A stretch of DNA of 64,000 nucleotides from Planctomycetota bacterium (GTDB lineage Bacteria > Planctomycetota > UBA8742 > UBA2392). The translations under genes were made by a program, and so were the position numbers. This document shows positions 1 to 64,000 of the stretch, piece after piece. Within the stretch, counting starts at the first letter, position 1; every line of letters begins with the position of its first letter. The DNA lies in contig JAHBYA010000002.1 of NCBI GenBank assembly GCA_019636195.1, forward strand, positions 82,311-146,310. Direction: 5' to 3'. A model generated the notes under the pieces. That model had not been told where the DNA came from. It made no database searches and saw only the letters and a list, made by a program, of their open reading frames with translations.

Positions 1-1128
1 CAGCAGCGCCATGCTGCGGATTTCATCGTCGGCTGCGAAGATCGACAGTGACATCGAATAGTTGCGCAGAGCGTCCGACCAGTCGGCCACCGTCTTGGCT
101 TCGTGCGCCTTGACCAGCCCCAGCCCGAGGTAGCTGCCTGCCGCCATGTAGGCTTCGTCAGCGTTCAGCCAGTCGGCGCGGGGCGGCTGCGGGCGCTGAT
201 GGTTGTGTCCGGCTTCCCAGCGGGTCTTGGCTTCAATGAAGCGCGCATTGGCGCCGCGGGCGTCGCCTGCCTTGATCTGCATGAAGCCGACCTTGAGCTG
301 GGCTTCCTTGGCAGCGCGGTTGGGCTTGTTGTCGCCGCGCTTTAGGGCCACCGGGATCAGTGCCTCATATGCCTGACGGGCGCCGGCCCAGTCCTTCTTG
401 CTTTCGGCGTACAGGGCCGCGCGGCGCAGGGCGCGCATGGTCCACTCGTGGTAGGTGTTGTCGCCCGACTTGGCCGCCAACTCGTCACACAGGTCCTGCA
501 GACCCTTCAAGCCCTTGCTGCGGGCGTCTTCGGCTTTGCCGTCAAGGAACAGGCACTGGGTATAGGCTTCCAGTGCGTCCAGATAATAGCGGTTTAAGCC
601 GCCCGCGTTCTGCACCGCGCCGCCGGTCGCCGCCGACCTGTAGTTCAGTGGCAGTATGCCCTGCGTGGCAGGTGACTTCTCGGCGGCCTTGAAGTACTCC
701 ACAAAGGCCTTGGCGGCTTCAGAGTAGTTGCCGCTGAGCAGGTACCCCTGCGCCAGAAAGTACATGGCCGACTGGCGCACATTCAGTTCCCAGTCTGCCG
801 CGTTGAAGCCCTGTACCGGCTCAAGCTTCAGCACTTGCCCGGCGTTGGTCAGCAGACGCTGGCCCTGGCCGGCAGCCAGCGAGCGCGGCAGGCCATTGAA
901 CTCGTCCATGCCGCGGCCGGTGTAGTTGATCACGTCAACATCCCACAGACGCAGGCGCGGCTCCACCTTGCCGCGTGTGCTCTGCCAACTGATGCCCGAC
1001 ACCGTCTGGCCGTCGATGTTGTGGGCGTTCTGGGTTTTGCCGTCCTTGTACACGATGGCTGCGGGCGCGGCGGCCAGCAGACCCCCAGCAATCAGGGCAA
1101 CGGCGAAGGTTGTGATCTTGATGTTCAT
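1..1128 (-). CDS. Secreted TPR-like repeat protein (C-terminus cut by window edge)
   Basis: Reading the minus strand from the ATG at 1128 gives 376 uninterrupted codons to the window edge, so the C-terminus is missing. The start MNIKITTFAVALIAGG has a lysine and a hydrophobic run typical of a signal peptide, cleaved near APAAIVYKDG. A GGAG Shine-Dalgarno lies about 9 nt upstream. The remainder is alanine- and leucine-rich helical repeat, with pairs such as YSEAAKAFVEYFKAAEK and AGARQAYEALIPVALKRGD that look like degenerate tetratricopeptide repeats. It starts 22 nt after the stop of the 1339-residue repeat protein upstream and is probably co-transcribed with it, at the end of the pilus/secretin-like locus. 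A periplasmic scaffold role is inference; I do not recognise a named family. Confidence 0.85.
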   Translation of the reverse strand, partial: MNIKITTFAVALIAGGLLAAAPAAIVYKDGKTQNAHNIDGQTVSGISWQSTRGKVEPRLRLWDVDVINYTGRGMDEFNGLPRSLAAGQGQRLLTNAGQVLKLEPVQGFNAADWELNVRQSAMYFLAQGYLLSGNYSEAAKAFVEYFKAAEKSPATQGILPLNYRSAATGGAVQNAGGLNRYYLDALEAYTQCLFLDGKAEDARSKGLKGLQDLCDELAAKSGDNTYHEWTMRALRRAALYAESKKDWAGARQAYEALIPVALKRGDNKPNRAAKEAQLKVGFMQIKAGDARGANARFIEAKTRWEAGHNHQRPQPPRADWLNADEAYMAAGSYLGLGLVKAHEAKTVADWSDALRNYSMSLSIFAADDEIRSMALL

Positions 1129-1150
1129 GGCGTTTCTCCGTTGGTCCCGA

Positions 1151-4100
1151 CTACTTCAGTGTGATGTTGGCCTTCTTGCAGCTTTCAGCGATCTGCTTTT
1201 CCAGCGCCTGCACCTTGGCCAGATAAGCCTTGGTGTCGTCAGCCAGATACGCAGCCTTCATTGAACCTTCAGACTTGGCCGTGGTGTACGCATCCTGGAT
1301 CCACTGCGCGATTTCCTTTTCGCTGACTCCCGCCGGCGGCTTCAGCCCGTAGGTGTCGATCCAGCGCACCATCGTCTCCAGCCAGCCGACCAAGTTGTTC
1401 CGGAACTCGGTGCGGTACTGGTACGCGCCCAGCTTCGTGAAGCTGGCCCATACCTGCAGGCGGATCTGGCTGGCAAACCACAGGTAGCCGGCCTTGTCGG
1501 CGGGCACGCCCTGCAGCACGACCTTGTCGCCTTCTTTCTTTGGCATGAAGTCGCTGGTGACCTGGTTGACGTACTTGGGCCAAGCGATGGTCATGTCGCC
1601 GATGTTGAAGAGTTCAAGGAACACTTCGGACAGCGCGTCGGCGGTGGCAAGGTAGTAGGTCTCGATTTCGGTCTGGAACGACAGTTTGTACACGTCGCCC
1701 AGCTTTTTGTTGGTGTCGCGGATCTCATTGAAGCACCAGCAGCGGCGCAGGTGCAGCGCGGCTTTGCGCAGGTGCTCACGATTCTTGCTATTGCGGTACA
1801 GTTCAAGGTAGCTCTTGCCCAGCATGAACCTTACCTCAAGCTCGCGGGCGTTGCTGGGGCGGCCGATCATCTTGTTGCGGCCGTCCACGGGGATCTCTTC
1901 TTCTTTGCCCCACTGGGCCTTGGCCTTGCCCTCGATGACTTCAAGGTAGCGGATGGCGTTGTCCCAGTCGCGGATCCGGAACCACTGGGGCGCCACCTGC
2001 TCAAGCTCGTCCTGGTTGATCGTGTCAATGCTGCCACCGCTGCCGGTGCGTCGCAGCTCGTAGTACTTGAGGATGCGCGTGGTCACGGGGCGCGCGAGCT
2101 CGTCAATGTCGGCGGCCAGTTGCTCAAGAAAGCCGCCGAACTCGTAAATGAACGCCGTGCCCGTGAAGTACGCCAGCTCATTGGTCGCCAGCTCAATCGC
2201 GGTCACCAGCTGCACGATGCGCTGCTTGGTGTTGTTGTCCGTGGTTTCGTCGCGCAGCTTGTGCAAGCGGTCAAGCAGCGTCAGCTTTTCGCCGGCAGCT
2301 GCCTTCTCAATAGCGGCGCGCACATCCTTGTAATAGTCCTCGCGGCCATCACCTGCTTTGGGCGGCGCAATCTGGGCCTTGTACTCAGCCTCGACTGCGT
2401 CGGCCCAACGGCTGGGATAGCTGTTGGCCAGCTCGTTCCAGCGCTTCTCAATCGTCGGCAGCAGCTCGGGCAGGTGCTCGCTGATCGGGCTGGAGTCGTT
2501 AGGGTCAAACGTCCGCTGCCTGATCCAGACGCGCCAGAAGTGGTCCGCCAGCGCGCGCTGCCGCTCCACGGCGGTCTTTGCTTCGGCGAGGCGCTTGGCG
2601 TCGTCCGGGTAGTCCTTGTCGTTGATGCGCTTGAACTGGTCAAGCTTGAGCTGCGCCGAGCGGCTTGACACGCGCGAACTGGCGCGGGCGTATGCGCTGA
2701 CGCGCGGGGTCAACTGCTCGCGCAGGATGCCGTACACGCGGTTGACCATGCTTTTGAGTTCATCAGTGTCGCCGGGGAAGGCCTCGGCGTAGGTGGTGTA
2801 CAACTGCTCGCAGGCGTCGGCGTCGCGCGCTTCAGCAAGTGCGCCGAACGCAAGGCGCAGGCTGCCGCGCTGGTAGGCTTCCACACCAGCCAGGTGATAG
2901 CCGAACATGCTCCAGAACGGGCGCAGGATGCCCAGCGCCAGGTCTCGCCCGCCAGCACTCAGCGCATCGCGCTCGGCGGTCGGGATGTTCTTGGGCGGGT
3001 TGCGCAGCAGGTATGCCAGGTCGTACGCGGCATAGCCGATGCGCTTCATGTCCGGGTCGGCTTCGCCCCTGCCGGTGGGGTTGTCCTTGACCCAACGCGC
3101 GTTGCGGAACTCGGCCAGCGCGCGCAGGCCGTCGATCAGCGTGGGGCTCTTGACGTCGTCCAACGACTCGCGGATGTCGCGCCAGTTGCGCAGCACCTCA
3201 ACCAGGAAATACTTCTTGTAGAAGTACACCGCCTTGTGCCAGTTGGCCAGGCTGTCGCGGGTGTTGCCATCGTCGATCGCGTCCCAATGTGCCTTCTCCA
3301 CGCCTTCCCACATGCTCTTGGGAAGTTGCGCAAGGTCGGCGGCGTGGCGCTGGCGCTGCTGTGTAAAGAACTCGGCGCTTTCACGCTCGTCTTCCGGGCC
3401 GGCGCGGCTCACGCGCGGGGCGTTGGCGTCATCGGCCAGGTTGTAGTAGCACTTGGCGGCGATATAGAGCCCTACGTGGTACGAGCGGTACGTGGCCGGG
3501 AGCTTCAAGAACAGCACAGCCGCATTGGGATAGCGCTTGGCGGCAAAGTGTTCGCGGGCTTTCTTGGCCTGCAGGTCGCGCAGCGCGTCTTCGCCTGAGA
3601 CGGCGGCTTTGAGCTGATCCATCTCGTCGGCGAATTTCTTGAACTCGCGGTTGTTGGGGTCGCCCAGGTCCTTGTGCACGAGGTAGCCGGCGTGCCGCGC
3701 AGCGCGCACGGCCATTTCGCCGGGGAAGCCGGTGAGGCTTTCCACGTCCTTGATCAGTTCACAGCGGTCTTTCATATGCGCCGGCACGTCCTCGGCGTCG
3801 GCGAACTTGTCGCGGAAGTACAGGGTGCGGTAACAGGCGTCGCGGTAGGCCAACGCGGCGTCATAGAAGCGCCACATGTTGCTGTACATGTCGGCAATAC
3901 GCAGGAAGCACACCGGTGCGTAGGTTTCAAACTTGCGCAGCTCGGTGCAGCTTGCCAGCAACGCCTGGTAGGCCTGGATGTTCTTGAGGTTGACGTTGAT
4001 GTGATTGCTTGCCATTTCCGAGAACACGGTCTCGGCGCACTTGAAGCGCGTTTCGTCGTCCAACTCTCGCCGCATCGCAACGTCGGCCAGCACGGTCAAC

Positions 4101-5170
4101 GCCTGGCGTCGGAACGCAGCGTCCGGGTCCTTGGCCAGCCGGAACAGCAGGGTAATCGCGCCCTCAATCTGGGACTTGTTGCCCTGCTTGATCAGTGCGC
4201 TGATGCGGAAAAGCTGAAAGCGCTTGAACCAGAACTCAAGGTCACTGAACTGGCCGTACTTGCTGTAGGCCTCGGCATACAGGTCGATGGCCTTTTGCAG
4301 GTTGCGCGGCTCATAGTCCAGCTCGGTGGTCAGGATCTCGACGGCGCGCAGGTAGCCGTGCTCAAGCGCAATCGCGCCGACAAAGCTGCTGGGCGGAAAG
4401 GCGGACACGAAGTTGACCAGGTTCATGAATCCGGCGGCGGCGCCTTCAAGATCGCCGCGCGCCAGCGCGATTTCAGCGCGCAGCTCATAGGTCAGCACGA
4501 ACTCGCGGGTTTCGCCTTCGCGCAGGAAATCGAACTCGTCGATCCACTTCTCGGAGAGCTTGAGCTGGTGCTCGCGGTCGGCGCTGCCCGCATCATACGT
4601 CAGCGCCTTGATGTAGAAGCTGCGGCAGTGGTGATAGAAGGTGGCGTTGAACACTTCGCCGCGGGTCTGCCGAAAGACGTTCTGGTCGATCCGGGCGCGC
4701 TCTTCGTCCATTGCCTGCCACGACTTCTTGAGCGCTGCCTCGGCGTTGTCGCAATAGCTGCGCGCCTTGTTGGGGTCGCCTCGGCGTAGCTCGCGCGCGA
4801 CGTCAAGCTGCATCACTGACTTGGCCAGCACGCCCGCCGGGTCGGTGACGTCTTCAAACACGCCCAGCGCCCTTTCGTAGCGCTTCATGCGGGCGTCCAT
4901 GTCGCCGTCCTCGGCGTAGTTGTGGTCCGCCTCGGCCTTCATCACCTCGGCCTTGGCTTGCTTGGCCCTTGAGCGCGCGGCTGCATCCTTGGCCTTGCTG
5001 ATCTCGGCGTCCAGCACTTCGTAGGCTTCGGCGTAAAGGCGCAGACGTGTGCCCAGGTACTTGCCGTATTCAATGTCGTTGCGCTGCGCGAACGCCTGCG
5101 GCGCAAGCGCGACAACACCCAACAGGCAAGCAACCAGCAGCTTGGTCGGTGCGAAAGAACGATTTTTCAT
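1151..5170 (-). CDS. Very large secreted helical-repeat (TPR-like) protein
   Basis: 1339 residues. The N-terminus MKNRSFAPTKLLVACLLG followed by VVALAPQAFA and QRND is a clear Sec signal peptide with an AxA cleavage site. The mature part is almost wholly charged amphipathic helix with repeated A-x2-F/Y/A-x3-L pairs, typical of TPR or SEL1-like solenoids; no catalytic motif is visible. A GGAG motif sits about 10 nt before the ATG. It follows the secretin gene on the same strand after a 228-bp gap, and the next secreted repeat gene follows within 22 nt. Known: large TPR proteins are common in PVC bacteria and often scaffold envelope complexes. Inferred: it could assemble with the secretin and PilMNO-like proteins encoded upstream. 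Substrate and partner are unknown. Confidence 0.85.
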   Translation of the reverse strand: MKNRSFAPTKLLVACLLGVVALAPQAFAQRNDIEYGKYLGTRLRLYAEAYEVLDAEISKAKDAAARSRAKQAKAEVMKAEADHNYAEDGDMDARMKRYERALGVFEDVTDPAGVLAKSVMQLDVARELRRGDPNKARSYCDNAEAALKKSWQAMDEERARIDQNVFRQTRGEVFNATFYHHCRSFYIKALTYDAGSADREHQLKLSEKWIDEFDFLREGETREFVLTYELRAEIALARGDLEGAAAGFMNLVNFVSAFPPSSFVGAIALEHGYLRAVEILTTELDYEPRNLQKAIDLYAEAYSKYGQFSDLEFWFKRFQLFRISALIKQGNKSQIEGAITLLFRLAKDPDAAFRRQALTVLADVAMRRELDDETRFKCAETVFSEMASNHINVNLKNIQAYQALLASCTELRKFETYAPVCFLRIADMYSNMWRFYDAALAYRDACYRTLYFRDKFADAEDVPAHMKDRCELIKDVESLTGFPGEMAVRAARHAGYLVHKDLGDPNNREFKKFADEMDQLKAAVSGEDALRDLQAKKAREHFAAKRYPNAAVLFLKLPATYRSYHVGLYIAAKCYYNLADDANAPRVSRAGPEDERESAEFFTQQRQRHAADLAQLPKSMWEGVEKAHWDAIDDGNTRDSLANWHKAVYFYKKYFLVEVLRNWRDIRESLDDVKSPTLIDGLRALAEFRNARWVKDNPTGRGEADPDMKRIGYAAYDLAYLLRNPPKNIPTAERDALSAGGRDLALGILRPFWSMFGYHLAGVEAYQRGSLRLAFGALAEARDADACEQLYTTYAEAFPGDTDELKSMVNRVYGILREQLTPRVSAYARASSRVSSRSAQLKLDQFKRINDKDYPDDAKRLAEAKTAVERQRALADHFWRVWIRQRTFDPNDSSPISEHLPELLPTIEKRWNELANSYPSRWADAVEAEYKAQIAPPKAGDGREDYYKDVRAAIEKAAAGEKLTLLDRLHKLRDETTDNNTKQRIVQLVTAIELATNELAYFTGTAFIYEFGGFLEQLAADIDELARPVTTRILKYYELRRTGSGGSIDTINQDELEQVAPQWFRIRDWDNAIRYLEVIEGKAKAQWGKEEEIPVDGRNKMIGRPSNARELEVRFMLGKSYLELYRNSKNREHLRKAALHLRRCWCFNEIRDTNKKLGDVYKLSFQTEIETYYLATADALSEVFLELFNIGDMTIAWPKYVNQVTSDFMPKKEGDKVVLQGVPADKAGYLWFASQIRLQVWASFTKLGAYQYRTEFRNNLVGWLETMVRWIDTYGLKPPAGVSEKEIAQWIQDAYTTAKSEGSMKAAYLADDTKAYLAKVQALEKQIAESCKKANITLK

Positions 5171-5398
5171 AGCAGATTTCTCCGTGCTTCAGCCCCGGAG
5201 CCATTGAGGGACAAACGTACCACCGGGAGAACATCCCATATCGTCCATAACGGCTGTCCGGGCCAAGGGTTCAACCTTTATGCCCATATGGACGCATATT
5301 TCAAGAGCGCTCGAACGCGCCCGGGCGACGCCTGGCGACCGGGGCTCAACAACGAGAAGACCCGGCCGATTGGCCGGGTCTTCTGGCTTTGCCTTGCA
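5171..5398. other. Intergenic gap between secretin and large TPR gene
   Basis: 228 bp without a convincing gene. It holds the hairpin at 5356-5383 and otherwise plain sequence. A promoter for the downstream minus-strand TPR genes may lie here, but no clear -35/-10 pair was recognised. Confidence 0.5.
5356..5383 (-). terminator. Perfect 12-bp hairpin after the secretin gene
   Basis: Arms 5356-5367 (GAAGACCCGGCC) and 5372-5383 pair perfectly around a 4-nt loop, 16 nt beyond the secretin stop codon. On the minus strand the stem is followed by TCGTTGTTGAG, which is only weakly T-rich, so it is either a weak intrinsic terminator or an RNA-stabilising 3' hairpin. Confidence 0.55.
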
Positions 5399-8080
5399 TT
5401 AGCGGGGCTTGGTGGGGCCGGCGCCGAACTGGTAGTCCTCTTCTTCTTCAAGGTCAATGATACGCGCCGAGACGATGACGATGATGTCCTGGCGGACCAC
5501 GCTCTTGCCCTTGCGGGTGAACAGCGCACCGATCAGCGGCAGGTCAGACAGGATCGGGATGCCGGACTGGACGTCGGTCTCGCTCATCTGGCGCAGGCCG
5601 CCGATGACGAAGCTGCCGCCATCGGGCACAGTGATCGTGGTGCGGATGCGCTGCAAGGTAAGCTGCGGCGTCTGGATCGCGACCGGCGTACCAACGCCAA
5701 GGCTGGTCACGAAGGTCGGAATCGGCCGAAGCAGCGTCGCGAGCGTCGGGCGCAACTCAAGGGTGATGTAGCGGCGGTCGGCGCTGATCGTGGGGCGCAC
5801 GTCCAGCACAATGCCGTCGCGGATCACGTCAACGACCGGGTCAGCTACAGCCACGCCGGTGGCGGTGTTGGTGTCAAAGTCGCGGACGTACGCGATTTCG
5901 TTCATGACGCTGACGTGGGCGCGCTGGGTGTTGTGCACCGTCAGGCGCGGGGCCGTCAGCATGGTGGCGCGTTCGCGCTTGCGCACGGCGCGGATGATGG
6001 CGTTGATTTCAGGGTTATCCACGAACGCAAGCTGGAAGCTCATGCCGCCGCTCGGGTTCAGGCCCACGTTGCCGCGGCGGCCGCCGAGCGCCTGGTCGAA
6101 CAGGTTTTCGATACGGATGCGCTGGTCCTGACGGACGTTGCCGCTGGGCGGCATGTCCTGGAAGAAGAAGCCCGCGTCGTTGCCCGAGCCGCCCGGGCCA
6201 GCCGGGTTGCTGTTGTTACCGAACTGGACGTCGTCCAGCGCGGCGGGCACGGGCGCGATGCCCGGCGGCGGAATGGCGGGGCTGCCGCCGATGCCGCGGA
6301 AGTCCACGCCAATGTCTTCCAGAAAGTCGTCGCGCACGGTGATGAAGCGCGTCTCGATGCTGACGGTGAGGCCCTGGCTGCGGCGCAGGTCAGCCAGCAG
6401 GTTGGCCACCCGCTCGATGTTTTCGGGCGAGTTGAGCACAATCAGGTCCTGCTGCCGGAACTGGATGCCGTGGCCGTCGCGGCCCCAGCTTTCGGGGTCG
6501 ATTGCTTCTTCAATGACTTCCTGCAGGTCTTCAATCGACAGTGCGTCGGCGTCGTCGTCGGTGGTGTCGGCCTCGAAGCGGCCCTCGTTCTGGGTGTCGC
6601 CCGACAGGCGGGGCTCATCGCCGCGGAACGTACGCAGCGTTACCAGCAGGTCCGCCACGTTGAACACGCGGCGCACCACGTTTCGGCCCTCGGCGGCGCC
6701 CTGTTCGGCGATGATGACGGCGCCGTTCTCGACGCGCCAGCTCAGGTCAAGCTGGTCGGTCACAAGGTCAAGCGCCTGGCGCAGCTTCACACGACCGATG
6801 TCGAGGCTGACGGTCTGGTCGCCGGCGACACCGCGGGCGCGCACCACGTTGATGCGGCCTTCCGCGCGGAAGCGCGCGATCACTTCGTCCAGCGGAGTCT
6901 CGTCGTATTCAAGCGGGATGGTCACGTTTTCCAGCGCGCTGCGCACGGCGATGTCTTCTTTGCTGAGGCGCGTCACGCGGGACGACTCAAGGCGGTCGCT
7001 GCGTTCGCGGCTTGACAGCCAGTCTTCGTAGCTGGGCAGCGTCAGGTCGTTGGTGGGGATGGCATTCGCGCGGAAAATCTCCTGCATGGTGATGCGCCAG
7101 TTGCGGTTGTACTGCTCCCACGCGGCCCGGTCACGCTGGCCGTGCTCGAGGTTGGTCGCGATCTGCTTCAGGCGGGCGACTTCGGTGTTGTACGGGTCTT
7201 CGCGCAGGATCTTGTTCAGCACCACCACCGTGTCGCGGTACTCGCGGCGGTCGAAGTACTCCTTGGCCTGGGTGTACAGGTTGTTGATCTCTTCGCGGTA
7301 GCGGTTGAGCTCCTGCTGAATTTCAAGCTCGCGCAGGCGGCGTTCCTGTTCACGGATCTTGGTGTAATCCTCAAGCCGCGCCTGCTCGCGTAGGGTCTGC
7401 GCCTCCTGGATCATCAGGCGGGCTTCGCGCTCGTAGCCCTCCGTCTCGACCATGTAGTTGGTCCAGCGGATGATGTCGAGGACCTTTTCAGCCTGCGCGA
7501 TCGCCTCCGTGTATTGCCCCTGGCGGATCATGCGGTCGGCCTGGTTCAGACCGTTGCTGATCTCATAGATGGCTTCGCTGCGCAGCGCGGCTTCTTTCTC
7601 ACTGCTGTAGCGCGCCTCGTTTTCAGCCTGCGTGCGGCCGCGCGCCAGCACCTGGTCGCTGTCAGCCTTCACTTGCGCCGCCAGCTTGTTGGTCGGGTCC
7701 ATCAGCAGCGCGTCCCGCGCGTAAGTGCGCGCGTCTTCGTAGCGCTTGTCTGCGTACATGCGCGCCGCCTGGTTGGCGTAGTAGTCGGCGAGCTTCTTCA
7801 GTTCAGTCTGGCTGGCCGCCGCCATGCCGCCGCGCGCCGGGTTGTCGCGCGACGAAACCTCAGACGTATCGCCGGACTTGGCCTCGCGCTTGACGGCGTC
7901 GGCCTGTGCGGACTCACGGCTGGGCTGCTCGGTTTCGGTGCCGATGCGCGAGACGTAGTCCTCGGTGCCCGGGTTTACGCGCGGCGAATCGACCGTGCTG
8001 GTGCTTGAGCACGCGACCAGAAAACCGGCAACGCCGGTGATCGCGACCAAAGCCAGCCGCCTTGCAATGCTTGCATTCAT
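5399..8080 (-). CDS. Lipoprotein secretin (PilQ/GspD family) with N-terminal TPR region
   Basis: Outer-membrane secretin of 893 residues. The ATG at 8080 is preferred over an upstream TTG because AGGAG lies 10 nt before it and it gives a lipoprotein signal, MNASIARRLALVAITG then FLVAC, with the lipobox Cys at residue 24. Residues about 60-330 are TPR/coiled-coil. An STN/N0-like module follows (VTIPLEYDETPLDEVIARF), then N-domain sequence (LLADLRRSQGLTVSIETRF), then the secretin domain with the signature VPDGGSFVIGGL near residue 818 and PILSDLPLIGALFTRKG after it. Family knowledge: secretins form the outer-membrane gate for type IV pili or type II secretion. It follows the PilM-PilN-like, PilO-like and EF-hand genes in pilMNOPQ order, so it takes the pilQ place. 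The long TPR N-terminus resembles Akkermansia Amuc_1098-type secretins (from memory). Confidence 0.93.
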   Translation of the reverse strand: MNASIARRLALVAITGVAGFLVACSSTSTVDSPRVNPGTEDYVSRIGTETEQPSRESAQADAVKREAKSGDTSEVSSRDNPARGGMAAASQTELKKLADYYANQAARMYADKRYEDARTYARDALLMDPTNKLAAQVKADSDQVLARGRTQAENEARYSSEKEAALRSEAIYEISNGLNQADRMIRQGQYTEAIAQAEKVLDIIRWTNYMVETEGYEREARLMIQEAQTLREQARLEDYTKIREQERRLRELEIQQELNRYREEINNLYTQAKEYFDRREYRDTVVVLNKILREDPYNTEVARLKQIATNLEHGQRDRAAWEQYNRNWRITMQEIFRANAIPTNDLTLPSYEDWLSSRERSDRLESSRVTRLSKEDIAVRSALENVTIPLEYDETPLDEVIARFRAEGRINVVRARGVAGDQTVSLDIGRVKLRQALDLVTDQLDLSWRVENGAVIIAEQGAAEGRNVVRRVFNVADLLVTLRTFRGDEPRLSGDTQNEGRFEADTTDDDADALSIEDLQEVIEEAIDPESWGRDGHGIQFRQQDLIVLNSPENIERVANLLADLRRSQGLTVSIETRFITVRDDFLEDIGVDFRGIGGSPAIPPPGIAPVPAALDDVQFGNNSNPAGPGGSGNDAGFFFQDMPPSGNVRQDQRIRIENLFDQALGGRRGNVGLNPSGGMSFQLAFVDNPEINAIIRAVRKRERATMLTAPRLTVHNTQRAHVSVMNEIAYVRDFDTNTATGVAVADPVVDVIRDGIVLDVRPTISADRRYITLELRPTLATLLRPIPTFVTSLGVGTPVAIQTPQLTLQRIRTTITVPDGGSFVIGGLRQMSETDVQSGIPILSDLPLIGALFTRKGKSVVRQDIIVIVSARIIDLEEEEDYQFGAGPTKPR

Positions 8081-8240
8081 GCTGGGTCCACTCCTCATCC
8101 GTCGGGGCAACTACCCAGGGGACGCGGGAATCGGGGTTAATGCAATTTCCAGGAGGGGGCCCTTAATCTAGCGCAAGTACATGGTCTGTCAACGGGATAA
8201 AGAGGAAGTTGAGCACCCCAGACCGGACTTGCCAGTAAAC

Positions 8241-8273
8241 AAAAAAGGGGCAGGCGCCGCCGGCGCCTGCCCC
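8241..8273 (-). terminator. Strong rho-independent terminator after the EF-hand gene
   Basis: Arms 8247-8258 (GGGGCAGGCGCC) and 8262-8273 form a perfect 12-bp stem with a 3-nt loop. On the minus strand the stem is followed directly by six T (complement of 8241-8246). It lies 14 nt beyond the stop of the EF-hand gene, so the pilMNO-like/EF-hand transcript probably ends here and the secretin has its own promoter between 8081 and 8240. Confidence 0.9.
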
Positions 8274-8286
8274 TGCTCAGAGTGAC

Positions 8287-10314
8287 CTAGTCCACATACA
8301 GGGTCGCAAACAGGTCGAATTCCTTGCCATCAACCTTGGCCACACGCCCTGTTACGCCTTCAAAGTTGCCGACCGCAAGGTTCACGCGCTGGCCCTTGAA
8401 TGCGTCACCACGCAACACCGCTGCACCGACTTCCTTGCCGGAGCTGTCATACACCATCACGTCCGTGCCCGGAGACGACAGGTCAACTTCGCGGCCCACC
8501 GCCTTGCCGCTGTCTGCCTTGACGTTCAGGCTGACCAGGTACCACTCGTTGCCGACCTGGTGCCAGCGCGAGATTTCAAAGTGCGCGCTGCGGGCGCGGC
8601 TGGTAAGGCCGACCACCCAGACTTCAGCGGGGTTGCTGCCGGACGCATCCGGGATCACGGTTGCCGGCTGGCGTGTGGCGTTGCTGAGTTCAAAGTCGCC
8701 AAAGCGGGTGTGGCGCACAAGGCTGGCGTTGCCGCCGCGGCCTTCAAAACGATAGCCGGTCGCGAACTTGATGCGAGTGTCCGAGGGCAGTACTTCCAGG
8801 TTTGCAGCCGTGCCGGTCAGGTCAACAAGCTCAAGGTTGCGGTCGCGCAACTCCGCCAGTGAGTACTCGGCGCCGACGGGGTCGCCCTGGCTAACTGAAA
8901 CCCGGATCGAGGCGCGGTACCAGTTGGTGGAGTCACCGGTGCTGACGTTGATCCAGCGCGACAGGCGGATCACGCCGCTACCTTCAGCGGCGCCGGCGCC
9001 CATGTCGCCCATTTCAATGCGGGCGCGCACGCGCAGCGGGTGGCCTTCCTGCACCACGCGCTCCGATGCCTTGTACGTATCGTTGCCGACCTTGACGTCG
9101 GTGTACTTCGTGCCCCGATACAGGTTGCGCTGGGTGACGGCGACAACCGCATAGGTGTATGTGATGTCCAGCTCGAACTCCTGCACCGAGTGGCTGGTGC
9201 CTGTGACCGGCGTGGTGTTCACGGCATTCCATTCCTCGGGCGGGCTGGGCTGCACAGGAGCGGGATCGGCCTTGCCTTCAGCGACTTTGTACTCCTGGTA
9301 GGCCTTGCGCTGGTCGGCAGCCGAACGACCGACATAGTCGCGGAACTTCTTCTTGTTCGGGTCGGCTTCGCCTTCAGGGTGCGGCTTGCCGGCCTTGAGC
9401 TTGGCCGGCGCGTCAAGCCATGCCTTCATGCGGCCTTCCCAGGCGCTGTCCAGGCGGCTGTACTCCTGCACGCGCTTGCCGTACTCAACTCTGGCGCGGT
9501 CGGCGTCTTCCGGGGCGCGGCGGTAGATGATGTAGCCAAGGTCATCCGGCAGGTCGCCGCCGGATGCGCCGGACCACGACAGGTTCACGGTCATGGCGCG
9601 CGGGTCAAAGCTCACGCCCAGGCTGGAGGGCGACGACAACGCGAATATCTTGACCGGCCCTTCATTAAACCAGCGCCGATACTCGTCAAATGTAACCTGG
9701 CCGTCCTGGTTCTCGTCCATTTCCCGCAGTTGCTGCGACGTGATCTCGCCATCTTCAACCTTCAGGACGTCGTCGGCATTCTTCTTCAGGCGATCGAAGT
9801 TCTTGCGCAGGTCGCCGGGGCGGTTGTTGTACTCTTCGCGGTCGATGCCGCCGTCCTTGTTCTTGTCCCACGCGTTGAAGTCGTTGACCGGCGGCTGCTC
9901 AAGGAAGTACGGGGTGCGCCGAAACTCGTTCAGGTCCCACTTGCCGTCTTTGTTCTCGTCATACTGCTCAAACTCGTCTTCCTGCACGCCCTCCAGTGTC
10001 ACGTCCCAGGTGATCGGCAGGCGCAGCAGGCCGTCGGCTGGGCCGGGCAGCGCATCGGGGTTGCCTTTGGCGACTTCCAGTGTCGGCTTGACCTGTGCAG
10101 GGCCCTCCAGGCCAGGCGGCGCGTTGTTGACTTCGGTGGCTTCCAACGACGCCTTGACGCGATTGTTTTGTTTGGCCAGAGCATCCTTGGCGTCGGACAC
10201 GTTGTCCGTCACCAGAATCGCGGCCACCAGCCCAATCGCCACTACCACGCCGCCCACCGGCCCGATGATTGAGCCGTACTGGGACAGCGCACTCTGCTTT
10301 GCTTCACTTGGCAT
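8287..10314 (-). CDS. Membrane-anchored EF-hand calcium-binding protein in the pilP position
   Basis: 675 residues from the ATG at 10314. That start is chosen over a TTG 21 nt upstream because GGAGG sits 8 nt before it. One transmembrane helix lies near the N-terminus (GSIIGPVGGVVVAIGLVAAI), then a linker and three canonical EF-hand loops: DENKDGKWDLNE, DKNKDGGIDREE and DENQDGQVTFDE, all with D/N at loop positions 1, 3 and 5, Gly at 6 and Glu at 12. The C-terminal half is beta-rich with fibronectin-like stretches (FDPRAMTVNLSWSG, YIIYRRAPEDADR, YTYAVVAVTQR). It lies between the PilO-like and secretin genes, where pilP sits in classical pil operons, so it may be a calcium-responsive linker between inner-membrane parts and the secretin. 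The calcium-binding call is strong; the PilP analogy is by position only. Confidence 0.88.
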   Translation of the reverse strand: MPSEAKQSALSQYGSIIGPVGGVVVAIGLVAAILVTDNVSDAKDALAKQNNRVKASLEATEVNNAPPGLEGPAQVKPTLEVAKGNPDALPGPADGLLRLPITWDVTLEGVQEDEFEQYDENKDGKWDLNEFRRTPYFLEQPPVNDFNAWDKNKDGGIDREEYNNRPGDLRKNFDRLKKNADDVLKVEDGEITSQQLREMDENQDGQVTFDEYRRWFNEGPVKIFALSSPSSLGVSFDPRAMTVNLSWSGASGGDLPDDLGYIIYRRAPEDADRARVEYGKRVQEYSRLDSAWEGRMKAWLDAPAKLKAGKPHPEGEADPNKKKFRDYVGRSAADQRKAYQEYKVAEGKADPAPVQPSPPEEWNAVNTTPVTGTSHSVQEFELDITYTYAVVAVTQRNLYRGTKYTDVKVGNDTYKASERVVQEGHPLRVRARIEMGDMGAGAAEGSGVIRLSRWINVSTGDSTNWYRASIRVSVSQGDPVGAEYSLAELRDRNLELVDLTGTAANLEVLPSDTRIKFATGYRFEGRGGNASLVRHTRFGDFELSNATRQPATVIPDASGSNPAEVWVVGLTSRARSAHFEISRWHQVGNEWYLVSLNVKADSGKAVGREVDLSSPGTDVMVYDSSGKEVGAAVLRGDAFKGQRVNLAVGNFEGVTGRVAKVDGKEFDLFATLYVD

Positions 10315-10349
10315 TTCGGTTTCCTCCGGGGGCAATGAGCCCGGGGTAG

Positions 10350-11396
10350 TTACTCGGTCTGTTCCTGCAGCACTTTCCAGCGGCTGTTGAAAGACATGGC
10401 CTTCATTTTGAAGGCAAAGTGCATCGGCAGCGCCAACCGGTCTTTGCGTTCGTACTCTTCAGCTTTCTGGCGCAGGACGCGAATCCCCTGGTCTGAATCG
10501 GCTTTCATGCCGGCGTCAATGCCCTCTTTGGCGCGCATATCGTTTGTAATGCGGTACCGAATCGCCAGCGGGCGCGGGAACTGCTCGGATTGTGCGGTGA
10601 CCAATTCAAGCGGGAACCCGAGTCGCTTGCCCGCGCCGGGCTGACCATCGCTGCCCTGCATCGAGATGTCGGTGCGGACCAGCAGCTCTTTCATCAGGGC
10701 CAGGGAAAGCTCGGGGCTGGCTTCAATGTCAAAAGTAAACGGCAGCACTTCAAAGGGTGACTCTGCTTCAGTGCGTTCGCTGTAAGCAAGCGCGTCAAAC
10801 TTGAAGTCGAGCAGCTTGATGCCCTGGTTGGGGTAGCGCCCGGTCGCCAGCAGCTTTTCGGCCGTCGTCGTCACTTCTTCAATGACGCGCAGGCGCATGC
10901 GGTATTCGGCCAGCTTGGGACCGTCGCTGCCCTGGTTCAGGCCTGCCATCGCGGTATCAAGGCGCTGCCAGTAGTCCTGCTGCTGCACGGGGCCGCGCTT
11001 CCAGATCCAGCCTTTGATGCGCTCCGGCAGCGGGGTCTGGGCGTTCATCTTTTCCCAGCGTGTGCGCATGTTGGTCACGAAGGGCAGCACCTCGTCGGAG
11101 TAGAAACGGCGGGTGTCGCTTTCGGTGCTCAGGTTGCGGCGCAGCACGTTGCCGTCAGTCTTGAGAGCACCCTGGGCTGCCTCAAGCTCTTTGTCAAAGC
11201 CCTGACGGGCGTTGGCGGCCGCAGTCAGGTCGCCCTGGCTGAAGATCGCCTGCTTGGCGCTGAGTTCCTTGGCTTTGGCCTCAAGGCCGCCGGCGCTGCC
11301 GCCGCGCATGACAAACCCGACGCCGGTCAGGATGATACCCAGCAGGATGCCGCCGCCAAAGACCACAAAGTGCAGGTTTTGCTTGAGCTGATCCAT
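10350..11396 (-). CDS. PilO / Amuc_1100-like inner-membrane protein
   Basis: 348 residues with one N-terminal membrane helix (FVVFGGGILLGIILTGVGFV), then an alpha-helical coiled-coil stretch (about 40-110) and a mixed alpha/beta domain, the layout of PilO-type proteins. AAGGA lies 6 nt before the ATG. It follows the PilM-PilN-like gene by 40 nt and precedes the EF-hand gene by 35 nt on the same strand. Known: in type IV pilus systems PilN and PilO form an inner-membrane heterodimer linking cytoplasmic PilM to the secretin. Akkermansia Amuc_1100 occupies the same place in its cluster. Sequence similarity is too low for me to name the family from motifs; the call rests on topology, size and order. 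Confidence 0.7.
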   Translation of the reverse strand: MDQLKQNLHFVVFGGGILLGIILTGVGFVMRGGSAGGLEAKAKELSAKQAIFSQGDLTAAANARQGFDKELEAAQGALKTDGNVLRRNLSTESDTRRFYSDEVLPFVTNMRTRWEKMNAQTPLPERIKGWIWKRGPVQQQDYWQRLDTAMAGLNQGSDGPKLAEYRMRLRVIEEVTTTAEKLLATGRYPNQGIKLLDFKFDALAYSERTEAESPFEVLPFTFDIEASPELSLALMKELLVRTDISMQGSDGQPGAGKRLGFPLELVTAQSEQFPRPLAIRYRITNDMRAKEGIDAGMKADSDQGIRVLRQKAEEYERKDRLALPMHFAFKMKAMSFNSRWKVLQEQTE

Positions 11397-11436
11397 GTTC
11401 GTTCCTTCGCCTGTTCCCGCGCGTGCCTGGCTTGCG

Positions 11437-13494
11437 CTATTCGCCTTCCGCCGGCGCTTCGGGCTTCACTGCGGGTTCAAGCGTAATGCGCACGGTTACT
11501 TCACTGACGGCATAGCTGGCTGAAGGCGCGGGCTTGTTGCTGCGCGCCGAGCGGTTCTCAGACATCTCCAGGTCACCCGTATCGGGCACGATGTCTTTCA
11601 ACATGAATGCCTGCTGGCTGCTGCTGATAACCGACACCGGCACCACGTTGACCGAGATGCTGACCCACGGCTCCCACTTGATCTTCGCGATTTCAGCGTC
11701 CTTGGCGCCGGCAAGTTGGCCGCTTTCCCTGAAGTAGTCGGTCAGGCGCTTCTTCAATTCCGTGGCGAGCAGTCCGTTGGAGTTGATCTCGCCCAACGCG
11801 GTCTTGAGCGTGTCATTCATGCTCTGGCTGCTGCCGCCGCCGGAAAGCTCCATGGCAATATTGGTGCGGCAAGTCAGCGTGCGCTTGGCCATGAAGACCG
11901 GCGTTTCCCCTTCTTTGAAAGGCGTGTAGGCCGCCGGCTCGCTCACCTGGGTCATCCACATGACCGTGCTGTTCAGAATGCTGTCGCCGCTTGCGCCGCC
12001 GCCGCTCTTCTGCGGCATGTGTGCATAGAAGGTACGGTTGCTTTCACCCTGGCGCGCAACATGCTGCTGCAAGGCGCTGTGCACCGAATCGGCCACGATG
12101 CCCGGCAGAAGGTTGCTGCGCACGGTCAACGGTATCGGCGGAGGCTGTACCTCACCATCTTTGGGCACGGGCAGCGCCGCAATCTGGGCTTCGACCAGGT
12201 TGCGCAACGAGCGCACCTTGTGCTGTGCATCGCCAACCGTCACGTGCTTGCGGTATTCTGCGTCGCGCGCGCTGGCCGCGGTCGAGAGGCCCTGCGCCGC
12301 CGAAACCATCGGGTCCACGCCGCTGGTCGCGAACACTCCCATCAACAGGGCGATCACGCCGCCGGCCGCCGCAATACCGCCGCCGACGAAGAACGGCAGG
12401 CGCAGCTTCTCGGTGGCTTTGGCCGAAAGATACTCAGGCGGGATCAGGTTGATACTGTTCAGGCCGTCAAGCCCAATGCCCTGCAATCCCAGGCCGATCG
12501 CGACGCACAGGCTCTGGATCGTGTTTTGAACTTCGCTGGGATCAACCGTGCGGGCCAGCGCCAGGCGCTGCGGCGTGTCAACCTTGTGCACGTGGTACTG
12601 TAGCTGCTGCTCAAAGAACTTCTTGATGTTCAGCAGCTTGCTGCCGTTGCCCATCATCACCAGCTGGTTGATGTTCGCGTCTTCGTTTTGGCTCTTGTAA
12701 AAGCCCACGGCGCGATAAATCTCGCCGACCATTTCCTTCAAGGGCGGCTTCATCGCCTCAAACACAGCCGCGGCATCCTTGGACTTGGCGGCGTTGCGCT
12801 TGAGCTTTTCGGCCTGATCGGCAGGCAACTTGAAGCGCGCGCGCAGGGCCTTGGTGATGTCGTTGCCGGCGACGGGCACCACGCGGACGTATGTCTTCTG
12901 GCCGTCGATGATGACCACGTCGGTGTTGTCAGCGCCGATGTCGATGGCGACGCAGCAGTCACTGACGTTGTCGTCCATCTCGTACTTGATGTAGTTGTAA
13001 ATGCCCAACGGCGCGACCTGCACGCCCTTGATCTGCAGCCCAGCGTTCTCGCAGGTATCCAGGATCTTCTGGACGGCGTCTCGCTTGGCGGCGTACAGGT
13101 TTACCTTGCGCTCTTCGGGGTCGGCGTCTTCGATGACCTGATAATCCCACACCGCCTCTTCCAGCTTGATTGGAATCTGGCTCCGGGCTTCGTTCAGGAT
13201 CGTTTCACGGATCTTGTCGTTGCTGACGGGCGGCAGGCTGATGATGCGGCCCAGTGTGTTCTGGCCTGAAATCGACACGTACACGGTATCGTCGCGCTTG
13301 ATGCCCTTGCGTGTGCGAAGGTCATTCAGCGCGCCGCTGGTCGCGTCTTCGTGGCTCGTGCCCGAGCCAAGGCCGAAGTCGGCCAGGCTCACGATCTCAA
13401 CTTCCTCAAGGGTTGCGCTGCCGCGGTCGCCGGTAACCTTGACCGCCTTCACGCTGGAAGTGCCAAGCTCAATACCCCATGCCGATTTTGCCAT
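11437..13494 (-). CDS. pilM: PilM-PilN fusion-like type IV pilus assembly protein
   Basis: 685 residues from the ATG at 13494 (GAGGG just upstream; an upstream TTG gives unlikely sequence). Residues 1-345 are an actin-like PilM ATPase domain: GIELGTSSVK at 7-16, CVAIDIGADNTD at 181-192, MGNGSKLLNI at 281-290. Residues 348-352 read INLIP, closely matching the INLLP-type PilM-binding peptide at the N-terminus of PilN. A membrane helix follows at about 366-390, then a roughly 295-residue extracytoplasmic part. In model systems PilM is soluble and PilN is a separate inner-membrane protein whose INLLP peptide docks on PilM, so this looks like a single-chain PilM-PilN. It is first in the locus. The PilM half is secure; the PilN half is inferred from motif, topology and position. 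Confidence 0.88.
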   Translation of the reverse strand: MAKSAWGIELGTSSVKAVKVTGDRGSATLEEVEIVSLADFGLGSGTSHEDATSGALNDLRTRKGIKRDDTVYVSISGQNTLGRIISLPPVSNDKIRETILNEARSQIPIKLEEAVWDYQVIEDADPEERKVNLYAAKRDAVQKILDTCENAGLQIKGVQVAPLGIYNYIKYEMDDNVSDCCVAIDIGADNTDVVIIDGQKTYVRVVPVAGNDITKALRARFKLPADQAEKLKRNAAKSKDAAAVFEAMKPPLKEMVGEIYRAVGFYKSQNEDANINQLVMMGNGSKLLNIKKFFEQQLQYHVHKVDTPQRLALARTVDPSEVQNTIQSLCVAIGLGLQGIGLDGLNSINLIPPEYLSAKATEKLRLPFFVGGGIAAAGGVIALLMGVFATSGVDPMVSAAQGLSTAASARDAEYRKHVTVGDAQHKVRSLRNLVEAQIAALPVPKDGEVQPPPIPLTVRSNLLPGIVADSVHSALQQHVARQGESNRTFYAHMPQKSGGGASGDSILNSTVMWMTQVSEPAAYTPFKEGETPVFMAKRTLTCRTNIAMELSGGGSSQSMNDTLKTALGEINSNGLLATELKKRLTDYFRESGQLAGAKDAEIAKIKWEPWVSISVNVVPVSVISSSQQAFMLKDIVPDTGDLEMSENRSARSNKPAPSASYAVSEVTVRITLEPAVKPEAPAEGE

Positions 13495-13629
13495 GAGTCC
13501 CTCAAACGCAGGCGCAGGCCGGTTGGTTGCGCCAACCTTGCCGTGCAAATGATTTCTTCGATGCCGCGTTGGGGGGTCTTCACAGCATGGCCCGAAATCA
13601 ATCCAACGTCAAGCGGGCACACGACGTAA

Positions 13630-13645
13630 GGTGAAAGGTTTCACC
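13630..13645. promoter_or_regulatory. Short inverted repeat GGTGAAA-GG-TTTCACC
   Basis: Two 7-bp arms separated by GG, lying 13 nt downstream of the hypothetical gene at 13659-14639 and about 135 bp upstream of the pilM-like start. It could be an operator. The arms are too close to form a normal hairpin. No protein can be assigned. Confidence 0.3.
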
Positions 13646-13658
13646 ACGGCGCTCAAAC

Positions 13659-14639
13659 CTAAATGCCAGCCGGCAGATACGGGTCTTGCGTGAAGAACCG
13701 TGCAACGATGCCTTTCACTACTTGCGGCTGTGCCGGGTTCGGGGCGGGCTGCCCGTGCTCATCGACAAAGCTCAGATGCGGCGTGGGGTCGCTGGTTTCG
13801 TCGGCCTGCCAGCGACCGTCGCCCGAAGCCTGCTGTTCAAGAGAGTCCGCTAAAGCCTTCCAGTCAAGCCGTAGCTTGTATGGGCGGCTGACCAACTGGA
13901 ACCAGGACAGCGTGGTCAGACGCACGTCATAAAGGAAGGAACCATTCAGCGGCTGGACTGTCAGTATCCGGTCGCATGACGTGGCTGTGTTGACGGCTGT
14001 CTCATGCAGCGGCCTGTCCGTGATAACAAAAGCCAGGTCCAGCGCGGGCAAAACCTCGACTTCGGCTTCGTCTTCACGCAGCGCCCGCAGGTCACGCTGG
14101 ATGACCCGGTACTCGTCGGCAAACCAGTCGGCATGCAGGTCCGGGTTCTCAAACAGCCGGGGCAGCAACTGCAACGCGTGATCGTACTGGGCCTGCCGCG
14201 CAGCGTACTCGTCAGGGAAGAGTGCGGTGCGAAGGGGGCTGCCTTCGGCTTTGGTCAGCGCTGTAAGCGTCAGGTCGATCTTCACGCCCTCAGGAGTAGT
14301 GAACAACGAAAAGTCGCCGGCAGCCGCCGCAGCCGTAAGCAGGTGAGCGTGTTCAAGTGCCGCCTGAGGGTTAAGAATCGTGAACACGCTGCACACGCCG
14401 TCGGTGTCGTAATGGTTGTTGGTGACGTACTTGAGCCGCCCTGCCCGCTCCATGCCCGCTGTGTCCTTCACATACAGCAAGGCGCTGCCGGTGCTGAGGT
14501 CGTGCGGGTACTGCACGGGCGTGCGGTTGCCCGGCCAGTGCGACAAGTGCACCTCACCCGGCGCATCGCCGTCCACACTAAGGCATGCACTCGGGTCAAG
14601 GTCCTTGCGCCAATGGATGTACTTGCCGGGTCCGGGCAT
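13659..14639 (-). CDS. Conserved-looking hypothetical protein
   Basis: 326 residues from the ATG at 14639. The upstream extension to 14807 is Cys/Arg-rich and not protein-like, so this start (MPGPGKYIHWRKDLDPSACL) is preferred. The protein is soluble with no signal peptide or membrane segment. Notable stretches are SHWPGNRTP (about 40-50), VTNNHYDTDGVCSVFTI, with a D-x-D-G reminiscent of metal-dependent phosphoesterases, and PLNGSFLYDVRLTTLSWFQL near the C-terminus. It resembles an uncharacterised family I half-recognise (possibly DUF6687), but I cannot confirm that. It sits alone between the pil-like operon and a secreted protein, all on the minus strand. Function is unknown. Confidence 0.75.
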   Translation of the reverse strand: MPGPGKYIHWRKDLDPSACLSVDGDAPGEVHLSHWPGNRTPVQYPHDLSTGSALLYVKDTAGMERAGRLKYVTNNHYDTDGVCSVFTILNPQAALEHAHLLTAAAAAGDFSLFTTPEGVKIDLTLTALTKAEGSPLRTALFPDEYAARQAQYDHALQLLPRLFENPDLHADWFADEYRVIQRDLRALREDEAEVEVLPALDLAFVITDRPLHETAVNTATSCDRILTVQPLNGSFLYDVRLTTLSWFQLVSRPYKLRLDWKALADSLEQQASGDGRWQADETSDPTPHLSFVDEHGQPAPNPAQPQVVKGIVARFFTQDPYLPAGI

Positions 14640-14830
14640 CGCGCTACACGTTAGCGCAAACCGTGCAGGTTGCCCCAGCCCGGCGGGCAAAATTCTCGTG
14701 TAGCTTCGCGTCTGCCAGTGGCCGCCGCGCTGACGCCCCCTTGTACCATTGCGGGCAGACCTGCCCGCGCAGCAGCCGGCATCGCAGCATTGCATACGCC
14801 ACTGCAATGCCGGCGCGCGCCTTCCTCATG
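14640..14830. other. Intergenic gap, nothing recognised
   Basis: 191 bp between two minus-strand genes. Open frames through it are low-complexity Cys/Arg/Ala-rich and look like GC-rich noise. No hairpin terminator or promoter was recognised. Confidence 0.5.
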
Positions 14831-15784
14831 CTAAGTACGCTCGCCCGACTTGCGCCGGCGTCGCAGGCTGATGCCTGCGGCAAGAACGATCACCAGCATG
14901 CCAAACCCGCCGCTTGCATCCGTTGTGCATCCGCCGCCCCCGTTGCTGGAGCTTGGCGACAGCTTACCGCCTGTGCCGCCGCCCGATGAGCTCTTCCCGT
15001 TGTGGCCGGCTGTCGCCACGGTGCGCGGCACGGTGACAGTCCACTCGATGTCGCTGCCGCCGCTCGGCACGCCGGTCTGTACGCGGTAGGTCACGATGCC
15101 GGTGTGTGTGCCGGTGCCGACGGACACCAGGCCGCTGAAGGTGCTGCCGCTGCTGAAGACCAGCACTTCGCCGCCGCCGGGCTGCTTTTCGAAGATCGAG
15201 ATATCGTTCATCCCCCACCACGAGAAGAAGTCAAACGCGAAGCTCACGGACTGCGGCGTTGCCCCGAAGTTGATTTTGAACTCGCGGGAAACGTTGCCGC
15301 CGCCGTTGAAGTCGCCATAGAAGTAGAAGACGCGCTGGTGCAGGTCTTCAAACACCTCGCTCGGGCCCGTGTTGACGCTTTTTGACGCGCTGGCCGTCAC
15401 GGGCGCGGGCGCCGACACGCTTGCCGTGTACGAGCTTGTGCCCACGTCCCACGTCGTGACGAGCAGAAAGAAGTCCGCTACGCCGCTGTACGGCCCGGCA
15501 CTCAGTTGCACGCTGCCGGCGCCGGCGCCAGCCTGCGCGATGAAAACCGAGTTGCTGACCAACTGCACCTGCGCCTCGACGTCAATCAGTTCAACATCAA
15601 GCCCAGCCGCCGAAGTCGTGGCGGCGTTCAGTGTCAACGCCAACGTGGTCGGCGTGGAACCGTAGTCCACACTTACTCGATACACATGGGTGGTGCTTGA
15701 GCCTACGCTGCCTGAAAGGTTGGCCGTCTGCGCAGCCAGTGCTCCGGTGCACGCCATCATGATCAACAAAGCCAGTGGTCTCAT
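14831..15784 (-). CDS. Secreted protein with a MYXO/Synerg-CTERM-like sorting tail
   Basis: 317 residues from the ATG at 15784, with GGAG 7 nt upstream. The signal peptide MRPLALLIMMACTGALAAQ is followed by a Ser/Thr/Gly-rich, beta-rich body. The C-terminus has a glycine run containing a single Cys (NGGGGCTTDASGG), one hydrophobic helix (GMLVIVLAAGISL) and a terminal basic cluster (RRRRKSGERT). That tripartite tail matches the general plan of rhombosortase/MYXO-CTERM or Synerg-CTERM substrates, in which the Cys-containing motif is cut and the protein anchored at the surface. The processing enzyme is not in this window. It is divergent from the XRE regulator across a 206-bp spacer. The body domain is not recognised. 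Confidence 0.85.
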   Translation of the reverse strand: MRPLALLIMMACTGALAAQTANLSGSVGSSTTHVYRVSVDYGSTPTTLALTLNAATTSAAGLDVELIDVEAQVQLVSNSVFIAQAGAGAGSVQLSAGPYSGVADFFLLVTTWDVGTSSYTASVSAPAPVTASASKSVNTGPSEVFEDLHQRVFYFYGDFNGGGNVSREFKINFGATPQSVSFAFDFFSWWGMNDISIFEKQPGGGEVLVFSSGSTFSGLVSVGTGTHTGIVTYRVQTGVPSGGSDIEWTVTVPRTVATAGHNGKSSSGGGTGGKLSPSSSNGGGGCTTDASGGFGMLVIVLAAGISLRRRRKSGERT

Positions 15785-15933
15785 TTCATTCTCCGGGGTC
15801 GGTGTCCATAAGTCCTGCAAAGCGACGCCGAAGTGTGCCGCCTGTGACGGCTGGCGTGAATTCTGTGTTGCGGATTCGGTTGCGTCGCCGAAACACCCGG
15901 GCCACGCTTTTCCGGAACCGGCAGTATTGGCTG

Positions 15934-15969
15934 CAAGCCCTTGAAACAAGGCTTGTAACGAAGTGTTAC
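15934..15969 (+). promoter_or_regulatory. Tandem dyads upstream of the XRE regulator
   Basis: A near-perfect dyad CAAGCCCTTG-AAA-CAAGGCTTG spans 15934-15955 with one bulged C. It is followed directly by a 5-bp dyad GTAAC-GAAGT-GTTAC at 15955-15969. Both sit 22-57 nt before the ATG of the HTH gene in the divergent spacer. Placement suggests operators for autoregulation and control of the CTERM protein gene; this is inferred. Confidence 0.5.
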
Positions 15970-15990
15970 CAATGTATCACCTGCGACATC

Positions 15991-17466
15991 ATGGCGGATG
16001 CACTCAATGCGCGACTGGCGGAGCTGTGCGCTCGCTTTGGAAAAGCCAACCTGGCGCGGCGCTGCAACATTCCACCCAGCTCTGTTTCGCGATACCTCGC
16101 GGGCGCGAAGCTGCCGGGCAGCGTGCTGGAGGCACTGGTCGCCGGCTTGAACGTCAACCCGGCCTGGCTGCTGGCCGGTGAACCGCCGGTCATGAGCCAC
16201 GAGGTCGCGTCTGGCGGCAGCGCGCTGGCAAACCAGTTGCTCGAATTGGTTGAGTCGATGAAGCAGGTGACGCGCCTTAGCATGGGCGCCGTGCTTTCCA
16301 GCGAACGCATGCGCACACTGCTTGAGCTGCAGAACGCGCTGCGCCGCTACCGTGAGCAACTGTCCACAGCCGGCGAAATCATCACCCCCGCGTTGCGCAG
16401 CCTCGTGGCCAGCATTGAAGACCTGGCGCTCAAGCGCGGCGACTGGTACCAGGCAGAAGCGCTGGCTTCGCGCGTAGAGTCGCTGGCCGAGCTGTGCGGT
16501 GACGAGCGGCTGCGCGTCCGGATCGACTCCATGATCGCCATGCGCCTTGCGTTTCACGACCAGTATGAAACCGCACTCGCAGCCAACCGGCGTGCACTGT
16601 GGCGCGCAATGAGCCTTGATCCGCGCGAAGGCGATACGCTTCAGGTGCTGCACAGCCAGATGCACCTGCTTTCCGGCGCCGAGCGCTCCAGCGAAGCTGA
16701 ACGCACCGTGCGCGCCTGCCTTGAACTTGCGGGGCCAGACAGCGCGCCGCTCAAGGCGCTGCTGGGCGCGGTGCTGCTGGAGCGCGGGCAAGGCAGCGAG
16801 GGGCTTTCGTTGCTGGCCCGCAACCTTGACGAAATGCCCGACCCCGCCATGCGCGCGGCGATGGTGTTTGACCTCGCGCGCGGGCAGCGCTTTTGCGGCC
16901 TGACGCCGGACTACGGCCCCGATGACCCGCACGGAGCGACAGCCGACATCGCGTACGGCACGATCATGGAGAGCGATGCATTGCTGGAAGCCGCCCTGGA
17001 CCGGGCCCCGGCCCGAAAGATGTCGTCAAGTTTCAACGTGATCGGCCAGGGCGCGCCCTTTGTCGCCGAATACGCGCGCTGCCTGCTGGCGGGCCGCCGC
17101 GGCGACCTGCCCACGCTGCGCCGATTTGTTGATCAGCACCTGGATGCCGAGCGCCTGGAGGCGCGCCGCCACGGGCGCCTGTGGCGCATGGCTTCTCGCG
17201 CGCAGGCCTGCCGCGTGCTCGGCGACACCGCAGCCGCCCGCGCCGCCACACTGAAGCTGGCGGAGTGGCTTGCCGCACCCGCAGACGGCGAGTCGGCCAG
17301 CGTGCGCACCCGCGTGATTCATGCAAGCAATACGCTTCGCCTCTTCAACGACGGGCCCTTCCGCGACACAGCCCTTGCGGAACTGGATGAACTCACGGGC
17401 GCCGGCTACTGGGGCTTCAAGCCGCTGGCCCGCGCGATAGCGACCCCAGCTCCCGGCGCCGCGTAA
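15991..17466 (+). CDS. XRE-type HTH regulator with C-terminal TPR-like domain
   Basis: 491 residues. The start at 15991 is chosen because the helix-turn-helix begins immediately: LAELCARFGKANLARRC then IPPSSVSRYLAGAKLPGSVL, with a recognition helix and a following NPAWLLAGEPPV typical of CI/XRE-family repressors. The remaining 400 residues are helical TPR-like repeats (YETALAANRRALWRAMSLD, AERTVRACLELAG). The architecture resembles Rgg/PlcR-type sensors, where the TPR domain binds a peptide or protein signal, but the ligand is unknown. It is divergent from the CTERM protein gene with two dyads between them. Its 3' end overlaps the convergent mpg gene by 50 bp (17417-17466). No Shine-Dalgarno is evident. 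Confidence 0.85.
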   Translation: MADALNARLAELCARFGKANLARRCNIPPSSVSRYLAGAKLPGSVLEALVAGLNVNPAWLLAGEPPVMSHEVASGGSALANQLLELVESMKQVTRLSMGAVLSSERMRTLLELQNALRRYREQLSTAGEIITPALRSLVASIEDLALKRGDWYQAEALASRVESLAELCGDERLRVRIDSMIAMRLAFHDQYETALAANRRALWRAMSLDPREGDTLQVLHSQMHLLSGAERSSEAERTVRACLELAGPDSAPLKALLGAVLLERGQGSEGLSLLARNLDEMPDPAMRAAMVFDLARGQRFCGLTPDYGPDDPHGATADIAYGTIMESDALLEAALDRAPARKMSSSFNVIGQGAPFVAEYARCLLAGRRGDLPTLRRFVDQHLDAERLEARRHGRLWRMASRAQACRVLGDTAAARAATLKLAEWLAAPADGESASVRTRVIHASNTLRLFNDGPFRDTALAELDELTGAGYWGFKPLARAIATPAPGAA

Positions 17467-18025
17467 CAGCGCTTGAATCGGCGTCGGCAAACCTCAGTAA
17501 CGCGTTGCGGTCTCTCGGCTGGGCGTAATCAATGCCGACGCGCCTGCCGGCAAGTATGCAGGTTGCCGGTGTGCCCCAGTGCAACGTCAGCCCGCCACGG
17601 GTGAACAGCGCGTGACCGCTCAGTGCTGTTGACAGGTCAAGAGCCTGGCCTACCTTGCCCGGCCCGGCCAGCAGCCCCGGCCCCTGCTGTGCGCCCCGTC
17701 GTTGCAGCACCAACGGCAGACCGCGCACGACTTCGCAGGACCGGATCAGCACGGCGGCACCGTCACCGTCGCCGGTGACAACGTTCAGCATGTTATGCAT
17801 GCCGTAGCAAAGGTAGATGTAGGCATGGCCGCCGGGGCCCCACATCGGCGCGTTGCGGGCTGTGCGGCCCCGGCTGGTGTGGCAGGCGCTGTCGTCAGGG
17901 CCGAGGTAGGCTTCCACTTCAGTGACTCGCAGGACCACGCGCCCCCGGCAAATGTGCGTGCCAAGCAGCTCGCGTGCGACCTGCGCCGCGTCACGCAGAT
18001 ACCAGGACTGCGGCAGCGGCATCAT
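17417..18025 (-). CDS. mpg: DNA-3-methyladenine glycosylase (AAG/MPG family)
   Basis: 202 residues, the usual length for bacterial AAG-type enzymes, which excise alkylated purines in base-excision repair. The family motif VTEVEAYLGPDDSACH holds the catalytic Glu (Glu38) and is followed by NAPMWGPGGHAYIYLCYGMH, the DNA-intercalating tyrosine loop, then GPGLLAGPGKVGQAL. The start codon overlaps the O-methyltransferase stop as ATGA (18022-18025), implying translational coupling. The 3' end overlaps the convergent XRE-TPR gene by 50 bp; both reading frames look genuine. Confidence 0.95.
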   Translation of the reverse strand: MMPLPQSWYLRDAAQVARELLGTHICRGRVVLRVTEVEAYLGPDDSACHTSRGRTARNAPMWGPGGHAYIYLCYGMHNMLNVVTGDGDGAAVLIRSCEVVRGLPLVLQRRGAQQGPGLLAGPGKVGQALDLSTALSGHALFTRGGLTLHWGTPATCILAGRRVGIDYAQPRDRNALLRFADADSSAVTRRRELGSLSRGPAA

Positions 18026-18669
18026 TCTTTCACGGCAATCCAGCAGCCGTCGCCGATGGGCGCGATTACGCCGTGCAGGCCCGGCTTGGCGGCCATGTAG
18101 TCGTTAAAGCGGCGCACCGCGTGAACGCCGCTTTCGTCGGGCACGTCGGCGAAAAGCTGCCCAAAGGCAAAGGCGTTGTCGGCCATGATTAATCCGCCGC
18201 GCTTGACGATGCGCAGGCATTCATCGAGATACTTGGGGTAGTTTTCCTTGTCGGCGTCCAGAAACGCGGCGTCGGCGCTGTCGCTGGCAAACGTTTTCAG
18301 CACGTCCACGCCCGCGCCCTGGATCACCTCAACCTTGCCCGCGACATTCGACTTTGCAATCCACTCGCGCGCAAAGGCCGCGTGGCGCGGCTCAAGCTCA
18401 ATCGTGCGAACGCGCCCGTTTGGCGGCAGCGCACGCGCCATCTGGATCGCGCTGTAGCCCGCCAGGCAGCCGACTTCGACCACGTTCACCGCCCGCGCGG
18501 CCTTCAGCGCGATCTGCATCAGGCTGGCTTGCGCAGCGCCGATGCTGATCGACGGTATGTCGGCGGCTTTGGCGGCGGCCTTGAGATCGACCAGAAAGTC
18601 GTCATCGGCGCGGGTGCGGTCGGCGACGTATTGCAAGTGCCGGCGTGTTACGGGGCAGGGCTCGCTCAT
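18022..18669 (-). CDS. Class I SAM-dependent O-methyltransferase (CCoAOMT-like)
   Basis: 215 residues from the ATG at 18669, with AGGAG 6 nt upstream; a GTG 30 nt earlier lacks support. The SAM-binding motif I is VVEVGCLAGYSAIQMA. The acidic post-I motif is RTIELEP, and DAAFLDADKENYPKYLDE contains the metal-binding Asp residues of the caffeoyl-CoA O-methyltransferase/COMT-like family. The substrate is unknown; bacterial members methylate catechol-type small molecules. It ends in an ATGA overlap with mpg and starts 33 nt after the LRR gene on the same strand, suggesting a three-gene operon. Confidence 0.9.
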   Translation of the reverse strand: MSEPCPVTRRHLQYVADRTRADDDFLVDLKAAAKAADIPSISIGAAQASLMQIALKAARAVNVVEVGCLAGYSAIQMARALPPNGRVRTIELEPRHAAFAREWIAKSNVAGKVEVIQGAGVDVLKTFASDSADAAFLDADKENYPKYLDECLRIVKRGGLIMADNAFAFGQLFADVPDESGVHAVRRFNDYMAAKPGLHGVIAPIGDGCWIAVKE

Positions 18670-18702
18670 GACTGTCTCCTGGTCGAATGGGTCAGACACT
18701 GT

Positions 18703-19536
18703 CTAGCGGTTGATCTTGCAGTCCGGCAGCGCGGCCTTCAGCGCCGAAATGCCCTCGGGCGAAATCCTGGCTGTGTGCAGCGGCAACTCAAGGACCTTGA
18801 GTGTCTTGAGCTGTGCCAGCGCTTTCAGTGATTCGTCGGTCATGCGCGGAATACTGTGCAGGTGCAGCTCTTCGAGCGAAGGCAGCGTCGCGATCAGGGC
18901 GATCCCATCGTCGCCCAGCGCCTCGCAGAAGTTCAGGTTCAGCACTTTGAGTGCGCGGTTACGCGCTATGCCGTGCGCCGCCGCGTCCCCCACCAGCCGC
19001 GTTTGCTCAAGGTCAAGGTACACAAGGTCAAGCTGTGACAGCGTCTCGTGCAGTTGCGGGCCGACGCGCGGGCAGCGGATGATCGCGAGCCTGCGCAGCG
19101 CGGGCAGACGCGCCAGCACTTCAAGGCCTGCGTCGCTGATCTCGGGCATGCCCGCCAGGGTCAGCGAGTTCAGCCGACTCAGCATTGCAAGGCGCGCCAG
19201 GCCCGCGTCCGTAACCTTTTCGGCGCTGAGGGTCAGCACCTCAAGGCATTCGCAGCGCGCCAGGTGCGCCATGCCGGCATCGGTGATCTCGCCGTAATAG
19301 AGCTGAAACTCCTGCAGTTGCTTCAGGCGCGGCAGCACGCTGATCGCGTCGTCGTCAAGGTAGCGGGCGACCACAAGGTGCTCATCCTCGGGCAGGCGCT
19401 CAAGCTGTTTCCGGGTCTCAATCGTCGCGGGGTCGCGCGGCCACGCCCACACCGCCAGCAGCAGCGGCGCCGTGATCACGAGCGCTAGCGTCAGCAGCAG
19501 TGCCTTGTCCTTGATCCACTTTCCTGCGCCGGCCAT
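18703..19536 (-). CDS. Membrane-anchored leucine-rich repeat protein (RI-like)
   Basis: 277 residues. An N-terminal hydrophobic helix (ALLLTLALVITAPLLLAV) is probably an uncleaved anchor. Six to eight ribonuclease-inhibitor-type repeats follow with the recurrent core ITDAGMAHLARCECLEVLTL, VTDAGLARLAMLSRLNSLTL and ISDAGLEVLARLPALRRLAI. Such LRRs are common in planctomycetes and act as binding scaffolds; no enzymatic motif is seen. It is first of the LRR, O-methyltransferase, mpg group and is divergent from the TPR gene at 19587 across only 50 bp. Confidence 0.88.
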   Translation of the reverse strand: MAGAGKWIKDKALLLTLALVITAPLLLAVWAWPRDPATIETRKQLERLPEDEHLVVARYLDDDAISVLPRLKQLQEFQLYYGEITDAGMAHLARCECLEVLTLSAEKVTDAGLARLAMLSRLNSLTLAGMPEISDAGLEVLARLPALRRLAIIRCPRVGPQLHETLSQLDLVYLDLEQTRLVGDAAAHGIARNRALKVLNLNFCEALGDDGIALIATLPSLEELHLHSIPRMTDESLKALAQLKTLKVLELPLHTARISPEGISALKAALPDCKINR

Positions 19537-19569
19537 CCCGCGAAGATAACCACGCGCCGCAACCGGGGC

Positions 19570-19575
19570 TATACT
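19570..19575 (+). promoter_or_regulatory. TATACT -10-like box of a near-leaderless gene
   Basis: TATACT ends 11 nt before the ATG at 19587, which lacks a Shine-Dalgarno. Transcription from this box would leave a 5' leader of only a few nucleotides. No convincing -35 was recognised. Confidence 0.4.
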
Positions 19576-19586
19576 CCGCGCCGACC

Positions 19587-21185
19587 ATGGACCCGGAACG
19601 TGAAACCACCTACTTGTTCCGTCATGCTGTAATGCAGCAGGTCGGGTACGAGTTACAGCCGCCCTCGGCGCGTTCCGCCCTGCATGCAGCCGCCATGGAA
19701 GTCATTGAGTCGCTGTATCCCGACGCGCTGGAAGACCACGCGCTTGAACTCGCGCGTCACGCGTTGCAAGCACGGCAGGGCCAGCCGACTGACCGCGCCA
19801 CCCGCGCTCTGGGACGTAAAGAGGCCAAGTACCTGGCGCTGGCGGCTGCTGTCGCGCGGCGCCGCTTCGACGTGGGGCGCGCGCAGATGCTGCTGCTGGC
19901 GCTGGCCGAGTGCCCATTTGCGGCTCGCGAAGTGCGCGTGCGCGCCCTGCGCCAAGCCGCCGAGACGGGCATGGACGCCGGCCGCAACGCCGAAGCCCAG
20001 CCGATTCTGCATGCGGGGCTGGGCGAGGCGCGGCGCCACAAGCTGGCCTCGGAAGAGGCCCTGATCCTGCTGGCGCTGGCGCGCTCAAGCATGTTGGCCG
20101 GCCGCATGCCTGAAGCGATGGCCTACGGTGACCAGGCCCGCGCCATCGCGGCGGCGACCCGCAGCGCTGAAACCGAGTTTGCCGTGCTGCACGAACTCGG
20201 CGCACTGACCTTCCAGCGCGGCGAGTCAAGCAGCGCAATGGCCCTGTTTGACCAAGCCGCAGAACTTGCGCGGGCAAGTGGCTCGCGGGCGAATCTGGCC
20301 TCGGCGCTGAATCGCGCCGGCGCCGCGCGCGTCATGCTGTTGCGCCTTGACGAGGCAGCAATCCTGCTGGACGAGGCCCTGCAGATCAGCCGGGACATCG
20401 GCGACCTGCGCCTGATCGGTGCGGTGCTGGGCAACCGTGGCGTCATGTTGCGAAAATCAGGAAGGCTGGAAGAAGCAGCCGAGGTGTACCGCCAATCTCT
20501 TGAACACAACCGCCGCTACGGCTTTCGCCAGACCGAAACCACAAATCTTGACAACCTGGGCGTGGTGCTTGGCACGCTGAAGCGCTTTGAAGAGGCGATT
20601 GCGGTGCATGAAGAAGGGATCAAGCTGGCCCGTGAAGCGGGCCTGCAAACCGCGGTCGGCATGGGACTGCTGAACATGTCATTGATCCTGAAGCTGCAGG
20701 GCAAGACAAGTGAAAGCATGCAGCGCCTGGAGGAAGCCGAAGTGATCTTGCGCAGGACCGGCAGCATGATGGGCGTGGGCAACCTCCTGGTCAACCGCTC
20801 CAACATTCACCGCGAGCGGGGCCACTTGTACGAGGCTTTGCGCGACCTGGTGGAGGCCCAGATCGTGTTTCGCGACCTGCGCGATACCCTCAACGTAGCC
20901 GAGATGGAAACCCGCATCTTTGAGGTGCTCTCACTGATGGGCCGCCACGAAGACATCCTTCCCCGCGCCCAGGCCCTTTACGAAACGGCGCTCAAGGACG
21001 CCCTGCCGCGCTTGTATGCGTTTCTAGGCATCGGCTGGGCGGCCTATGCCGCCAGCAAACTGGCCGGTCACGAAGTGCTGGCGCGTACTGCCGCCACCCA
21101 GGCAGTTGCCCTGATTCCCGAGGACGGGTGGGAGGGCCACTCCCAAGTAATTGTGGACGAAATCCACCGGATCGCCGCCGGTTAG
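19587..21185 (+). CDS. TPR protein resembling the tail of cyclase/ATPase regulators
   Basis: 532 residues. It opens with YLFRHAVMQQVGYELQPPS, which closely resembles the helix after the NACHT/STAND ATPase in adenylate-cyclase- or Ser/Thr-kinase-linked TPR regulators (FRHALxREVAYExL). Here, however, no ATPase or signalling domain precedes it. The rest is clear TPR: ALNRAGAARVMLLRLDEAAI, NLDNLGVVLGTLKRFEEAI, MGLLNMSLILKLQGKTSES. Either it is a domain fragment split from a larger regulator or a free-standing TPR adaptor. It runs convergently into the methyltransferase gene and overlaps its 3' end by 4 bp. Confidence 0.85.
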   Translation: MDPERETTYLFRHAVMQQVGYELQPPSARSALHAAAMEVIESLYPDALEDHALELARHALQARQGQPTDRATRALGRKEAKYLALAAAVARRRFDVGRAQMLLLALAECPFAAREVRVRALRQAAETGMDAGRNAEAQPILHAGLGEARRHKLASEEALILLALARSSMLAGRMPEAMAYGDQARAIAAATRSAETEFAVLHELGALTFQRGESSSAMALFDQAAELARASGSRANLASALNRAGAARVMLLRLDEAAILLDEALQISRDIGDLRLIGAVLGNRGVMLRKSGRLEEAAEVYRQSLEHNRRYGFRQTETTNLDNLGVVLGTLKRFEEAIAVHEEGIKLAREAGLQTAVGMGLLNMSLILKLQGKTSESMQRLEEAEVILRRTGSMMGVGNLLVNRSNIHRERGHLYEALRDLVEAQIVFRDLRDTLNVAEMETRIFEVLSLMGRHEDILPRAQALYETALKDALPRLYAFLGIGWAAYAASKLAGHEVLARTAATQAVALIPEDGWEGHSQVIVDEIHRIAAG

Positions 21186-21973
21186 GCGAAAGCCCGGAAG
21201 TTCATGCCGTGCAGGCGCAGGCGGCTTGAAACTCTGGCACCGGCGTCGGTGCCCCCGAATGCGTTGAACCGCTCCACCACCTGCCCGTGCTCAAAACCCG
21301 CGTGGTGGGCCCAGCGCAGCAGCTCTGCCTCCGGCAGAGCACCGGCCACTCAGGACGCCCACAGCTTGGGGTCCGCCAGCTCAGCGGGTTTAAAGCTGCC
21401 CATGATCATGGCGTCGGCCAGGTACAGCCGCCCGCCGGGCTTGAGCACCCGGCGCAGCTCGCGCAATGCCGCGGGCTTGTCGGCGCACAGGTTCAGCACT
21501 CCGTTGCTGATGACGACATCCGCGCTTACGTCGCGGACCGGCAGCTTTTCAAAGCGCCCCACGCGCAGGTCAACGCGCGGCAGCATGCCCGTTTCGTATG
21601 CACCCTGCCGGGCGATGTCCAGCATCGCGGGCGTGGCATCAACGCCGATCACGCGGCCCCGCGGGCCCACGCGCATGGCGGCCACCAGCAGGTCCATGCC
21701 CGCGCCGCAGCCCACATCCAGCACCGTCTCGCCGGGGTTGTAGGTTCCCGCCCGGTGCGGGTTGCCCAGGCCGGCAAAGCGGCGCACGTTTTCGTCGGGC
21801 AACTGGTCAAGCTCGGCGGGGTCGTAACGCAGTCGCTCAATGGCGTAGTCATAGCCCGTGTGAAAGTGAAACTCGTCGTCGGGCGTTAGGGCCAGGCGTT
21901 CGTACTCGGCGGCGATGGCGCGTTGCAGGCGGCCCGTGTCGGGCGATGTCGGGCAGTAGTCGGCGGTGATCAT
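21182..21973 (-). CDS. ArsM/UbiE-like methyltransferase, candidate selenoprotein (in-frame TGA)
   Basis: From the ATG at 21973 (GAGGA about 8 nt upstream) the frame runs 207 codons to a TGA at 21350-21352, then continues open in the same frame for 55 codons to TAA at 21182-21184. The combined 263 residues form a complete class I methyltransferase. Motif I is VLDVGCGAGMDLLVAA (84-99), post-I is VIGVDATPAMLDIAR, then ISNGVLNLCADK (Cys173) and RVLKPGGRL. The segment across TGA reads KLWAS-U-VAGALPEAE, and the tail (RWAHHAGF, VVERFNAFGG, HGMNFRAF) is the expected family C-terminus. In related arsenite-type methyltransferases this position is a conserved Cys (W/Y-x2-C-x2-GAL), so TGA as selenocysteine fits. 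A SECIS-like hairpin follows. The alternative is a recent nonsense mutation. It is third of a three-gene operon; the substrate (As, Se or other) is unknown. Confidence 0.82.
21322..21340 (-). promoter_or_regulatory. Bacterial SECIS-like hairpin downstream of in-frame UGA
   Basis: On the minus strand, after UGA and a 9-nt spacer (GUGGCCGGU), GCUCUGCC (21340-21333) pairs perfectly with GGCAGAGC (21329-21322) around a GGA loop. That gives an 8-bp stem, a minimal 3-nt apical loop starting with G, and 17 nt between UGA and loop. These values sit within the bacterial SECIS rules I know (loop about 16-37 nt after UGA, G among the first loop bases). A chance GC-rich stem is possible, but the fit of position, stem and loop is good. 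Confidence 0.7.
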
Positions 21974-21992
21974 GGCAGTGTCCTCGGTTGCG

Positions 21993-22018
21993 CCGGGGAG
22001 GGGTGCGCCCCTCCCCGG
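21993..22018 (-). repeat. 11-bp intercistronic hairpin
   Basis: Arms 21993-22003 (CCGGGGAGGGG) and 22008-22018 pair perfectly around TGCG, between the di-iron protein stop (22036) and the methyltransferase start (21973). No T-tract follows, so it looks like a processing or attenuation hairpin that would lower methyltransferase expression relative to the upstream genes. Confidence 0.55.
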
Positions 22019-22035
22019 CTGGGATTGGAAATGCC

Positions 22036-22950
22036 CTAGCTGAACAGCGGGTACACCTGCTCAAGTTTTGCGCGCCACGCGGGGTCCAGCGCGCCGACCG
22101 CTTCAAGAAACTTGGGGTGCGACATGCCGCTGCCCAGGTACGTCCAGCGGTTGGACTGGTGCTGCACGCGCATGAACTGCTCGCGCTGCTGCGGCGTCAG
22201 CGTGCGGCCTGTCGCCGTTTGCAGGGCCTGCAAATCGAACTCGGTCTGCTGTTTCAGGCCTTCGTCAAGAAAGCCGCCGATCTTGAGGTAGTCTTCAAGG
22301 CCGGCTTGTATGCCCGCCGGGTCAAGCTCGCGGGCGATGTTGAAGACCATCAGCGTGTCCAGCTTCGCGTGCTGGGCTTCTTCAAGCCAGTGGTTGCGCA
22401 GCAGGCTTTTGAACTGCGGGTCAAGGTCCTGGTCGCGGTCGATGCTGTCCAGAAAGTGGCGCTGGGTCATCCATTCGATGTGCAGCGTCACCAGCGCCAC
22501 GCCCAGCGCGCTGTGCGACAGAATGTGCTGCGCCACAGCCTCGGGCGGGCCGATCATGGCGCAGTCGGTGCCGAAGCCCGCGACAAACTCCTCGCGAAAG
22601 CGCTTGAACAACTGGATGTGCTTGGCTTCCTCGGCGGCAAACGCAAGCATGGCGCGGGTCTTGAAGTCGTCAGGCTGAAGGCTGCCGCGGGTGTGGTCCA
22701 TGACGAACGGCAGGATGAACTCTTCGACCAGCCCGAAGATGGCCAGGTATGCGTGGCCGCGAATCTGGTTCAGCACGCGCTGTTCGTCGTCGCTGAGAAA
22801 GTCCAGCTCGTTCACGCGGGCCAGCGACTCGGGCATGAAGCGGCGCGAAAAGTCCAGCCGCTTGTCGCCGCCGATGATGTCTTCAATCTTCCAGTTGACC
22901 TGCTGGCTGGCGGCCAGAAGTGAGGCGTAGTGATAGTTCTGCATCTGCAT
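22036..22950 (-). CDS. Ferritin-like di-iron protein, AurF-like oxygenase candidate
   Basis: 304 residues, mostly helical. It carries a complete di-iron carboxylate set: Glu77 (LVEEFILPF), Glu108 with His111 (EEAKH), Glu159 (LHIEW), and Glu191 with His194 (EEAQH), i.e. two E-x2-H motifs plus two lone Glu, as in ferritin-like oxygenases such as the AurF family. It should activate O2 to oxidise a small substrate or act as an oxidase; the substrate is not evident. AAGGAG lies 7 nt before the ATG. It is the middle gene between a DUF4242 protein and the TGA-containing methyltransferase, suggesting a pathway that oxidises and methylates a small molecule or metalloid (inference). Confidence 0.8.
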   Translation of the reverse strand: MQMQNYHYASLLAASQQVNWKIEDIIGGDKRLDFSRRFMPESLARVNELDFLSDDEQRVLNQIRGHAYLAIFGLVEEFILPFVMDHTRGSLQPDDFKTRAMLAFAAEEAKHIQLFKRFREEFVAGFGTDCAMIGPPEAVAQHILSHSALGVALVTLHIEWMTQRHFLDSIDRDQDLDPQFKSLLRNHWLEEAQHAKLDTLMVFNIARELDPAGIQAGLEDYLKIGGFLDEGLKQQTEFDLQALQTATGRTLTPQQREQFMRVQHQSNRWTYLGSGMSHPKFLEAVGALDPAWRAKLEQVYPLFS

Positions 22951-22987
22951 GGCTTGTCTCCTTGGGTTGAACTGCGTGGGTTCGGGT

Positions 22988-23281
22988 TCAGGCGGCGTTG
23001 ACGGGGTCAGGCCGGATAATCACGGTGTCGGCGACCTCGGCGATTTCGTCGGCGGGCATGTTGACGCGGCGCGCGTGCTCGCGGATGGCGTCGGGGCTTG
23101 TGGCCTCGTAGATGCAGACGGTGCCGAGGTCGCCGTTTTCTTCGCTTACGACATAGCTGCGGATCCAGCGCACATCGTTCGGCATTTCGTCGTTGCCGAT
23201 GCGGGCGCTGATTTCGGCGGTGGATGCCAGGCTTTCGGCGCAGGTCCAGCCGTTGCGGCGGCGAATCATGTACAGTTTCAT
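22988..23281 (-). CDS. DUF4242-like small protein
   Basis: 97 residues with the pattern of DUF4242 (SCO4226-type nickel-responsive or nickel-binding) proteins: VRWIRSYVVSEENGD, TVCIYEATSPDAIREHARR, NMPADEIAEVADTVI. A GGGAG Shine-Dalgarno precedes the ATG in a context (GGGAGACAAGC) nearly identical to that of the next gene (GGAGACAAGCC), supporting joint expression. It is first in the operon with the di-iron protein and the TGA-containing methyltransferase, and is divergent from the winged-helix regulator at 23392 across 110 bp. A metal-binding or signalling role is known only loosely for the family. Confidence 0.78.
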   Translation of the reverse strand: MKLYMIRRRNGWTCAESLASTAEISARIGNDEMPNDVRWIRSYVVSEENGDLGTVCIYEATSPDAIREHARRVNMPADEIAEVADTVIIRPDPVNAA

Positions 23282-23356
23282 GCTTGTCTCCCTTTGCTGC
23301 CCGCGGCCTTTCCGTCGGGCGTGCGCGAAAGGTACCCCCCGCGGCCTTCGTTCTCC

Positions 23357-23384
23357 TTTCGCCGGGCTTATCGATTGCTTATCT
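23357..23384 (+). promoter_or_regulatory. Candidate promoter of the winged-helix regulator
   Basis: TTTCGC (23357-23362), a 16-bp spacer and TTATCT (23379-23384) end 7 nt before the ATG at 23392. A similar TTTCGC-N16-TATACT arrangement precedes the gene at 51831. No Shine-Dalgarno is present, so a leaderless transcript is plausible. Confidence 0.4.
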
Positions 23385-23391
23385 TTGGCGC

Positions 23392-25023
23392 ATGGCCCGA
23401 TTCGGCGACTTTGAGCTTGATCAGCAGCGCCTTGAGCTGCGCCTGCGCGGAAAGGCGATTGAGCTGCAGCCGCTGGTGTTTCAGCTGCTGTGCTACCTGG
23501 TCAGGCACCGCGACCGCGTGGTCACGAAAAACGAATTGCTTGAAAACCTGTGGCCCGACGCGCATGTGACCGAGTCGTCGTTGCAGCGCGTGGTAAGCCT
23601 TGCGCGCAGCGCCCTGCGCACGGGCGGCATGGAAGACGCGCTGAAAAACTTCCCGCGCGCGGGCTACCGCTTCATGGCACAAGTCGGCGCCGAGCCGCCC
23701 GCGCAAGGCCCGGCCGCGCTTGAAGCCGCCGCCGACGACGCCAAGTGGCAGGGGCAGCTTGCGCAATCGGTCAGCCTGCTTGAGCAGGCGCTGGCGCAGT
23801 ACCGCGCGGCGGCCGACAGCCGCGGCGCGGCGCGGGTGGCGATACGGCTGGCGCGCGTACAGGAAGAACGGCGCGAAATCGCGCCCGCATCCGGCTGGCT
23901 GGCGCTGGCGGGCACGCTGTTGCGCGATGTCCCGCGCTGCCGCGAGCACGGCCTGCACTGCTGGATGGCCTCGCAGATTGCGTTCGCCAACGACCAGCAT
24001 GACGGAGCAATAGAACACGCGCGACGCTGCCACGAGATCGCCCGCGAGCTTGGCGACGCCGAACTTGAGGCGCTGGCGCTGGCGGCGCGCGGCCACGCGC
24101 TGATGGGCCAGGGCGATATCGCCGCTGCCCGCGCAAGCCACGAAGAGGCGGCGGCGCTGACCCTTTCAGGCGCTGTCAGCCCCGAGCCGGGGGGCTTTAT
24201 CCTGTGCTCGGTGATTACCAGCGCCGCCAACCGCGCCGATTGGGGCTGCGCGTCGCAATGGACCGAACAGTTTGCCCGCTGGTGTGAACGCCACGGCAAG
24301 CCGGGCTATCCCGGCCTGTGCCGCATGCATCGCGCCGAGGTGCTGCATTTTAAGGGCGATCTGCCCGCCGCGCGGCAGGAAATTGAAGCCGCCTGCACCA
24401 TGCTGCGTGAAGCGGCGCCATGGGCAGAAGGCGACGCCTGGCGCGTGCTGGGCGACATTCACCTGGCGCAGGGCGACCTGAAAGGCGCCGAGCAGGCGTA
24501 CCAGCGGGCCTACACACTGGGCTGGGAGCCGCAGCCGGGGCTGGCCTGGATGCACATGGCGCGCGGCAACGCCGATGCCGCCGTGGCAAGCCTTGAGCGC
24601 GCGATTGAAAGCGCCAACTGGTACAACCGCGAACGCCGCACGCTGCTGCTGGCGAATCTCGTGGCGCTGGCCGCGGCGGCCGGCCTGACCGAAAGGGCGC
24701 AAACGGCGATGGCCGAGCTTGAAAAGCGCCAGCCCGGCAACTTGCCGGCGCAAAGCGCGCTGATGGCGCGGGCGCGCTCAAGGCTGGCGATCGCGCAAGG
24801 CCGGCACAAGGAAGCCCTGGCCGACATTCAAAAGGCAAGGCTGAACTGGCTGAGCATAGGCGCAACACTGGAAGCGGCACTTGAGCACATGGAAGCCGGC
24901 ATGGTGTTGAAGCAAATGGGCGACAAAACCGCCGCCAGCCTCGAGTTCAACGCCGCCGCCGAGACATTCAAAAGCGCCGGCGCCAAGCAACTGCAGAAAC
25001 GCTGCGAAGAGCTGCGAAAGTGA
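23392..25023 (+). CDS. OmpR/CadC-type winged-helix regulator with TPR domain
   Basis: 543 residues from the ATG at 23392. The N-terminal 100 residues are a Trans_reg_C winged helix: FGDFELDQQRLELRLRG, IELQPLVFQLLCYLVRH, NELLENLWPDAHVTESSLQR (recognition helix), ending RAGYRFMAQVG. A long TPR-like helical domain follows (SLLEQALAQYRAAADSRG, DLKGAEQAYQRAYTLG, SLERAIESANWYNRE). There is no receiver domain and no membrane helix, so it is not a two-component or ToxR-type protein. This architecture is common in planctomycetes and Acidobacteria and probably senses through the TPR part. It is divergent from the DUF4242/di-iron/methyltransferase operon and is the obvious candidate regulator (inference). 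Confidence 0.9.
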   Translation: MARFGDFELDQQRLELRLRGKAIELQPLVFQLLCYLVRHRDRVVTKNELLENLWPDAHVTESSLQRVVSLARSALRTGGMEDALKNFPRAGYRFMAQVGAEPPAQGPAALEAAADDAKWQGQLAQSVSLLEQALAQYRAAADSRGAARVAIRLARVQEERREIAPASGWLALAGTLLRDVPRCREHGLHCWMASQIAFANDQHDGAIEHARRCHEIARELGDAELEALALAARGHALMGQGDIAAARASHEEAAALTLSGAVSPEPGGFILCSVITSAANRADWGCASQWTEQFARWCERHGKPGYPGLCRMHRAEVLHFKGDLPAARQEIEAACTMLREAAPWAEGDAWRVLGDIHLAQGDLKGAEQAYQRAYTLGWEPQPGLAWMHMARGNADAAVASLERAIESANWYNRERRTLLLANLVALAAAAGLTERAQTAMAELEKRQPGNLPAQSALMARARSRLAIAQGRHKEALADIQKARLNWLSIGATLEAALEHMEAGMVLKQMGDKTAASLEFNAAAETFKSAGAKQLQKRCEELRK

Positions 25024-25031
25024 CCCGCAAA

Positions 25032-25268
25032 GTAGCATGCGCGTCCCGCGCATGGCGTTCGCATCGGCCTCCGGCCGATGTCGACAGGGGCCGGAGGCCC
25101 CTGCATACGACATCGCCGGGACGGCGATGCTACGCAATTGGCGCGCGAACGCGGTCCAAGTCTGTGCCGCTTTGCGGCACCTCCCGGCTTTTCAGCCGGG
25201 GCTCTTGTCAGGCCGTAACATTCGCGTCAGGCCCCTGCAAACGACATCGCGGGGACGGCGATGCTGCC
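25032..25268. repeat. Modular palindrome element, copy A
   Basis: Four near-contiguous 8-bp hairpins with 3-nt loops: 25036-25054 (loop TCC), 25062-25080 (TCC), 25085-25103 (GGA) and 25111-25129 (GGA). The 102-bp core is bounded by GTAGCAT at 25032 and ATGCTAC at 25127-25133. Further hairpins at 25164-25180 and 25183-25200 are shared with copy B, and the array ends near 25268 in a variant GATGCTGC. Apart from this the 25024-25303 gap holds no gene. Open frames across it are artefacts of the palindromes. Confidence 0.8.
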
Positions 25269-25303
25269 TGGTTGGGGCCCGCCTTGGCTGAAGCTTCGGC
25301 GGG

Positions 25304-25338
25304 CACGAAACAAGCGGCCCTTGGCCGCTTGTTTCGTG
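25304..25338 (-). terminator. 16-bp hairpin directly after tRNA-Val
   Basis: Arms 25304-25319 and 25323-25338 are perfectly complementary around a 3-nt loop. On the minus strand the hairpin starts at the CCA end of the tRNA. A T-rich stretch (TTGTTTC) lies inside the 3' arm rather than after it, so it may be a terminator or a processing signal. Confidence 0.6.
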
Positions 25339-25412
25339 GTGGGCGAGCCCGGATTCGAACCGGGGACCCTCTGCTTGTAAGGCAGATGCTCTAACCGCTG
25401 AGCTACACGCCC
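25337..25412 (-). tRNA. tRNA-Val(UAC)
   Basis: A 76-nt cloverleaf on the minus strand: acceptor 5' arm GGGCGTG, D-arm GCTC...GAGC, anticodon stem-loop TCTGC-CTTACAA-GCAGA with anticodon TAC (complement of 25377-25379), T-arm CCCGG-TTCGAAT-CCGGG, 3' acceptor CTCGCCC, discriminator A and an encoded CCA. One acceptor mismatch (T6 opposite T67) is visible. It decodes GUA valine. Confidence 0.95.
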
Positions 25413-25527
25413 TTGCCCGCACGATACCCGGCTGGCAGCCTTTCACAACACGGCGGCTTTTTTGGCATTCCGGGATGGATTGCCCCGCGATTTCTGTATT
25501 AAGTGTCAGCACATCAACGGGTTCCGC

Positions 25528-26631
25528 ATGGCGCGCTTCGCTTTCTTTGCTGCAACATTTGCCTTTCTGCTGGTCGCTTGCGGTGGCGGCGACACTGGCG
25601 GCGGCAAAGGCGGCCCGCGGGCCTTCCCGGTGCAAGTTGAAGAAATAAAGGGCCAGCGCGTTGAATACGTTGTCAGCGCGGTCGGCTCGTTATCGGCCTT
25701 TGAAGAAGTGCTGGTGACTTCACGCGTCGCCGGCGTCGTCGAGAAGGTGCTGTTTCGTGAAGGCGACAAGGTCAGCCAGCAGTCCGTGCTGGTCGAAATC
25801 GAGCCCGCGCGCTTTCAACACCTGTTTGACGCCGCCAAGGCTTCCTATGAGCGTGCCGGGGCTGAACTCAAAGAAGCCAAAGACGGCCTTGAGCGCCGCG
25901 AGAAGCCCAGCGGCGGCGGCATCTTTTCCAAAGAAGAGGTCGAGGCGTGGCGCACAAAAGTAGCCGTTGCCGCTGCCAACGAACGCGAGAAGGCCGCCCA
26001 CTTTGCTCAGGCAACCCTTGACCTTGAACACAGCAAGCCAAAGCCCGCCATGGCCGGCACCATCCAGGCGCGGCTGGTCCAGACCGGGCAGTGGGTACAG
26101 CCTGGAACAGTGATCGCCCGGTTGCTGCGCGTTGAGCCGCTGTTGCTGAACTTCGCCGCGCCTGAAGACGAAGCGGCTTCCCTTAAGCCGGGCCTGGCGG
26201 CTCGCTTCACAGTCAGCGGCGCCCAGCGCACCTACGGGGCGCGCATCGTCCACGTTGCCGCCTACGCCGACCGGTTGACCCGCATGGTGCAGGTGATCGC
26301 GGAAGTTGACACCGCTGACGCGGGCCAGCTTACGCCGGGCGCATTCGTGCGCATAATTGTGCCGGTGGGCTCGCGCGACGACGCGCCGACCGTGCCCGAG
26401 ACCTCAGTGCGGCCCAGTGAAAAGGGCTTCCTGGTGTACGTGGTGGAAGACGGCAAAGCGATCGAGCGCGTGATTGAAATCGGCCTACGCACCCCCGACC
26501 GCCGCATTGAGGTGCGCAGTGGCCTAAAAGTCGGCGAGCAGGTAGTTGTGCGCGGCGCTGAGGCACTGCGCGACGGAGCCAGCATCGCGATCATCAGCGG
26601 ACAAAAGGGCACGCCGGGGGCACAGCCATGA
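25528..26631 (+). CDS. RND efflux periplasmic adaptor (membrane fusion) lipoprotein
   Basis: 367 residues from the ATG at 25528, which yields a lipoprotein signal MARFAFFAATFAFLLVAC with the lipid Cys at residue 18; the upstream extension has no signal logic. Family features are VGSLSAFEEVLVTSRVAGVV, followed by a biotinyl-lipoyl-like half (GDKVSQQSVLVEIEPA), an alpha-helical hairpin (YERAGAELKEAKDGLERRE), the second lipoyl half (GTIQARLVQTGQWVQPGTVI) and a beta-barrel/MP domain (FAAPEDEAASLKPGLAARF). Known role: the HlyD/AcrA-type adaptor linking an RND pump to an outer-membrane channel. Its stop overlaps the pump start as ATGA (26628-26631). No TolC-like gene follows here. Confidence 0.93.
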   Translation: MARFAFFAATFAFLLVACGGGDTGGGKGGPRAFPVQVEEIKGQRVEYVVSAVGSLSAFEEVLVTSRVAGVVEKVLFREGDKVSQQSVLVEIEPARFQHLFDAAKASYERAGAELKEAKDGLERREKPSGGGIFSKEEVEAWRTKVAVAAANEREKAAHFAQATLDLEHSKPKPAMAGTIQARLVQTGQWVQPGTVIARLLRVEPLLLNFAAPEDEAASLKPGLAARFTVSGAQRTYGARIVHVAAYADRLTRMVQVIAEVDTADAGQLTPGAFVRIIVPVGSRDDAPTVPETSVRPSEKGFLVYVVEDGKAIERVIEIGLRTPDRRIEVRSGLKVGEQVVVRGAEALRDGASIAIISGQKGTPGAQP

Positions 26632-29600
26632 CGCTCACCGAACTGTGCGTCAAGAAGCCGGTGCTGGCCTGGATGATCATGGGCGCAACGATCGTCTTCG
26701 GGCTGGTCGCGTCGCAGAAGATCGGTATCAGCCAGTTCCCCGACGTGGACTTCCCGACCGTAACGGTAAGCGTGACGTGGGAAGGCGCATCGCCTGAGGC
26801 GGTGGAGCGCGACGTAGTTGAGCCGCTGGAGCAAGCGCTTTCTCAGGTTGAAGGCATCAGGACCATCAGCAGCACGTCGCGGCAGGGGCGCGGTCAGGTC
26901 ACGCTGGAGTTCGACATTTCGCGCGATATCGACTCGGCAATGCAGGACGTGCAGAACGTCGCCGGTGAAGCGCAGCGCAACATGCCCCGCGACGCCGAGC
27001 CGCCCAGCGTGCGCAAGACCAACCCGGAAGACCGTCCCATCATGTATGTGGCGCTGTCTGGCCCGTACTCGCGGCAGGAACTGGCTGACACTACGCGCTA
27101 TCGCGTGCGCGAGCGCCTGCAGACTGTGCCGGGCGTGGGCGAGGTAAGCCTTGGCGGCTACCTTGATCGAAACGTGCGCATCTGGATCAACGCCGACAAG
27201 CTGGATGCCAAGAACCTCACGGTCTCTGACCTGATCAGCGCTCTGCGCCGCGAACATGTGGAGCTGCCGGCCGGTCGCATTGAGACTACTGGCCGGGAAG
27301 TAACGGTGCGCGTCCTCGGAGAGGCGCTGCAGCTTGAAGAGTTGCGCAACATCGTAGTGCGCGAAATCGACGGCCGGCCGACGTACCTGCACGAAGTTGC
27401 GCTTGTCGAAGACGGCTTTGAAGACGAGCGCCGCAAGTCGCGCTTCAACGGCGAGCCCGCGCAGGGCATGGGCATCCGCAAGCAGCGCGGCGCCAATGCG
27501 GTGCAGGTGGCCAAGGACGTGCGCGCGACCATGGACGAAATCCGGCCCACTCTGCCGGAAGGCATGGAACTGCGCGTCAACTTTGACAGCACCGTCTACA
27601 TCGAGGAGTCAGTCCAGGAGATCGAGTTTGAACTGATCGTAGCGATCCTGCTTACGGCGTTTGTTTGCTGGATGTTCCTGGGCTCGCTCAGCAGCACTCT
27701 CAACGTGATTCTGGCGATCCCCATGTCGCTGCTGGGCACGGTCGCAATCATTTACTTCCTGGGCTTTACGCTGAACACCTTCACGTTGCTGGCTTTGGCG
27801 CTGGCGGTCGGGATCGTGGTCGATGATGCGATCATGATCATGGAGAACATTTACCGCCACAGCGAAGAAGGGGCGGACCGCATCAAGGCCGCAATCGGCG
27901 GCACCAAGCAGATCATGGGCGCCGCGCTGGCGGCGACTATCGCGATTTGCGCGATTTTCATACCCGTCGTGTTCATGGAGGGCGTGACGGGCAAATTCTT
28001 CTTTCAGTTCGGCGTAACCCTGAGCCTGTGCGTATTGCTGAGCTATGTGGAAGCGATCACGCTTGCGCCCGCCCGATGCGCGCAGTTGCTGAAGAGGAGC
28101 GTTCGGGAAAACCGCGGCGCGGTGGGCACCGCCGTCGATAAAGGCTTCAACACCCTCAAGCGCGCCTATGCCGCCGCACTCAAACCGGCGCTGCGCCGCC
28201 CCTGGGTGGCGCTGGTCGTCGCGTCCGCAGTGTTTGCCGGCGCGCTATGGCTGATGCTGAACCTGCCCAGCGAGTTCGTGCCAAGCCAGGACCAGTCACG
28301 CCTGATGGTGCGGCTACAGACGGCCGTGGGCAGCACGCTGGAAGAAAGCGACGAGCTGTTCACGAAGGCAGAAAAGTACGTCAACGACCACCCGCACGTT
28401 GAGCGCGTGTTCTTGATCGTCGGCGGGTTTGGAGGCGGCGAGGTCAACACCGGCGTGATGTTCGTGACGCTGGTGCCGCCCAACAAGCGCGACAAGACGC
28501 AAGCCGACCTGATGGCCGAGTTCCGGCGCGAGATGAACAAGACACCCGGCCTGCGCGCAAACGTGCAGGATTTGAGCCAGCAGGGCTTTTCGGCGCGGCG
28601 CGGCTACCCCGTCGAGTTCAGTATCCGCGGGCCTGACTTCGAAAAGCTGGGCGAACTGTCGCAGCAGCTGATGCAGGAAATGGCGGCCAGTGGACTTGCA
28701 GTCGATGTGGATAGCGACTACCAGATCGGCCAGCCCGAGTTGCGCATCGTGCCTGATCGCGCCCGCTGCGCCGACCTTGGCGTGCCCATGGAAGACGTGG
28801 CAGTTACTCTGAACGCGCTGGTGGGCGGCGTGCGCGTGGGCAAGTTCTCCAGCGAAGGTCGGCGCCTTGACGTGCGCATGCGACTGCTGGCGGAGCAGCG
28901 CAAGAGCCCGCAGGACATTGACCGGCTGCGCGTGCGCACCAAGACCGGCGAGCGCATTCCGTTGAGCAGCCTCGTGAAGCAGGAAGAAGTGCCGGTGTTG
29001 CAAAGCATCATCCGACAGGACCGTGAACGCAGCATCACCATTTCCGCGAACGTCGCACCCGGCGCCACTCAGAACGAGGCGCTGGCCAAAGCCCGCGAAC
29101 TGCAAAGCAAGCTGCCCGACGGCTATCGCATTGTCATGAGCGGCAGTGGCGCCGAGTACCAGCAGTCCTTCAACAGCCTGCTCTTCGCGCTGCTGATGGG
29201 CATTCTGGTCGCCTACATGGTGCTGGCGGGCCAGTTCAACAGTTTCTTCCACCCGTTGACCATCCTGACCATCGTGCCGCTGAGCATTGCGGGCGCGGCG
29301 CTGGCGCTGTGGCTTGGCGGCCAGACGCTGAACATTTTCAGCATGATCGGCCTGCTGCTGCTGCTGGGCATAGCCAAGAAGAACTCGATTATTCTGGTGG
29401 ATTACGCAAACCAGTTACGGCTCAAGGGCCTTACCGCTCGGCAAGCCATGCAGGAAGCGGGGCCGATCCGGCTGCGCCCGATCATGATGACCAGCATTGC
29501 CACGATGATGGCGGCTGTGCCGGCGGCTATTGCGCTTGGCCCCGGCGGCGAGATTCGCCGTCCGATGGCGCTGGGCGTGATCGGCGGCATGTTCGTGGCA

Positions 29601-29753
29601 ACCATGCTGAGCCTGCTGGTCGTGCCGAGCTTCTATGTGTTGATGGACGACTTCCTGGCCCTGTTCAAAGGCAAGGGCCACAAGGAAGGCGAAAGCACCC
29701 ATATCGGCGAACCGGACGAAATCGGCACACCTGGGGATACTCCGCAGGCGTAG
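26628..29753 (+). CDS. RND multidrug efflux pump (AcrB/HAE1 family)
   Basis: 1041 residues, the normal size, with twelve predicted membrane helices in two repeats. Visible motifs are GISQFPDVDFPTVTVSVTWE (N-terminal porter loop), the proton relay Asp399-Asp400 in GIVVDDAIMIMENIYRH, and Lys918 in GIAKKNSIILVDYANQLR, equivalent to the AcrB D407/D408/K940 triad. Proton-driven export of hydrophobic compounds is expected; specificity cannot be read. Translationally coupled to the adaptor gene by ATGA. Its TAG stop codon lies inside the terminal GTAGCAT of the repeat at 29750, so the repeat has supplied the stop. Confidence 0.96.
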   Translation: MTLTELCVKKPVLAWMIMGATIVFGLVASQKIGISQFPDVDFPTVTVSVTWEGASPEAVERDVVEPLEQALSQVEGIRTISSTSRQGRGQVTLEFDISRDIDSAMQDVQNVAGEAQRNMPRDAEPPSVRKTNPEDRPIMYVALSGPYSRQELADTTRYRVRERLQTVPGVGEVSLGGYLDRNVRIWINADKLDAKNLTVSDLISALRREHVELPAGRIETTGREVTVRVLGEALQLEELRNIVVREIDGRPTYLHEVALVEDGFEDERRKSRFNGEPAQGMGIRKQRGANAVQVAKDVRATMDEIRPTLPEGMELRVNFDSTVYIEESVQEIEFELIVAILLTAFVCWMFLGSLSSTLNVILAIPMSLLGTVAIIYFLGFTLNTFTLLALALAVGIVVDDAIMIMENIYRHSEEGADRIKAAIGGTKQIMGAALAATIAICAIFIPVVFMEGVTGKFFFQFGVTLSLCVLLSYVEAITLAPARCAQLLKRSVRENRGAVGTAVDKGFNTLKRAYAAALKPALRRPWVALVVASAVFAGALWLMLNLPSEFVPSQDQSRLMVRLQTAVGSTLEESDELFTKAEKYVNDHPHVERVFLIVGGFGGGEVNTGVMFVTLVPPNKRDKTQADLMAEFRREMNKTPGLRANVQDLSQQGFSARRGYPVEFSIRGPDFEKLGELSQQLMQEMAASGLAVDVDSDYQIGQPELRIVPDRARCADLGVPMEDVAVTLNALVGGVRVGKFSSEGRRLDVRMRLLAEQRKSPQDIDRLRVRTKTGERIPLSSLVKQEEVPVLQSIIRQDRERSITISANVAPGATQNEALAKARELQSKLPDGYRIVMSGSGAEYQQSFNSLLFALLMGILVAYMVLAGQFNSFFHPLTILTIVPLSIAGAALALWLGGQTLNIFSMIGLLLLLGIAKKNSIILVDYANQLRLKGLTARQAMQEAGPIRLRPIMMTSIATMMAAVPAAIALGPGGEIRRPMALGVIGGMFVATMLSLLVVPSFYVLMDDFLALFKGKGHKEGESTHIGEPDEIGTPGDTPQA

Positions 29754-30025
29754 CATGCGCGTCCCGCGCATGTCGTTGCATCGGCCTCCGGCCGATGCCA
29801 ACAGAGCAACAACAGAAGCACCGGCAGAGGTCGCGAAGCGACCGCACCGCAGGAAACGCAACGCGTTTCCGAGGAACCGGGGGTCGCGGCGCGAAGTGCC
29901 GCGCCAACGCGATAAAGCCGCGGGCCGTGCGAACGCAATCCAATGCTGTGCCGCTTCGCGGCATCCCCCGGCTTTTCAGCCGGAGCTTTTTCCGGGCCGT
30001 GGCATGCGGGTCCCGGCGATGCTAC
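29750..30025. repeat. Modular palindrome element, copy B
   Basis: An array of hairpins filling the gap between two convergent genes. It begins GTAGCAT at 29750 and ends ATGCTAC at 30025. The hairpins at 29754-29772 and 29779-29797 are identical to the first two of copy A. Others are 29829-29843 (loop GAA), 29852-29870 (loop AAC), 29949-29963 (loop TTC) and 29968-29983, the last two shared with copy A. Both flanking genes take their TAG stop from the element ends. No gene is supported inside. Confidence 0.8.
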
Positions 30026-31323
30026 TTGTACAGTTCCTTCAGCAGCAGATCGCCGGCTTTGAGCAAGGCTTGATCCATGCTGCTGGCGGCAAGCGGCAGC
30101 AGGTTGGCGCGCGTTTCCTTGCGGTACTTGTCAATCTCTGCCTTGGCCCGGCCCGATGACTCAAGCGTGCGCAGATTGTGCACGCGGTCGCACATCTTGA
30201 TTGCGCGCACCCAGCCGGGCGCGGCGCGCAGCCCTTGATAATAGCGCTGCAAGCCCAGCTCTGTGGGCGTGCCGTCGCGCTTGTACATCTTGGTCAGCGT
30301 GATCACTGCGCTGGAGACATTGACCCCGAACTTTTCGGTCAACTCGGCTGGCGTAGTCTGCATGTCGTCTTCCAGCACGTCGTGCAGCAGCGCGGCGATG
30401 ATTTCGTCGCGGCTGCGCAGCTTCACTTCCTCGGCGCAAACGATGGCAACGCTCAACGGGTGCAGGGCATAGGCCCCGCCGCCGTCGCGCAACTGCCCCT
30501 TGTGCGCGCGGTACATCACCTCCAAGGCGCGTTGCACATCGCGGTGAACGGCGCTGTCCAGCTGCTTCAGCAGGCGCTGCTCCAACTCGTGGCAACCCTC
30601 GGGCTTGCCTACCTTCACTTCGCTGGGCGGCGCGGATTCATCCTTGCGGTGGCGGCCCTCCATGACGCGGCGCAGGTCTTCAAGGCTGACGCTCTTTTCC
30701 ACCATCAGCACCAGCATGTGAAACAGCAGGTCGCACAGTTCGCCGGCCAGCGCTTCGTTATCCGAGCCCTTGGCGGCGACAATCGTTTCGGTCGCTTCTT
30801 CGCCAAGCTTTTTCAGGATCTTGTCCAGCCCCTTTGAAAACAGGTATGTGCTGTAGCTGCCTTCGGGCAGGCTGGCCTTGCGCGATTGCAGTTGCGTGCG
30901 CACATCTTCAAGCAGCGCGCCCAGGCGCGGCCCCCAGCCCTGCGGTTGCGGCTGGGCTTCCACTTCGGCCAGCACCTGCTTGTTCTTGTATACGGTTTGG
31001 AAAAAGCAGTCGGGCTCGCCGGTGTGGCAGGCGGGGCCGTCGGGCAGCACGCGGGCGACCAGGGCGTCGCCGTCGCAATCAAGCTTCAGCTCGGCGACGC
31101 GCATGGTGTTGCCGCTGGTTTCGCCCTTGACCCAGAGCTGTTTGCGCGAACGCGAGTAAAACGTGACCAGCCCTGTACCCAACGTCTGCTTGAATGACTC
31201 GGCGTTCATGTACGCGAGTGTCAGCACAACGCCGGTGCGTGCGTCCTGCAACACACACGGCAGCAAGCCCGCGCTGTCAAAGCGCACGCCGGAAACTGGC
31301 GCCTGTTCAGTGAAGTCACTCAT
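30022..31323 (-). CDS. hisIE: HisI-HisE fused to a RelA/SpoT-type HD hydrolase domain
   Basis: 433 residues in three parts. Residues 1-125 are phosphoribosyl-AMP cyclohydrolase (LTLAYMNAESFKQTL, LDCDGDALVARVLPDGPACH with the zinc Cys/His residues). Residues about 130-235 are phosphoribosyl-ATP pyrophosphatase (KKLGEEATETIVAAK, NEALAGELCDLLFHMLVLM). Residues about 255-425 match the (p)ppGpp 3'-pyrophosphohydrolase HD domain: AHKGQLRDGGGAYALHPLSVA (His288), AALLHDVLEDD (His314-Asp315, Glu318-Asp319) and KMCDRVHNLRTL (Asp379), so all metal ligands and the ED motif are present. No synthetase or TGS domain follows, as in small alarmone hydrolases (MESH1). HisIE fusions are normal; HisIE with an HD hydrolase is not one I know. 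It is last gene of the his operon; its TAG stop lies in the adjoining repeat. Confidence 0.93.
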   Translation of the reverse strand: MSDFTEQAPVSGVRFDSAGLLPCVLQDARTGVVLTLAYMNAESFKQTLGTGLVTFYSRSRKQLWVKGETSGNTMRVAELKLDCDGDALVARVLPDGPACHTGEPDCFFQTVYKNKQVLAEVEAQPQPQGWGPRLGALLEDVRTQLQSRKASLPEGSYSTYLFSKGLDKILKKLGEEATETIVAAKGSDNEALAGELCDLLFHMLVLMVEKSVSLEDLRRVMEGRHRKDESAPPSEVKVGKPEGCHELEQRLLKQLDSAVHRDVQRALEVMYRAHKGQLRDGGGAYALHPLSVAIVCAEEVKLRSRDEIIAALLHDVLEDDMQTTPAELTEKFGVNVSSAVITLTKMYKRDGTPTELGLQRYYQGLRAAPGWVRAIKMCDRVHNLRTLESSGRAKAEIDKYRKETRANLLPLAASSMDQALLKAGDLLLKELYK

Positions 31324-31347
31324 GGTTCAAGTTTCCGGTCCAAGGGA

Positions 31348-32139
31348 TCAGGGTCTTGCCCCAAGCTCCCGGCCGGAGTCTGACTCAGCCGGCCGCATGT
31401 TGAAACCTCGATCTCGCAGAAACTCCTTTGCTTCTGCCACTGTGTGCGTGCCGAAGTGAAAGATGCCGGCCGCCAGCACCGCTGCCGCGCCCGCCTTTAA
31501 TCCTTCTGCCAGATGCTCCAGTGTACCAACGCCGCCGGATGCGATAACCGGGATGTTCACCGCCTGCGTCGCGTTTGCCGTGAGATCAAGGTCAAAGCCC
31601 CGGCCCGTGCCGTCGCGGTCCATGCTGGTCAGCAATATCTCGCCCGCGCCCAGTTCATGGCCGCGCTTGATCCATGCCAGCGCGTCAAGGCCTGTGTCTT
31701 CGCGGCCGCCCTTGACGTACACGTGCCATGCTTCGTTTGCACGGCGCGCATCCACAGCCAGCACCACGGCTTGCCTGCCGAAGCGTTGCGCGCACTGGCG
31801 AATCAGATCAGGGTCTTTCACAGCCGCGCTGTTGATCGCCACTTTGTCGGCGCCCGCGCGAAGCAGTGTTTCGAAGTCCCCCACCGTGCGCACCCCACCG
31901 CCGATGGTGAAGGGTATGCTGATTTCGAGCGAAACGCGCCGGGCAAGCTCGGCCGCTGTGTCGCGCTGCTCGTGCGTGGCGGTGATGTCCAGAAACACCA
32001 GCTCGTCGGCTTGCTCATGGTCGTAGCGAATCGCGCATTCCACGGGGTCGCCCGCGTCGCGCAATCCGACAAAATTGACGCCCTTGACGACACGGCCGTC
32101 TTTCACGTCAAGGCAGACGATCAGGCGATGTGCAAGCAT
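31348..32139 (-). CDS. hisF: Imidazole glycerol phosphate synthase cyclase subunit
   Basis: 263 residues, a (beta/alpha)8 barrel with both catalytic aspartates: Asp11 in [14 protein letters not shown] and Asp130 in VVLAVDARR. Phosphate-binding motifs [17 protein letters not shown] and [18 protein letters not shown] are intact. With HisH (encoded at 33800-34411) it converts PRFAR and glutamine-derived ammonia to IGP and AICAR. It lies 24 nt upstream of hisIE and 3 nt after the second hisA-like gene. Confidence 0.97.
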
Positions 32140-32142
32140 GGG

Positions 32143-32907
32143 CTACTTGCGCGCGGCAAGCCCTTCTTTGGCCGCATCCAGGGCCTGCTTGTACGTAAAC
32201 GTCTTCATCGCCAGCGGCTTGCCCACGATCACGCCGGCAAGGCCCTTGGTGGCTGCGCACTTCCTGATGTGCTCAAGTGTAGTCACGCCGCTGCCCAGAA
32301 TCGCGCCGCCGATCGTGGCTGCGTCCGCGGCGCGCGGGCCGGCACCCGCGGCTTCCGCGCCAATGTCCTGATAAATGAACGACTTGACGCCCGCCTCGCG
32401 CAGCGCCCCCGCAAGCTGCGCGGCGCTGACCTTGGCGTCAGGGATCCAGTCCTGTGAAACGGGCACGCCGTCCTTGGTGTCAATGAACACGACCACCGCG
32501 TCGGCGTTGTGCGCCACCGCCTGCTTGACCATGGCAGGATCTCGCATTGCCGCGCTGCCGAAGCAGGCGCGCTTCACGCCCATCTGCGTGATGACCTTGA
32601 AGCTGTCAAAGTCGCGCACGCCGCCTGAAAGCTGCAACGGCGTCTTGAACGTCTGCGCCAACTCGCCCACCACCGTAAGGTTTCGCTCGGCGCCGGCCAG
32701 CACGCTGCCCGAGTGCTCAACGGCGCTGACAATGAACGGGCCATCGAGGTTGTACAGGTGCAGCATCGGCGCACCGGCATCGATGTATTCTTTGGCCAGG
32801 CTCACCGGGTCCACACGGCTGGCGCGGGTGCCCATGCCCACGGATTCATAGCGCAGGCCAAGGCCGCCTCGCAGTTCTATCGCCGGGATAATGATGAAGT
32901 CGCTCAT
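32143..32907 (-). CDS. Divergent second HisA-like barrel protein
   Basis: 254 residues from the ATG at 32907 (AGGAG 5 nt upstream); a GTG at 32922 overlapping the previous stop is less likely. The HisA/HisF barrel fold is clear, but key positions differ. The usual catalytic Asp after strand 1 (PAIDL) is Glu11 (PAIELRGG); FGGGLR becomes LSGGVRDFDSFK. The strand-5 Asp is kept (Asp123, VFIDTKDG), as is YQDI (Asp171). The second phosphate loop [10 protein letters not shown] is altered to LGSGVTTLEHIR. A normal hisA lies directly upstream in the operon, so this is a duplicate that has diverged, perhaps to another aminoaldose isomerisation or a regulatory role. The paralogy is certain, the function is not. 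Confidence 0.88.
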   Translation of the reverse strand: MSDFIIIPAIELRGGLGLRYESVGMGTRASRVDPVSLAKEYIDAGAPMLHLYNLDGPFIVSAVEHSGSVLAGAERNLTVVGELAQTFKTPLQLSGGVRDFDSFKVITQMGVKRACFGSAAMRDPAMVKQAVAHNADAVVVFIDTKDGVPVSQDWIPDAKVSAAQLAGALREAGVKSFIYQDIGAEAAGAGPRAADAATIGGAILGSGVTTLEHIRKCAATKGLAGVIVGKPLAMKTFTYKQALDAAKEGLAARK

Positions 32908-32918
32908 GCCTGCTCCTG

Positions 32919-33632
32919 TCACGCCAGCAACGCATCTCTTAGCGTAAATCTGTTCTCGTACAACGCCCGGCCTATGATCACGCCGTCAATCTGCGGCCCG
33001 GCGACCTTGGCGGCCCTGACATGTTCAAGCGTACCCACGCCGCCCGACGCGATGACCCAGCCGATTTCGGCCAGCGGCTTGGCGCCCTCAAGGTCGGGGC
33101 CGGTTTCCATGCCGTCGCGTTCAACATCGGTGTAAATGAAGCGGCTTACGCCCACGTCAAACATGCTGCGCGCGAGCTTGGGCGCTTCCATGTCGCTGGT
33201 TTCAGTCCAGCCGGAAACCGCGACCTTACCGCCGCGCGCGTCAATGCCGACTGCAAGGCTTCCGCCGAGTTGCCGCGCGGCCTGCCTGACCAGCTCCGGC
33301 TCGCGCACCGCCGCGGTGCCCAGCACAATGCGCGATGCGCCCGCCGCCAAAGCCTTGTCAATGTCGGCCATGGTGCGCAGGCCGCCGCCAAACTGGATGG
33401 GTATGCCAACTTCGTCGGATATCGCCTTGAGCACAGCCAGGTTTTCGCCTGCCTCACCAAACGCGCCGTCAAGGTTGACCACGTGCAGCCAGCGCGCGCC
33501 CTGAGCCTGAAACGCAACAGCGACCTCAACGGGGGCGTCGCTGTACACGGTTTCAGCGTCGGCTTTGCCCTGTGAAAGGCGCACCACTTTGCCGCGGCGC
33601 AGGTCGATGGCTGGGTAGATGGTGAAGGCCAT
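32919..33632 (-). CDS. hisA: ProFAR isomerase
   Basis: 237 residues, normal length, with catalytic Asp10 (IYPAIDLRRGKVVRLSQG), Asp131 (VGIDARGGK) and Asp169 (YTDVERDG). Phosphate loops FGGGLRTMADIDKAL and [13 protein letters not shown] are canonical. It carries out the Amadori rearrangement of ProFAR to PRFAR, the fourth step of histidine synthesis. It precedes the divergent paralogue and follows hisH across a 168-bp repeat-bearing spacer. Confidence 0.97.
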   Translation of the reverse strand: MAFTIYPAIDLRRGKVVRLSQGKADAETVYSDAPVEVAVAFQAQGARWLHVVNLDGAFGEAGENLAVLKAISDEVGIPIQFGGGLRTMADIDKALAAGASRIVLGTAAVREPELVRQAARQLGGSLAVGIDARGGKVAVSGWTETSDMEAPKLARSMFDVGVSRFIYTDVERDGMETGPDLEGAKPLAEIGWVIASGGVGTLEHVRAAKVAGPQIDGVIIGRALYENRFTLRDALLA

Positions 33633-33711
33633 GGGAGTGCAGTTTCAGGGTTCAAGTTGCAGGTTTTGGGGCATGGCCGCCCGCCCGTCAACGGCAAGTC
33701 AGCCGGAAAAC

Positions 33712-33777
33712 AGGAACCGCTTGCGTAAGCAAGCGGCTCATCCCCTCACAGCCGCGCGCTGACGCACGCGGTTCTTG
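33712..33777. repeat. Inverted pair of GAACCGC hairpins (REPIN-like)
   Basis: The first hairpin has stem 33717-33724/33729-33736 (CCGCTTGC, loop GTAA). The second lies in opposite orientation with stem 33752-33759/33764-33771, loop GTCA on the minus strand and one wobble pair. Both share the consensus AAGAACCGC-N2-GC-loop-GC-N2-GCGGC with a third copy at 57981-58005. A further small hairpin, CGGGGC/GCCCCG, follows the hisH stop. No gene lies in 33633-33799. Confidence 0.65.
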
Positions 33778-33799
33778 CCCGCCGGGGCGCCAAGCCCCG

Positions 33800-34411
33800 T
33801 CACTTCAGCCGCAGAAAGTTGGCCAGCACGGTTGCCCCGCAATGCTGGCTCTTTTCCGGGTGCGCTTGCAGGCCGCGCACGTTGCCGCGCTGCACGGCGG
33901 CACAAAAACGCTCGCCGTACTCGCTGACCGCCAGCACGTCGGCGGGGTCGGCGGGTTCACACACGTAGCTGTGTACAAAGTAGAAAAACGCTTCGCCGGG
34001 CAGGCCCGCCAGCAACGGGTCTTGCCGCGCCGGCTCAAGCCGGTTCCAGCCCATGTGCGGCACAGCCAGGCCCGGCGCGTTGATTTCGCGCACGCGGCCG
34101 GGAATCAACCCCAGGCCCGGCGTTTCACCGAACTCGCTGCCGCTTTCAAACAGCAGTTGCATGCCCAGGCAGATGCCAAGCAGAGGCTTGCCCGAAGCCG
34201 CAAAGTCACGAATGGCTTCGACCAGGCCGCGCTCATGCAGCGAGTTCATGCCCGCCGGAAAGCTGCCCACGCCCGGCAAAACAAGGCGTTCCGCCAACGC
34301 AACATCCGACACGCGCGCCGCCACAGTTACAGCGCCGCCCGCGCGCTCAAGCGCCCGGCCAATGCTGCCCAGGTTGCAGATACCGGAATCAACAATCGTC
34401 ACACGCGCCAT
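33800..34411 (-). CDS. hisH: Imidazole glycerol phosphate synthase glutaminase subunit
   Basis: 203 residues from the ATG at 34411 (MARVTIVDSGICNLGSIGRA). The class I glutaminase triad is visible: Cys81 in LLGICLGMQLL, His184 and Glu186 in LQAHPEKSQHCG. LPGVGSFPAGM is the oxyanion region. It feeds ammonia to HisF. No Shine-Dalgarno is seen; a TATCAC box ends 7 nt before the ATG, so this half of the his operon may start from its own promoter. That fits its separation from hisB by the 34.6-38.7 kb insert. Confidence 0.95.
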   Translation of the reverse strand: MARVTIVDSGICNLGSIGRALERAGGAVTVAARVSDVALAERLVLPGVGSFPAGMNSLHERGLVEAIRDFAASGKPLLGICLGMQLLFESGSEFGETPGLGLIPGRVREINAPGLAVPHMGWNRLEPARQDPLLAGLPGEAFFYFVHSYVCEPADPADVLAVSEYGERFCAAVQRGNVRGLQAHPEKSQHCGATVLANFLRLK

Positions 34412-34591
34412 GGCCAGCGTGATACAGCCAAGCGCCAAATCCCGCAATCAAGCCGCCTAGACCGCGCGCGGTCAGATGGCGTGTCGGCACTCTTCGGCAT
34501 GTGTGACAAAAGTGTGATACCGGGGCGGGGGCAAACTCGTGAAGATGGCCGGGTATGCTTATTGGACAAGTGTCTCGCACAGTAGCGAACC

Positions 34592-35563
34592 ATGCCGTTT
34601 TCCGGGGCGTCGGGTACAGCCAACACCATTGCGACGCCGCATGCGGTCGAGAACGAGCCGCGCTTAATCCAGATTCACAGACGCATGGCCACTAAGGGCG
34701 TGCCCGGCGGTACTCTGGTTTATCCGCGCGTGCCCGCGTTGAAACCCGCGTCCGTCGTTGACCCCTGCCAGTCTGCCGATGACATCAGCACCAGCGTCAC
34801 TCCCGCGCGCTTTGGCATGGTCGAATACGTCGCACGGGTGCCGGTGTGCATGGCGGATCAGGACATCTTTCAGCACCCCAACGACATCACAGACTTCAAC
34901 ATCACCCTCGCCGAAGTGCAGAACTGGTACGGTTTCTACGCCCGCATGGACGTGCTTACCGGAAACCCGTCGCTGGGCGGATTACCTGATCTTGTTGCGC
35001 CAAGCCGCACGCTCAACCTCGGCGGCGGCCTCCTGACCTTTGCGTGCCTTGAAGAAGCCCATGACCTTGTCACCGCAAATCAGGGCAAACCTACCGTAAT
35101 TATGAGCAACGCCCGCAGCCTGCGCAGCTACCGCAACCTGTGCTGGAACGCGGGCATCAAGCCGCCCGAAGTGCAGTGGCGCTGGTACTGCCCCGCCACG
35201 CGGATGTGGCACGATGACTGGATTTCCGCGTTTCGCGGCGTGCCCTGGGTGATCAACCAGGAAATGAACCCCGGCCTGCTGCCCGCCGACCGGCGCATCT
35301 ACTTCATGGTGCTGGGCGACGACGACGGCAAGGGGCCGACACGCGGATTAACCCGAATGGTTCCGGCTGGCATGGAGTACAATCCATTCATACTAAGGAT
35401 GACAAACGGAGTGCCGGACTTTGCCAACCAGACGGTGAACATGACCAAGGACATCTGGCTGACCATGCCGGCGGGTCTGGCGCTGGGCAGCCAGGGGGCG
35501 CTGAGCATGCTGACGAACTTCGAGCATGTCGGAGAATGCGCCGGAGGCCCGCCGCCGGCATAG
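34592..35563 (+). CDS. HK97-fold capsid/encapsulin-like protein
   Basis: 323 residues, no signal peptide. The sequence follows the plan of HK97-type major capsid proteins: an N-terminal extension, then TPARFGMVEYVARVPVCMAD (spine/E-loop region), DLVTANQGKPTVIMSNARSL with the typical 'TA..GKP..I.MS.RS' A-domain motif, WISAFRGVPWVINQEM (the 'FRGVP' motif) and IYFMVLGDDDGKGPTRGL. I therefore infer a shell-forming protein with fair confidence. No terminase, portal, protease or tail gene is nearby, so this is not a normal prophage; a domesticated capsid or nanocompartment shell is possible. It sits in opposite orientation inside the histidine locus, followed by a Cys-rich protein gene. No clear Shine-Dalgarno is present; Met32 is an alternative start. 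Confidence 0.65.
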   Translation: MPFSGASGTANTIATPHAVENEPRLIQIHRRMATKGVPGGTLVYPRVPALKPASVVDPCQSADDISTSVTPARFGMVEYVARVPVCMADQDIFQHPNDITDFNITLAEVQNWYGFYARMDVLTGNPSLGGLPDLVAPSRTLNLGGGLLTFACLEEAHDLVTANQGKPTVIMSNARSLRSYRNLCWNAGIKPPEVQWRWYCPATRMWHDDWISAFRGVPWVINQEMNPGLLPADRRIYFMVLGDDDGKGPTRGLTRMVPAGMEYNPFILRMTNGVPDFANQTVNMTKDIWLTMPAGLALGSQGALSMLTNFEHVGECAGGPPPA

Positions 35564-35570
35564 GGAACGC

Positions 35571-35611
35571 GGGCGTCACGCCCATAATCAGCCCCGCCCG
35601 CAAGGGCGGGG
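35571..35611 (+). terminator. Paired hairpins after the capsid-like gene
   Basis: GGGCG-TCA-CGCCC (35571-35583) is followed by an 8-bp stem CCCCGCCC-GCAA-GGGCGGGG (35592-35611) with a GNRA tetraloop. No T-tract follows, so it is a weak terminator or a stability hairpin that could lower expression of the next gene relative to the shell protein. Confidence 0.5.
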
Positions 35612-35667
35612 AAGCCAGGAAGGATCAACAAAGCAGTGAGCAGGGGCCGGGTCAGTCAGACAAAGCC

Positions 35668-36921
35668 ATGGCAAAGTCGGAAGCGCCAGCGACGGGAAAG
35701 CAAATGGGGCAACCAATGGCGGACAACGAAAACAACTGCCCCACATGCGCCGATAACGCCCACGCCATGGGCAAGGCGCTGACGGGAACCACCGACAGCG
35801 TGTTCGTGCGCGAGTACACCCCGCCCACACAAGCGGAACTAGAACTGACTCGCCGAGTTTATGGGGAGATGGCGCGAATTCGGCGACCATTCAACAGAGA
35901 TGAGTTTAGCGTGCCGGTTGGTCCGAGGCCGGAGGCAGACGGGGCCAATGAGTTGCGAATCGCCGAAACTACCAGTCCCAAGGGACTGCCAGTAATGGTT
36001 GATCGATCGCGCCCAACCCACGCGCCCGAAAACACCGGCGCTGCCACTTCAGGCTCTCAGCGCGTGTCCTGGGGCGAAGAGTTCTTGTTGACGTCTCAAC
36101 TTACCGCTCCTTGGTTCGAGCCAAAGCACCTGGGAACCATGTTGCTTCAGGCAAATGGCGGGTGCGAAGAGACAATCTTTGTGGACAAGGAGCCCGACCT
36201 GCCGGAGCCTTCAAAGGAAGAAGTTGACGCAGTACTCAAAGCGGTCGCAAAGCACTTGGCGGAGATACTAAAAGGCAGCATGAGCTATCTTCGCGTCGAA
36301 TTGCCAAATGGTGAAGTACGCTGGTACAAAGTTGACCCCGCGATCACACTCGCCTGTCAAGGAGTAGTGATTGCGAAACTGGTCAAACGGGGGCCAATGG
36401 TAAAGCCTCAGGATTGGGCACGCTCGGGCGTAGTCGTGATAGAGTTGGACCTTTCAAACGGCGCTACTGGCAACGGCGCAGAGCAGCCAACAGAGCCAAG
36501 CCCAGCCTACACGTGTCCAACGGCGCAACCCAGTGAAACGATGGCTGGTAACACCTACTCGCCAGCCAGGAAACGAGACTTCACGTACACACCACCCGCG
36601 GGAGAGCCGCCCAAGTGGGACGAGACGTGGTCGGAGTACTTGAACAAGCTCGTCTCGCTGGCCCAGCCGGGCGACACCAACACATTGCGGCGTTGGAAGC
36701 AGCACTACAATGAGTTTCAAAAGAAGTGCGCCGATGAGGGAGGCGTAGCGTTCTTTCAGGTATTCGACCACATGGGCCAGCCGATGGAATCATCCAAATC
36801 GCCCGAAGTGCATGGAAACAGCGTGCGGTTGGTGTGCTACAAGTGTGTCGGAACTTGTCCCGAGAACAAAACCTGCATCCCGATTGAACAGTCCGCCACC
36901 ATACTTTGCGACTGCATCTGA
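35668..36921 (+). CDS. Cys-rich protein of unknown function next to the capsid-like gene
   Basis: About 417 residues if it starts at the ATG at 35668; ATGs at 35704 and 35716 are alternatives and none has a strong Shine-Dalgarno. No signal peptide or membrane helix. An N-terminal CPTC motif (NNCPTCADNAHAMGKAL) and a C-terminal Cys cluster (CYKCVGTCPENKTC then CDC) suggest metal binding or disulphides. The middle holds YLRVELPNGEVRWYKVDP and WSEYLNKLVSLAQPGD. The DNA is clearly less GC-rich than the flanking his genes, suggesting recent acquisition. Close linkage to the HK97-like gene makes it a candidate cargo or partner (inference only); I recognise no family. Confidence 0.7.
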   Translation: MAKSEAPATGKQMGQPMADNENNCPTCADNAHAMGKALTGTTDSVFVREYTPPTQAELELTRRVYGEMARIRRPFNRDEFSVPVGPRPEADGANELRIAETTSPKGLPVMVDRSRPTHAPENTGAATSGSQRVSWGEEFLLTSQLTAPWFEPKHLGTMLLQANGGCEETIFVDKEPDLPEPSKEEVDAVLKAVAKHLAEILKGSMSYLRVELPNGEVRWYKVDPAITLACQGVVIAKLVKRGPMVKPQDWARSGVVVIELDLSNGATGNGAEQPTEPSPAYTCPTAQPSETMAGNTYSPARKRDFTYTPPAGEPPKWDETWSEYLNKLVSLAQPGDTNTLRRWKQHYNEFQKKCADEGGVAFFQVFDHMGQPMESSKSPEVHGNSVRLVCYKCVGTCPENKTCIPIEQSATILCDCI

Positions 36922-36941
36922 TCTTGATGGGAGGTTGCTCA

Positions 36942-38675
36942 ATGGCACTTACGCGACACAACTTTCTCGTGTTGTCTGCCCTTTCTGTACTTCTGGCTGG
37001 TGTTGTTGGCGCACAGTCGTGGACATCGAGTTTCACACATTACACTTGCCCCGTCACTGGCGATACGTGGCCTTCCGCATACATTTCGGATTTGAATCCA
37101 TTTCTTCCAGCCGGAGCAAAGGCGGCGAACTTGGAGGACTATGAGAGCATCGCGCGCCACGAGGACCTGTGCGACTTGCTCGAACATATAACATTGCGTA
37201 CGCCAGTTACGAGTGAGTTTGCGCGATACGTAGCTGCCCACAAGAACCTCAGATCCATTTCGATCACAGTCCCAGTCGACCTTGACCCGGGACTTCTGTC
37301 CCTCTTCGCCAAGAGCACAACTCTGAAATCCATTCAACTGAACGGCGATGTGCAGCCCGACTGTGTGTCCAATCTCGTCGCTTGCGTTGGTCTGACCGGG
37401 GTTGGTCTCTCTGGCACGATTCGTCCGGAGACTGTGAAGGCCGCTGCAGGACTGCCAAACCTCTGGTATCTGTATGTCAACGTGGAGGAGTGGACAGACG
37501 ATTTGGCGAAATCGCTCGGCGACTGCACCAGCGTGCGATACCTCCACGTTCAAGGGGGAGTGCGCGTTCGCTCTGACCAAGGCCTCTTGGAAACAAGAGG
37601 GAAAGTTGAAGCAGCATCGTGGGTGGCACTGCGGAATCTCAAGAATCTAAGCAGTCTGCGGACGAGAAACGTGCCCGGCCTGAATGGCGAGGCAGTGCGC
37701 CGGATAGTGGAAGGCAAGGCGATGCGCATGATTGACGGTGGCGGGACGTTTGCACCCGACGACCTGAAGGCAGTACTGGCAACTCCTACACTTGAAGTCT
37801 TTCGCGCAGGAATGTTGCCGCCGGAGGCGACGGAGAACGTGAACCTGAGCGACCTGCTACGGCCCGCAAAGTCTCTTCACACGCTGCACAGCGTTCCCGC
37901 CCGCATGTTGGACGCCGGAATGCGCACACTAACACAGCTGCGGGATCTGGACGTCTTTGGGAACAATACTGATTCGGGGCAACTGAAAGCAAGTCTGGCA
38001 AACTTACCGCCCAGACTCAAACGCCTGACACTATCCGGGATTATGTCGGCCGATGATGTGCGCGCATTCGAGACTTGGCCGGGAAGAGGCGCATGCGAAT
38101 CGATCGGTTTGGTTTTATTGGTTGAGGCCCGCAGTCAGATGGGGCCGGCGCTTAACGTACTTAACAGCTTCTCGTCACTTCGGGCGCTGTCCCTGCACAT
38201 TGAGACCGCGGACGGGGTGGACTTGACGGCGGATGTCTTTCGCCCCTTGCAGTCCATCAAGAGACTTGAATACCTTCAAGTCGGGTGGTTGGGCCGCTCT
38301 GTACGGACCGTCTTGAATACAGAAGCGGTGTCAACTATATTCAAGAACTCCGCGCTTCGTTCCGTCGAGTTGATCGGCTTTTCCCTGAAGAGCGTTGAGT
38401 TTTCCAAGACGGGCACGGGTAACCTAGTTTCTTTGTCGATCCACGGATGTACCGATGTATCCAAGAGTCAACTTCTCGGGCTGGCAGAGTCCACTGTTCA
38501 AGACTTAGATATCTCCGGATTTGCCCTGCGGGTTGATCTCTCATTACTGAAGGCGCTTGTCGAGAAAGCGCACAGGCGTCTTGTAGTTGTCCCCTTCAGT
38601 GCTTTTGAGGATGAAGCCGCATCCGTCAGATACCTGCGTTCGCGTGAGTATCGCTGCGTAGTGGAAGATGGATGA
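36942..38675 (+). CDS. Secreted leucine-rich repeat-like protein
   Basis: 577 residues from the ATG at 36942, with GGGAGG 7 nt upstream. Signal peptide MALTRHNFLVLSALSVLLAG then VVGAQS. The mature protein is a series of irregular LRR-like units: HKNLRSISITVPVDLDPGLL, STTLKSIQLNGDVQPDCV, PRLKRLTLSGIMSADDVRAF, FSSLRALSLHIETADGVDL, NSALRSVELIGFSLKSVEF. No enzyme motif. Base composition is lower in GC than the surrounding operon, like the gene before it, 20 bp upstream. It closes the insert that splits the histidine locus. Ligand and localisation partner are unknown. Confidence 0.8.
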   Translation: MALTRHNFLVLSALSVLLAGVVGAQSWTSSFTHYTCPVTGDTWPSAYISDLNPFLPAGAKAANLEDYESIARHEDLCDLLEHITLRTPVTSEFARYVAAHKNLRSISITVPVDLDPGLLSLFAKSTTLKSIQLNGDVQPDCVSNLVACVGLTGVGLSGTIRPETVKAAAGLPNLWYLYVNVEEWTDDLAKSLGDCTSVRYLHVQGGVRVRSDQGLLETRGKVEAASWVALRNLKNLSSLRTRNVPGLNGEAVRRIVEGKAMRMIDGGGTFAPDDLKAVLATPTLEVFRAGMLPPEATENVNLSDLLRPAKSLHTLHSVPARMLDAGMRTLTQLRDLDVFGNNTDSGQLKASLANLPPRLKRLTLSGIMSADDVRAFETWPGRGACESIGLVLLVEARSQMGPALNVLNSFSSLRALSLHIETADGVDLTADVFRPLQSIKRLEYLQVGWLGRSVRTVLNTEAVSTIFKNSALRSVELIGFSLKSVEFSKTGTGNLVSLSIHGCTDVSKSQLLGLAESTVQDLDISGFALRVDLSLLKALVEKAHRRLVVVPFSAFEDEAASVRYLRSREYRCVVEDG

Positions 38676-38778
38676 CACTTCGCAATACCACCCGCCAGTC
38701 GCGAACTGCTTTTCGCTTGTTGGCGTCGCCCATTAGGTCAACTGTGCCGATGAGGCCCCTCTTTGACTTGCGGGCCAG

Positions 38779-39366
38779 CTACAGCACACCCTTGGTGCTG
38801 GGGATGCCTTTGCGGCGGGGGTCATGGTCCAGCGCTGTCCGCAGGGCTTTGGTAACGGCTTTGAAGGTGCCTTCGATTATGTGGTGGGTGTCTTGCCCGC
38901 GCAGCACGTCGATGTGCAGGTTCATGGGAAAGTGCGTGCTGAAGCTGCGAAAGAAGTGCTCGACCATTTCGGTGGGCAGGCCCCCCACCACTTCGCGCCG
39001 CATTTCGCCCAGGTTGGCGACCAGAAACGGCCGCCCGCTTAAATCAAGCGCGCAGCGCACCAGCGCTTCGTCCATGGGCACGTAGGCGTGGCCGTAGCGA
39101 TTGATGCCGGCTTTGTCGCCCGCGGCTTGCTTGAAGGCTTCGCCCAGCGCGATCGCGATGTCTTCAACGCTGTGGTGCGCGTCCACGTGTAAATCGCCCT
39201 TGCAGGAGACGTTCACGTCAAACAAACCGTGTTTCGTGAACAGCTCCAGCATGTGATCCAGAAAGCCGATGCCGGTCTTGATTGAGTACGTACCGTCGCC
39301 ATCGAGATTGACCTCGGCGCTGATTTCGGTTTCGGTGGTCTTGCGGTTGACGCTGCCTTTGCGCAT
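38779..39366 (-). CDS. hisB: Imidazoleglycerol-phosphate dehydratase
   Basis: 195 residues from the ATG at 39366, the normal length of the monofunctional enzyme; the open frame upstream to 39489 is repeat sequence. Motifs: FLDHMLELFTKHG, HVDAHHSVEDIAIALGEA (first manganese His cluster), VEHFFRSFSTHFPMNLHI and QDTHHIIEGTFKAVTKALR. No histidinol-phosphatase domain is fused, and none is seen elsewhere in the window. AGGA lies 6 nt upstream. It is the last gene before the plus-strand insert. Confidence 0.97.
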   Translation of the reverse strand: MRKGSVNRKTTETEISAEVNLDGDGTYSIKTGIGFLDHMLELFTKHGLFDVNVSCKGDLHVDAHHSVEDIAIALGEAFKQAAGDKAGINRYGHAYVPMDEALVRCALDLSGRPFLVANLGEMRREVVGGLPTEMVEHFFRSFSTHFPMNLHIDVLRGQDTHHIIEGTFKAVTKALRTALDHDPRRKGIPSTKGVL

Positions 39367-39380
39367 GTGACGTCCTGGGT

Positions 39381-39482
39381 CGCAGCATGGCTGTCCACAG
39401 CCATTGAGTCTGCATTGGCCTTTGGCCAATGCCACTGGCCGGAGGCCAGTGAGTACTACATCGGCGTGGACGCCGATGCTAC
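39381..39482. repeat. Modular palindrome element, copy C
   Basis: The same four-hairpin order as copy A, with changed but compensated stems: 39387-39404 (ATGGCTG/CAGCCAT), 39412-39432 (GCATTGGCC, loop TTT), 39433-39451 (CACTGGCC, loop GGA) and 39459-39478 (CATCGGCG, loop TGGA), ending GATGCTAC at 39482. It lies between hisB and hisC, and the hisC TAG stop (complement of 39479-39481) is part of the terminal GTAGCAT. Confidence 0.8.
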
Positions 39483-40555
39483 GGCACAATCGTCATGGCG
39501 TACTCAAGGGCCTTGATAAACGCGTCGTTTTCTTCGGGGCGGCCGATGCTTACGCGCAGCGCCTTGCCAAGCCGGGGGTAGCCGCTTACGTCGCGCACCA
39601 GGACGCCGCGGCTTACCATGGCTTTCCAGAGTTCGCGGGGGTCGCGGCCGGTTTCAAACAGCAGAAAGTTGGCGCGGCTTGGATAGACCTTGATGCCTTT
39701 AAAGTCGCGCAGGTGGCGTGCCACCCGTTCGCGTTCGCGCTTGATTTCTTCGACGCGCGCTTTCATGGACACTGCGTTTTCCATGGCGACTTCGATGGCC
39801 GCCATGGTGAAGATGTTGACGTTGTAGGGCAGCTTGGCGGCGCTGAAGACCGGCGCGGCCTCAGGGTGCGCGACCATGGCGCCAAAGCGCAGGCCCGCCG
39901 CCGAAAGCGCCTTGCTGAAGGTGCGCAGTACAACCAGATTGCGCGCGTTGGCCGCAAGCTCCAGGGCGCTTTCGCCGTGAAACTCAAAGTAGGCTTCGTC
40001 AATCACCCACAGCGCCGGCGAGTTGAACACCAGGTGCTCAAGGTCGGTCGGGTTGATTACGCTGCCTGTGGGGTTGTTCGGCGTTGCCAGCACGACGACG
40101 GCGGCATCCTGCGATGCGCGCTCAAGGGCTGCGGCGTCATACTGCATTTCATCGTCAAGGCCGTCGGTGACGACTTCGGCGCCCAGCAGGTCCGCCAGCA
40201 GCTTATAGACCGTGAACGTGGGCTGCGGGATCACGACCTTGCGGCCGCGCTCAAGGGTGCTGACGAAAATCGCGTAGAGCAGTTCATTACTGCCGTTGCC
40301 GACCAATACTTGTGCAGGATCGGCGCCCAGATGGCGGGCGACCCTGGCGACAAATTCGGCGGGCACAAACGGCGGGTAGCGGTTCCAGGGCACGTCGCGG
40401 ACGCGCTCAAAGACTTGCTGCTTGAGGTGCGCGGGCCAGTCCCAGGCGTTTTCGTTCTGGTTCAGCTTTACCGGGCAATCGGGCACATCCAGCTTGTACC
40501 TGCCCGCCAAGCCGGGAAGCTGCTGCTTGAAGTAACGGAGAGTCGTGTCCGTCAT
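39479..40555 (-). CDS. hisC: Histidinol-phosphate aminotransferase
   Basis: 358 residues from the ATG at 40555; the longer open frame upstream overlaps hisD in a non-native frame. PLP-dependent fold type I: VKLNQNENAWDWP, LVGNGSNELLYAIF, ATPNNPTGSVI, the Asp/Tyr motif VIDEAYFEFHG, and the PLP-lysine region RTFSKALSAAGLRFG; RANFLLFETG near the C-terminus binds substrate. It transaminates imidazole acetol phosphate. It begins 7 nt after hisD, and its stop codon is provided by the repeat between it and hisB. Confidence 0.96.
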   Translation of the reverse strand: MTDTTLRYFKQQLPGLAGRYKLDVPDCPVKLNQNENAWDWPAHLKQQVFERVRDVPWNRYPPFVPAEFVARVARHLGADPAQVLVGNGSNELLYAIFVSTLERGRKVVIPQPTFTVYKLLADLLGAEVVTDGLDDEMQYDAAALERASQDAAVVVLATPNNPTGSVINPTDLEHLVFNSPALWVIDEAYFEFHGESALELAANARNLVVLRTFSKALSAAGLRFGAMVAHPEAAPVFSAAKLPYNVNIFTMAAIEVAMENAVSMKARVEEIKRERERVARHLRDFKGIKVYPSRANFLLFETGRDPRELWKAMVSRGVLVRDVSGYPRLGKALRVSIGRPEENDAFIKALEYAMTIVP

Positions 40556-40562
40556 GGATGTC

Positions 40563-41954
40563 CTAGAAGCGCCTTTCGATGCTGCGCGCGTGTCCTTCAA
40601 GGCCTTCGGCGCGAGCCAGCGCGACCGCGGCGGCCTTGTTCGCCGCCAGCAGCTCTTTGCTGCCGCGGATAATGCTGACCTGCCTGAGAAAGTCAGGCAC
40701 GCCCAGCGCACTGGCCCAACGCGCGCTGCCAGCCGTCGGCAGCACATGGTTTGGGCCGGCGTTGTAGTCGCCGAACGCCTCCGGCGCGTAGGCGCCGACA
40801 AACACGGCGCCCGCGTTGCGCACCAGCGCGGCGTCCTTCTCGCTTTCGCGCGTGATCACTTCGCAGTGCTCCGGCGCCAGCGAGTCCGCCAGCCTGAACG
40901 CAAAGCCCTTGCTGGGCACCACCAGCAAGCCGCCGTAATGCTGCAAACTTGCGGCCGCGATGTCTTTGCGCGGCAGGGTGGCGAGCTGTTTTTCGACTTC
41001 GGCTTTCACGGCCTCGGCGTGGTCGTTGCTGTCCGTGATGCCGATGCTGGCGGCGTGCACGTCGTGCTCGGCTTGTGCAAGCAGGTCGGCGGCGACAATG
41101 GCGGGGTCAGCGCTGCTGTCAAAAATGACAACGACTTCGCTGGGGCCCGCAAAACTGTCAATGCCCATACGGTGCGCCAGCAACTGCTTGGCCAGCGCGA
41201 CAAAGATGTTGCCGGGGCCCACAAACTTATCGACCTTGGCGATCTTTTCTGTGCCGACTGCGGCTGCCGCCACCGCTTGCGCGCCGCCCACTCGATAGAC
41301 TTCTTCGAGTTTCAACTCAAGCAGCAGCGCCGCCAGCAAGGGCGAGCTTTCCAGCGCGCCCGGCGGGGTGAACACCGCAATTTCAGGCACGCCGGCCGCC
41401 TGCGCGGGCACAGCCGTCATCATCAGCGTACTGGGGTAAAACGCCGTGCCGCCCGGCACGTAAATGCCGACGCGGCCCAGCGGCTGTACGCGGATACCCA
41501 CGCCGCCACCGTGCTCATCGATGCTGAAACCCTCCAGCTTCTGCCGGTCATGGAAAGCTCGCAGACGCGGCAGGATTTGTTCGCGGCAGTGTTTCAGGAC
41601 AGTCTCATCAGCGGCGTCGGCGGCCTGCATCAGTTCAAGTTTGCTGACGCGAATCTTGGCCGTCGGAAGCTCTTTGCCATCAAACAGGCGCGACAGGTGC
41701 CGCACAGCTTCGTCGCGCTGCTGCTCGACGGCCTGGATCACGCGGTCAACGGTGGCCAGCGCGCTGGCGTGAAGGCCCTCATAGAATTTCTGGGCGAACT
41801 CGGCGAATTCGCTGTCGCCGCTGGACATAGCCGCCTGCAACATTTCGCCCGGCTTTCCGCCAAGGGGCACGTCACGCTGCTCGGCACGGGCCTTAAGGCG
41901 GGCCTGCAGGGCATTGAAGTCTTCACTGCCGATCTCAAGGATTACAATGCTCAT
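40563..41954 (-). CDS. hisD: Histidinol dehydrogenase
   Basis: 463 residues from the ATG at 41954 (MSIVILEIGSEDFNALQARL). Motifs RVGIYVPGGTAFYPSTLMM, VGPGNIFVALAKQLLAH, IDSFAGPSEVVVIFDSSADP and AEHDVHAASI contain the Rossmann, Zn-binding and catalytic His residues of the family. It performs the last two oxidations to histidine. It is separated from hisG by an inverted repeat and from hisC by 7 nt. Confidence 0.97.
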   Translation of the reverse strand: MSIVILEIGSEDFNALQARLKARAEQRDVPLGGKPGEMLQAAMSSGDSEFAEFAQKFYEGLHASALATVDRVIQAVEQQRDEAVRHLSRLFDGKELPTAKIRVSKLELMQAADAADETVLKHCREQILPRLRAFHDRQKLEGFSIDEHGGGVGIRVQPLGRVGIYVPGGTAFYPSTLMMTAVPAQAAGVPEIAVFTPPGALESSPLLAALLLELKLEEVYRVGGAQAVAAAAVGTEKIAKVDKFVGPGNIFVALAKQLLAHRMGIDSFAGPSEVVVIFDSSADPAIVAADLLAQAEHDVHAASIGITDSNDHAEAVKAEVEKQLATLPRKDIAAASLQHYGGLLVVPSKGFAFRLADSLAPEHCEVITRESEKDAALVRNAGAVFVGAYAPEAFGDYNAGPNHVLPTAGSARWASALGVPDFLRQVSIIRGSKELLAANKAAAVALARAEGLEGHARSIERRF

Positions 41955-41972
41955 GTTGTCACCATGGTCTGG

Positions 41973-42051
41973 AACCGCTAAGCGCCGCAAAGGACCGCCA
42001 AGAGCCACCGGTGCCAATGCCTGATAACGGCTTGGCGGCCCTTCGCGGTTA
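41973..42051. repeat. Imperfect inverted repeat between hisG and hisD
   Basis: The left arm 41973-42006 (AACCGCTAAG...CCAAGAGCC) is imperfectly complementary to the right arm 42029-42051 (GGCTTGGCGG...GCGGTTA). The right arm includes the TAA stop of hisG. It belongs to a type of AACCGC/CCGCCAAG palindrome frequently seen dispersed in genomes, and could form an intercistronic hairpin. Confidence 0.5.
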
Positions 42052-42684
42052 GGGACTTTGGCAGTGCTGCTTCAGTTGTTCAACAAGTTCGTGCACCTCG
42101 CCCAGTTTCGCGTACCAGGCCGCGCGATTGACAGCAAGCCTTGCGCTGCACTCGGCGATTTCTTCGTGGACGACCAAGCCGTTTTCCTTGAGCGTCGTGC
42201 CGGTTTCCACAATGTCCACAATGTAGTGCGAAAGACCAAGCACGGCGCCGATCTCGACACTGCCTGCCAGCTTGAACACCGTGCACGGCACGCCCTTCTT
42301 CTCAAAGTGATGCTGCGCCACGTGCGGGAACTTGCTGGCCACGCGCACCGGGCTTAGCAGGTTGTCGCCGCGCCGCTCAATCTCGGGCTTGCCGGCGACC
42401 ACCATGCGGCAGCGAGCAAAGCCCAGGTCCAGGGGCTCCAGCAGGTCGGCGCCGCTTTCCATCAGCACATCTTTGCCGCACACGCCGCAGTCGGCCACGC
42501 CCTGTTCAATGTACAAGGGCGCGTCCACGGGCTTGACCAGCAGATACTCGACGCGGCCGCACTTGCTGGGCACGGTCAGCTTGCGGGTTGCACTTAGCGA
42601 CTCAAGGGGCGTGTAGCCGGCTGCGGCCAGAAACGGCTCGGCTTGCTTCAGCACACGTCCGGTCGGCAGCGCCATGCGCAGCAT
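42049..42684 (-). CDS. hisG: ATP phosphoribosyltransferase, short form
   Basis: 211 residues from the ATG at 42684: the short HisG form without the C-terminal regulatory domain, which needs HisZ. Motifs: LRMALPTGRVLKQAEPFL, VADCGVCGKDVLMESG, RVASKFPHVAQHHFEKKG and the PRPP loop VDIVETGTTLKENGL. The ATG overlaps the hisZ stop by one base (TGATG), giving tight coupling to the regulatory subunit. It catalyses the first committed step of histidine synthesis. Confidence 0.96.
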   Translation of the reverse strand: MLRMALPTGRVLKQAEPFLAAAGYTPLESLSATRKLTVPSKCGRVEYLLVKPVDAPLYIEQGVADCGVCGKDVLMESGADLLEPLDLGFARCRMVVAGKPEIERRGDNLLSPVRVASKFPHVAQHHFEKKGVPCTVFKLAGSVEIGAVLGLSHYIVDIVETGTTLKENGLVVHEEIAECSARLAVNRAAWYAKLGEVHELVEQLKQHCQSP

Positions 42685-43736
42685 CACGCATCCTCCAGCC
42701 GGATCTGAGTGCCGTTGGCACGCTGTGCGACGGCCTGCTTCAAGGCCTCGATGCCGGCTGCCCGGATCGCCTGGCCGTTAGCGGCGTAGGCGTTCTCGTC
42801 GGTGGCATCGGCGAGGCGAGCGATGTTGAAGCCCAACCCGACCGCGGGCACCGAAAGCCCGAAGCGGTCAAACAGCCGGTCGTAGCGGCCTCCTCCGCCA
42901 AGCTCCTCCCCAACCTGCGGGTGATAGGCCTTGAACATGAAGCCCGAGTAGTAGTCAAAGCGCCGCACTTCGCCCAGGTCGTAAATCAAGCCGCTTGCGC
43001 CGCACTGTGCAAGCAACTGGTGCAGCGCCTCAAGCTCTGACAACGCGGCTTCGGCGCCCTGCGGCAGGCCCAGCGCCCGCGCGCGCGTGAACACTTCGGG
43101 CCCACCTGTCAGCAGCGGCAGCTCGGTCAGCAGCGCAGCCTGCGGAGCGGGCACACCGGCGCGCCTGCACAACTCGGCGATGCGCGTGGGGTTCTTGTGA
43201 TCGATTGCCTCAAGCAGGCGGCGGTCAAAGCCTTGCCCCAGCGCCGCATGTACGAACCCCGCATGGCCGATGACAATCACCGCGCCCTGTACGCCGCAAG
43301 CGGCAAGGCACTCCAGGGCTATCAACAATGTTGCTGCGTCAAAGATCGCGCCGCGGGCGTTCACCCACTCCAGGCCACGTTGCGTGTGCTCAACGCGCGT
43401 GCCGTGGCCGCTGGGCGCGAAACGATACACCGTGCCCTCGTAGCACGCGCCAATCTGTCGCGGCTGGCGCCGCAACTCAAGGGCCAGGGCCTTTGCCGCC
43501 ACGCGCGTGAAGTCACTGCGCAACGCAAGTCGCCGGCCTTCGCGGTCGGTCAAGTGATACAACTCCGTCTCATCGCCGGCCGCGTCGCTGTCCAGACCCG
43601 GCAGCACTATCTCTGAAAAACCCCAGCCGCGCATCACCTCTGCCAGCCTGTCGGTAATGTACTGGCGGCGCGAGGCCTGCGGCCCGAACACGAGCTCGGT
43701 CCCCTGCGGAAATGAAAGATTTGCGCGCTCAGGCAT
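42684..43736 (-). CDS. hisZ: ATP phosphoribosyltransferase regulatory subunit
   Basis: 350 residues from the ATG at 43736. A HisRS-like class II synthetase fold without anticodon domain: ITDRLAEVMRGWGFSEIVLP, LALRSDFTRVAAKALA (motif 2 start), CYEGTVYRFAPSGHGTRVEH and SGFMFKAYHPQVGEELGGGGRYDRLF. The catalytic HisRS residues are not expected. It forms a hetero-octamer with short HisG and confers histidine feedback. It is the first gene of the his operon, with a REPIN-like inverted repeat just upstream. Confidence 0.93.
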   Translation of the reverse strand: MPERANLSFPQGTELVFGPQASRRQYITDRLAEVMRGWGFSEIVLPGLDSDAAGDETELYHLTDREGRRLALRSDFTRVAAKALALELRRQPRQIGACYEGTVYRFAPSGHGTRVEHTQRGLEWVNARGAIFDAATLLIALECLAACGVQGAVIVIGHAGFVHAALGQGFDRRLLEAIDHKNPTRIAELCRRAGVPAPQAALLTELPLLTGGPEVFTRARALGLPQGAEAALSELEALHQLLAQCGASGLIYDLGEVRRFDYYSGFMFKAYHPQVGEELGGGGRYDRLFDRFGLSVPAVGLGFNIARLADATDENAYAANGQAIRAAGIEALKQAVAQRANGTQIRLEDA

Positions 43737-43775
43737 GGTGCAGCTTGACGAAAGCGGGTTGCACGGGGCCGCGAG

Positions 43776-43852
43776 GGGGTCAGACCCTGTCTTCGCGGCT
43801 GTGTTGGCCGGTACTGTGCAAAACTTTCCCCGCGAAAACAGGGTCTGACCCC
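43776..43852. repeat. REPIN/MITE-like inverted repeat with GGGGTCAGACCC ends
   Basis: The arms 43776-43798 and 43830-43852 are complementary over 22 of 23 bases and start GGGGTCAGACCCTGT. A 31-bp spacer separates them. Ends of this type are common in REP-like mobile palindromes associated with Y1 (RAYT) transposases, but none is encoded here. It lies between the cytochrome gene and hisZ. Confidence 0.75.
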
Positions 43853-43863
43853 TTGGGCTTGCT

Positions 43864-44334
43864 TTACCGCAGCAGCCAGAGGTATTCAACCAGCGCGCGC
43901 AGGTCTTCGTCGCGGATTCCGCTGTTGGGCGGCATGTGCGTGTTCTTGTAAGCGGCTTCATCCTTAAACGGGCTGGGAAAGCCCTGCGGGTCACGGATGT
44001 GCTTGACCAGCCAGCGGCGTGCTTCAAGCTCGTTGTACTCGTGGCGCGCGAGTACTCGGTCGGAAACTCCGGCCAACGGCGGCCCCATCAGGCCCTGTCG
44101 CTCCTGCGTCACGCTGTGGCAGGCCGCACAGCCGAAGCGCTGGAACAAGGGCTTGCCCTGGCGCGAAAGCTCAAGCGCTTCCTCTGCGGCGGGGGCCTGG
44201 GGATACACGGCCAACGCCGCGGCATTGGCGTTGCGCGTGGTGCCGGGCGTGTTGGCCGGCGGCATGCAGGAAGCTGCCAGCCACATGCACGCGAAGCCAA
44301 GCATCGCAAACGTCAAACCCGCACTAGGCCTCAT
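43864..44334 (-). CDS. Monohaem cytochrome c lipoprotein
   Basis: 156 residues from the ATG at 44334. Signal peptide MRPSAGLTFAMLGFACMW then LAASC is a lipobox (lipidated Cys24). One haem c site: FGCAACHSV, with a probable axial Met in THMPPNSGI. The pattern, including EEALELSRQGKPLFQRFGC, is that of small periplasmic electron carriers. Its start lies 11 bp inside the 3' end of the ABC ATPase gene. No oxidase or dehydrogenase partner is adjacent. Confidence 0.92.
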   Translation of the reverse strand: MRPSAGLTFAMLGFACMWLAASCMPPANTPGTTRNANAAALAVYPQAPAAEEALELSRQGKPLFQRFGCAACHSVTQERQGLMGPPLAGVSDRVLARHEYNELEARRWLVKHIRDPQGFPSPFKDEAAYKNTHMPPNSGIRDEDLRALVEYLWLLR

Positions 44335-45031
44335 GGCCAGCCTCAATTTCTTCACGTTCCGACGGCCGCGCTTCAATGCGCTCAATGCGTCCATCCTTGA
44401 AATACACCACGCGGTCGGCGCGGGCTGCAACGGTTGGCTCGTGCGTGACCACGACAATCGTCATGCCAAGCTGCGCCCGCAGCTCATCAAACAGCGTCAG
44501 CAGCAGAGCCTCGTTGTCGCTGTCCACGTTACCGGTGGGCTCGTCCGCCAGCAGGATGCGCGGCTTGTTCACAATCGCACGGGCAATGGCTGCGCGCTGA
44601 CGCTCGCCGCCTGAAACCTTGACCGGCGTATGCTTTGCCCGGTGCGCCAGGCCCACACGCTCAAGGGCTGTGCGGGCAAGTGCAATCGCGCCCGACTGGC
44701 CTTGCAGGGGCAAAGCGACGTTGTCCAGCAATGTCAGGTGCGGCAGCAGGCAGTGCAATTGAAACACAAACCCGATTTCCTCTCGCCGGAACCTGGCCAG
44801 GTCACTCACCCGCTGCACGTCCTTGCCGTGCAGGATGACCTGGCCGCGGTCGGCGCGGTCCAGCGTGCCGATCAGGTTCAAGAGCGTGCTCTTGCCGCTG
44901 CCGGACTTGCCGACAATCGCCACCATCTCGCCGCTTGCCACCTCAAGGTCAACTTCGCGCACCGCCTGCACGACCTCGGCACCCGGGTAAGACTTGCTGA
45001 CGCTGCGCAGGATGATGGCGGGCGGGTTCAT
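44324..45031 (-). CDS. ABC transporter ATPase (LolD/MacB-like)
   Basis: 235 residues with Walker A GKSGSGKSTLLNLIG, Q-loop GFVFQLHCLLPHLTLLDN, ABC signature VSGGERQRAAIARAIV, Walker B RILLADEPTGNVD and the H-loop THEP. The LFQ/TL pattern and length match the LolD/MacB/FtsE-like class that drives mechanotransmission permeases. No FtsX- or MacB-type permease gene is next to it, which is unusual; the partner must lie elsewhere. The cytochrome gene overlaps its 3' end. Confidence 0.93.
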   Translation of the reverse strand: MNPPAIILRSVSKSYPGAEVVQAVREVDLEVASGEMVAIVGKSGSGKSTLLNLIGTLDRADRGQVILHGKDVQRVSDLARFRREEIGFVFQLHCLLPHLTLLDNVALPLQGQSGAIALARTALERVGLAHRAKHTPVKVSGGERQRAAIARAIVNKPRILLADEPTGNVDSDNEALLLTLFDELRAQLGMTIVVVTHEPTVAARADRVVYFKDGRIERIEARPSEREEIEAGHEA

Positions 45032-45146
45032 GGCGGCATAATGCTTGACGCGCGTTTTTTGGCAACCACAGGCGGAAAGGGGCCTTTGGTCTCTTATCCG
45101 TCGGGCCCGGGGTTTCGCGGTTTTGCGGCGGCGCTATCCTTTGGGC

Positions 45147-45176
45147 TTGACAGCGCTTGCCCGTTGTTCCGACAAT
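45147..45176 (+). promoter_or_regulatory. Candidate sigma-70-type promoter
   Basis: A perfect TTGACA (45147-45152) is followed after 18 bp by GACAAT (45171-45176), 59 nt before the ATG at 45236. It would drive the acidic/FHA operon. Confidence 0.5.
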
Positions 45177-45235
45177 TCCGCGACCCCAATTTGGTTGCGG
45201 CGTAAAGGCAGCGCCTTAACAGGTTTCGAGGCAGC

Positions 45236-46525
45236 ATGGCTACACAAGAAGTCATCCTTCGCCCCGGCGATTCCATCTCGGTTCTGCTTGACGTGCCGGG
45301 CCAGCCCTTGCGGCTGGACCTGAGCCTGACCCCCAACGGCGTGGCCGTGTCCGGCGCATTGCCGCCGGGTGCGCCGACGCTTTACGGCGGTCCCCTGCCG
45401 CCGCGCAGCGCGATGCGCGAAGACCCGCCGATGGATGAAGTCCCGGTCGAAGAAGTCGAAGAAATCGACCTGACCGACGAGTTCGCGCAGCAGGATTCAG
45501 CTCCGGAGCCGGAGCCGGAACCCGAACCGGTCGAGGCGCCGCAGGTGCAATCGCTGGCCGCCGTTGAGCCGTTCAGTGACCCCGGCGTAAAGGCAGTCGA
45601 TCTCTCGTTTGACGACCTGGCCGATGAAGGCGACAGCGAGCCCGCAGTCATTGAAGAACACGCCAGTTCCGGCGACGATCTTGACCTTGACCTGGGTGAC
45701 CTGCACGAAGAGCAGGTAGAGGTGACTGACGACGGCGACTACGCCGGCAGTATCGATATTCCGGAAGACGACGCCGCGCCTGCGCTGGACATACCCGAAG
45801 ACGATGACGGCGGCGGACTTACGCTGGACGACGAGCCCGGTTTCTCGGCTGACGCGATGACAATGGTGCCCCCGACGCGCAAACAATCGGCGCCGGCTCT
45901 TTCCCTGTCCGAGGGTGACGGGGGGCTTTCACTGGATGACGACATGGAAATCGACGAGCACGGAAACCCGAAGACCAAATTCAAGGCCAACCCGGAAGAC
46001 ACCCTGCCGGTCTGGACCGGCAAGGCCCGCACCTACAAAGACCCCGAGCTTGAGAAGAAGAAGGCAACGTCCAAGATCAACAAGGCTGCTCCCGGCAAGC
46101 CTGCGGCCTCTGGCAAGGCAGCTCCGGCACCTGCCGCGGCATCCGGCAAGGCGCCGGCCGCGCCCGCTGCCAAACCCGGCGTGAAGCCGCCCGCCGCCAA
46201 ACCTGTCACCGGCCCGGTCAAGCCGCCGGCCGCCGCCGCACCCGGTCCTGCAAAGAAGCCGATTACAAAGCAGGTAAAGAAGCCCGGCGGTGAAGGCGAC
46301 GGTAATTTTACAGTGTTCCTGTCGCCGCCCAAGGGCGCCGACAAGAAACAGGCCGCCGCCGAGATTATCGCCGAGATCCAGGGCATTGACGTAAACGCCG
46401 CACTGCAGCTTGCAGGAAAGATGATCGTGCCTGTGGTCAAGGGCGTCAGCGAAACCGAGGCCAACTCAATCCGCGACCGCTTCAAGGATGCCGGCTTGAG
46501 TTGCCGCATCACCCAGAAAAGGTAA
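45236..46525 (+). CDS. Acidic, disordered protein with L7/L12-like C-terminal domain
   Basis: 429 residues. The N-terminal 70 are beta-like (ILRPGDSISVLLDVPGQPL), then a long acidic Asp/Glu-rich stretch (75-240), a Lys/Ala/Pro-rich linker (280-350) and a compact C-terminal domain (352-429). That last domain resembles the ribosomal L7/L12 C-terminal fold: FTVFLSPPKGADKKQAAAEI, GIDVNAALQLAGKMIVPVVK and SETEANSIRDRFKDAGLSC. A ribosomal function is unlikely given the architecture; the domain may be an adaptor. It is first of a four-gene plus-strand operon with a small protein, an FHA protein and a membrane protein. Confidence 0.85.
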   Translation: MATQEVILRPGDSISVLLDVPGQPLRLDLSLTPNGVAVSGALPPGAPTLYGGPLPPRSAMREDPPMDEVPVEEVEEIDLTDEFAQQDSAPEPEPEPEPVEAPQVQSLAAVEPFSDPGVKAVDLSFDDLADEGDSEPAVIEEHASSGDDLDLDLGDLHEEQVEVTDDGDYAGSIDIPEDDAAPALDIPEDDDGGGLTLDDEPGFSADAMTMVPPTRKQSAPALSLSEGDGGLSLDDDMEIDEHGNPKTKFKANPEDTLPVWTGKARTYKDPELEKKKATSKINKAAPGKPAASGKAAPAPAAASGKAPAAPAAKPGVKPPAAKPVTGPVKPPAAAAPGPAKKPITKQVKKPGGEGDGNFTVFLSPPKGADKKQAAAEIIAEIQGIDVNAALQLAGKMIVPVVKGVSETEANSIRDRFKDAGLSCRITQKR

Positions 46526-46542
46526 GGCAGGCAAGGAACCCA

Positions 46543-46812
46543 ATGAAGATCACCAAGAAAGATGACGGGTCAGCTCTGCTGGAGTGTCCGCAGGGGACAT
46601 TTCTTTTTACAGACCAGGAGTTTGACGACCTGGTGCACGCGATCCCCATCAACACCACGGCACTGTACCGCCTGTTGATTGACACGCTGGTCGAAGGCGA
46701 CCAGCGCAAGCAGCAGTTGCGTGCAATCATTGAAGCCACCGGCAACGCCAGCGACCAGTTGACCAAGATCCAGGACGAGGCCCTGAAGCACCTGCCGGGG
46801 GACGACGACTAG
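46543..46812 (+). CDS. Small conserved-looking protein in FHA operon
   Basis: 89 residues from the ATG at 46543, with AAGGA 6 nt upstream. No signal peptide. DDGSALLECPQGTFLF at the N-terminus looks like a beta-hairpin, followed by two helices (TDQEFDDLVHAIP, TTALYRLLIDTLVEGDQ) and an acidic tail. It lies 17 nt after the L7/L12-like gene and 1 nt before the FHA gene. Family not recognised; the operon suggests a partner of the FHA protein. Confidence 0.8.
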   Translation: MKITKKDDGSALLECPQGTFLFTDQEFDDLVHAIPINTTALYRLLIDTLVEGDQRKQQLRAIIEATGNASDQLTKIQDEALKHLPGDDD

Positions 46813-46813
46813 A

Positions 46814-47626
46814 ATGCCCGCCGAGCTGCGTTGGAACAGGCTCACAATCGCCGCCGCAAGCGAGGAGGAATTCCTGCAGGCGGTGTTCGACTATTTCCCG
46901 CAGCTGCTGCAACTGCCCTACGAGTACGTCGAAGTCGATATCACCGGCACAGCCGAAATCTCTGAAGACGCGTTCCGCAGCATTGCGATCAAGTTGATCG
47001 GCGGTGAAGCCGCCGAGAAGAAGATGTTGATCCGGATACCGCCCAGTGTCGACCGCTACTTCCGGCATGCCAACCTGTACCGAATGGTGGATATCGACGT
47101 AGTCACGCCGGTGCAGGCCAACGGAAAGGCTGATCCCGCCGCGATCAAAGCCAGCATCAAGGCCGGGCGCTTTGAAAAGAAGGCAGGCGCCAAGGCCAAG
47201 CCCGCCGTGGACCTGACAGAAAAGGCGCCCGAAATCGCGCCCGAGCCCTCTGAAATCACGCCCGAGGCTCAGCCGCAGAAGGCCCAGCGGCCGCCCGAGA
47301 AAGCGACCAAAGCCGAAGTCGGCTACCTCGTTGATGTCGAAAGCGGCTCGCGCCACCAGATTAAGGAAAAGCTGGTCATCGGCCGCGAAGCGCCCAGTGA
47401 CCTGGTGTTTCAGATCCCCACCATCAGCAAGCGTCACTTTCATATCAACCGGCAGGGCGGCGGCTTTGTCATTGAAGACCTGCGCAGCACGAACGGCACC
47501 TACTTGAACGGCTTGCCGGTCCACGAGCCCGTGCCCCTGCGCGACGGCGACGAAATTGTCGTGGCCATCACGCTCAAGCACCCTAAGGGCGCCCGCGTCT
47601 TCCAGTTCACGACCAAGTCCGACTAG
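46814..47626 (+). CDS. FHA-domain protein with N-terminal STAS-like domain
   Basis: 270 residues. Residues 1-100 (TGTAEISEDAFRSIAIKLIG, KKMLIRIPPSVDRYFRHANL) look like a STAS-type sulfate-transporter/anti-sigma fold. A Lys/Pro/Glu linker follows. Residues 175-265 form an FHA phosphothreonine-binding domain with the hallmark GREAPSDLVF, ISKRHFHI and DLRSTNGTYLNG. It should recognise phosphorylated partners, so a Ser/Thr kinase is expected elsewhere. It lies in an operon with the acidic L7/L12-like protein and precedes the membrane protein gene by 83 bp. Confidence 0.92.
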   Translation: MPAELRWNRLTIAAASEEEFLQAVFDYFPQLLQLPYEYVEVDITGTAEISEDAFRSIAIKLIGGEAAEKKMLIRIPPSVDRYFRHANLYRMVDIDVVTPVQANGKADPAAIKASIKAGRFEKKAGAKAKPAVDLTEKAPEIAPEPSEITPEAQPQKAQRPPEKATKAEVGYLVDVESGSRHQIKEKLVIGREAPSDLVFQIPTISKRHFHINRQGGGFVIEDLRSTNGTYLNGLPVHEPVPLRDGDEIVVAITLKHPKGARVFQFTTKSD

Positions 47627-47709
47627 TGGCGACTGTTGCCCGGTTCGCACTTGCCGCATAATGAACATTGCCCGCATTTGCGCGTTCCTAGTATGGAGGT
47701 ACTGGGCCC

Positions 47710-49563
47710 TTGCCGAAGTTGACGTTTCAGCCGGTTGACCGCTCACCCGCCCCCACCGGCGCGGTCATGTTCGTGAAGCTCGCGGGCATGCTGCTGCTGG
47801 TGATCTCGCTGACTGCGACGATGTACCTGCTGCTGCGCTACTCGTACTCGGGCGGCGAAAAGCAGGAGTGGCAGGTGGATGTCAACCGCGTCCGCACCAA
47901 CTTCGACCCGCTTTACACCACGGAAGAGCTTGAACGGCGTTGGGCCGAGAAACAGAAAGAGCTGTATGGCGCCGCCGGCGCGGTGGGACTGCCGGGCACC
48001 CAGGGGACAGCCGCCAACAAGCCCAAAGAACCCGACCTGCCGTTCGGTAATGAAAACCGCCAGCCGCCGCCGGACCGCGCGCCGGAAGTTAGCGGCACCC
48101 GCCAGAGCGTTGAGCGCGCTCGCGACGAAGCCCGCGAGATGCAACTGGCCAACGAGCAGTTGAAGAAAGAGCCGGTGTTTGACCTCGCGGACGAAACCCA
48201 GCACTTTCTGGACTGGATGCCATTACAGGACGCTGACCGCGAACGCACAGCCAACGAGCACGCCGCACGCCGCGGACGCCAGGCGCCCGCCAACGAACGT
48301 CTCGCCCTGCAGGTGTTGCGCAAGCTGCCGACGCCCGGCTACGCGGCGCACGTGCATGAAGGCGCATACTTCTGGGGCATGGGCCAGGACGCCGCCGACG
48401 CCTACCGCGGCCGTGCTTTCAAGGTGCGCGGGCGGTTGTTCGACCTGTATGAAGTCAAGCTTGACGAGCCCGTGGTGCTGAACGACGGCACCACGATCGC
48501 AATCTATTACGAGGGCGCGATCGCGCTGCTGGACAAGGGCATCGCGCGCAACGAGCACCCGATTGAGCACCGGGTCGTGTTGTTCCAGGCATTGAAGCTG
48601 CCCGACGGCCTTGAGAGCAAGCTGTCCGCAGGCGACGGTGTAAGCCACGAAGACAAGCTGGTCAGCGAGCACATCATGCTTGAGCTCAGCGGCGCGTTTC
48701 TGCGGCGCTGGGCGTACTCGCGGCCCGTCAAGCCCTACCACGGCGCCCGCAAGGTGGTCACGCAGGCCCACGCGCCGCTGCTGCTGGCTGCCGAAATGAA
48801 GGTGGGCGACAGCAAAGGCTACGAAGTCACCGATGAACTGCTGCAGCAGGTACGCGACAGCCTGCGCGAGGACCCGCGCTTTCTGGAAACCGAGGGCGCA
48901 TACTACGCGATCCTTGCTGCGGCCAACCGCGGCGACCCGTTGGAAGTAATCGAGAAAATCGGCTACTTCGACCTGGCAGGCGAAGAGACCGGCCCGCGCT
49001 ACCGCGGCCAGGGCGTACGAGTGGACGGCATGATCGGCGACGAGTATGTGCCCGTGATACTGCCGCCCAACATCAGCGGCCTGCGGCGCGTGTTTCGTGC
49101 CTACGTCGTGCATGACCTGGTCAACATCGAAAGTGAAAAACGCCTGCTGGTCGACATGATCGAGCCGCCCACCGGCCTTGAGCCCCGCGCGCCGGTGCGC
49201 TTTGACGCCCGTTACTACCGCAACGTGTTTGAATCGGACAGCACCGCCAGCCGCGTGCGCCCGTTGCTGATTGTCAAAAGTGTAACCCCCTACACCCGCC
49301 CCAGCGGCGAAAACGACCTGCTGTATGTGGGCGTAGGCATGGGCGCGGTGCTGTTTGTCGTGGGCATCCTGCTCTGGTTTGTGATTGCCGACCGCCGCGA
49401 GCGCAAGGCTTTTGAAGACAGCCAGCTTGACCTAAACCGCAAGCGACTTGAAAAGCGCGGTGGCCTCAAGCTCAAGCCGCTGCCGGACGCCAAAGGCGGG
49501 CCACCCACCGACAAGGCCCCTGACCCGCCGCCCGACAAGCCCGCAGATCCGCCAACGGCGTAA
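47710..49563 (+). CDS. Bitopic membrane protein with large extracytoplasmic region
   Basis: 617 residues if translation begins at the TTG at 47710, which has GGAGG 10 nt upstream; the first ATG (47767) lacks a Shine-Dalgarno. Membrane helices lie at about 22-42 (MLLLVISLTATMYLLLRYSY) and about 540-562 (GVGMGAVLFVVGILLWFVI), followed by a basic then Pro-rich cytoplasmic tail. The part between contains two similar beta-rich OB-like segments (FKVRGRLFDLYEVKLDEPVV and GQGVRVDGMIGDEYVPVILP) and helical stretches. No family recognised. The tail could contact the FHA protein encoded upstream (inference). Confidence 0.85.
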   Translation: MPKLTFQPVDRSPAPTGAVMFVKLAGMLLLVISLTATMYLLLRYSYSGGEKQEWQVDVNRVRTNFDPLYTTEELERRWAEKQKELYGAAGAVGLPGTQGTAANKPKEPDLPFGNENRQPPPDRAPEVSGTRQSVERARDEAREMQLANEQLKKEPVFDLADETQHFLDWMPLQDADRERTANEHAARRGRQAPANERLALQVLRKLPTPGYAAHVHEGAYFWGMGQDAADAYRGRAFKVRGRLFDLYEVKLDEPVVLNDGTTIAIYYEGAIALLDKGIARNEHPIEHRVVLFQALKLPDGLESKLSAGDGVSHEDKLVSEHIMLELSGAFLRRWAYSRPVKPYHGARKVVTQAHAPLLLAAEMKVGDSKGYEVTDELLQQVRDSLREDPRFLETEGAYYAILAAANRGDPLEVIEKIGYFDLAGEETGPRYRGQGVRVDGMIGDEYVPVILPPNISGLRRVFRAYVVHDLVNIESEKRLLVDMIEPPTGLEPRAPVRFDARYYRNVFESDSTASRVRPLLIVKSVTPYTRPSGENDLLYVGVGMGAVLFVVGILLWFVIADRRERKAFEDSQLDLNRKRLEKRGGLKLKPLPDAKGGPPTDKAPDPPPDKPADPPTA

Positions 49564-49589
49564 ACCCACGTACCTGTCGCCCGGTTTGC

Positions 49590-49595
49590 TATAAC
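49590..49595 (+). promoter_or_regulatory. TATAAC box placed for a leaderless aroB mRNA
   Basis: TATAAC ends 6 nt before the aroB ATG with no Shine-Dalgarno between them, the spacing expected if transcription starts at the A of ATG. A -35 was not evident. Confidence 0.4.
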
Positions 49596-49601
49596 CGGGC
49601 C

Positions 49602-50681
49602 ATGACCACGACCGTGCCGGTGCCGCTGGCTGCTAATGCTTATGACGTTGTCATCGGCAACGGTTTGCTTGCCGACCTGTCGCAGTCTGTGCGCGCGGCC
49701 GCGCCATCGCGTGTGGTTGTGATCACCGACGCGCACGTCGCCCCCCTGCACGCCGAAGAAGTCGCCCGCGAACTGGGCGCGCGCGTGATCACTGTGCCCG
49801 CCGGCGAAGACAGCAAGAGCATCGCGACGCTGGATCGCGTGTACGGCGAATTGCTGGCGCCGCGCGACCTTGACCGCAGCGCCATGATTGTCGCGTTGGG
49901 CGGCGGTGTGGTCGGTGACCTTGCGGGCTTTGCTGCCGCGACGTTGTTGCGCGGCATACGCTGTGTGCAAGTGCCCACCACGCTGCTGGCCATGGTTGAC
50001 TCCAGTGTCGGCGGCAAAACAGCCGTCAATCACGCGACAGGCAAGAACCTGATCGGCGCGTTTCATCAACCGGCGGGCGTGTTCTGCGACTTGCGCTACC
50101 TGCACACGCTGCCGCAGCGCGAGTACGTCAGCGGGCTGGCGGAAGTCGTCAAGACAGCCGCGATCGGCGACAGCGGCCTGCTGGAGCTGCTGGAGAGCGA
50201 CGTGATCGCGCTGCTGCAGGCACAGCCTGCAGCGCTGGCGCCTGTGGTCGCGGCGTGTGTGCGTTTCAAGGCCGGTGTGGTCGCCGACGACGAGCGTGAA
50301 ACCACGGGCCGGCGCGCGATGCTGAATTTCGGGCACACGGTCGGCCACGCGCTGGAAACCTTGTTTCCGGGCCGTTGGCTGCACGGCGAAGCGGTGTCGA
50401 TCGGCATGATGTCCGCGCTGCGCCTGTCGCAGCGCCGGGCCGGGCTTCCCGATGACGACGCCCATCGAGTTGAGCGACTGCTGCGCGCGTTCGGCTTACC
50501 CGAGTCGGTGCCACCGGAGATCGAGACGTTTGAGCTTGGCGCGACCATCCTCGGCGACAAGAAGCGCGACGGCGGTGGCGTGCGTTTTGTGGTGCTGCGC
50601 GACCTTGGACAACCGGAGCTGCTGGCGTGCGCCGTCGACGACGCGCTGCTGCGCATACTGATGGGTTACGGCGATGCGTGA
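49602..50681 (+). CDS. aroB: 3-dehydroquinate synthase
   Basis: 359 residues. NAD- and substrate-binding motifs ALGGGVVGDLAGFAAATLLRG, QVPTTLLAMVDSSVGGKTAV and GKNLIGAFHQP, plus metal ligands in GLAEVVKTAAIGD, LNFGHTVGHALE and WLHGEAVSIGM, are all intact. It converts DAHP to 3-dehydroquinate, the second shikimate step. dprA begins 8 nt before the aroB stop, so the two are coupled. Another aromatic pathway gene, prephenate dehydratase, lies at 59.6 kb. Confidence 0.97.
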   Translation: MTTTVPVPLAANAYDVVIGNGLLADLSQSVRAAAPSRVVVITDAHVAPLHAEEVARELGARVITVPAGEDSKSIATLDRVYGELLAPRDLDRSAMIVALGGGVVGDLAGFAAATLLRGIRCVQVPTTLLAMVDSSVGGKTAVNHATGKNLIGAFHQPAGVFCDLRYLHTLPQREYVSGLAEVVKTAAIGDSGLLELLESDVIALLQAQPAALAPVVAACVRFKAGVVADDERETTGRRAMLNFGHTVGHALETLFPGRWLHGEAVSIGMMSALRLSQRRAGLPDDDAHRVERLLRAFGLPESVPPEIETFELGATILGDKKRDGGGVRFVVLRDLGQPELLACAVDDALLRILMGYGDA

Positions 50682-51783
50682 GCTTGAAGCCCGAGTTGCG
50701 CTCGCGGTTGCGCGCAAGTTCACGCCGATTGCGCTGACCAACCTGCTCAAGCGCTTCGGCAGCGCCAGCGCCGTGGTCGGCGCCGGCAAAGCCGAGCTTG
50801 CCAAGGTCCCCAAAGTCAACCGCGAAGGGCCATCCGCGCTCGCCGAGGTCATTGCAAAGGGCGAGCACCTGCGCGAGATGGAAAAGGCCGAAACTGCCGG
50901 CGTGCGCCTGGTGATGCTCGGCGACGCCGACTACCCGGAGTTGCTGGCGCGCATCGAAGACCCGCCGCCCCTGCTTTACGTGCGCGGTACTCTCACTCCC
51001 GACGATACGCTTGCGCTGGCAATCGTCGGTGGGCGCAACGCCAGCTACTACGGCAATGCCCAGGCCGCGCGTTTTGCGCGCGACTTTGCTACCCGGCGCC
51101 TGACAGTGATCAGCGGCCTCGCCCGCGGCATCGACACCGCGGCGCACAAGGCTGCCCTCGAAGGCGGCGGGCGCACCGTGGCCGTCGTCGGCAGCGGCCT
51201 GCTGGACATCTATCCCCCGGAAAATGACAAATTCGCGCTGCAGGTGGCCGAGCACGGCGCCGTGATCAGCGAGTTCCCGCTGGACACGCCGGGTGTCGCG
51301 CGTAACTTTCCGCAGCGCAATCGGCTGATCAGCGGCATGAGCCTCGGCGTGCTGGTCGTCGAAGCCACCCGCAAGTCCGGCAGCCTGATCACCGCACGGC
51401 TGGCCGTTGAGCAGGGCCGCGAAGTCTTTGCCCTGCCCGGCAAGGTGGACAGCGACCTCAGCGAAGGGCCTCACGACCTGATCCGCGATGGCGCGCACCT
51501 CGTGACCGAGCCCGCCCACGTCTATGAAGAACTGTCGATGCTCAAGCCACTGCCGGTTGAGGCCGCGCCTGAAAAACAGTCCAGCCGCTCACCGCAAGGC
51601 CTGACGGGCACAGAAACCGCACTCTGGAGCGTCCTGCAGCCCAGCGACGGCTTAACGCCCGACGAATTGTCCGGCAGGGCGGGTATGCCGGTGGCGCAGG
51701 TCGCGGCGGGCCTGCTGACACTGGAGATGAAGCGGCTGGCAAAGCAGTTGCCCGGCAAACGCTACGTGCGGCTGGAAGTCTGA
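50674..51783 (+). CDS. dprA: DNA processing protein A
   Basis: 369 residues. An N-terminal helix-hairpin-helix/SAM-like region is followed by the Rossmann DprA core: LAIVGGRNASYYG, VISGLARGIDTAAHKAALE, GSGLLDIYPPEN, NFPQRNRLISGMSLGVLVVE, KSGSLITARLAVEQGREVFA. A C-terminal winged helix (TPDELSGRAGMPVAQVAAGL, TLEMKRLAKQLPGKRYV) completes it. It loads RecA on incoming single-stranded DNA in natural transformation. The start overlaps aroB by 8 nt. No other com genes lie in the window. Confidence 0.96.
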   Translation: MRELEARVALAVARKFTPIALTNLLKRFGSASAVVGAGKAELAKVPKVNREGPSALAEVIAKGEHLREMEKAETAGVRLVMLGDADYPELLARIEDPPPLLYVRGTLTPDDTLALAIVGGRNASYYGNAQAARFARDFATRRLTVISGLARGIDTAAHKAALEGGGRTVAVVGSGLLDIYPPENDKFALQVAEHGAVISEFPLDTPGVARNFPQRNRLISGMSLGVLVVEATRKSGSLITARLAVEQGREVFALPGKVDSDLSEGPHDLIRDGAHLVTEPAHVYEELSMLKPLPVEAAPEKQSSRSPQGLTGTETALWSVLQPSDGLTPDELSGRAGMPVAQVAAGLLTLEMKRLAKQLPGKRYVRLEV

Positions 51784-51793
51784 GCCGCCGCCC

Positions 51794-51821
51794 TTTCGCG
51801 ATTGCGTGCTGCCACTATACT
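51794..51821 (+). promoter_or_regulatory. Candidate promoter of the methionine-synthesis fusion gene
   Basis: TTTCGC (51794-51799), 16 bp, TATACT (51816-51821), ending 9 nt before the ATG, with no Shine-Dalgarno. Same layout as upstream of 23392. Confidence 0.45.
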
Positions 51822-51830
51822 CGCGCGCCC

Positions 51831-53657
51831 ATGCAGCCACTTCTTGAAGCCCTGCAGCAGCGCGTGCTCGTCGGCGACGGCGCCTACGGCACGTTGCTGG
51901 CTTCGCGCGGCTTGGTGGCAGGCGGCGGCGTGGGTCCGGTGCTGAACCTTGTCAAACCCAAGTTTGTGCAGTCGGCGCACCAGGAGTATCTCGATGCGGG
52001 CGCCGAAGTCATTGAAACCAACACGTTTGCCGCTGATGAGCTCGCCCTGGCCGCCGCCGAAGTCAACGCCACCAGCGCCGAAGTGTGCCGCGCCGGCGCA
52101 AAGCTGGCCCGCGCAGTCGCAGGTACCCGGGCGTGGGTGCTGGGAGCGGTGGCGCCGTTGTTTCGCAGTTCGGTGAAGCTTAGCGAAAGCGACCGCACGC
52201 GCCTCTATACCCAGCAGGTCAGCGCGCTGGTGGAAGGAGGCGTGCATGCCATCCTGCTCGAAACCTTCAGCGATCTGGACGAGCTGGTTTTCGCGCTGGC
52301 AGCCGCCAAGCAGGCTGCGCCCGACACGCCGGTGATCGCGCAAATGGCGTTCACGCTGGCGGGCACGACCACGGCGGGTGTTTCGCCCGATAAAATGGTG
52401 GCAGCGCTGGCCGCCGCCGACGTGATCGGCGCCAATTGCGGCGGCGGTGAAAGCGCGGCTCTTGAAGTCGCCCGGCGCATCACCGAGCGCACCGACAAGC
52501 CCGTAAGCATCTACCCAAACCGCGGCCTCGCCGACTTCGATGACCTTGGCCGGCCCGTGTACATCGAAAGCCACGACTATTTCGCACGCAGCGCGCGTCG
52601 GCTGGCCGACCTGGGAGTGAACCTGATTGGCGGTTGCTGCGGCACCACGCCGGACGACATTCGCAAGCTCAAGGCGTTGATCGCCGCCCGCAAACCGGCC
52701 AAGCGACAGCCAAGGGTCGCAGCGCCCAAGGTGGCGGCAACCGTCGCGCCCACGCGCATGCAGCCAACGCTGGAGCAGGATCTCAAGACCCGGCGCATCG
52801 TGATCGCTGAAGTTGACCCGCCGCGCGGCATCGACGCCAGCCGCGAGCTTGAAGGCGCAAAGCAGATCGTGCAGGCCGGTGCCGACGGCATCACCATCGC
52901 CGACAACCCGCTCAGTATCATGCGCATGAGCAACCTGGCCTTTGCCACGTTGCTGATGCAGCAGATCGACACGCGCATCGTGCTGCACATCGCCTGCCGC
53001 GACCGCAGCCTGATCGGCACCCAAAGCCACCTGCTGGGCGCGCACGCGCTGGGCATAAGCAATATCCTGGCCGTCACCGGCGACCCCGTGGCGACGCAGG
53101 CGTATCAGGGCTCCAGCGGCGTGTTTGACATGGCCAGCCACAAGCTGATTGAGCTGATCAGCCGCTTCAACCAGGGCGAGTTCTTCACCGGCGGCGGAGA
53201 GTCCCGCACGGGCTTTTTTGTCGGCGGCGCCTTCAACTGCGCCAGCCGCAAACTTGAAAACGAGGTCAAACGTTTCGCCCGCAAGGCGCAGGCCGGCGCG
53301 CGCTACATCATGACCCAGCCGGTGTTTGACCTTGCCAAGGCGCGCGAAGTGACCGCAGCCTGCCGCGAGCTTGGGCTTCCGCTGGTGATGGGCGTAATGC
53401 CGCTGGTCAGTGAACGCAACGCCGAGTTTTTGCACCACGAAGTGCCGGGTATCGACGTGCCTGAAGATGTGCGCCGGCGAATGGCGGGCCTGAAGGGCGA
53501 CAAAGGCCGCGCAGAAGGCCTGAGAATCGCGCGCGAAATGATGGAAGGCATCGCGGGCGAAGTGAAGGGCTATTACCTGATCACACCGATGAACCGCTTT
53601 GACATGATCGCCGAGCTGGCGAAGTTCGCCAACACGTTGAACGTTTCAAGGTCATGA
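51831..53657 (+). CDS. Homocysteine S-methyltransferase fused to 5,10-methylenetetrahydrofolate reductase
   Basis: 608 residues in two halves. Residues 1-290 are a Pfam S-methyl_trans barrel: LVGDGAYGTLLASRG, IETNTFAADELALA, and zinc cysteines in VIGANCGGG and NLIGGCCGTTP. Residues 310-608 are MetF: PPRGIDASRELEGAKQIVQ, ADNPLSIMRMSNLAFA, HIACRDRSLIGTQSHLLGAH, ILAVTGDP, TQPVFDLAKAREV. The combination matches YitJ-type enzymes that reduce methylene-THF and methylate homocysteine. The linker near residue 290 is Lys/Ala-rich. It is probably transcribed from its own TATACT-type promoter. Confidence 0.95.
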   Translation: MQPLLEALQQRVLVGDGAYGTLLASRGLVAGGGVGPVLNLVKPKFVQSAHQEYLDAGAEVIETNTFAADELALAAAEVNATSAEVCRAGAKLARAVAGTRAWVLGAVAPLFRSSVKLSESDRTRLYTQQVSALVEGGVHAILLETFSDLDELVFALAAAKQAAPDTPVIAQMAFTLAGTTTAGVSPDKMVAALAAADVIGANCGGGESAALEVARRITERTDKPVSIYPNRGLADFDDLGRPVYIESHDYFARSARRLADLGVNLIGGCCGTTPDDIRKLKALIAARKPAKRQPRVAAPKVAATVAPTRMQPTLEQDLKTRRIVIAEVDPPRGIDASRELEGAKQIVQAGADGITIADNPLSIMRMSNLAFATLLMQQIDTRIVLHIACRDRSLIGTQSHLLGAHALGISNILAVTGDPVATQAYQGSSGVFDMASHKLIELISRFNQGEFFTGGGESRTGFFVGGAFNCASRKLENEVKRFARKAQAGARYIMTQPVFDLAKAREVTAACRELGLPLVMGVMPLVSERNAEFLHHEVPGIDVPEDVRRRMAGLKGDKGRAEGLRIAREMMEGIAGEVKGYYLITPMNRFDMIAELAKFANTLNVSRS

Positions 53658-53668
53658 ACCGGGACACA

Positions 53669-53751
53669 CCGCAATGACCAATGACCAGTTGCCAACGACC
53701 AAGGGCCTCTCGGTGCTGCGTTCATTGGTTACTGGTTGTTGCTCAATGCGG
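53669..53751. repeat. Imperfect inverted repeat (CAATGACCAATGACC type)
   Basis: The left arm 53669-53700 (CCGCAATGACCAATGACC...) is largely complementary to 53720-53751 (...TTGTTGCTCAATGCGG). It occupies most of the 121-bp gap between the MetF-fusion gene and plsY. Confidence 0.55.
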
Positions 53752-53778
53752 TTCATGCGGGTGTAGCCGGTCCAACCC

Positions 53779-54468
53779 ATGTCCACGCTCTGGATCATCG
53801 GAACGATTGTTGCCTCCTATCTGGTGGGCAGCATTCCGTTCGGGTTGATCTTCGGCTTCCTGATCAAGGGCGTGGACATTCGCCAGCACGGCAGCCGCAA
53901 CATCGGCGCCACCAACGCCGCGCGCGTGATCGGCTTTAAATGGTTCCCGGTCGTGCTGCTGCTGGATGCGCTGAAGGGTGCCGGCCCGTGCCTTGCTGCG
54001 GTGTTTCTGTCCCCCACCGGCCTTGATTTGGCGCTGTTTGCGGCCATGGGTGCCTTGCTGGGGCACTTTTACTCGTGCTACATCGGCTTCAAGGGCGGCA
54101 AGGGTGTGGCGACCGGCCTTGGCGTTGTCATGATCCTGACACTGCCGCCGGATAGCTGGGTGCCCGTGCCAGCGCTGCTTGCGCTGGGCGTGTTCGCAGT
54201 CGTGCTGGCTGTGACCCGCATGGTCAGCGTTTCCAGCGTGCTGGCGGCCTTGAGCATCCCCGCGCTTTACTACGCCTGGATCGGCCAGCCGGCGTTGCAG
54301 GAGCCGCTGATGTGGCGGCTGCTGTTTCTGACGTTTGTAAGCCTGTTCGTCGTGGTAAAACATCGTGCAAACCTGAAACGAGTCATGCGCGGCGAAGAGC
54401 CACGGCTGGGCCGCAACAGGCAACTACCAGCCACGGAGGACACGGAGAACCGCCAAGCCACTGGTTAG
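53779..54468 (+). CDS. plsY: Glycerol-3-phosphate acyltransferase PlsY
   Basis: 229 residues, polytopic. Family motifs YLVGSIPFGLIFG, HGSRNIGATNAARV and GHFYSCYIGFKGGKGVATG are intact. It transfers acyl from acyl-phosphate to glycerol-3-phosphate at the membrane. The last residues (LPATEDTENRQATG) are not family-like. They are read from the left arm of an inverted repeat (54432-54449), so the C-terminus appears to have been extended by repeat insertion. gpsA follows 87 nt downstream, so substrate supply and use are linked. Confidence 0.95.
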   Translation: MSTLWIIGTIVASYLVGSIPFGLIFGFLIKGVDIRQHGSRNIGATNAARVIGFKWFPVVLLLDALKGAGPCLAAVFLSPTGLDLALFAAMGALLGHFYSCYIGFKGGKGVATGLGVVMILTLPPDSWVPVPALLALGVFAVVLAVTRMVSVSSVLAALSIPALYYAWIGQPALQEPLMWRLLFLTFVSLFVVVKHRANLKRVMRGEEPRLGRNRQLPATEDTENRQATG

Positions 54469-54518
54469 GCACAATTGTTTGTTGTTGCCTTTTCAGCTTT
54501 TTCTCCGTGTGCTCCGTG
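54432..54518. repeat. Inverted repeat of CACGGAGGACACGGAGAA type
   Basis: The arms 54432-54449 and 54501-54518 are complementary at 17 of 18 positions, with a 51-bp spacer. The left arm is inside the plsY reading frame and the right arm precedes gpsA. This motif is a familiar dispersed palindrome in several phyla. Confidence 0.75.
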
Positions 54519-54555
54519 CTGCACGAGTGTTTTGCAGTTGGCAGTGCTCAGAACC

Positions 54556-55536
54556 ATGAACCACACTGTAACCATCATCGGCGCCGGAAGCTGGGGAACT
54601 GCGATCGCAGCGCTGCTCGCAGGTAAAGGCCACAAGGTCACGCTGTGCGCCCGCAGGCCTGAGTTGGCCGCCGAGTTGGCCCGCACCCGCGAGAACAAGG
54701 CGTTTCTTCCGGGAGTGACGCTGCCCGCAAGCATTGAGATTGCCCATGTCGCGCGCCTTGAGGGCGCGGAGTGGTGTTTTTGCGCCGTGCCCACGCGCTA
54801 CATCCGCGCGCAGTTTTCAGCTTTGGGCAAGTGGCCCGCCGAGTTGCCGGTGGTAAGCCTGAGCAAAGGCATCGAGCAGGGCACACTGAAGTTCCCCACC
54901 GAGATCCTGCGCGAGGTCACCGGCGCCGCGCACTACTTGACGCTGTCGGGCCCGAGCCACGCCGAGGAAGTTGCGCGCGGCCTGCCGACTGTGCTGGTCA
55001 GCGCCGGTGTCGAGACACGCGCCGCAGCACTGGCCGAGCTGATGAGTACGCCAGCCTTTCGCGTCTATCACAGCACTGACCTGCGCGGCGTTGAGCTTGC
55101 GGGTGCCGCCAAAAACGTCGTCGCGATCGCCGCCGGCATCATTGACGGGCTGGGCCTTGGCGACAACGCAAAGGCCGCTCTGCTGGCGCGCGGACTGGCC
55201 GAAATCACCCGGCTTGGGGTGGCGATGGGCGCCGAAGTGCGCACGTTCAGCGGCCTGAGCGGCGTGGGCGACCTGTATGCCACTTGCGCGTCAAGGCACG
55301 GGCGTAACCGCGCCTTCGGCGAGCGCATTGGCCGCGGCGAGAAGCCGCAGGCGATCATCGACAGCATGGAAATGGAAGTCGAAGGGTTTAATACGGCGGC
55401 GGCATTGCAGGCGCTGGCTGCGCGCTACGACGTAGAAATGCCGATTTGCGATGAGGTCTGTAGAGTCTTGTACGAGGGCGCAAGCCCCATCGACGCGCTC
55501 AAGCGCCTGATGACCCGCAACCTGAAGGCTGAATAA
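54556..55536 (+). CDS. gpsA: Glycerol-3-phosphate dehydrogenase [NAD(P)+]
   Basis: 326 residues from the ATG at 54556, which begins the Rossmann motif (VTIIGAGSWGTAIAALLAG); the upstream frame is repeat sequence. Other motifs: FCAVPTRYIRAQF, SLSKGIEQGTL, LSGPSHAEEVARGLPT, the catalytic Lys in GAAKNVVAIAAGI, and TFSGLSGVGDLYATC. It makes sn-glycerol-3-phosphate for PlsY. Convergent with the transketolase gene, 30 bp apart. Confidence 0.97.
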   Translation: MNHTVTIIGAGSWGTAIAALLAGKGHKVTLCARRPELAAELARTRENKAFLPGVTLPASIEIAHVARLEGAEWCFCAVPTRYIRAQFSALGKWPAELPVVSLSKGIEQGTLKFPTEILREVTGAAHYLTLSGPSHAEEVARGLPTVLVSAGVETRAAALAELMSTPAFRVYHSTDLRGVELAGAAKNVVAIAAGIIDGLGLGDNAKAALLARGLAEITRLGVAMGAEVRTFSGLSGVGDLYATCASRHGRNRAFGERIGRGEKPQAIIDSMEMEVEGFNTAAALQALAARYDVEMPICDEVCRVLYEGASPIDALKRLMTRNLKAE

Positions 55537-55566
55537 CGAATGGCATCCGCTGGAAGGACGCGCAAG

Positions 55567-56496
55567 CTACTTCGCGGCCAAGGTCCGCGCGGCTTTCACA
55601 ATGCCTTGGGTATCGACGCCGTACTTGGCCCACAGCTCTTCGGCCTCGCCACTTTCGCCAAAGGTGTCCTGGGTGCCTACAAAAGCGATGCGCGTCGGGT
55701 GCAGGCGCCCAAGCGCCTCGGCCACCGCGCCGCCGAGGCCGCCTATCACGTTGTGTTCTTCACAGGTGACAACGCCATGCCTGGCAGCGCGCGCCAACTG
55801 CACAAGCGTTGACGTGTCGAGCGGCTTGATTGTGTGAAAGTCGGCGACGCTGGCCTGGATGCCTTCTTTGGCGAGCAACTCAGCGGCTTCCAAAGCAAAC
55901 GCCACCTGCGGGCCACAAGCGACCAAGGCAACGTCGCCACCCTCGCGCAGCACACGCGCCTTGCCGATCTCAAACTTGTCGCCGTCCCTGTACACGTCGC
56001 GCACCTTCGGGCGGCCGAGGCGCAGATACACCGGGCCCTTGTGCACGGCGACTTTCCGGGTCAGGTCAAACGCAGCGGCGTAGTCGGCTGGCACTACCAC
56101 CGTCATGCCCGGGATCACGCGCATCAGTGCAATGTCTTCCAACGCCTGGTGGGATGCTCCGTCCGGGCCCACCCCCAGCCCGCTGTGGGTACAGGCGATC
56201 TTCACATTCAAGCCCGGATAGCCGATGGTGTTGCGCACGCTTTCCCAGGCGCGGCCGCTGCCGAACATGGCAAACGTGGTGGCGAACGGAATCTTGCCGG
56301 CTGTGCTCATGCCGGCTGCAACGTCAACCATGTTGGCCTCGGCGACGCCCATCTGGAAGAAGCGCTGCGGAAAGGCTTTGGCAAAGTCGTCGGTTTTGAC
56401 GCTGCCGCCAAGGTCGGCGGTCAATGCCACGATGTCCGGGTTTTCCTTGCCCAGCTCAAGCAGTGCCTTGCCGAAAGCGTCGCGCGTCGCCCGCAT
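55567..56496 (-). CDS. Transketolase C-terminal subunit
   Basis: 309 residues from the ATG at 56496 (GGAG 8 nt upstream). It contains the pyrimidine-binding and C-terminal domains of a split transketolase: PDIVALTADLGGSVK, FFQMGVAEANMVDVAAGMS, THSGLGVGPDGASHQALED, VVVPADYAAAFDL and VTCEEHNVIGGLGGAVAEAL. The N-terminal TPP pyrophosphate-binding subunit, normally encoded just upstream, is absent: the upstream neighbour is an MFS transporter. The partner must be elsewhere in the genome. Confidence 0.94.
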   Translation of the reverse strand: MRATRDAFGKALLELGKENPDIVALTADLGGSVKTDDFAKAFPQRFFQMGVAEANMVDVAAGMSTAGKIPFATTFAMFGSGRAWESVRNTIGYPGLNVKIACTHSGLGVGPDGASHQALEDIALMRVIPGMTVVVPADYAAAFDLTRKVAVHKGPVYLRLGRPKVRDVYRDGDKFEIGKARVLREGGDVALVACGPQVAFALEAAELLAKEGIQASVADFHTIKPLDTSTLVQLARAARHGVVTCEEHNVIGGLGGAVAEALGRLHPTRIAFVGTQDTFGESGEAEELWAKYGVDTQGIVKAARTLAAK

Positions 56497-56562
56497 GTGT
56501 CGTCTCCCAAGTTCGCGGGGCAGCATAGGGCGGCAAGGACACGGAACAAGCCTGTGGAAAGC

Positions 56563-57948
56563 CTACGCCGCTTTGCGCTTCACCAGCATCAGCAGACCCA
56601 AACCCAGCACCAGCGGCACGGCCTGAAACAGCAGCGCCGCTTTCCAGCCGGTCAGGTCATTGCCGCTTATCCGGGTCGTCTGGTCGTAAATGATCCCGAA
56701 CAGGGCGCTGCCGATCACACTGAGCTTGGTCGTAATGCCGTACAGGCCGAAGTATTCGCCCACCTTCTCGCGCGGGCTGAGTTCAATCAGCAGCTTGCGT
56801 CCCGCGGTCCAGATGCCCGCCAGGCCAAGCGCGCCGAAGCCGCATATCCCGGTCATGTACAGCAGCAGGTTGGTGCCGCCTCCCAGCGCGGCCCCCAGCA
56901 GGCCCAGTGCCAGAAAGGCCGCCGACAGGCGCAGCACGCGCAGGCTGCCGAAGCGGTCCGTCATGAAGCCCAGCGTCACGCCGAACAGCAGCGCCAGAAA
57001 GTTAAGGCTCAACCCGGCGTAGGTCAGCAGCGCGGTCGGCGTCTCGATTGCCATGCCGAACAGGCTGGGTGTGTCACCGCGCGGCTTCCAGAGCGGTTCG
57101 GCGGCTGTTCCGTGGTTGACGAAAAAAGTGCCGCGCGTGAAGTCGCCGAAGTACAGGATGGCCGTGTTGAGCACATCGACGCAGAAGAAGTTACCAAGCA
57201 AGAACCACATGACGGCGCGGTCTCTTGGAAGGCCTTTGATCGTGCGCAACACGGAAAGGAACTGCCGCTTCACGAGCGCGCCAGAAAACGGTTCACGGGA
57301 AACGACCCGCCGCTCCTTGACCAGCACGAAGCAGGGCAAAGCAAGCCCGAAAAACAAGCCCGCCGAGATAACGAACGTGATGGTGTAGCCGTACTTTTCC
57401 GGCAAGCCCAGCAGCACGACGATCAACATCGTGCCGATGTAGCCCAAACCCACGCCCATGCCCGAAACCAGCCCCTGGTGCTTGTCGGCTGCCACGCTGG
57501 GCAGAAGCGAGTTGTAAAACACCAACGCCGCGTTGTAGCCCACGTTGGCGATGAAAAACGCGCCCATGATCAGCACTGTGCTGTCGCTGAGGCCAAAGCA
57601 CGCCAGGCCGCCGATGCAGGCCATGGTCGAGACAATCAGGTACATCCGCGCGCGCCCGGTGTGGTCCGCCAGCGATGCAAACACGGGCACACACAGGCCG
57701 GCTGCAATCATGCTGGCGCTGTTGACGATGCCCTGGATGCTGCGGCCGCCGAACAGCTCGCCCACATATGGTGCAAACAGGTAGGTCAGCACGGCGGCAT
57801 AGACAGTGTTGGCTGTGTCGTACAGCACCCACGCGCCGCTGGGCAGCTTGAGTGTGCGCGCCAGCGTTGATGGCGGTGCGGGCGGCGCAATGTGCTCGCC
57901 GGTTTCAAGCGGCGGAGGCGGCACGTGTGAGCCGACAGGATCAGTCAT
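56563..57948 (-). CDS. MFS transporter of the Atg22/UMF1 type
   Basis: 461 residues with about 12 membrane helices after a Pro-rich N-terminal tail (VPPPPLETGEHIAPPAPP). The opening WVLYDTANTVYAAVLTYLFA matches the W-x-LYD-x-AN signature of the Atg22/UMF1 family, and LADHTGRARMYLI is the MFS loop 2-3 motif. A 40-residue loop between helices 7 and 8 (WKPRGDTPSLFG) is longer than usual. Substrate unknown; relatives move amino acids or small metabolites. It lies 66 bp upstream of the transketolase subunit on the same strand. Confidence 0.9.
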   Translation of the reverse strand: MTDPVGSHVPPPPLETGEHIAPPAPPSTLARTLKLPSGAWVLYDTANTVYAAVLTYLFAPYVGELFGGRSIQGIVNSASMIAAGLCVPVFASLADHTGRARMYLIVSTMACIGGLACFGLSDSTVLIMGAFFIANVGYNAALVFYNSLLPSVAADKHQGLVSGMGVGLGYIGTMLIVVLLGLPEKYGYTITFVISAGLFFGLALPCFVLVKERRVVSREPFSGALVKRQFLSVLRTIKGLPRDRAVMWFLLGNFFCVDVLNTAILYFGDFTRGTFFVNHGTAAEPLWKPRGDTPSLFGMAIETPTALLTYAGLSLNFLALLFGVTLGFMTDRFGSLRVLRLSAAFLALGLLGAALGGGTNLLLYMTGICGFGALGLAGIWTAGRKLLIELSPREKVGEYFGLYGITTKLSVIGSALFGIIYDQTTRISGNDLTGWKAALLFQAVPLVLGLGLLMLVKRKAA

Positions 57949-57980
57949 GGCGGCAGCTTGCTAAAGGGGCGGCGCAAAAC

Positions 57981-58005
57981 AAGAACCGCGCGCATGAGCG
58001 CGCGG
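57981..58005 (+). repeat. GAACCGC hairpin, third copy
   Basis: AAGAA followed by CCGCGCGC-ATGA-GCGCGCGG (57986-58005), a perfect 8-bp stem. It matches the consensus of the two hairpins at 33712-33777. It lies between the MFS gene and the small gene at 58023. Confidence 0.65.
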
Positions 58006-58022
58006 CAACACGTGGAAGGTCT

Positions 58023-58226
58023 CTAGCTTGTGTAGCTTATCGCGCGGCGGCGGGCGCTGTCGTCCTGGATCTTCTTGGCAAACTGATCGACTTCAATTTC
58101 AGTGTAGAACTGGCGCTCGCGCTTGCGGGTTTGAAACCACGCGCCCTTGGTTCCATCGGCAACGCCGGCTTCAACAAAGGTGAGTTCGCGTACTGCGCAG
58201 AACGTGGCAATGTTTGCAGCGTTCAT
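58023..58226 (-). CDS. Small hypothetical protein
   Basis: 67 residues from the ATG at 58226, with GGGGGA about 8 nt upstream. Soluble and charged: FVEAGVADGTKGAWFQTRKR, then EIEVDQFAKKIQDDSARRRA. Codon use with strongly G/C third positions matches neighbouring genes, supporting a real gene. No family recognised. Confidence 0.65.
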   Translation of the reverse strand: MNAANIATFCAVRELTFVEAGVADGTKGAWFQTRKRERQFYTEIEVDQFAKKIQDDSARRRAISYTS

Positions 58227-58381
58227 GGCATGTCCCCCGGCGGCCTGCTTAACCACTAACGCATGAGGTCTTCACAGTCAAAGGCGTTTTCTGACGCTCC
58301 CTTAAAAATTCGCGCTACTCCGTAAACGCATGGCCCTTACGGACTTTTCCCGGTTATCCAATTTGCTTCAACAATGCGGCC

Positions 58382-59580
<1,199 letters not shown>

Positions 59581-59584
<4 letters not shown>

Positions 59585-60438
59585 GGCTGTGTCCCGGGCA
59601 CATGCGGCTCAATCGTGTCAAAACTGCCGAGCAGTTGCAGGTAGGTCGTGTGTTCGCGCAATTCCGCCAGCGCGGCGCGCACAGGCTCATCGTCAAAGCG
59701 TCCGGCGATCTCGACGTAGGTGGCATAGTCCCAGCGGCTGGCGCGGGATGGGCGCGCGACTACCGACGTGATGTTGATCTGGTGATCCTTGAACGCAGCC
59801 AGCGCCTCCATCAGCGCGCCGGGCCGGTGCTTGAGTTCAAACAGCATGGCGGTCGTGACATTGGCGGCCTCCGGCGCGGGCGCGACTTTCTGGGCCGAAA
59901 GCGAAATGAAGCGCGTCGTGCCGTCGCTGCTGTTTTCGATGCCCGGTTGCAGCACACGCAGGCCGAAGATGCTGGCTGCGAAGTCGCTGCATACCACGGC
60001 TTCTTTCTTGTCGCCGCGGCGCACGAGGTCAGCCAGGTACTCGGCGCTGTCGTAGCGCGCGAAAATCTCGACGCCGGACAGGCGGCTCATGTAGTTGCCG
60101 CACAGGAACAGGATTGCCGGGTGGGCGTAAATGCGCTTGATGTTTTCGGGGTGCGTGCCCTGCTGGCCCGCAAGGTTGTAGCGCTCGTGGAAGCGTATGT
60201 CGCGCGCGAAATACACGCGAGTCGCGCGCAGCAGGTTCAAGATCTCGAAGTTCGTGCCCCATTCCGTGCTTTCGGCGCGGATCACGCCTTGCTGGCACGA
60301 GCCGTCAATCACGGCGTCAACGACAGCCTGCGTGCTCTGGCAGGGCACGGTGGCGATGTCTTCACTGGAGTACATCCACGCTGCCGCCGCCTCGGCGTAG
60401 CTCCCACGCTGGCCATGGAATGCGATCTTCACGTTCAA
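59581..60438 (-). CDS. pheA: Prephenate (arogenate) dehydratase with ACT domain, divergent
   Basis: 285 residues. The order of a PDT domain then ACT is clear: IAFHGQRGSYAEAAA, GVIRAESTEWGTNFEILNLL, the catalytic TRF region DGTTRFISLS, then ACT HRPGALMEALAAF and INITSVVARPSR. Differences from the family norm: the ENSxxG substrate motif is ESTEWG and the first glycine loop has GQRGSY rather than GPxGTF. No chorismate mutase domain is attached. Coupled to the aminotransferase gene, consistent with prephenate or arogenate being processed by the pair. Confidence 0.88.
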
Positions 60439-60535
60439 CCTCGTTGAGCACGCAAACTAGAACACAATGGACGGTCGCACAATGGTCCCGCCGCCACCGG
60501 GCAATCGCGAACATTGCCGGGCCAGCGTGCTGGTA

Positions 60536-60943
60536 TCAGGCCCCTTTGCGGGGAGCGGCAGGCGGTTGCTGTCCCGCAATGCTGAGCCAAGCCATGCGCA
60601 GCTCGCCGAGCAGGCTTTCGAGCGTCTTTGCCTCTTCGGGGGTCAGGTTGCCCTTGGTCTTGTCACGCAGCATGCCAATGGTGTCAATCAGGTAGCGCGC
60701 GTACATCGGGTCAAACTCGTGCTGCTGCGTCATCGGGTTGGGGATGGCGCCAAGCAGGATCATCGCATGGGTGGCCAGACTGGCACAGTGCTGCAAGAAG
60801 TCAGGTGCCTGCAGCGGTTCATCTGGCTGGTGTTGTTGTGACGGGTTGGACTTCTCAGCCAGTTCTTCCTTTTCCTTCTCGGCCTGCTGCTTCCAGTCCG
60901 AGTCGATAATGAGCTTGGGTTTCTCTTCGGGCGTGTCCGGCAT
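60536..60943 (-). CDS. DUF1844 family protein
   Basis: 135 residues. A charged N-terminal half (KPKLIIDSDWKQQAEKEKEE) is followed by the DUF1844 core: FLQHCASLATHAMILLGAIP, DPMYARYLIDTIGMLRDKTK, GNLTPEEAKTLESLLGELRM. The family is widespread in PVC bacteria, Acidobacteria and Deltaproteobacteria and has no known function. It lies 11 bp after the lipoprotein gene on the same strand. Confidence 0.93.
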   Translation of the reverse strand: MPDTPEEKPKLIIDSDWKQQAEKEKEELAEKSNPSQQHQPDEPLQAPDFLQHCASLATHAMILLGAIPNPMTQQHEFDPMYARYLIDTIGMLRDKTKGNLTPEEAKTLESLLGELRMAWLSIAGQQPPAAPRKGA

Positions 60944-60954
60944 GGAGTTCCTGT

Positions 60955-61554
60955 TCAGCGGCCTGACCGCAGTTGCTCTTCTTTCAGTCTTTCGGCCTTT
61001 GGGGTTGGCTTGTTGCCTCCGCCGGACTTCTCGACAAACAGAGCCTCCATGCGGCCCATCAGCGCCATCACTTCAAAGTTGTCCGAGCCTTGTGAGATCC
61101 AGTCCGCCTCCATGGGGCGCTTGATATCGCTGCGCTGCTCGCGGTTGACGGCAATGCTCACGCGGGTGTGGTCAAGCTTGGCTTTGCGTTGCTGATCTTC
61201 CTTCATCTTTGCAAGGTTGTCGGCGTCGTCCTGGTCAATCGGCTGAAACTCGCCGGGCTTGCGGTCGGTGTAGATAGTCGTGATCTTGATGTATGCCCTG
61301 CGCCGCACGTCGTTGCCCGGGTACGGGTTGCCGGTCTGGTACAAGTTCCAGTCCGTTTCAAGGTAGATTTCGGGTTTGTCATTAACCCAGTTCTCTTCGA
61401 CGTTGGTGACCATGTAGCCTTCCGACTGCAACACACTGACCATGGCGTCGTAGGCCTGTTCGCGCGGCACGGCAAAGTCGCGATAGTAATAGTCCTTGTG
61501 GGTCACACAGCCGGTGAGCATCGCCAGCGCAAGGCAGCAACCAAGTATCCGCAC
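60955..61554 (-). CDS. Lipoprotein of unknown function
   Basis: 199 residues from a GTG at 61554, preferred over a TTG two codons earlier because GAGG lies 7 nt before the GTG. Signal peptide MRILGCCLALAMLTGC ends in the lipobox LTGC. The mature part has FAVPREQAYDAMVSVLQSEG, YLETDWNLYQTGNPYPGNDV and RRRAYIKITTIYTDRKPG, which look like a small alpha/beta periplasmic domain. The C-terminus is charged. Family not recognised; operon with DUF1844. Confidence 0.82.
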   Translation of the reverse strand: MRILGCCLALAMLTGCVTHKDYYYRDFAVPREQAYDAMVSVLQSEGYMVTNVEENWVNDKPEIYLETDWNLYQTGNPYPGNDVRRRAYIKITTIYTDRKPGEFQPIDQDDADNLAKMKEDQQRKAKLDHTRVSIAVNREQRSDIKRPMEADWISQGSDNFEVMALMGRMEALFVEKSGGGNKPTPKAERLKEEQLRSGR

Positions 61555-61658
61555 GGGCAAACCTCAACAGGGGCAACGCGGGGAAGAGTGCAAGTCTAGC
61601 GGCAACCGGCGCCCGCTACAATGCTTGGTCCAGCGCTTTGAGCCCCGCCAAATGCTGC

Positions 61659-61664
61659 TACACT
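61659..61664 (+). promoter_or_regulatory. TACACT -10-like box before mqnE
   Basis: TACACT ends 8 nt before the mqnE ATG; TTTGAG lies 16 bp further upstream. No Shine-Dalgarno is present, so a leaderless or near-leaderless mRNA is plausible. Confidence 0.35.
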
Positions 61665-61672
61665 GCCGCGCC

Positions 61673-62779
61673 ATGAACACCCTGGTTGCCGCCAGCGACA
61701 TTGCCGACCTGGTGGAGAAAGTTGAAGCAGGACAGCGCCTGAACCCTGAAGACGGGTTGCGGCTTTTCGCGACGCGCGACATTGCCGCGCTGGGCTATGC
61801 CGCGAATCTGGTGCGCGAACGCCTCCACGGCGACGTGACAACCTACATCGTCAATCGCTACCTGCACTACAGCAACGTTTGCTGGGATACCTGCAAGTTC
61901 TGCAGCTTTTACCGCAAGCCCGGCGAGCCGGGAAGCTTCACGCGCAGCGTGCCCGAGATCATCGACTGGGCCCGGCGCTTTGAGGGCCAGGGCGTGCAGG
62001 AGCTGCACATCGTCGGGGGCCTGCACCCTTCGCTCAAATACGACTACTACCTTGACCTGTTGCGCGGCCTCAAGACCGTGTTGCCGGGCACGTCTTTGAA
62101 AGGCTTCACCGCCGTCGAAGTGGACTGGTTTGCACGCATCGCCCGCAAGGACGCGCGCACCGTCATGCGCGATTTGCACGATGCAGGGTTGGACAGCCTG
62201 ACCGGCGGCGGCGCGGAAATTTTCGCCGAGCACGTGCGCAAGCTGATCTGCCCCAACAAGATCGATGCGGCGCGCTATTTTGAGATTCACGGCATCGCCC
62301 ATGAGATGGGCCTGAAAACGCAGGTCACCATGCTGTACGGCCACATTGAGAGCGATGCCGACCGCGTGGACCACCTGCTGCGGGTGCGAGACCACCAGGA
62401 CCGTACAAATGGCTTCCAGGTTTTCATCCCGCTTGCGTATCACCCCGAGAACAATGCACTGAAAGCCCGTCGGGCCACGGGCATGACCGACCTGAAGGTG
62501 TACGCCGTCTCAAGGCTCATGCTTGATAACGTGCCCCACATCAAGTGCTACTGGATCAGCGCCGGCCTCAAGCTGGCGCAGGTCGCGCTCAGCCACGGCG
62601 TGGACGACCTTGACGGCATCGTGTATGAGCACGAGCGTATCTTTCACGATGCGGGCTCAGCCACACCGCAGCAATTGTCAGAAGACGCATTGCGAAAGAT
62701 GATCACCGATGCCGGTCGCACGCCATGCCGGCGCGACGCCCGATACCGCCTGCTTGAAGCCGTCGGGGCCGCCGACTGA
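61673..62779 (+). CDS. mqnE: Aminofutalosine synthase (radical SAM)
   Basis: 368 residues from the ATG at 61673; the earlier frame overlaps the lipoprotein promoter region. Radical SAM cluster motif C-x3-C-x2-C in NVCWDTCKFCSFYR, then ELHIVGGLHPSLKYDYYLDL, TVEVDW-like AVEVDWFARIARK, TGGGAEIFAEHVR, QVTMLYGHIESDADRVDHLL and FQVFIPLAYHPENN, all typical of MqnE rather than MqnC. It joins carboxyvinyloxybenzoate and adenosine in the futalosine route to menaquinone. No other mqn genes are in the window. Confidence 0.93.
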   Translation: MNTLVAASDIADLVEKVEAGQRLNPEDGLRLFATRDIAALGYAANLVRERLHGDVTTYIVNRYLHYSNVCWDTCKFCSFYRKPGEPGSFTRSVPEIIDWARRFEGQGVQELHIVGGLHPSLKYDYYLDLLRGLKTVLPGTSLKGFTAVEVDWFARIARKDARTVMRDLHDAGLDSLTGGGAEIFAEHVRKLICPNKIDAARYFEIHGIAHEMGLKTQVTMLYGHIESDADRVDHLLRVRDHQDRTNGFQVFIPLAYHPENNALKARRATGMTDLKVYAVSRLMLDNVPHIKCYWISAGLKLAQVALSHGVDDLDGIVYEHERIFHDAGSATPQQLSEDALRKMITDAGRTPCRRDARYRLLEAVGAAD

Positions 62780-62789
62780 GGACGAGACC

Positions 62790-64000
62790 ATGACCAGGAA
62801 TCTGCTGTTGGCTGTGCTGCTGCTGTTTGCCTGTGCGTGCGTCGCGCAGGCCGCAAACACCCAGCCCTCGGGCGAAAACAAGGAAGACGGCAAGGAAGAA
62901 GCCCCGCCCGTGCCGCCCGAGATTCCAGCCGACTACGCCGACTTCGTGCGCAAGACCTTCCCCGGCGTTGACCCGACCGGCGAGCACAACCTGTTTGACC
63001 TGAAGAACCCGGCAGACCCTGCCAAGCGTCACGACTACACCGCCAACATGGCGCGGCTGGTACTGCTGTATCTGCAGGAACTGCAGATGGGCAGCAGCCT
63101 GCTGAAACTGTTTGACCACTACGGACGCGGCAAACAGGGCGAGAACCCGACGTTCAAGGTGCTGCACGCGATCGTGATGCTGCAGTTCCCGCCCGGCAAA
63201 CCCAACATCTCCGAGGCATCGAAGCTGCTGCGCGAAGCAGCCGAGACGCACAAGGACTTTGCCTACGCGTGGTACTACATCGCCCAAGTCGAAATGATCG
63301 GCGGCCAGCAGGAGTCGCGCGGCACCAAGCCCGCCCTGGAGGCCCTGGACAAGGCGCTATCCATCCGCAAGGACTTCATCCAGGCACTGGTGCTGAAGGC
63401 CCAGATCCTGATCAACATGAAGCCGCCCCGCAACTCGGAAGTGCTGAAGTTCGTTGAACCCGTGCTGAAGGGCCCGTTGCCGCCCGACGCCGACGACTAC
63501 TCGGACCTGTTGCAGATGTACTTTGCGGTGGCCGGCGCCGAGGCATTCAAGGTCATGGTCAATGAGCACCTCAAGCGCCCGGAGATGACCGACCGCTTTC
63601 GCCTGCGCGCGCTGGTGTTGCAGGCCAACGCCCACATGGCGCTCAACCAGTATGATGACGCCATAGGCTGGCTGGAAAAGGCACGGGCGCTGGTCAGCGT
63701 AGAGGCCGAGCCGCGAGCGGCGCAGCAGCTGGCGCGCAACCTGGCCATCTGCTGGGCAAGCAAGGCGATGGCGACCAAGAACGACAAAGAGCTGTTCCAG
63801 AAGTTCGCCGACGAGGCTCACCGCTACCACCTGGAAGCCGCCGAGGTTGAACGCAGAAACATGCCGGTGGCGCTGCGCGGCCCTGAGGCTGTGGTGTATG
63901 TTGACTTTCTGGTTCGCGCGATGAGCCGCGTTGAGCAAGCCATCCAGTGGTTACGCGGCTATTTGGACGACACCGACCTGATGGTCGCACAACGCTACAG
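62790..64000 (+). CDS. Secreted TPR protein (C-terminus beyond window)
   Basis: Open from the ATG at 62790 (GAGGA 7 nt upstream, overlapping the mqnE stop) to the window end, 403 codons. Signal peptide MTRNLLLAVLLLFACAC then VAQA. After an acidic Pro-rich spacer come TPR units: AYAWYYIAQVEMIGGQQESR, ALEALDKALSIRKDFIQALV, RFRLRALVLQANAHMALNQY and DDAIGWLEKARALV. Similar in style to the secreted repeat proteins at the window start. The role is unknown. Confidence 0.88.
   Translation, partial: MTRNLLLAVLLLFACACVAQAANTQPSGENKEDGKEEAPPVPPEIPADYADFVRKTFPGVDPTGEHNLFDLKNPADPAKRHDYTANMARLVLLYLQELQMGSSLLKLFDHYGRGKQGENPTFKVLHAIVMLQFPPGKPNISEASKLLREAAETHKDFAYAWYYIAQVEMIGGQQESRGTKPALEALDKALSIRKDFIQALVLKAQILINMKPPRNSEVLKFVEPVLKGPLPPDADDYSDLLQMYFAVAGAEAFKVMVNEHLKRPEMTDRFRLRALVLQANAHMALNQYDDAIGWLEKARALVSVEAEPRAAQQLARNLAICWASKAMATKNDKELFQKFADEAHRYHLEAAEVERRNMPVALRGPEAVVYVDFLVRAMSRVEQAIQWLRGYLDDTDLMVAQRY

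What the first reader, a model, noticed from the sequence alone, without database searches (positions are those of the whole stretch)
21182..21973. Candidate selenoprotein: ArsM/UbiE-like methyltransferase with in-frame UGA at a conserved Cys position
The frame stops at TGA (21350-21352) in the middle of the domain and then continues open in the same frame for 55 codons to TAA. The continuation is exactly the expected family C-terminus, and the TGA falls where relatives have Cys in the W/Y-x2-C-x2-GAL motif. Continued coding quality after the TGA argues against an old pseudogene. Other genes in the window use TGA as an ordinary stop, so wholesale recoding is excluded. Sec-containing members of this methyltransferase family have, to my knowledge, been noted in selenoproteome surveys, but the pairing with a di-iron protein and a DUF4242 protein looks undescribed.
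Basis: partly seen in the sequence, partly recalled or inferred. Interest (0 to 1): 0.93.

Follow-up and report, generated by a model that had tools for sequence, protein, structure and literature searches.

The report
Selenocysteine methyltransferase, ArsM fold, not ArsM
A planctomycete gene with a stop codon in its middle carries the signals for reading that stop as selenocysteine; the protein lacks two of the three arsenic-binding cysteines of its relatives, and because more distant relatives are fused, across the same stop codon, to an enzyme domain of the kind that makes dimethyl sulfide, it likely methylates sulfur or selenium rather than arsenic.

Summary
The frame 21973-21182 (-) has one stop, TGA 21352-21350, then 55 codons to TAA. 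The genome encodes tRNA-Sec, SelA, SelB and a SelD with its own in-frame UGA. In relatives the codon at this column is TGA 61, TGC 52, TGT 11 of 124 covering matches; one later relative has TGG. All seven pairs of a SECIS-type hairpin hold in 37 of 52 distinct TGA sequences and 0 of 63 Cys sequences, with compensatory changes. It is almost surely a selenoprotein.

The arsenic label does not fit. Of CmArsM's As(III) ligands C72, C174 and C224 only C224 remains, as Sec. All 52 reliable Sec rows sampled lack the other two; none of 11 three-Cys ArsMs has Sec.

New here: in five planctomycete genomes the Sec domain continues in one frame, across the UGA, into an MddA (methanethiol methyltransferase) domain. 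Cys forms adjoin mddA elsewhere. In the window the partners are an AurF/CmlI-fold di-iron protein and a DUF4242 protein; that trio recurs. I infer S- or Se-methylation; the substrate is untested. Sec "arsenite methyltransferases" are already in print.

The parts
21182..21973 (-). Methyltransferase gene, 263 codons with TGA read as Sec; ArsM fold
   Evidence: frame; families; model pLDDT 89.7, nearest PDB folds ArsM
21350..21352 (-). In-frame TGA, codon 208, at the column of CmArsM Cys224
21316..21340 (-). SECIS-type hairpin: 8-bp stem with loop GGA, starting 9 nt after the TGA; approximate span
   Evidence: fold; covariation; 37 of 52 TGA relatives against 0 of 63 Cys relatives keep all seven inner pairs
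22036..22950 (-). AurF/CmlI-fold di-iron protein, 304 aa, 62 bp upstream
22988..23281 (-). DUF4242 (SCO4226-like) protein, 97 aa, first gene of the three
   Evidence: 65.1 bits, cut-off 28.5; ends in TGA
23224..25023 (+). Divergent reading frame with a winged-helix (Trans_reg_C) and TPR part; possible regulator; the true start is probably inside this frame
   Evidence: Trans_reg_C 46.3 bits, TPR_12 53.4 bits

Best explanation
The TGA at 21352-21350 stands where relatives encode cysteine and is predicted to be read as selenocysteine, giving a 263-residue ArsM-fold methyltransferase that likely methylates a sulfur or selenium atom rather than arsenite. Shown by sequence: Sec genes in the genome, TGA/Cys exchange at one column, a covarying hairpin found with TGA forms and not with Cys forms, absence of the other two arsenic-ligand cysteines, and UGA-spanning fusions to MddA in relatives. 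Inferred: Sec208, placed as Cys224 is in CmArsM, would hold one soft atom (sulfide, sulfane sulfur, a thiol, or the selenium counterpart) beside SAM for methylation, giving methanethiol or methaneselenol. In fused or neighbouring relatives MddA would add the second methyl. In the window, whose genome shows no MddA, the AurF-like di-iron protein would act on the methylated product, with DUF4242 as a small accessory protein.
For: tRNA-Sec, SelA, SelB, SelD. TGA 61, TGC 52, TGT 11 of 124. Hairpin: 41 of 52 TGA against 3 of 63 Cys sequences have a stem of 6 or more with G in the first two loop bases; all seven inner pairs 37 of 52 against 0 of 63, 11 different stems, pairing 0.863 in register against at most 0.659 when slid. 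Cys72 and Cys174 positions are Leu69 and Gly158; the same loss in all 52 reliable Sec rows. Full one-frame fusions Sec-methyltransferase::MddA in 5 of 397 genomes, MddA domain 349, 361 and 343 bits in the three scanned, cut-off 270. mddA directly upstream of Cys forms in six proteobacterial loci (331 bits for the one scanned). 42 of 120 database hits to the fusion begin just after the Sec codon.
Against: No biochemistry. The window genome has no MddA, and no MddA lies near the window gene's own closest Sec relatives, so the sulfur link rests on more distant relatives. The full fusion is rare: none in the phylum sample of 392, none in 14. Canonical ArsM is still the nearest solved fold. The lone hairpin is unremarkable. 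Exceptions at the column: Gly 4 and Ser 1 of 120, TGG in L172 although that genome has SelA and SelB. Flanking genes of relatives show no clear shared sulfur pathway. The di-iron step has no direct support.
Confidence: 0.5

Rival explanations
1. It is a Sec-containing arsenite or other metalloid methyltransferase after all: Sec208 would be the one strong ligand, the others being supplied by glutathione or by partner proteins.
For: Nearest solved folds are ArsM; nearest named families are arsenite methyltransferases; Sec arsenite methyltransferase is an accepted entry in reviews.
Against: Cys72 and Cys174 positions are Leu and Gly, while an ArsM survey found 72, 174 and 224 conserved and used at least three of four cysteines as its entry test. 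Score 185.7 against the cut-off 263. Relatives adjoin or are fused to MddA.
Confidence: 0.22
2. It is a small-molecule methyltransferase of a specialised biosynthetic operon: the AurF-like oxygenase would oxidise an amine or similar group and this enzyme would methylate the product, Sec serving substrate binding.
For: Operon with an AurF/CmlI-fold protein, whose known kin make natural products (AurF, CmlI titles); recurrence of the trio; a possible dedicated regulator.
Against: No other biosynthetic gene was identified next to it; MddA fusion and adjacency in the same enzyme branch; close relatives without the di-iron gene (31 of 46 loci, lower bound by flank length).
Confidence: 0.2
3. The TGA is a true stop: the 207-residue protein is the product, or the gene is freshly broken.
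For: Pfam scores hardly change with the tail; the database holds it as a 207-aa protein (P0001).
Against: TGA at the same column in many lineages and phyla, TGA-specific hairpin, Sec machinery, conserved tail, and in relatives a whole MddA domain beyond the TGA.
Confidence: 0.03
4. The UGA is read as another residue (Trp or Cys) without selenium.
For: L172 has TGG at the position.
Against: Full Sec machinery, Cys as partner residue in 113 of 120, hairpin tied to TGA.
Confidence: 0.03

Closest known systems
Sec arsenite methyltransferase (UxxG), and the NCBIfam selenoproteins NF041537, NF041536, NF047649
   Same: Homologous methyltransferase domain, Sec in a U-x-x-G motif (here U-V-A-G; for the motif, passages of PMC13188914)
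   Different: Scores far below their cut-offs (205.5 of 510, 190.2 of 575, 191.8 of 460); no AhpD, DUF2284 or UXPK part; whether those proteins keep Cys72 and Cys174 was not tested
Canonical ArsM/AS3MT (CmArsM 6cx6, CrArsM 5evj)
   Same: Fold: TM 0.72 and 0.71; Cys224 position conserved as Sec
   Different: Cys72 and Cys174 positions are Leu and Gly
MddA, methanethiol S-methyltransferase (NF045656)
   Same: Fused to or next to relatives of this protein
   Different: An unrelated membrane enzyme; absent from the window genome
MddH, MddM1 and MddM2, soluble H2S/methanethiol methyltransferases (PMC12904073, abstract and passages)
   Same: Soluble-type SAM methyltransferase fold of the UbiE/UbiG kind; the proposed reaction
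   Different: Sequences were not compared here; no Sec reported in the passages seen
AurF and CmlI di-iron N-oxygenases
   Different: 11-14% identity, just under the Pfam AurF cut-off; substrate unknown

Membership tests
Bacterial selenoprotein | Sec machinery in the genome | tested here: met
   tRNA-Sec, SelA, SelB, SelD
Bacterial selenoprotein | UGA exchanged with Cys codons in homologues | tested here: met
   TGA 61, TGC 52, TGT 11 of 124
Bacterial selenoprotein | SECIS hairpin just downstream of the UGA | tested here: met
   Covariation and TGA/Cys contrast; the single-sequence fold is inconclusive; no Rfam SECIS match
Bacterial selenoprotein | Selenium in the product | not testable with these tools
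   Needs 75Se label or mass spectrometry
ArsM arsenite methyltransferase | Cysteines 72, 174 and 224 (CmArsM) | tested here: not met
   Leu69, Gly158, Sec208; criterion from PMC5552862 passages
ArsM arsenite methyltransferase | NCBIfam NF008823 cut-off 263 bits | tested here: not met
   185.7 bits
ArsM arsenite methyltransferase | SAM-binding methyltransferase fold | tested here: met
NF041537 ArsM/AhpD selenoprotein | Cut-off 510 bits and AhpD domain | tested here: not met
   205.5 bits over residues 9-235
MddH/MddM sulfide methyltransferases | Sequence membership and activity | not tested
   No reference sequences at hand; function only proposed
AurF-like di-iron oxygenase (neighbour) | AurF/CmlI fold and metal ligands | tested here: met
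AurF-like di-iron oxygenase (neighbour) | Pfam PF11583 gathering score 29.6 | tested here: inconclusive
   29.5 bits

The most novel reading that the evidence does not exclude
A branch of selenoproteins now labelled arsenite methyltransferases is in truth a set of sulfur or selenium methyltransferases that work through one selenolate: selenoenzymes of volatile sulfur and selenium production. In some planctomycetes the enzyme is one polypeptide with MddA, so the dimethyl sulfide step is made only if UGA is read as Sec, tying volatile sulfur output to selenium supply; in the window lineage a di-iron oxygenase takes MddA's place.
Probability: 0.35. Interest if true: 0.82.

Novelty: new variant of a known kind. 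Interest (0 to 1): 0.64.

Why it matters
It suggests that a group of proteins named arsenite methyltransferase is misnamed and gives a plain biochemical test. It shows a selenocysteine codon inside a two-enzyme fusion that databases cut in half: 42 of 120 listed database relatives of the fusion start just after the UGA. If right, selenium supply would control part of the dimethyl sulfide or dimethyl selenide output of some bacteria.

Tried and rejected
Broken gene or wholesale UGA recoding: rejected (the neighbouring DUF4242 gene ends in TGA). Arsenic function: kept as a rival.

What led nowhere or spoke against: lone-hairpin folding and Rfam (one chance snoRNA match). Codon-position conservation before and after the TGA was only weakly telling. 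No MddA in the window genome. No full fusion in 392 phylum genomes or in 14 genomes of one class. Flanking genes of relatives gave no clear pathway: 140 frames, the first 25 of 154 families shown. SelB and SelA are also in same-family genomes without the TGA form (12 and 13 of 13), so the Sec trait does not track this gene. My first test for cut-off fusions (alignment starting within 12 residues of the Sec) gave 0 of 120; the second half of the same script showed them starting at the 13th. One SelD translation was out of frame and was repeated.

Faulty or dropped rows: the row L046_U_8056 was mis-extracted (it repeats the second copy), so its 53 Sec rows (window included) are 52 reliable ones; that row and L096 were left out of the tree (114 rows). 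Seven duplicate loci were left out. One search includes duplicates; searches use distinct 45-base stretches of relatives, the window not among them. One search took at most four flanking frames per locus, chosen by a base-composition rule and cut to 500 aa, from 38 of the 46 loci; the window, L046, L048, L063, L068, L073, L081 and L082 were not given. Searches were given 22 of the genomes with TGA forms, not all.

Full report
Observation. The minus-strand frame 21973-21182 has one stop, TGA at 21352-21350, and then 55 codons to TAA. It is the last of three genes in one direction: DUF4242 (23281-22988), a di-iron protein (22950-22036) and the methyltransferase, with gaps of 37 and 62 bp. A GAGGA stretch lies 7 bases before the ATG (read by eye). 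The 3' end overlaps by 4 bases the end of a convergent TPR gene (19587-21185).

The genome can make selenoproteins. G000 (3.93 Mb, 94.9% complete) has a tRNA-Sec (69.2 bits; ARAGORN reads anticodon tca), SelA (532 bits), SelB (340 bits) and SelD (396 bits), the last with its own in-frame TGA in GAGUGCK. The second hit over the tRNA-Sec cut-off (50 bits) is a tRNA-Ser by ARAGORN. Of 22 genomes with TGA forms given to searches show SelB, 21 SelA, and all 22 at least one. But 12 and 13 of 13 same-family genomes without a TGA form have them too, so the trait is family-wide. Of two genomes with Cys forms beside MddA, G733 has neither and G725 both.

The codon. In 120 database relatives column 208 is Cys 113, Gly 4, Ser 1, missing 2. 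A quick tree of 114 rows needs 4 changes between Sec and Cys, of which well-supported branches force 2. The window falls with P0003 (taken as Sec from its end; its DNA was not seen), the Cys form P0002 (about 60% identical), both L046 copies and L048 in a set of 5 Sec and 1 Cys rows (98% SH-aLRT). L172, from a later search, has TGG, Trp.

The hairpin. After the TGA the window has GCUCUGCC-GGA-GGCAGAGC, the loop starting 17 nt after the codon. Alone it is unremarkable. Across 52 distinct TGA and 63 distinct Cys sequences of relatives, a stem of at least 6 bp with G in the first two loop bases is found in 41 of 52 against 3 of 63. All seven inner pairs hold in 37 of 52, in 11 different stems (for instance CUCUGCC/GGCAGAG, CUCUCCU/AGGAGAG, CUCUGCA/UGCAGAG), against 0 of 63; in-register pairing is 0.863, the best slid value 0.659, Cys forms 0.374. 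L062, a Cys form, encodes the same GALPEAEL peptide as the window without the stem, so the peptide does not force it. Several of the remaining TGA sequences seem to have a shifted stem, by eye.

Not an ordinary ArsM. In the alignment to CmArsM, residue 208 meets Cys224, while Cys72 and Cys174 meet Leu69 and Gly158 (numbers counted from its alignment). Of 116 sequences, the window included, the 11 with all three Cys have no Sec; the 52 reliable Sec rows have Val or Leu, and Gly; so do, with one Ala, the other 52 Cys rows. The sample was drawn by likeness to the window, so it does not show that three-Cys ArsMs never have Sec. An ArsM survey found 72, 174 and 224 conserved and took at least three of four cysteines as its entry test (PMC5552862, passages). 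NCBIfam: 185.7 bits against 263 for arsenite methyltransferase, 205.5 against 510 for the nearest selenoprotein model. The model (pLDDT 89.7) still matches ArsM best (CrArsM TM 0.71; CmArsM with As(III) and SAH TM 0.72, rmsd 2.3). So it has the ArsM fold but fails the ArsM ligand test.

Sulfur link. In three Thiocapsa, two Thioalkalivibrio and one other proteobacterial locus an mddA-like gene lies directly upstream of the Cys form (one scanned: 331 bits, cut-off 270; L063 holds only its end); in L051 it is about 3 kb away. In a Planctomycetales genome (L096, the same sequence as G464) one frame runs from the methyltransferase through its TGA into a complete MddA domain (349 bits). Among 397 genomes of one class this full fusion, with exactly one stop, a TGA, is in five: G464, G618, G582, G446, G462, the last four 65-68% identical to the first; G618 and G446 were also scanned (MddA 361 and 343 bits). 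G733, G725 and G718 have a Cys form followed in the same frame by MddA with one or two stops between; in G534 a TGA form is followed at once by MddA in another frame. Of 120 listed database hits to the fusion, 42 begin at the first Met after the Sec codon and carry the methyltransferase tail before MddA; one, P0280, is on a contig of the same length as G446 C2, where a fusion lies. From the methyltransferase start the MddA part can be reached only through the UGA, which supports read-through in that branch. MddA and related enzymes methylate H2S and methanethiol (PMC12904073, abstract and passages). The window genome has no MddA match.

Mechanism proposed. Shown: the conserved chalcogen, its place in the fold, the genetic signals for Sec, the partners. 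Inferred: Sec208 would hold one sulfur or selenium atom next to SAM for methylation; MddA in relatives, and perhaps the di-iron protein in the window, would act next. The substrate, the role of DUF4242 and the order of steps are untested.

Known and new. Two reviews (PMC13188914, passages and reference list; PMC9312934, passages) list Sec arsenite methyltransferase; the first gives the UxxG motif and fused forms from Haft and Tolstoy 2025, which I could not read. Searches: MddA with selenoprotein, 0 papers; selenoprotein with ArsM and arsenic methylation, 0; methanethiol with selenocysteine, methyltransferase and selenoprotein, 10 papers, 7 listed, none on this by title; DUF4242 with methyltransferase, 1, unrelated by title; MddA with fusion or full name, 22, 10 listed, none on this by title. 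These cover open-licence papers only. I file it as a new variant of a known kind: a Sec methyltransferase of this superfamily is known; the lone-chalcogen reading, the UGA-spanning MddA fusion and the di-iron/DUF4242 operon were not found described in those searches.

Noticed in passing
L046 7207-8802 (genome G237, Planctomycetota FR_29): Two Sec methyltransferase genes in tandem behind the di-iron gene, each with its own TGA and hairpin.
   Followed up: partly
L048 7155-7616 (genome G104): The first of the two tandem copies lacks its middle, Sec codon included, and joins the N-terminal part to the C-terminal part in frame.
   Followed up: no
L172 (genome G490): TGG (Trp) instead of TGA at the Sec codon, with the usual hairpin-like bases kept; the genome has SelA and SelB. 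Reversion, error or real Trp form is open.
   Followed up: partly
P0242-P0283 (42 of the 120 database proteins listed): Proteins annotated as Ste14-like or MddA that look like the back half of Sec fusions, starting at the first Met after the UGA.
   Followed up: partly
L046 6162-7157 and 13533-14219: Next to the Sec pair: a hemerythrin/YdhR-type protein and an F420-type NADP oxidoreductase.
   Followed up: no
L072 6346-6915: An OsmC-like gene, weakly like the OsmC-related (seleno)protein model (46.4 bits, cut-off 95), lies between the di-iron gene and the Sec methyltransferase.
   Followed up: no
window 19587-21185: TPR protein, weakly like AfsR-type regulators, convergent with the methyltransferase and overlapping its end by 4 bases.
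   Followed up: no
L014 (genome G000, C22): SelD of the window genome is itself a selenoprotein candidate with TGA in GAGUGCK.
   Followed up: yes
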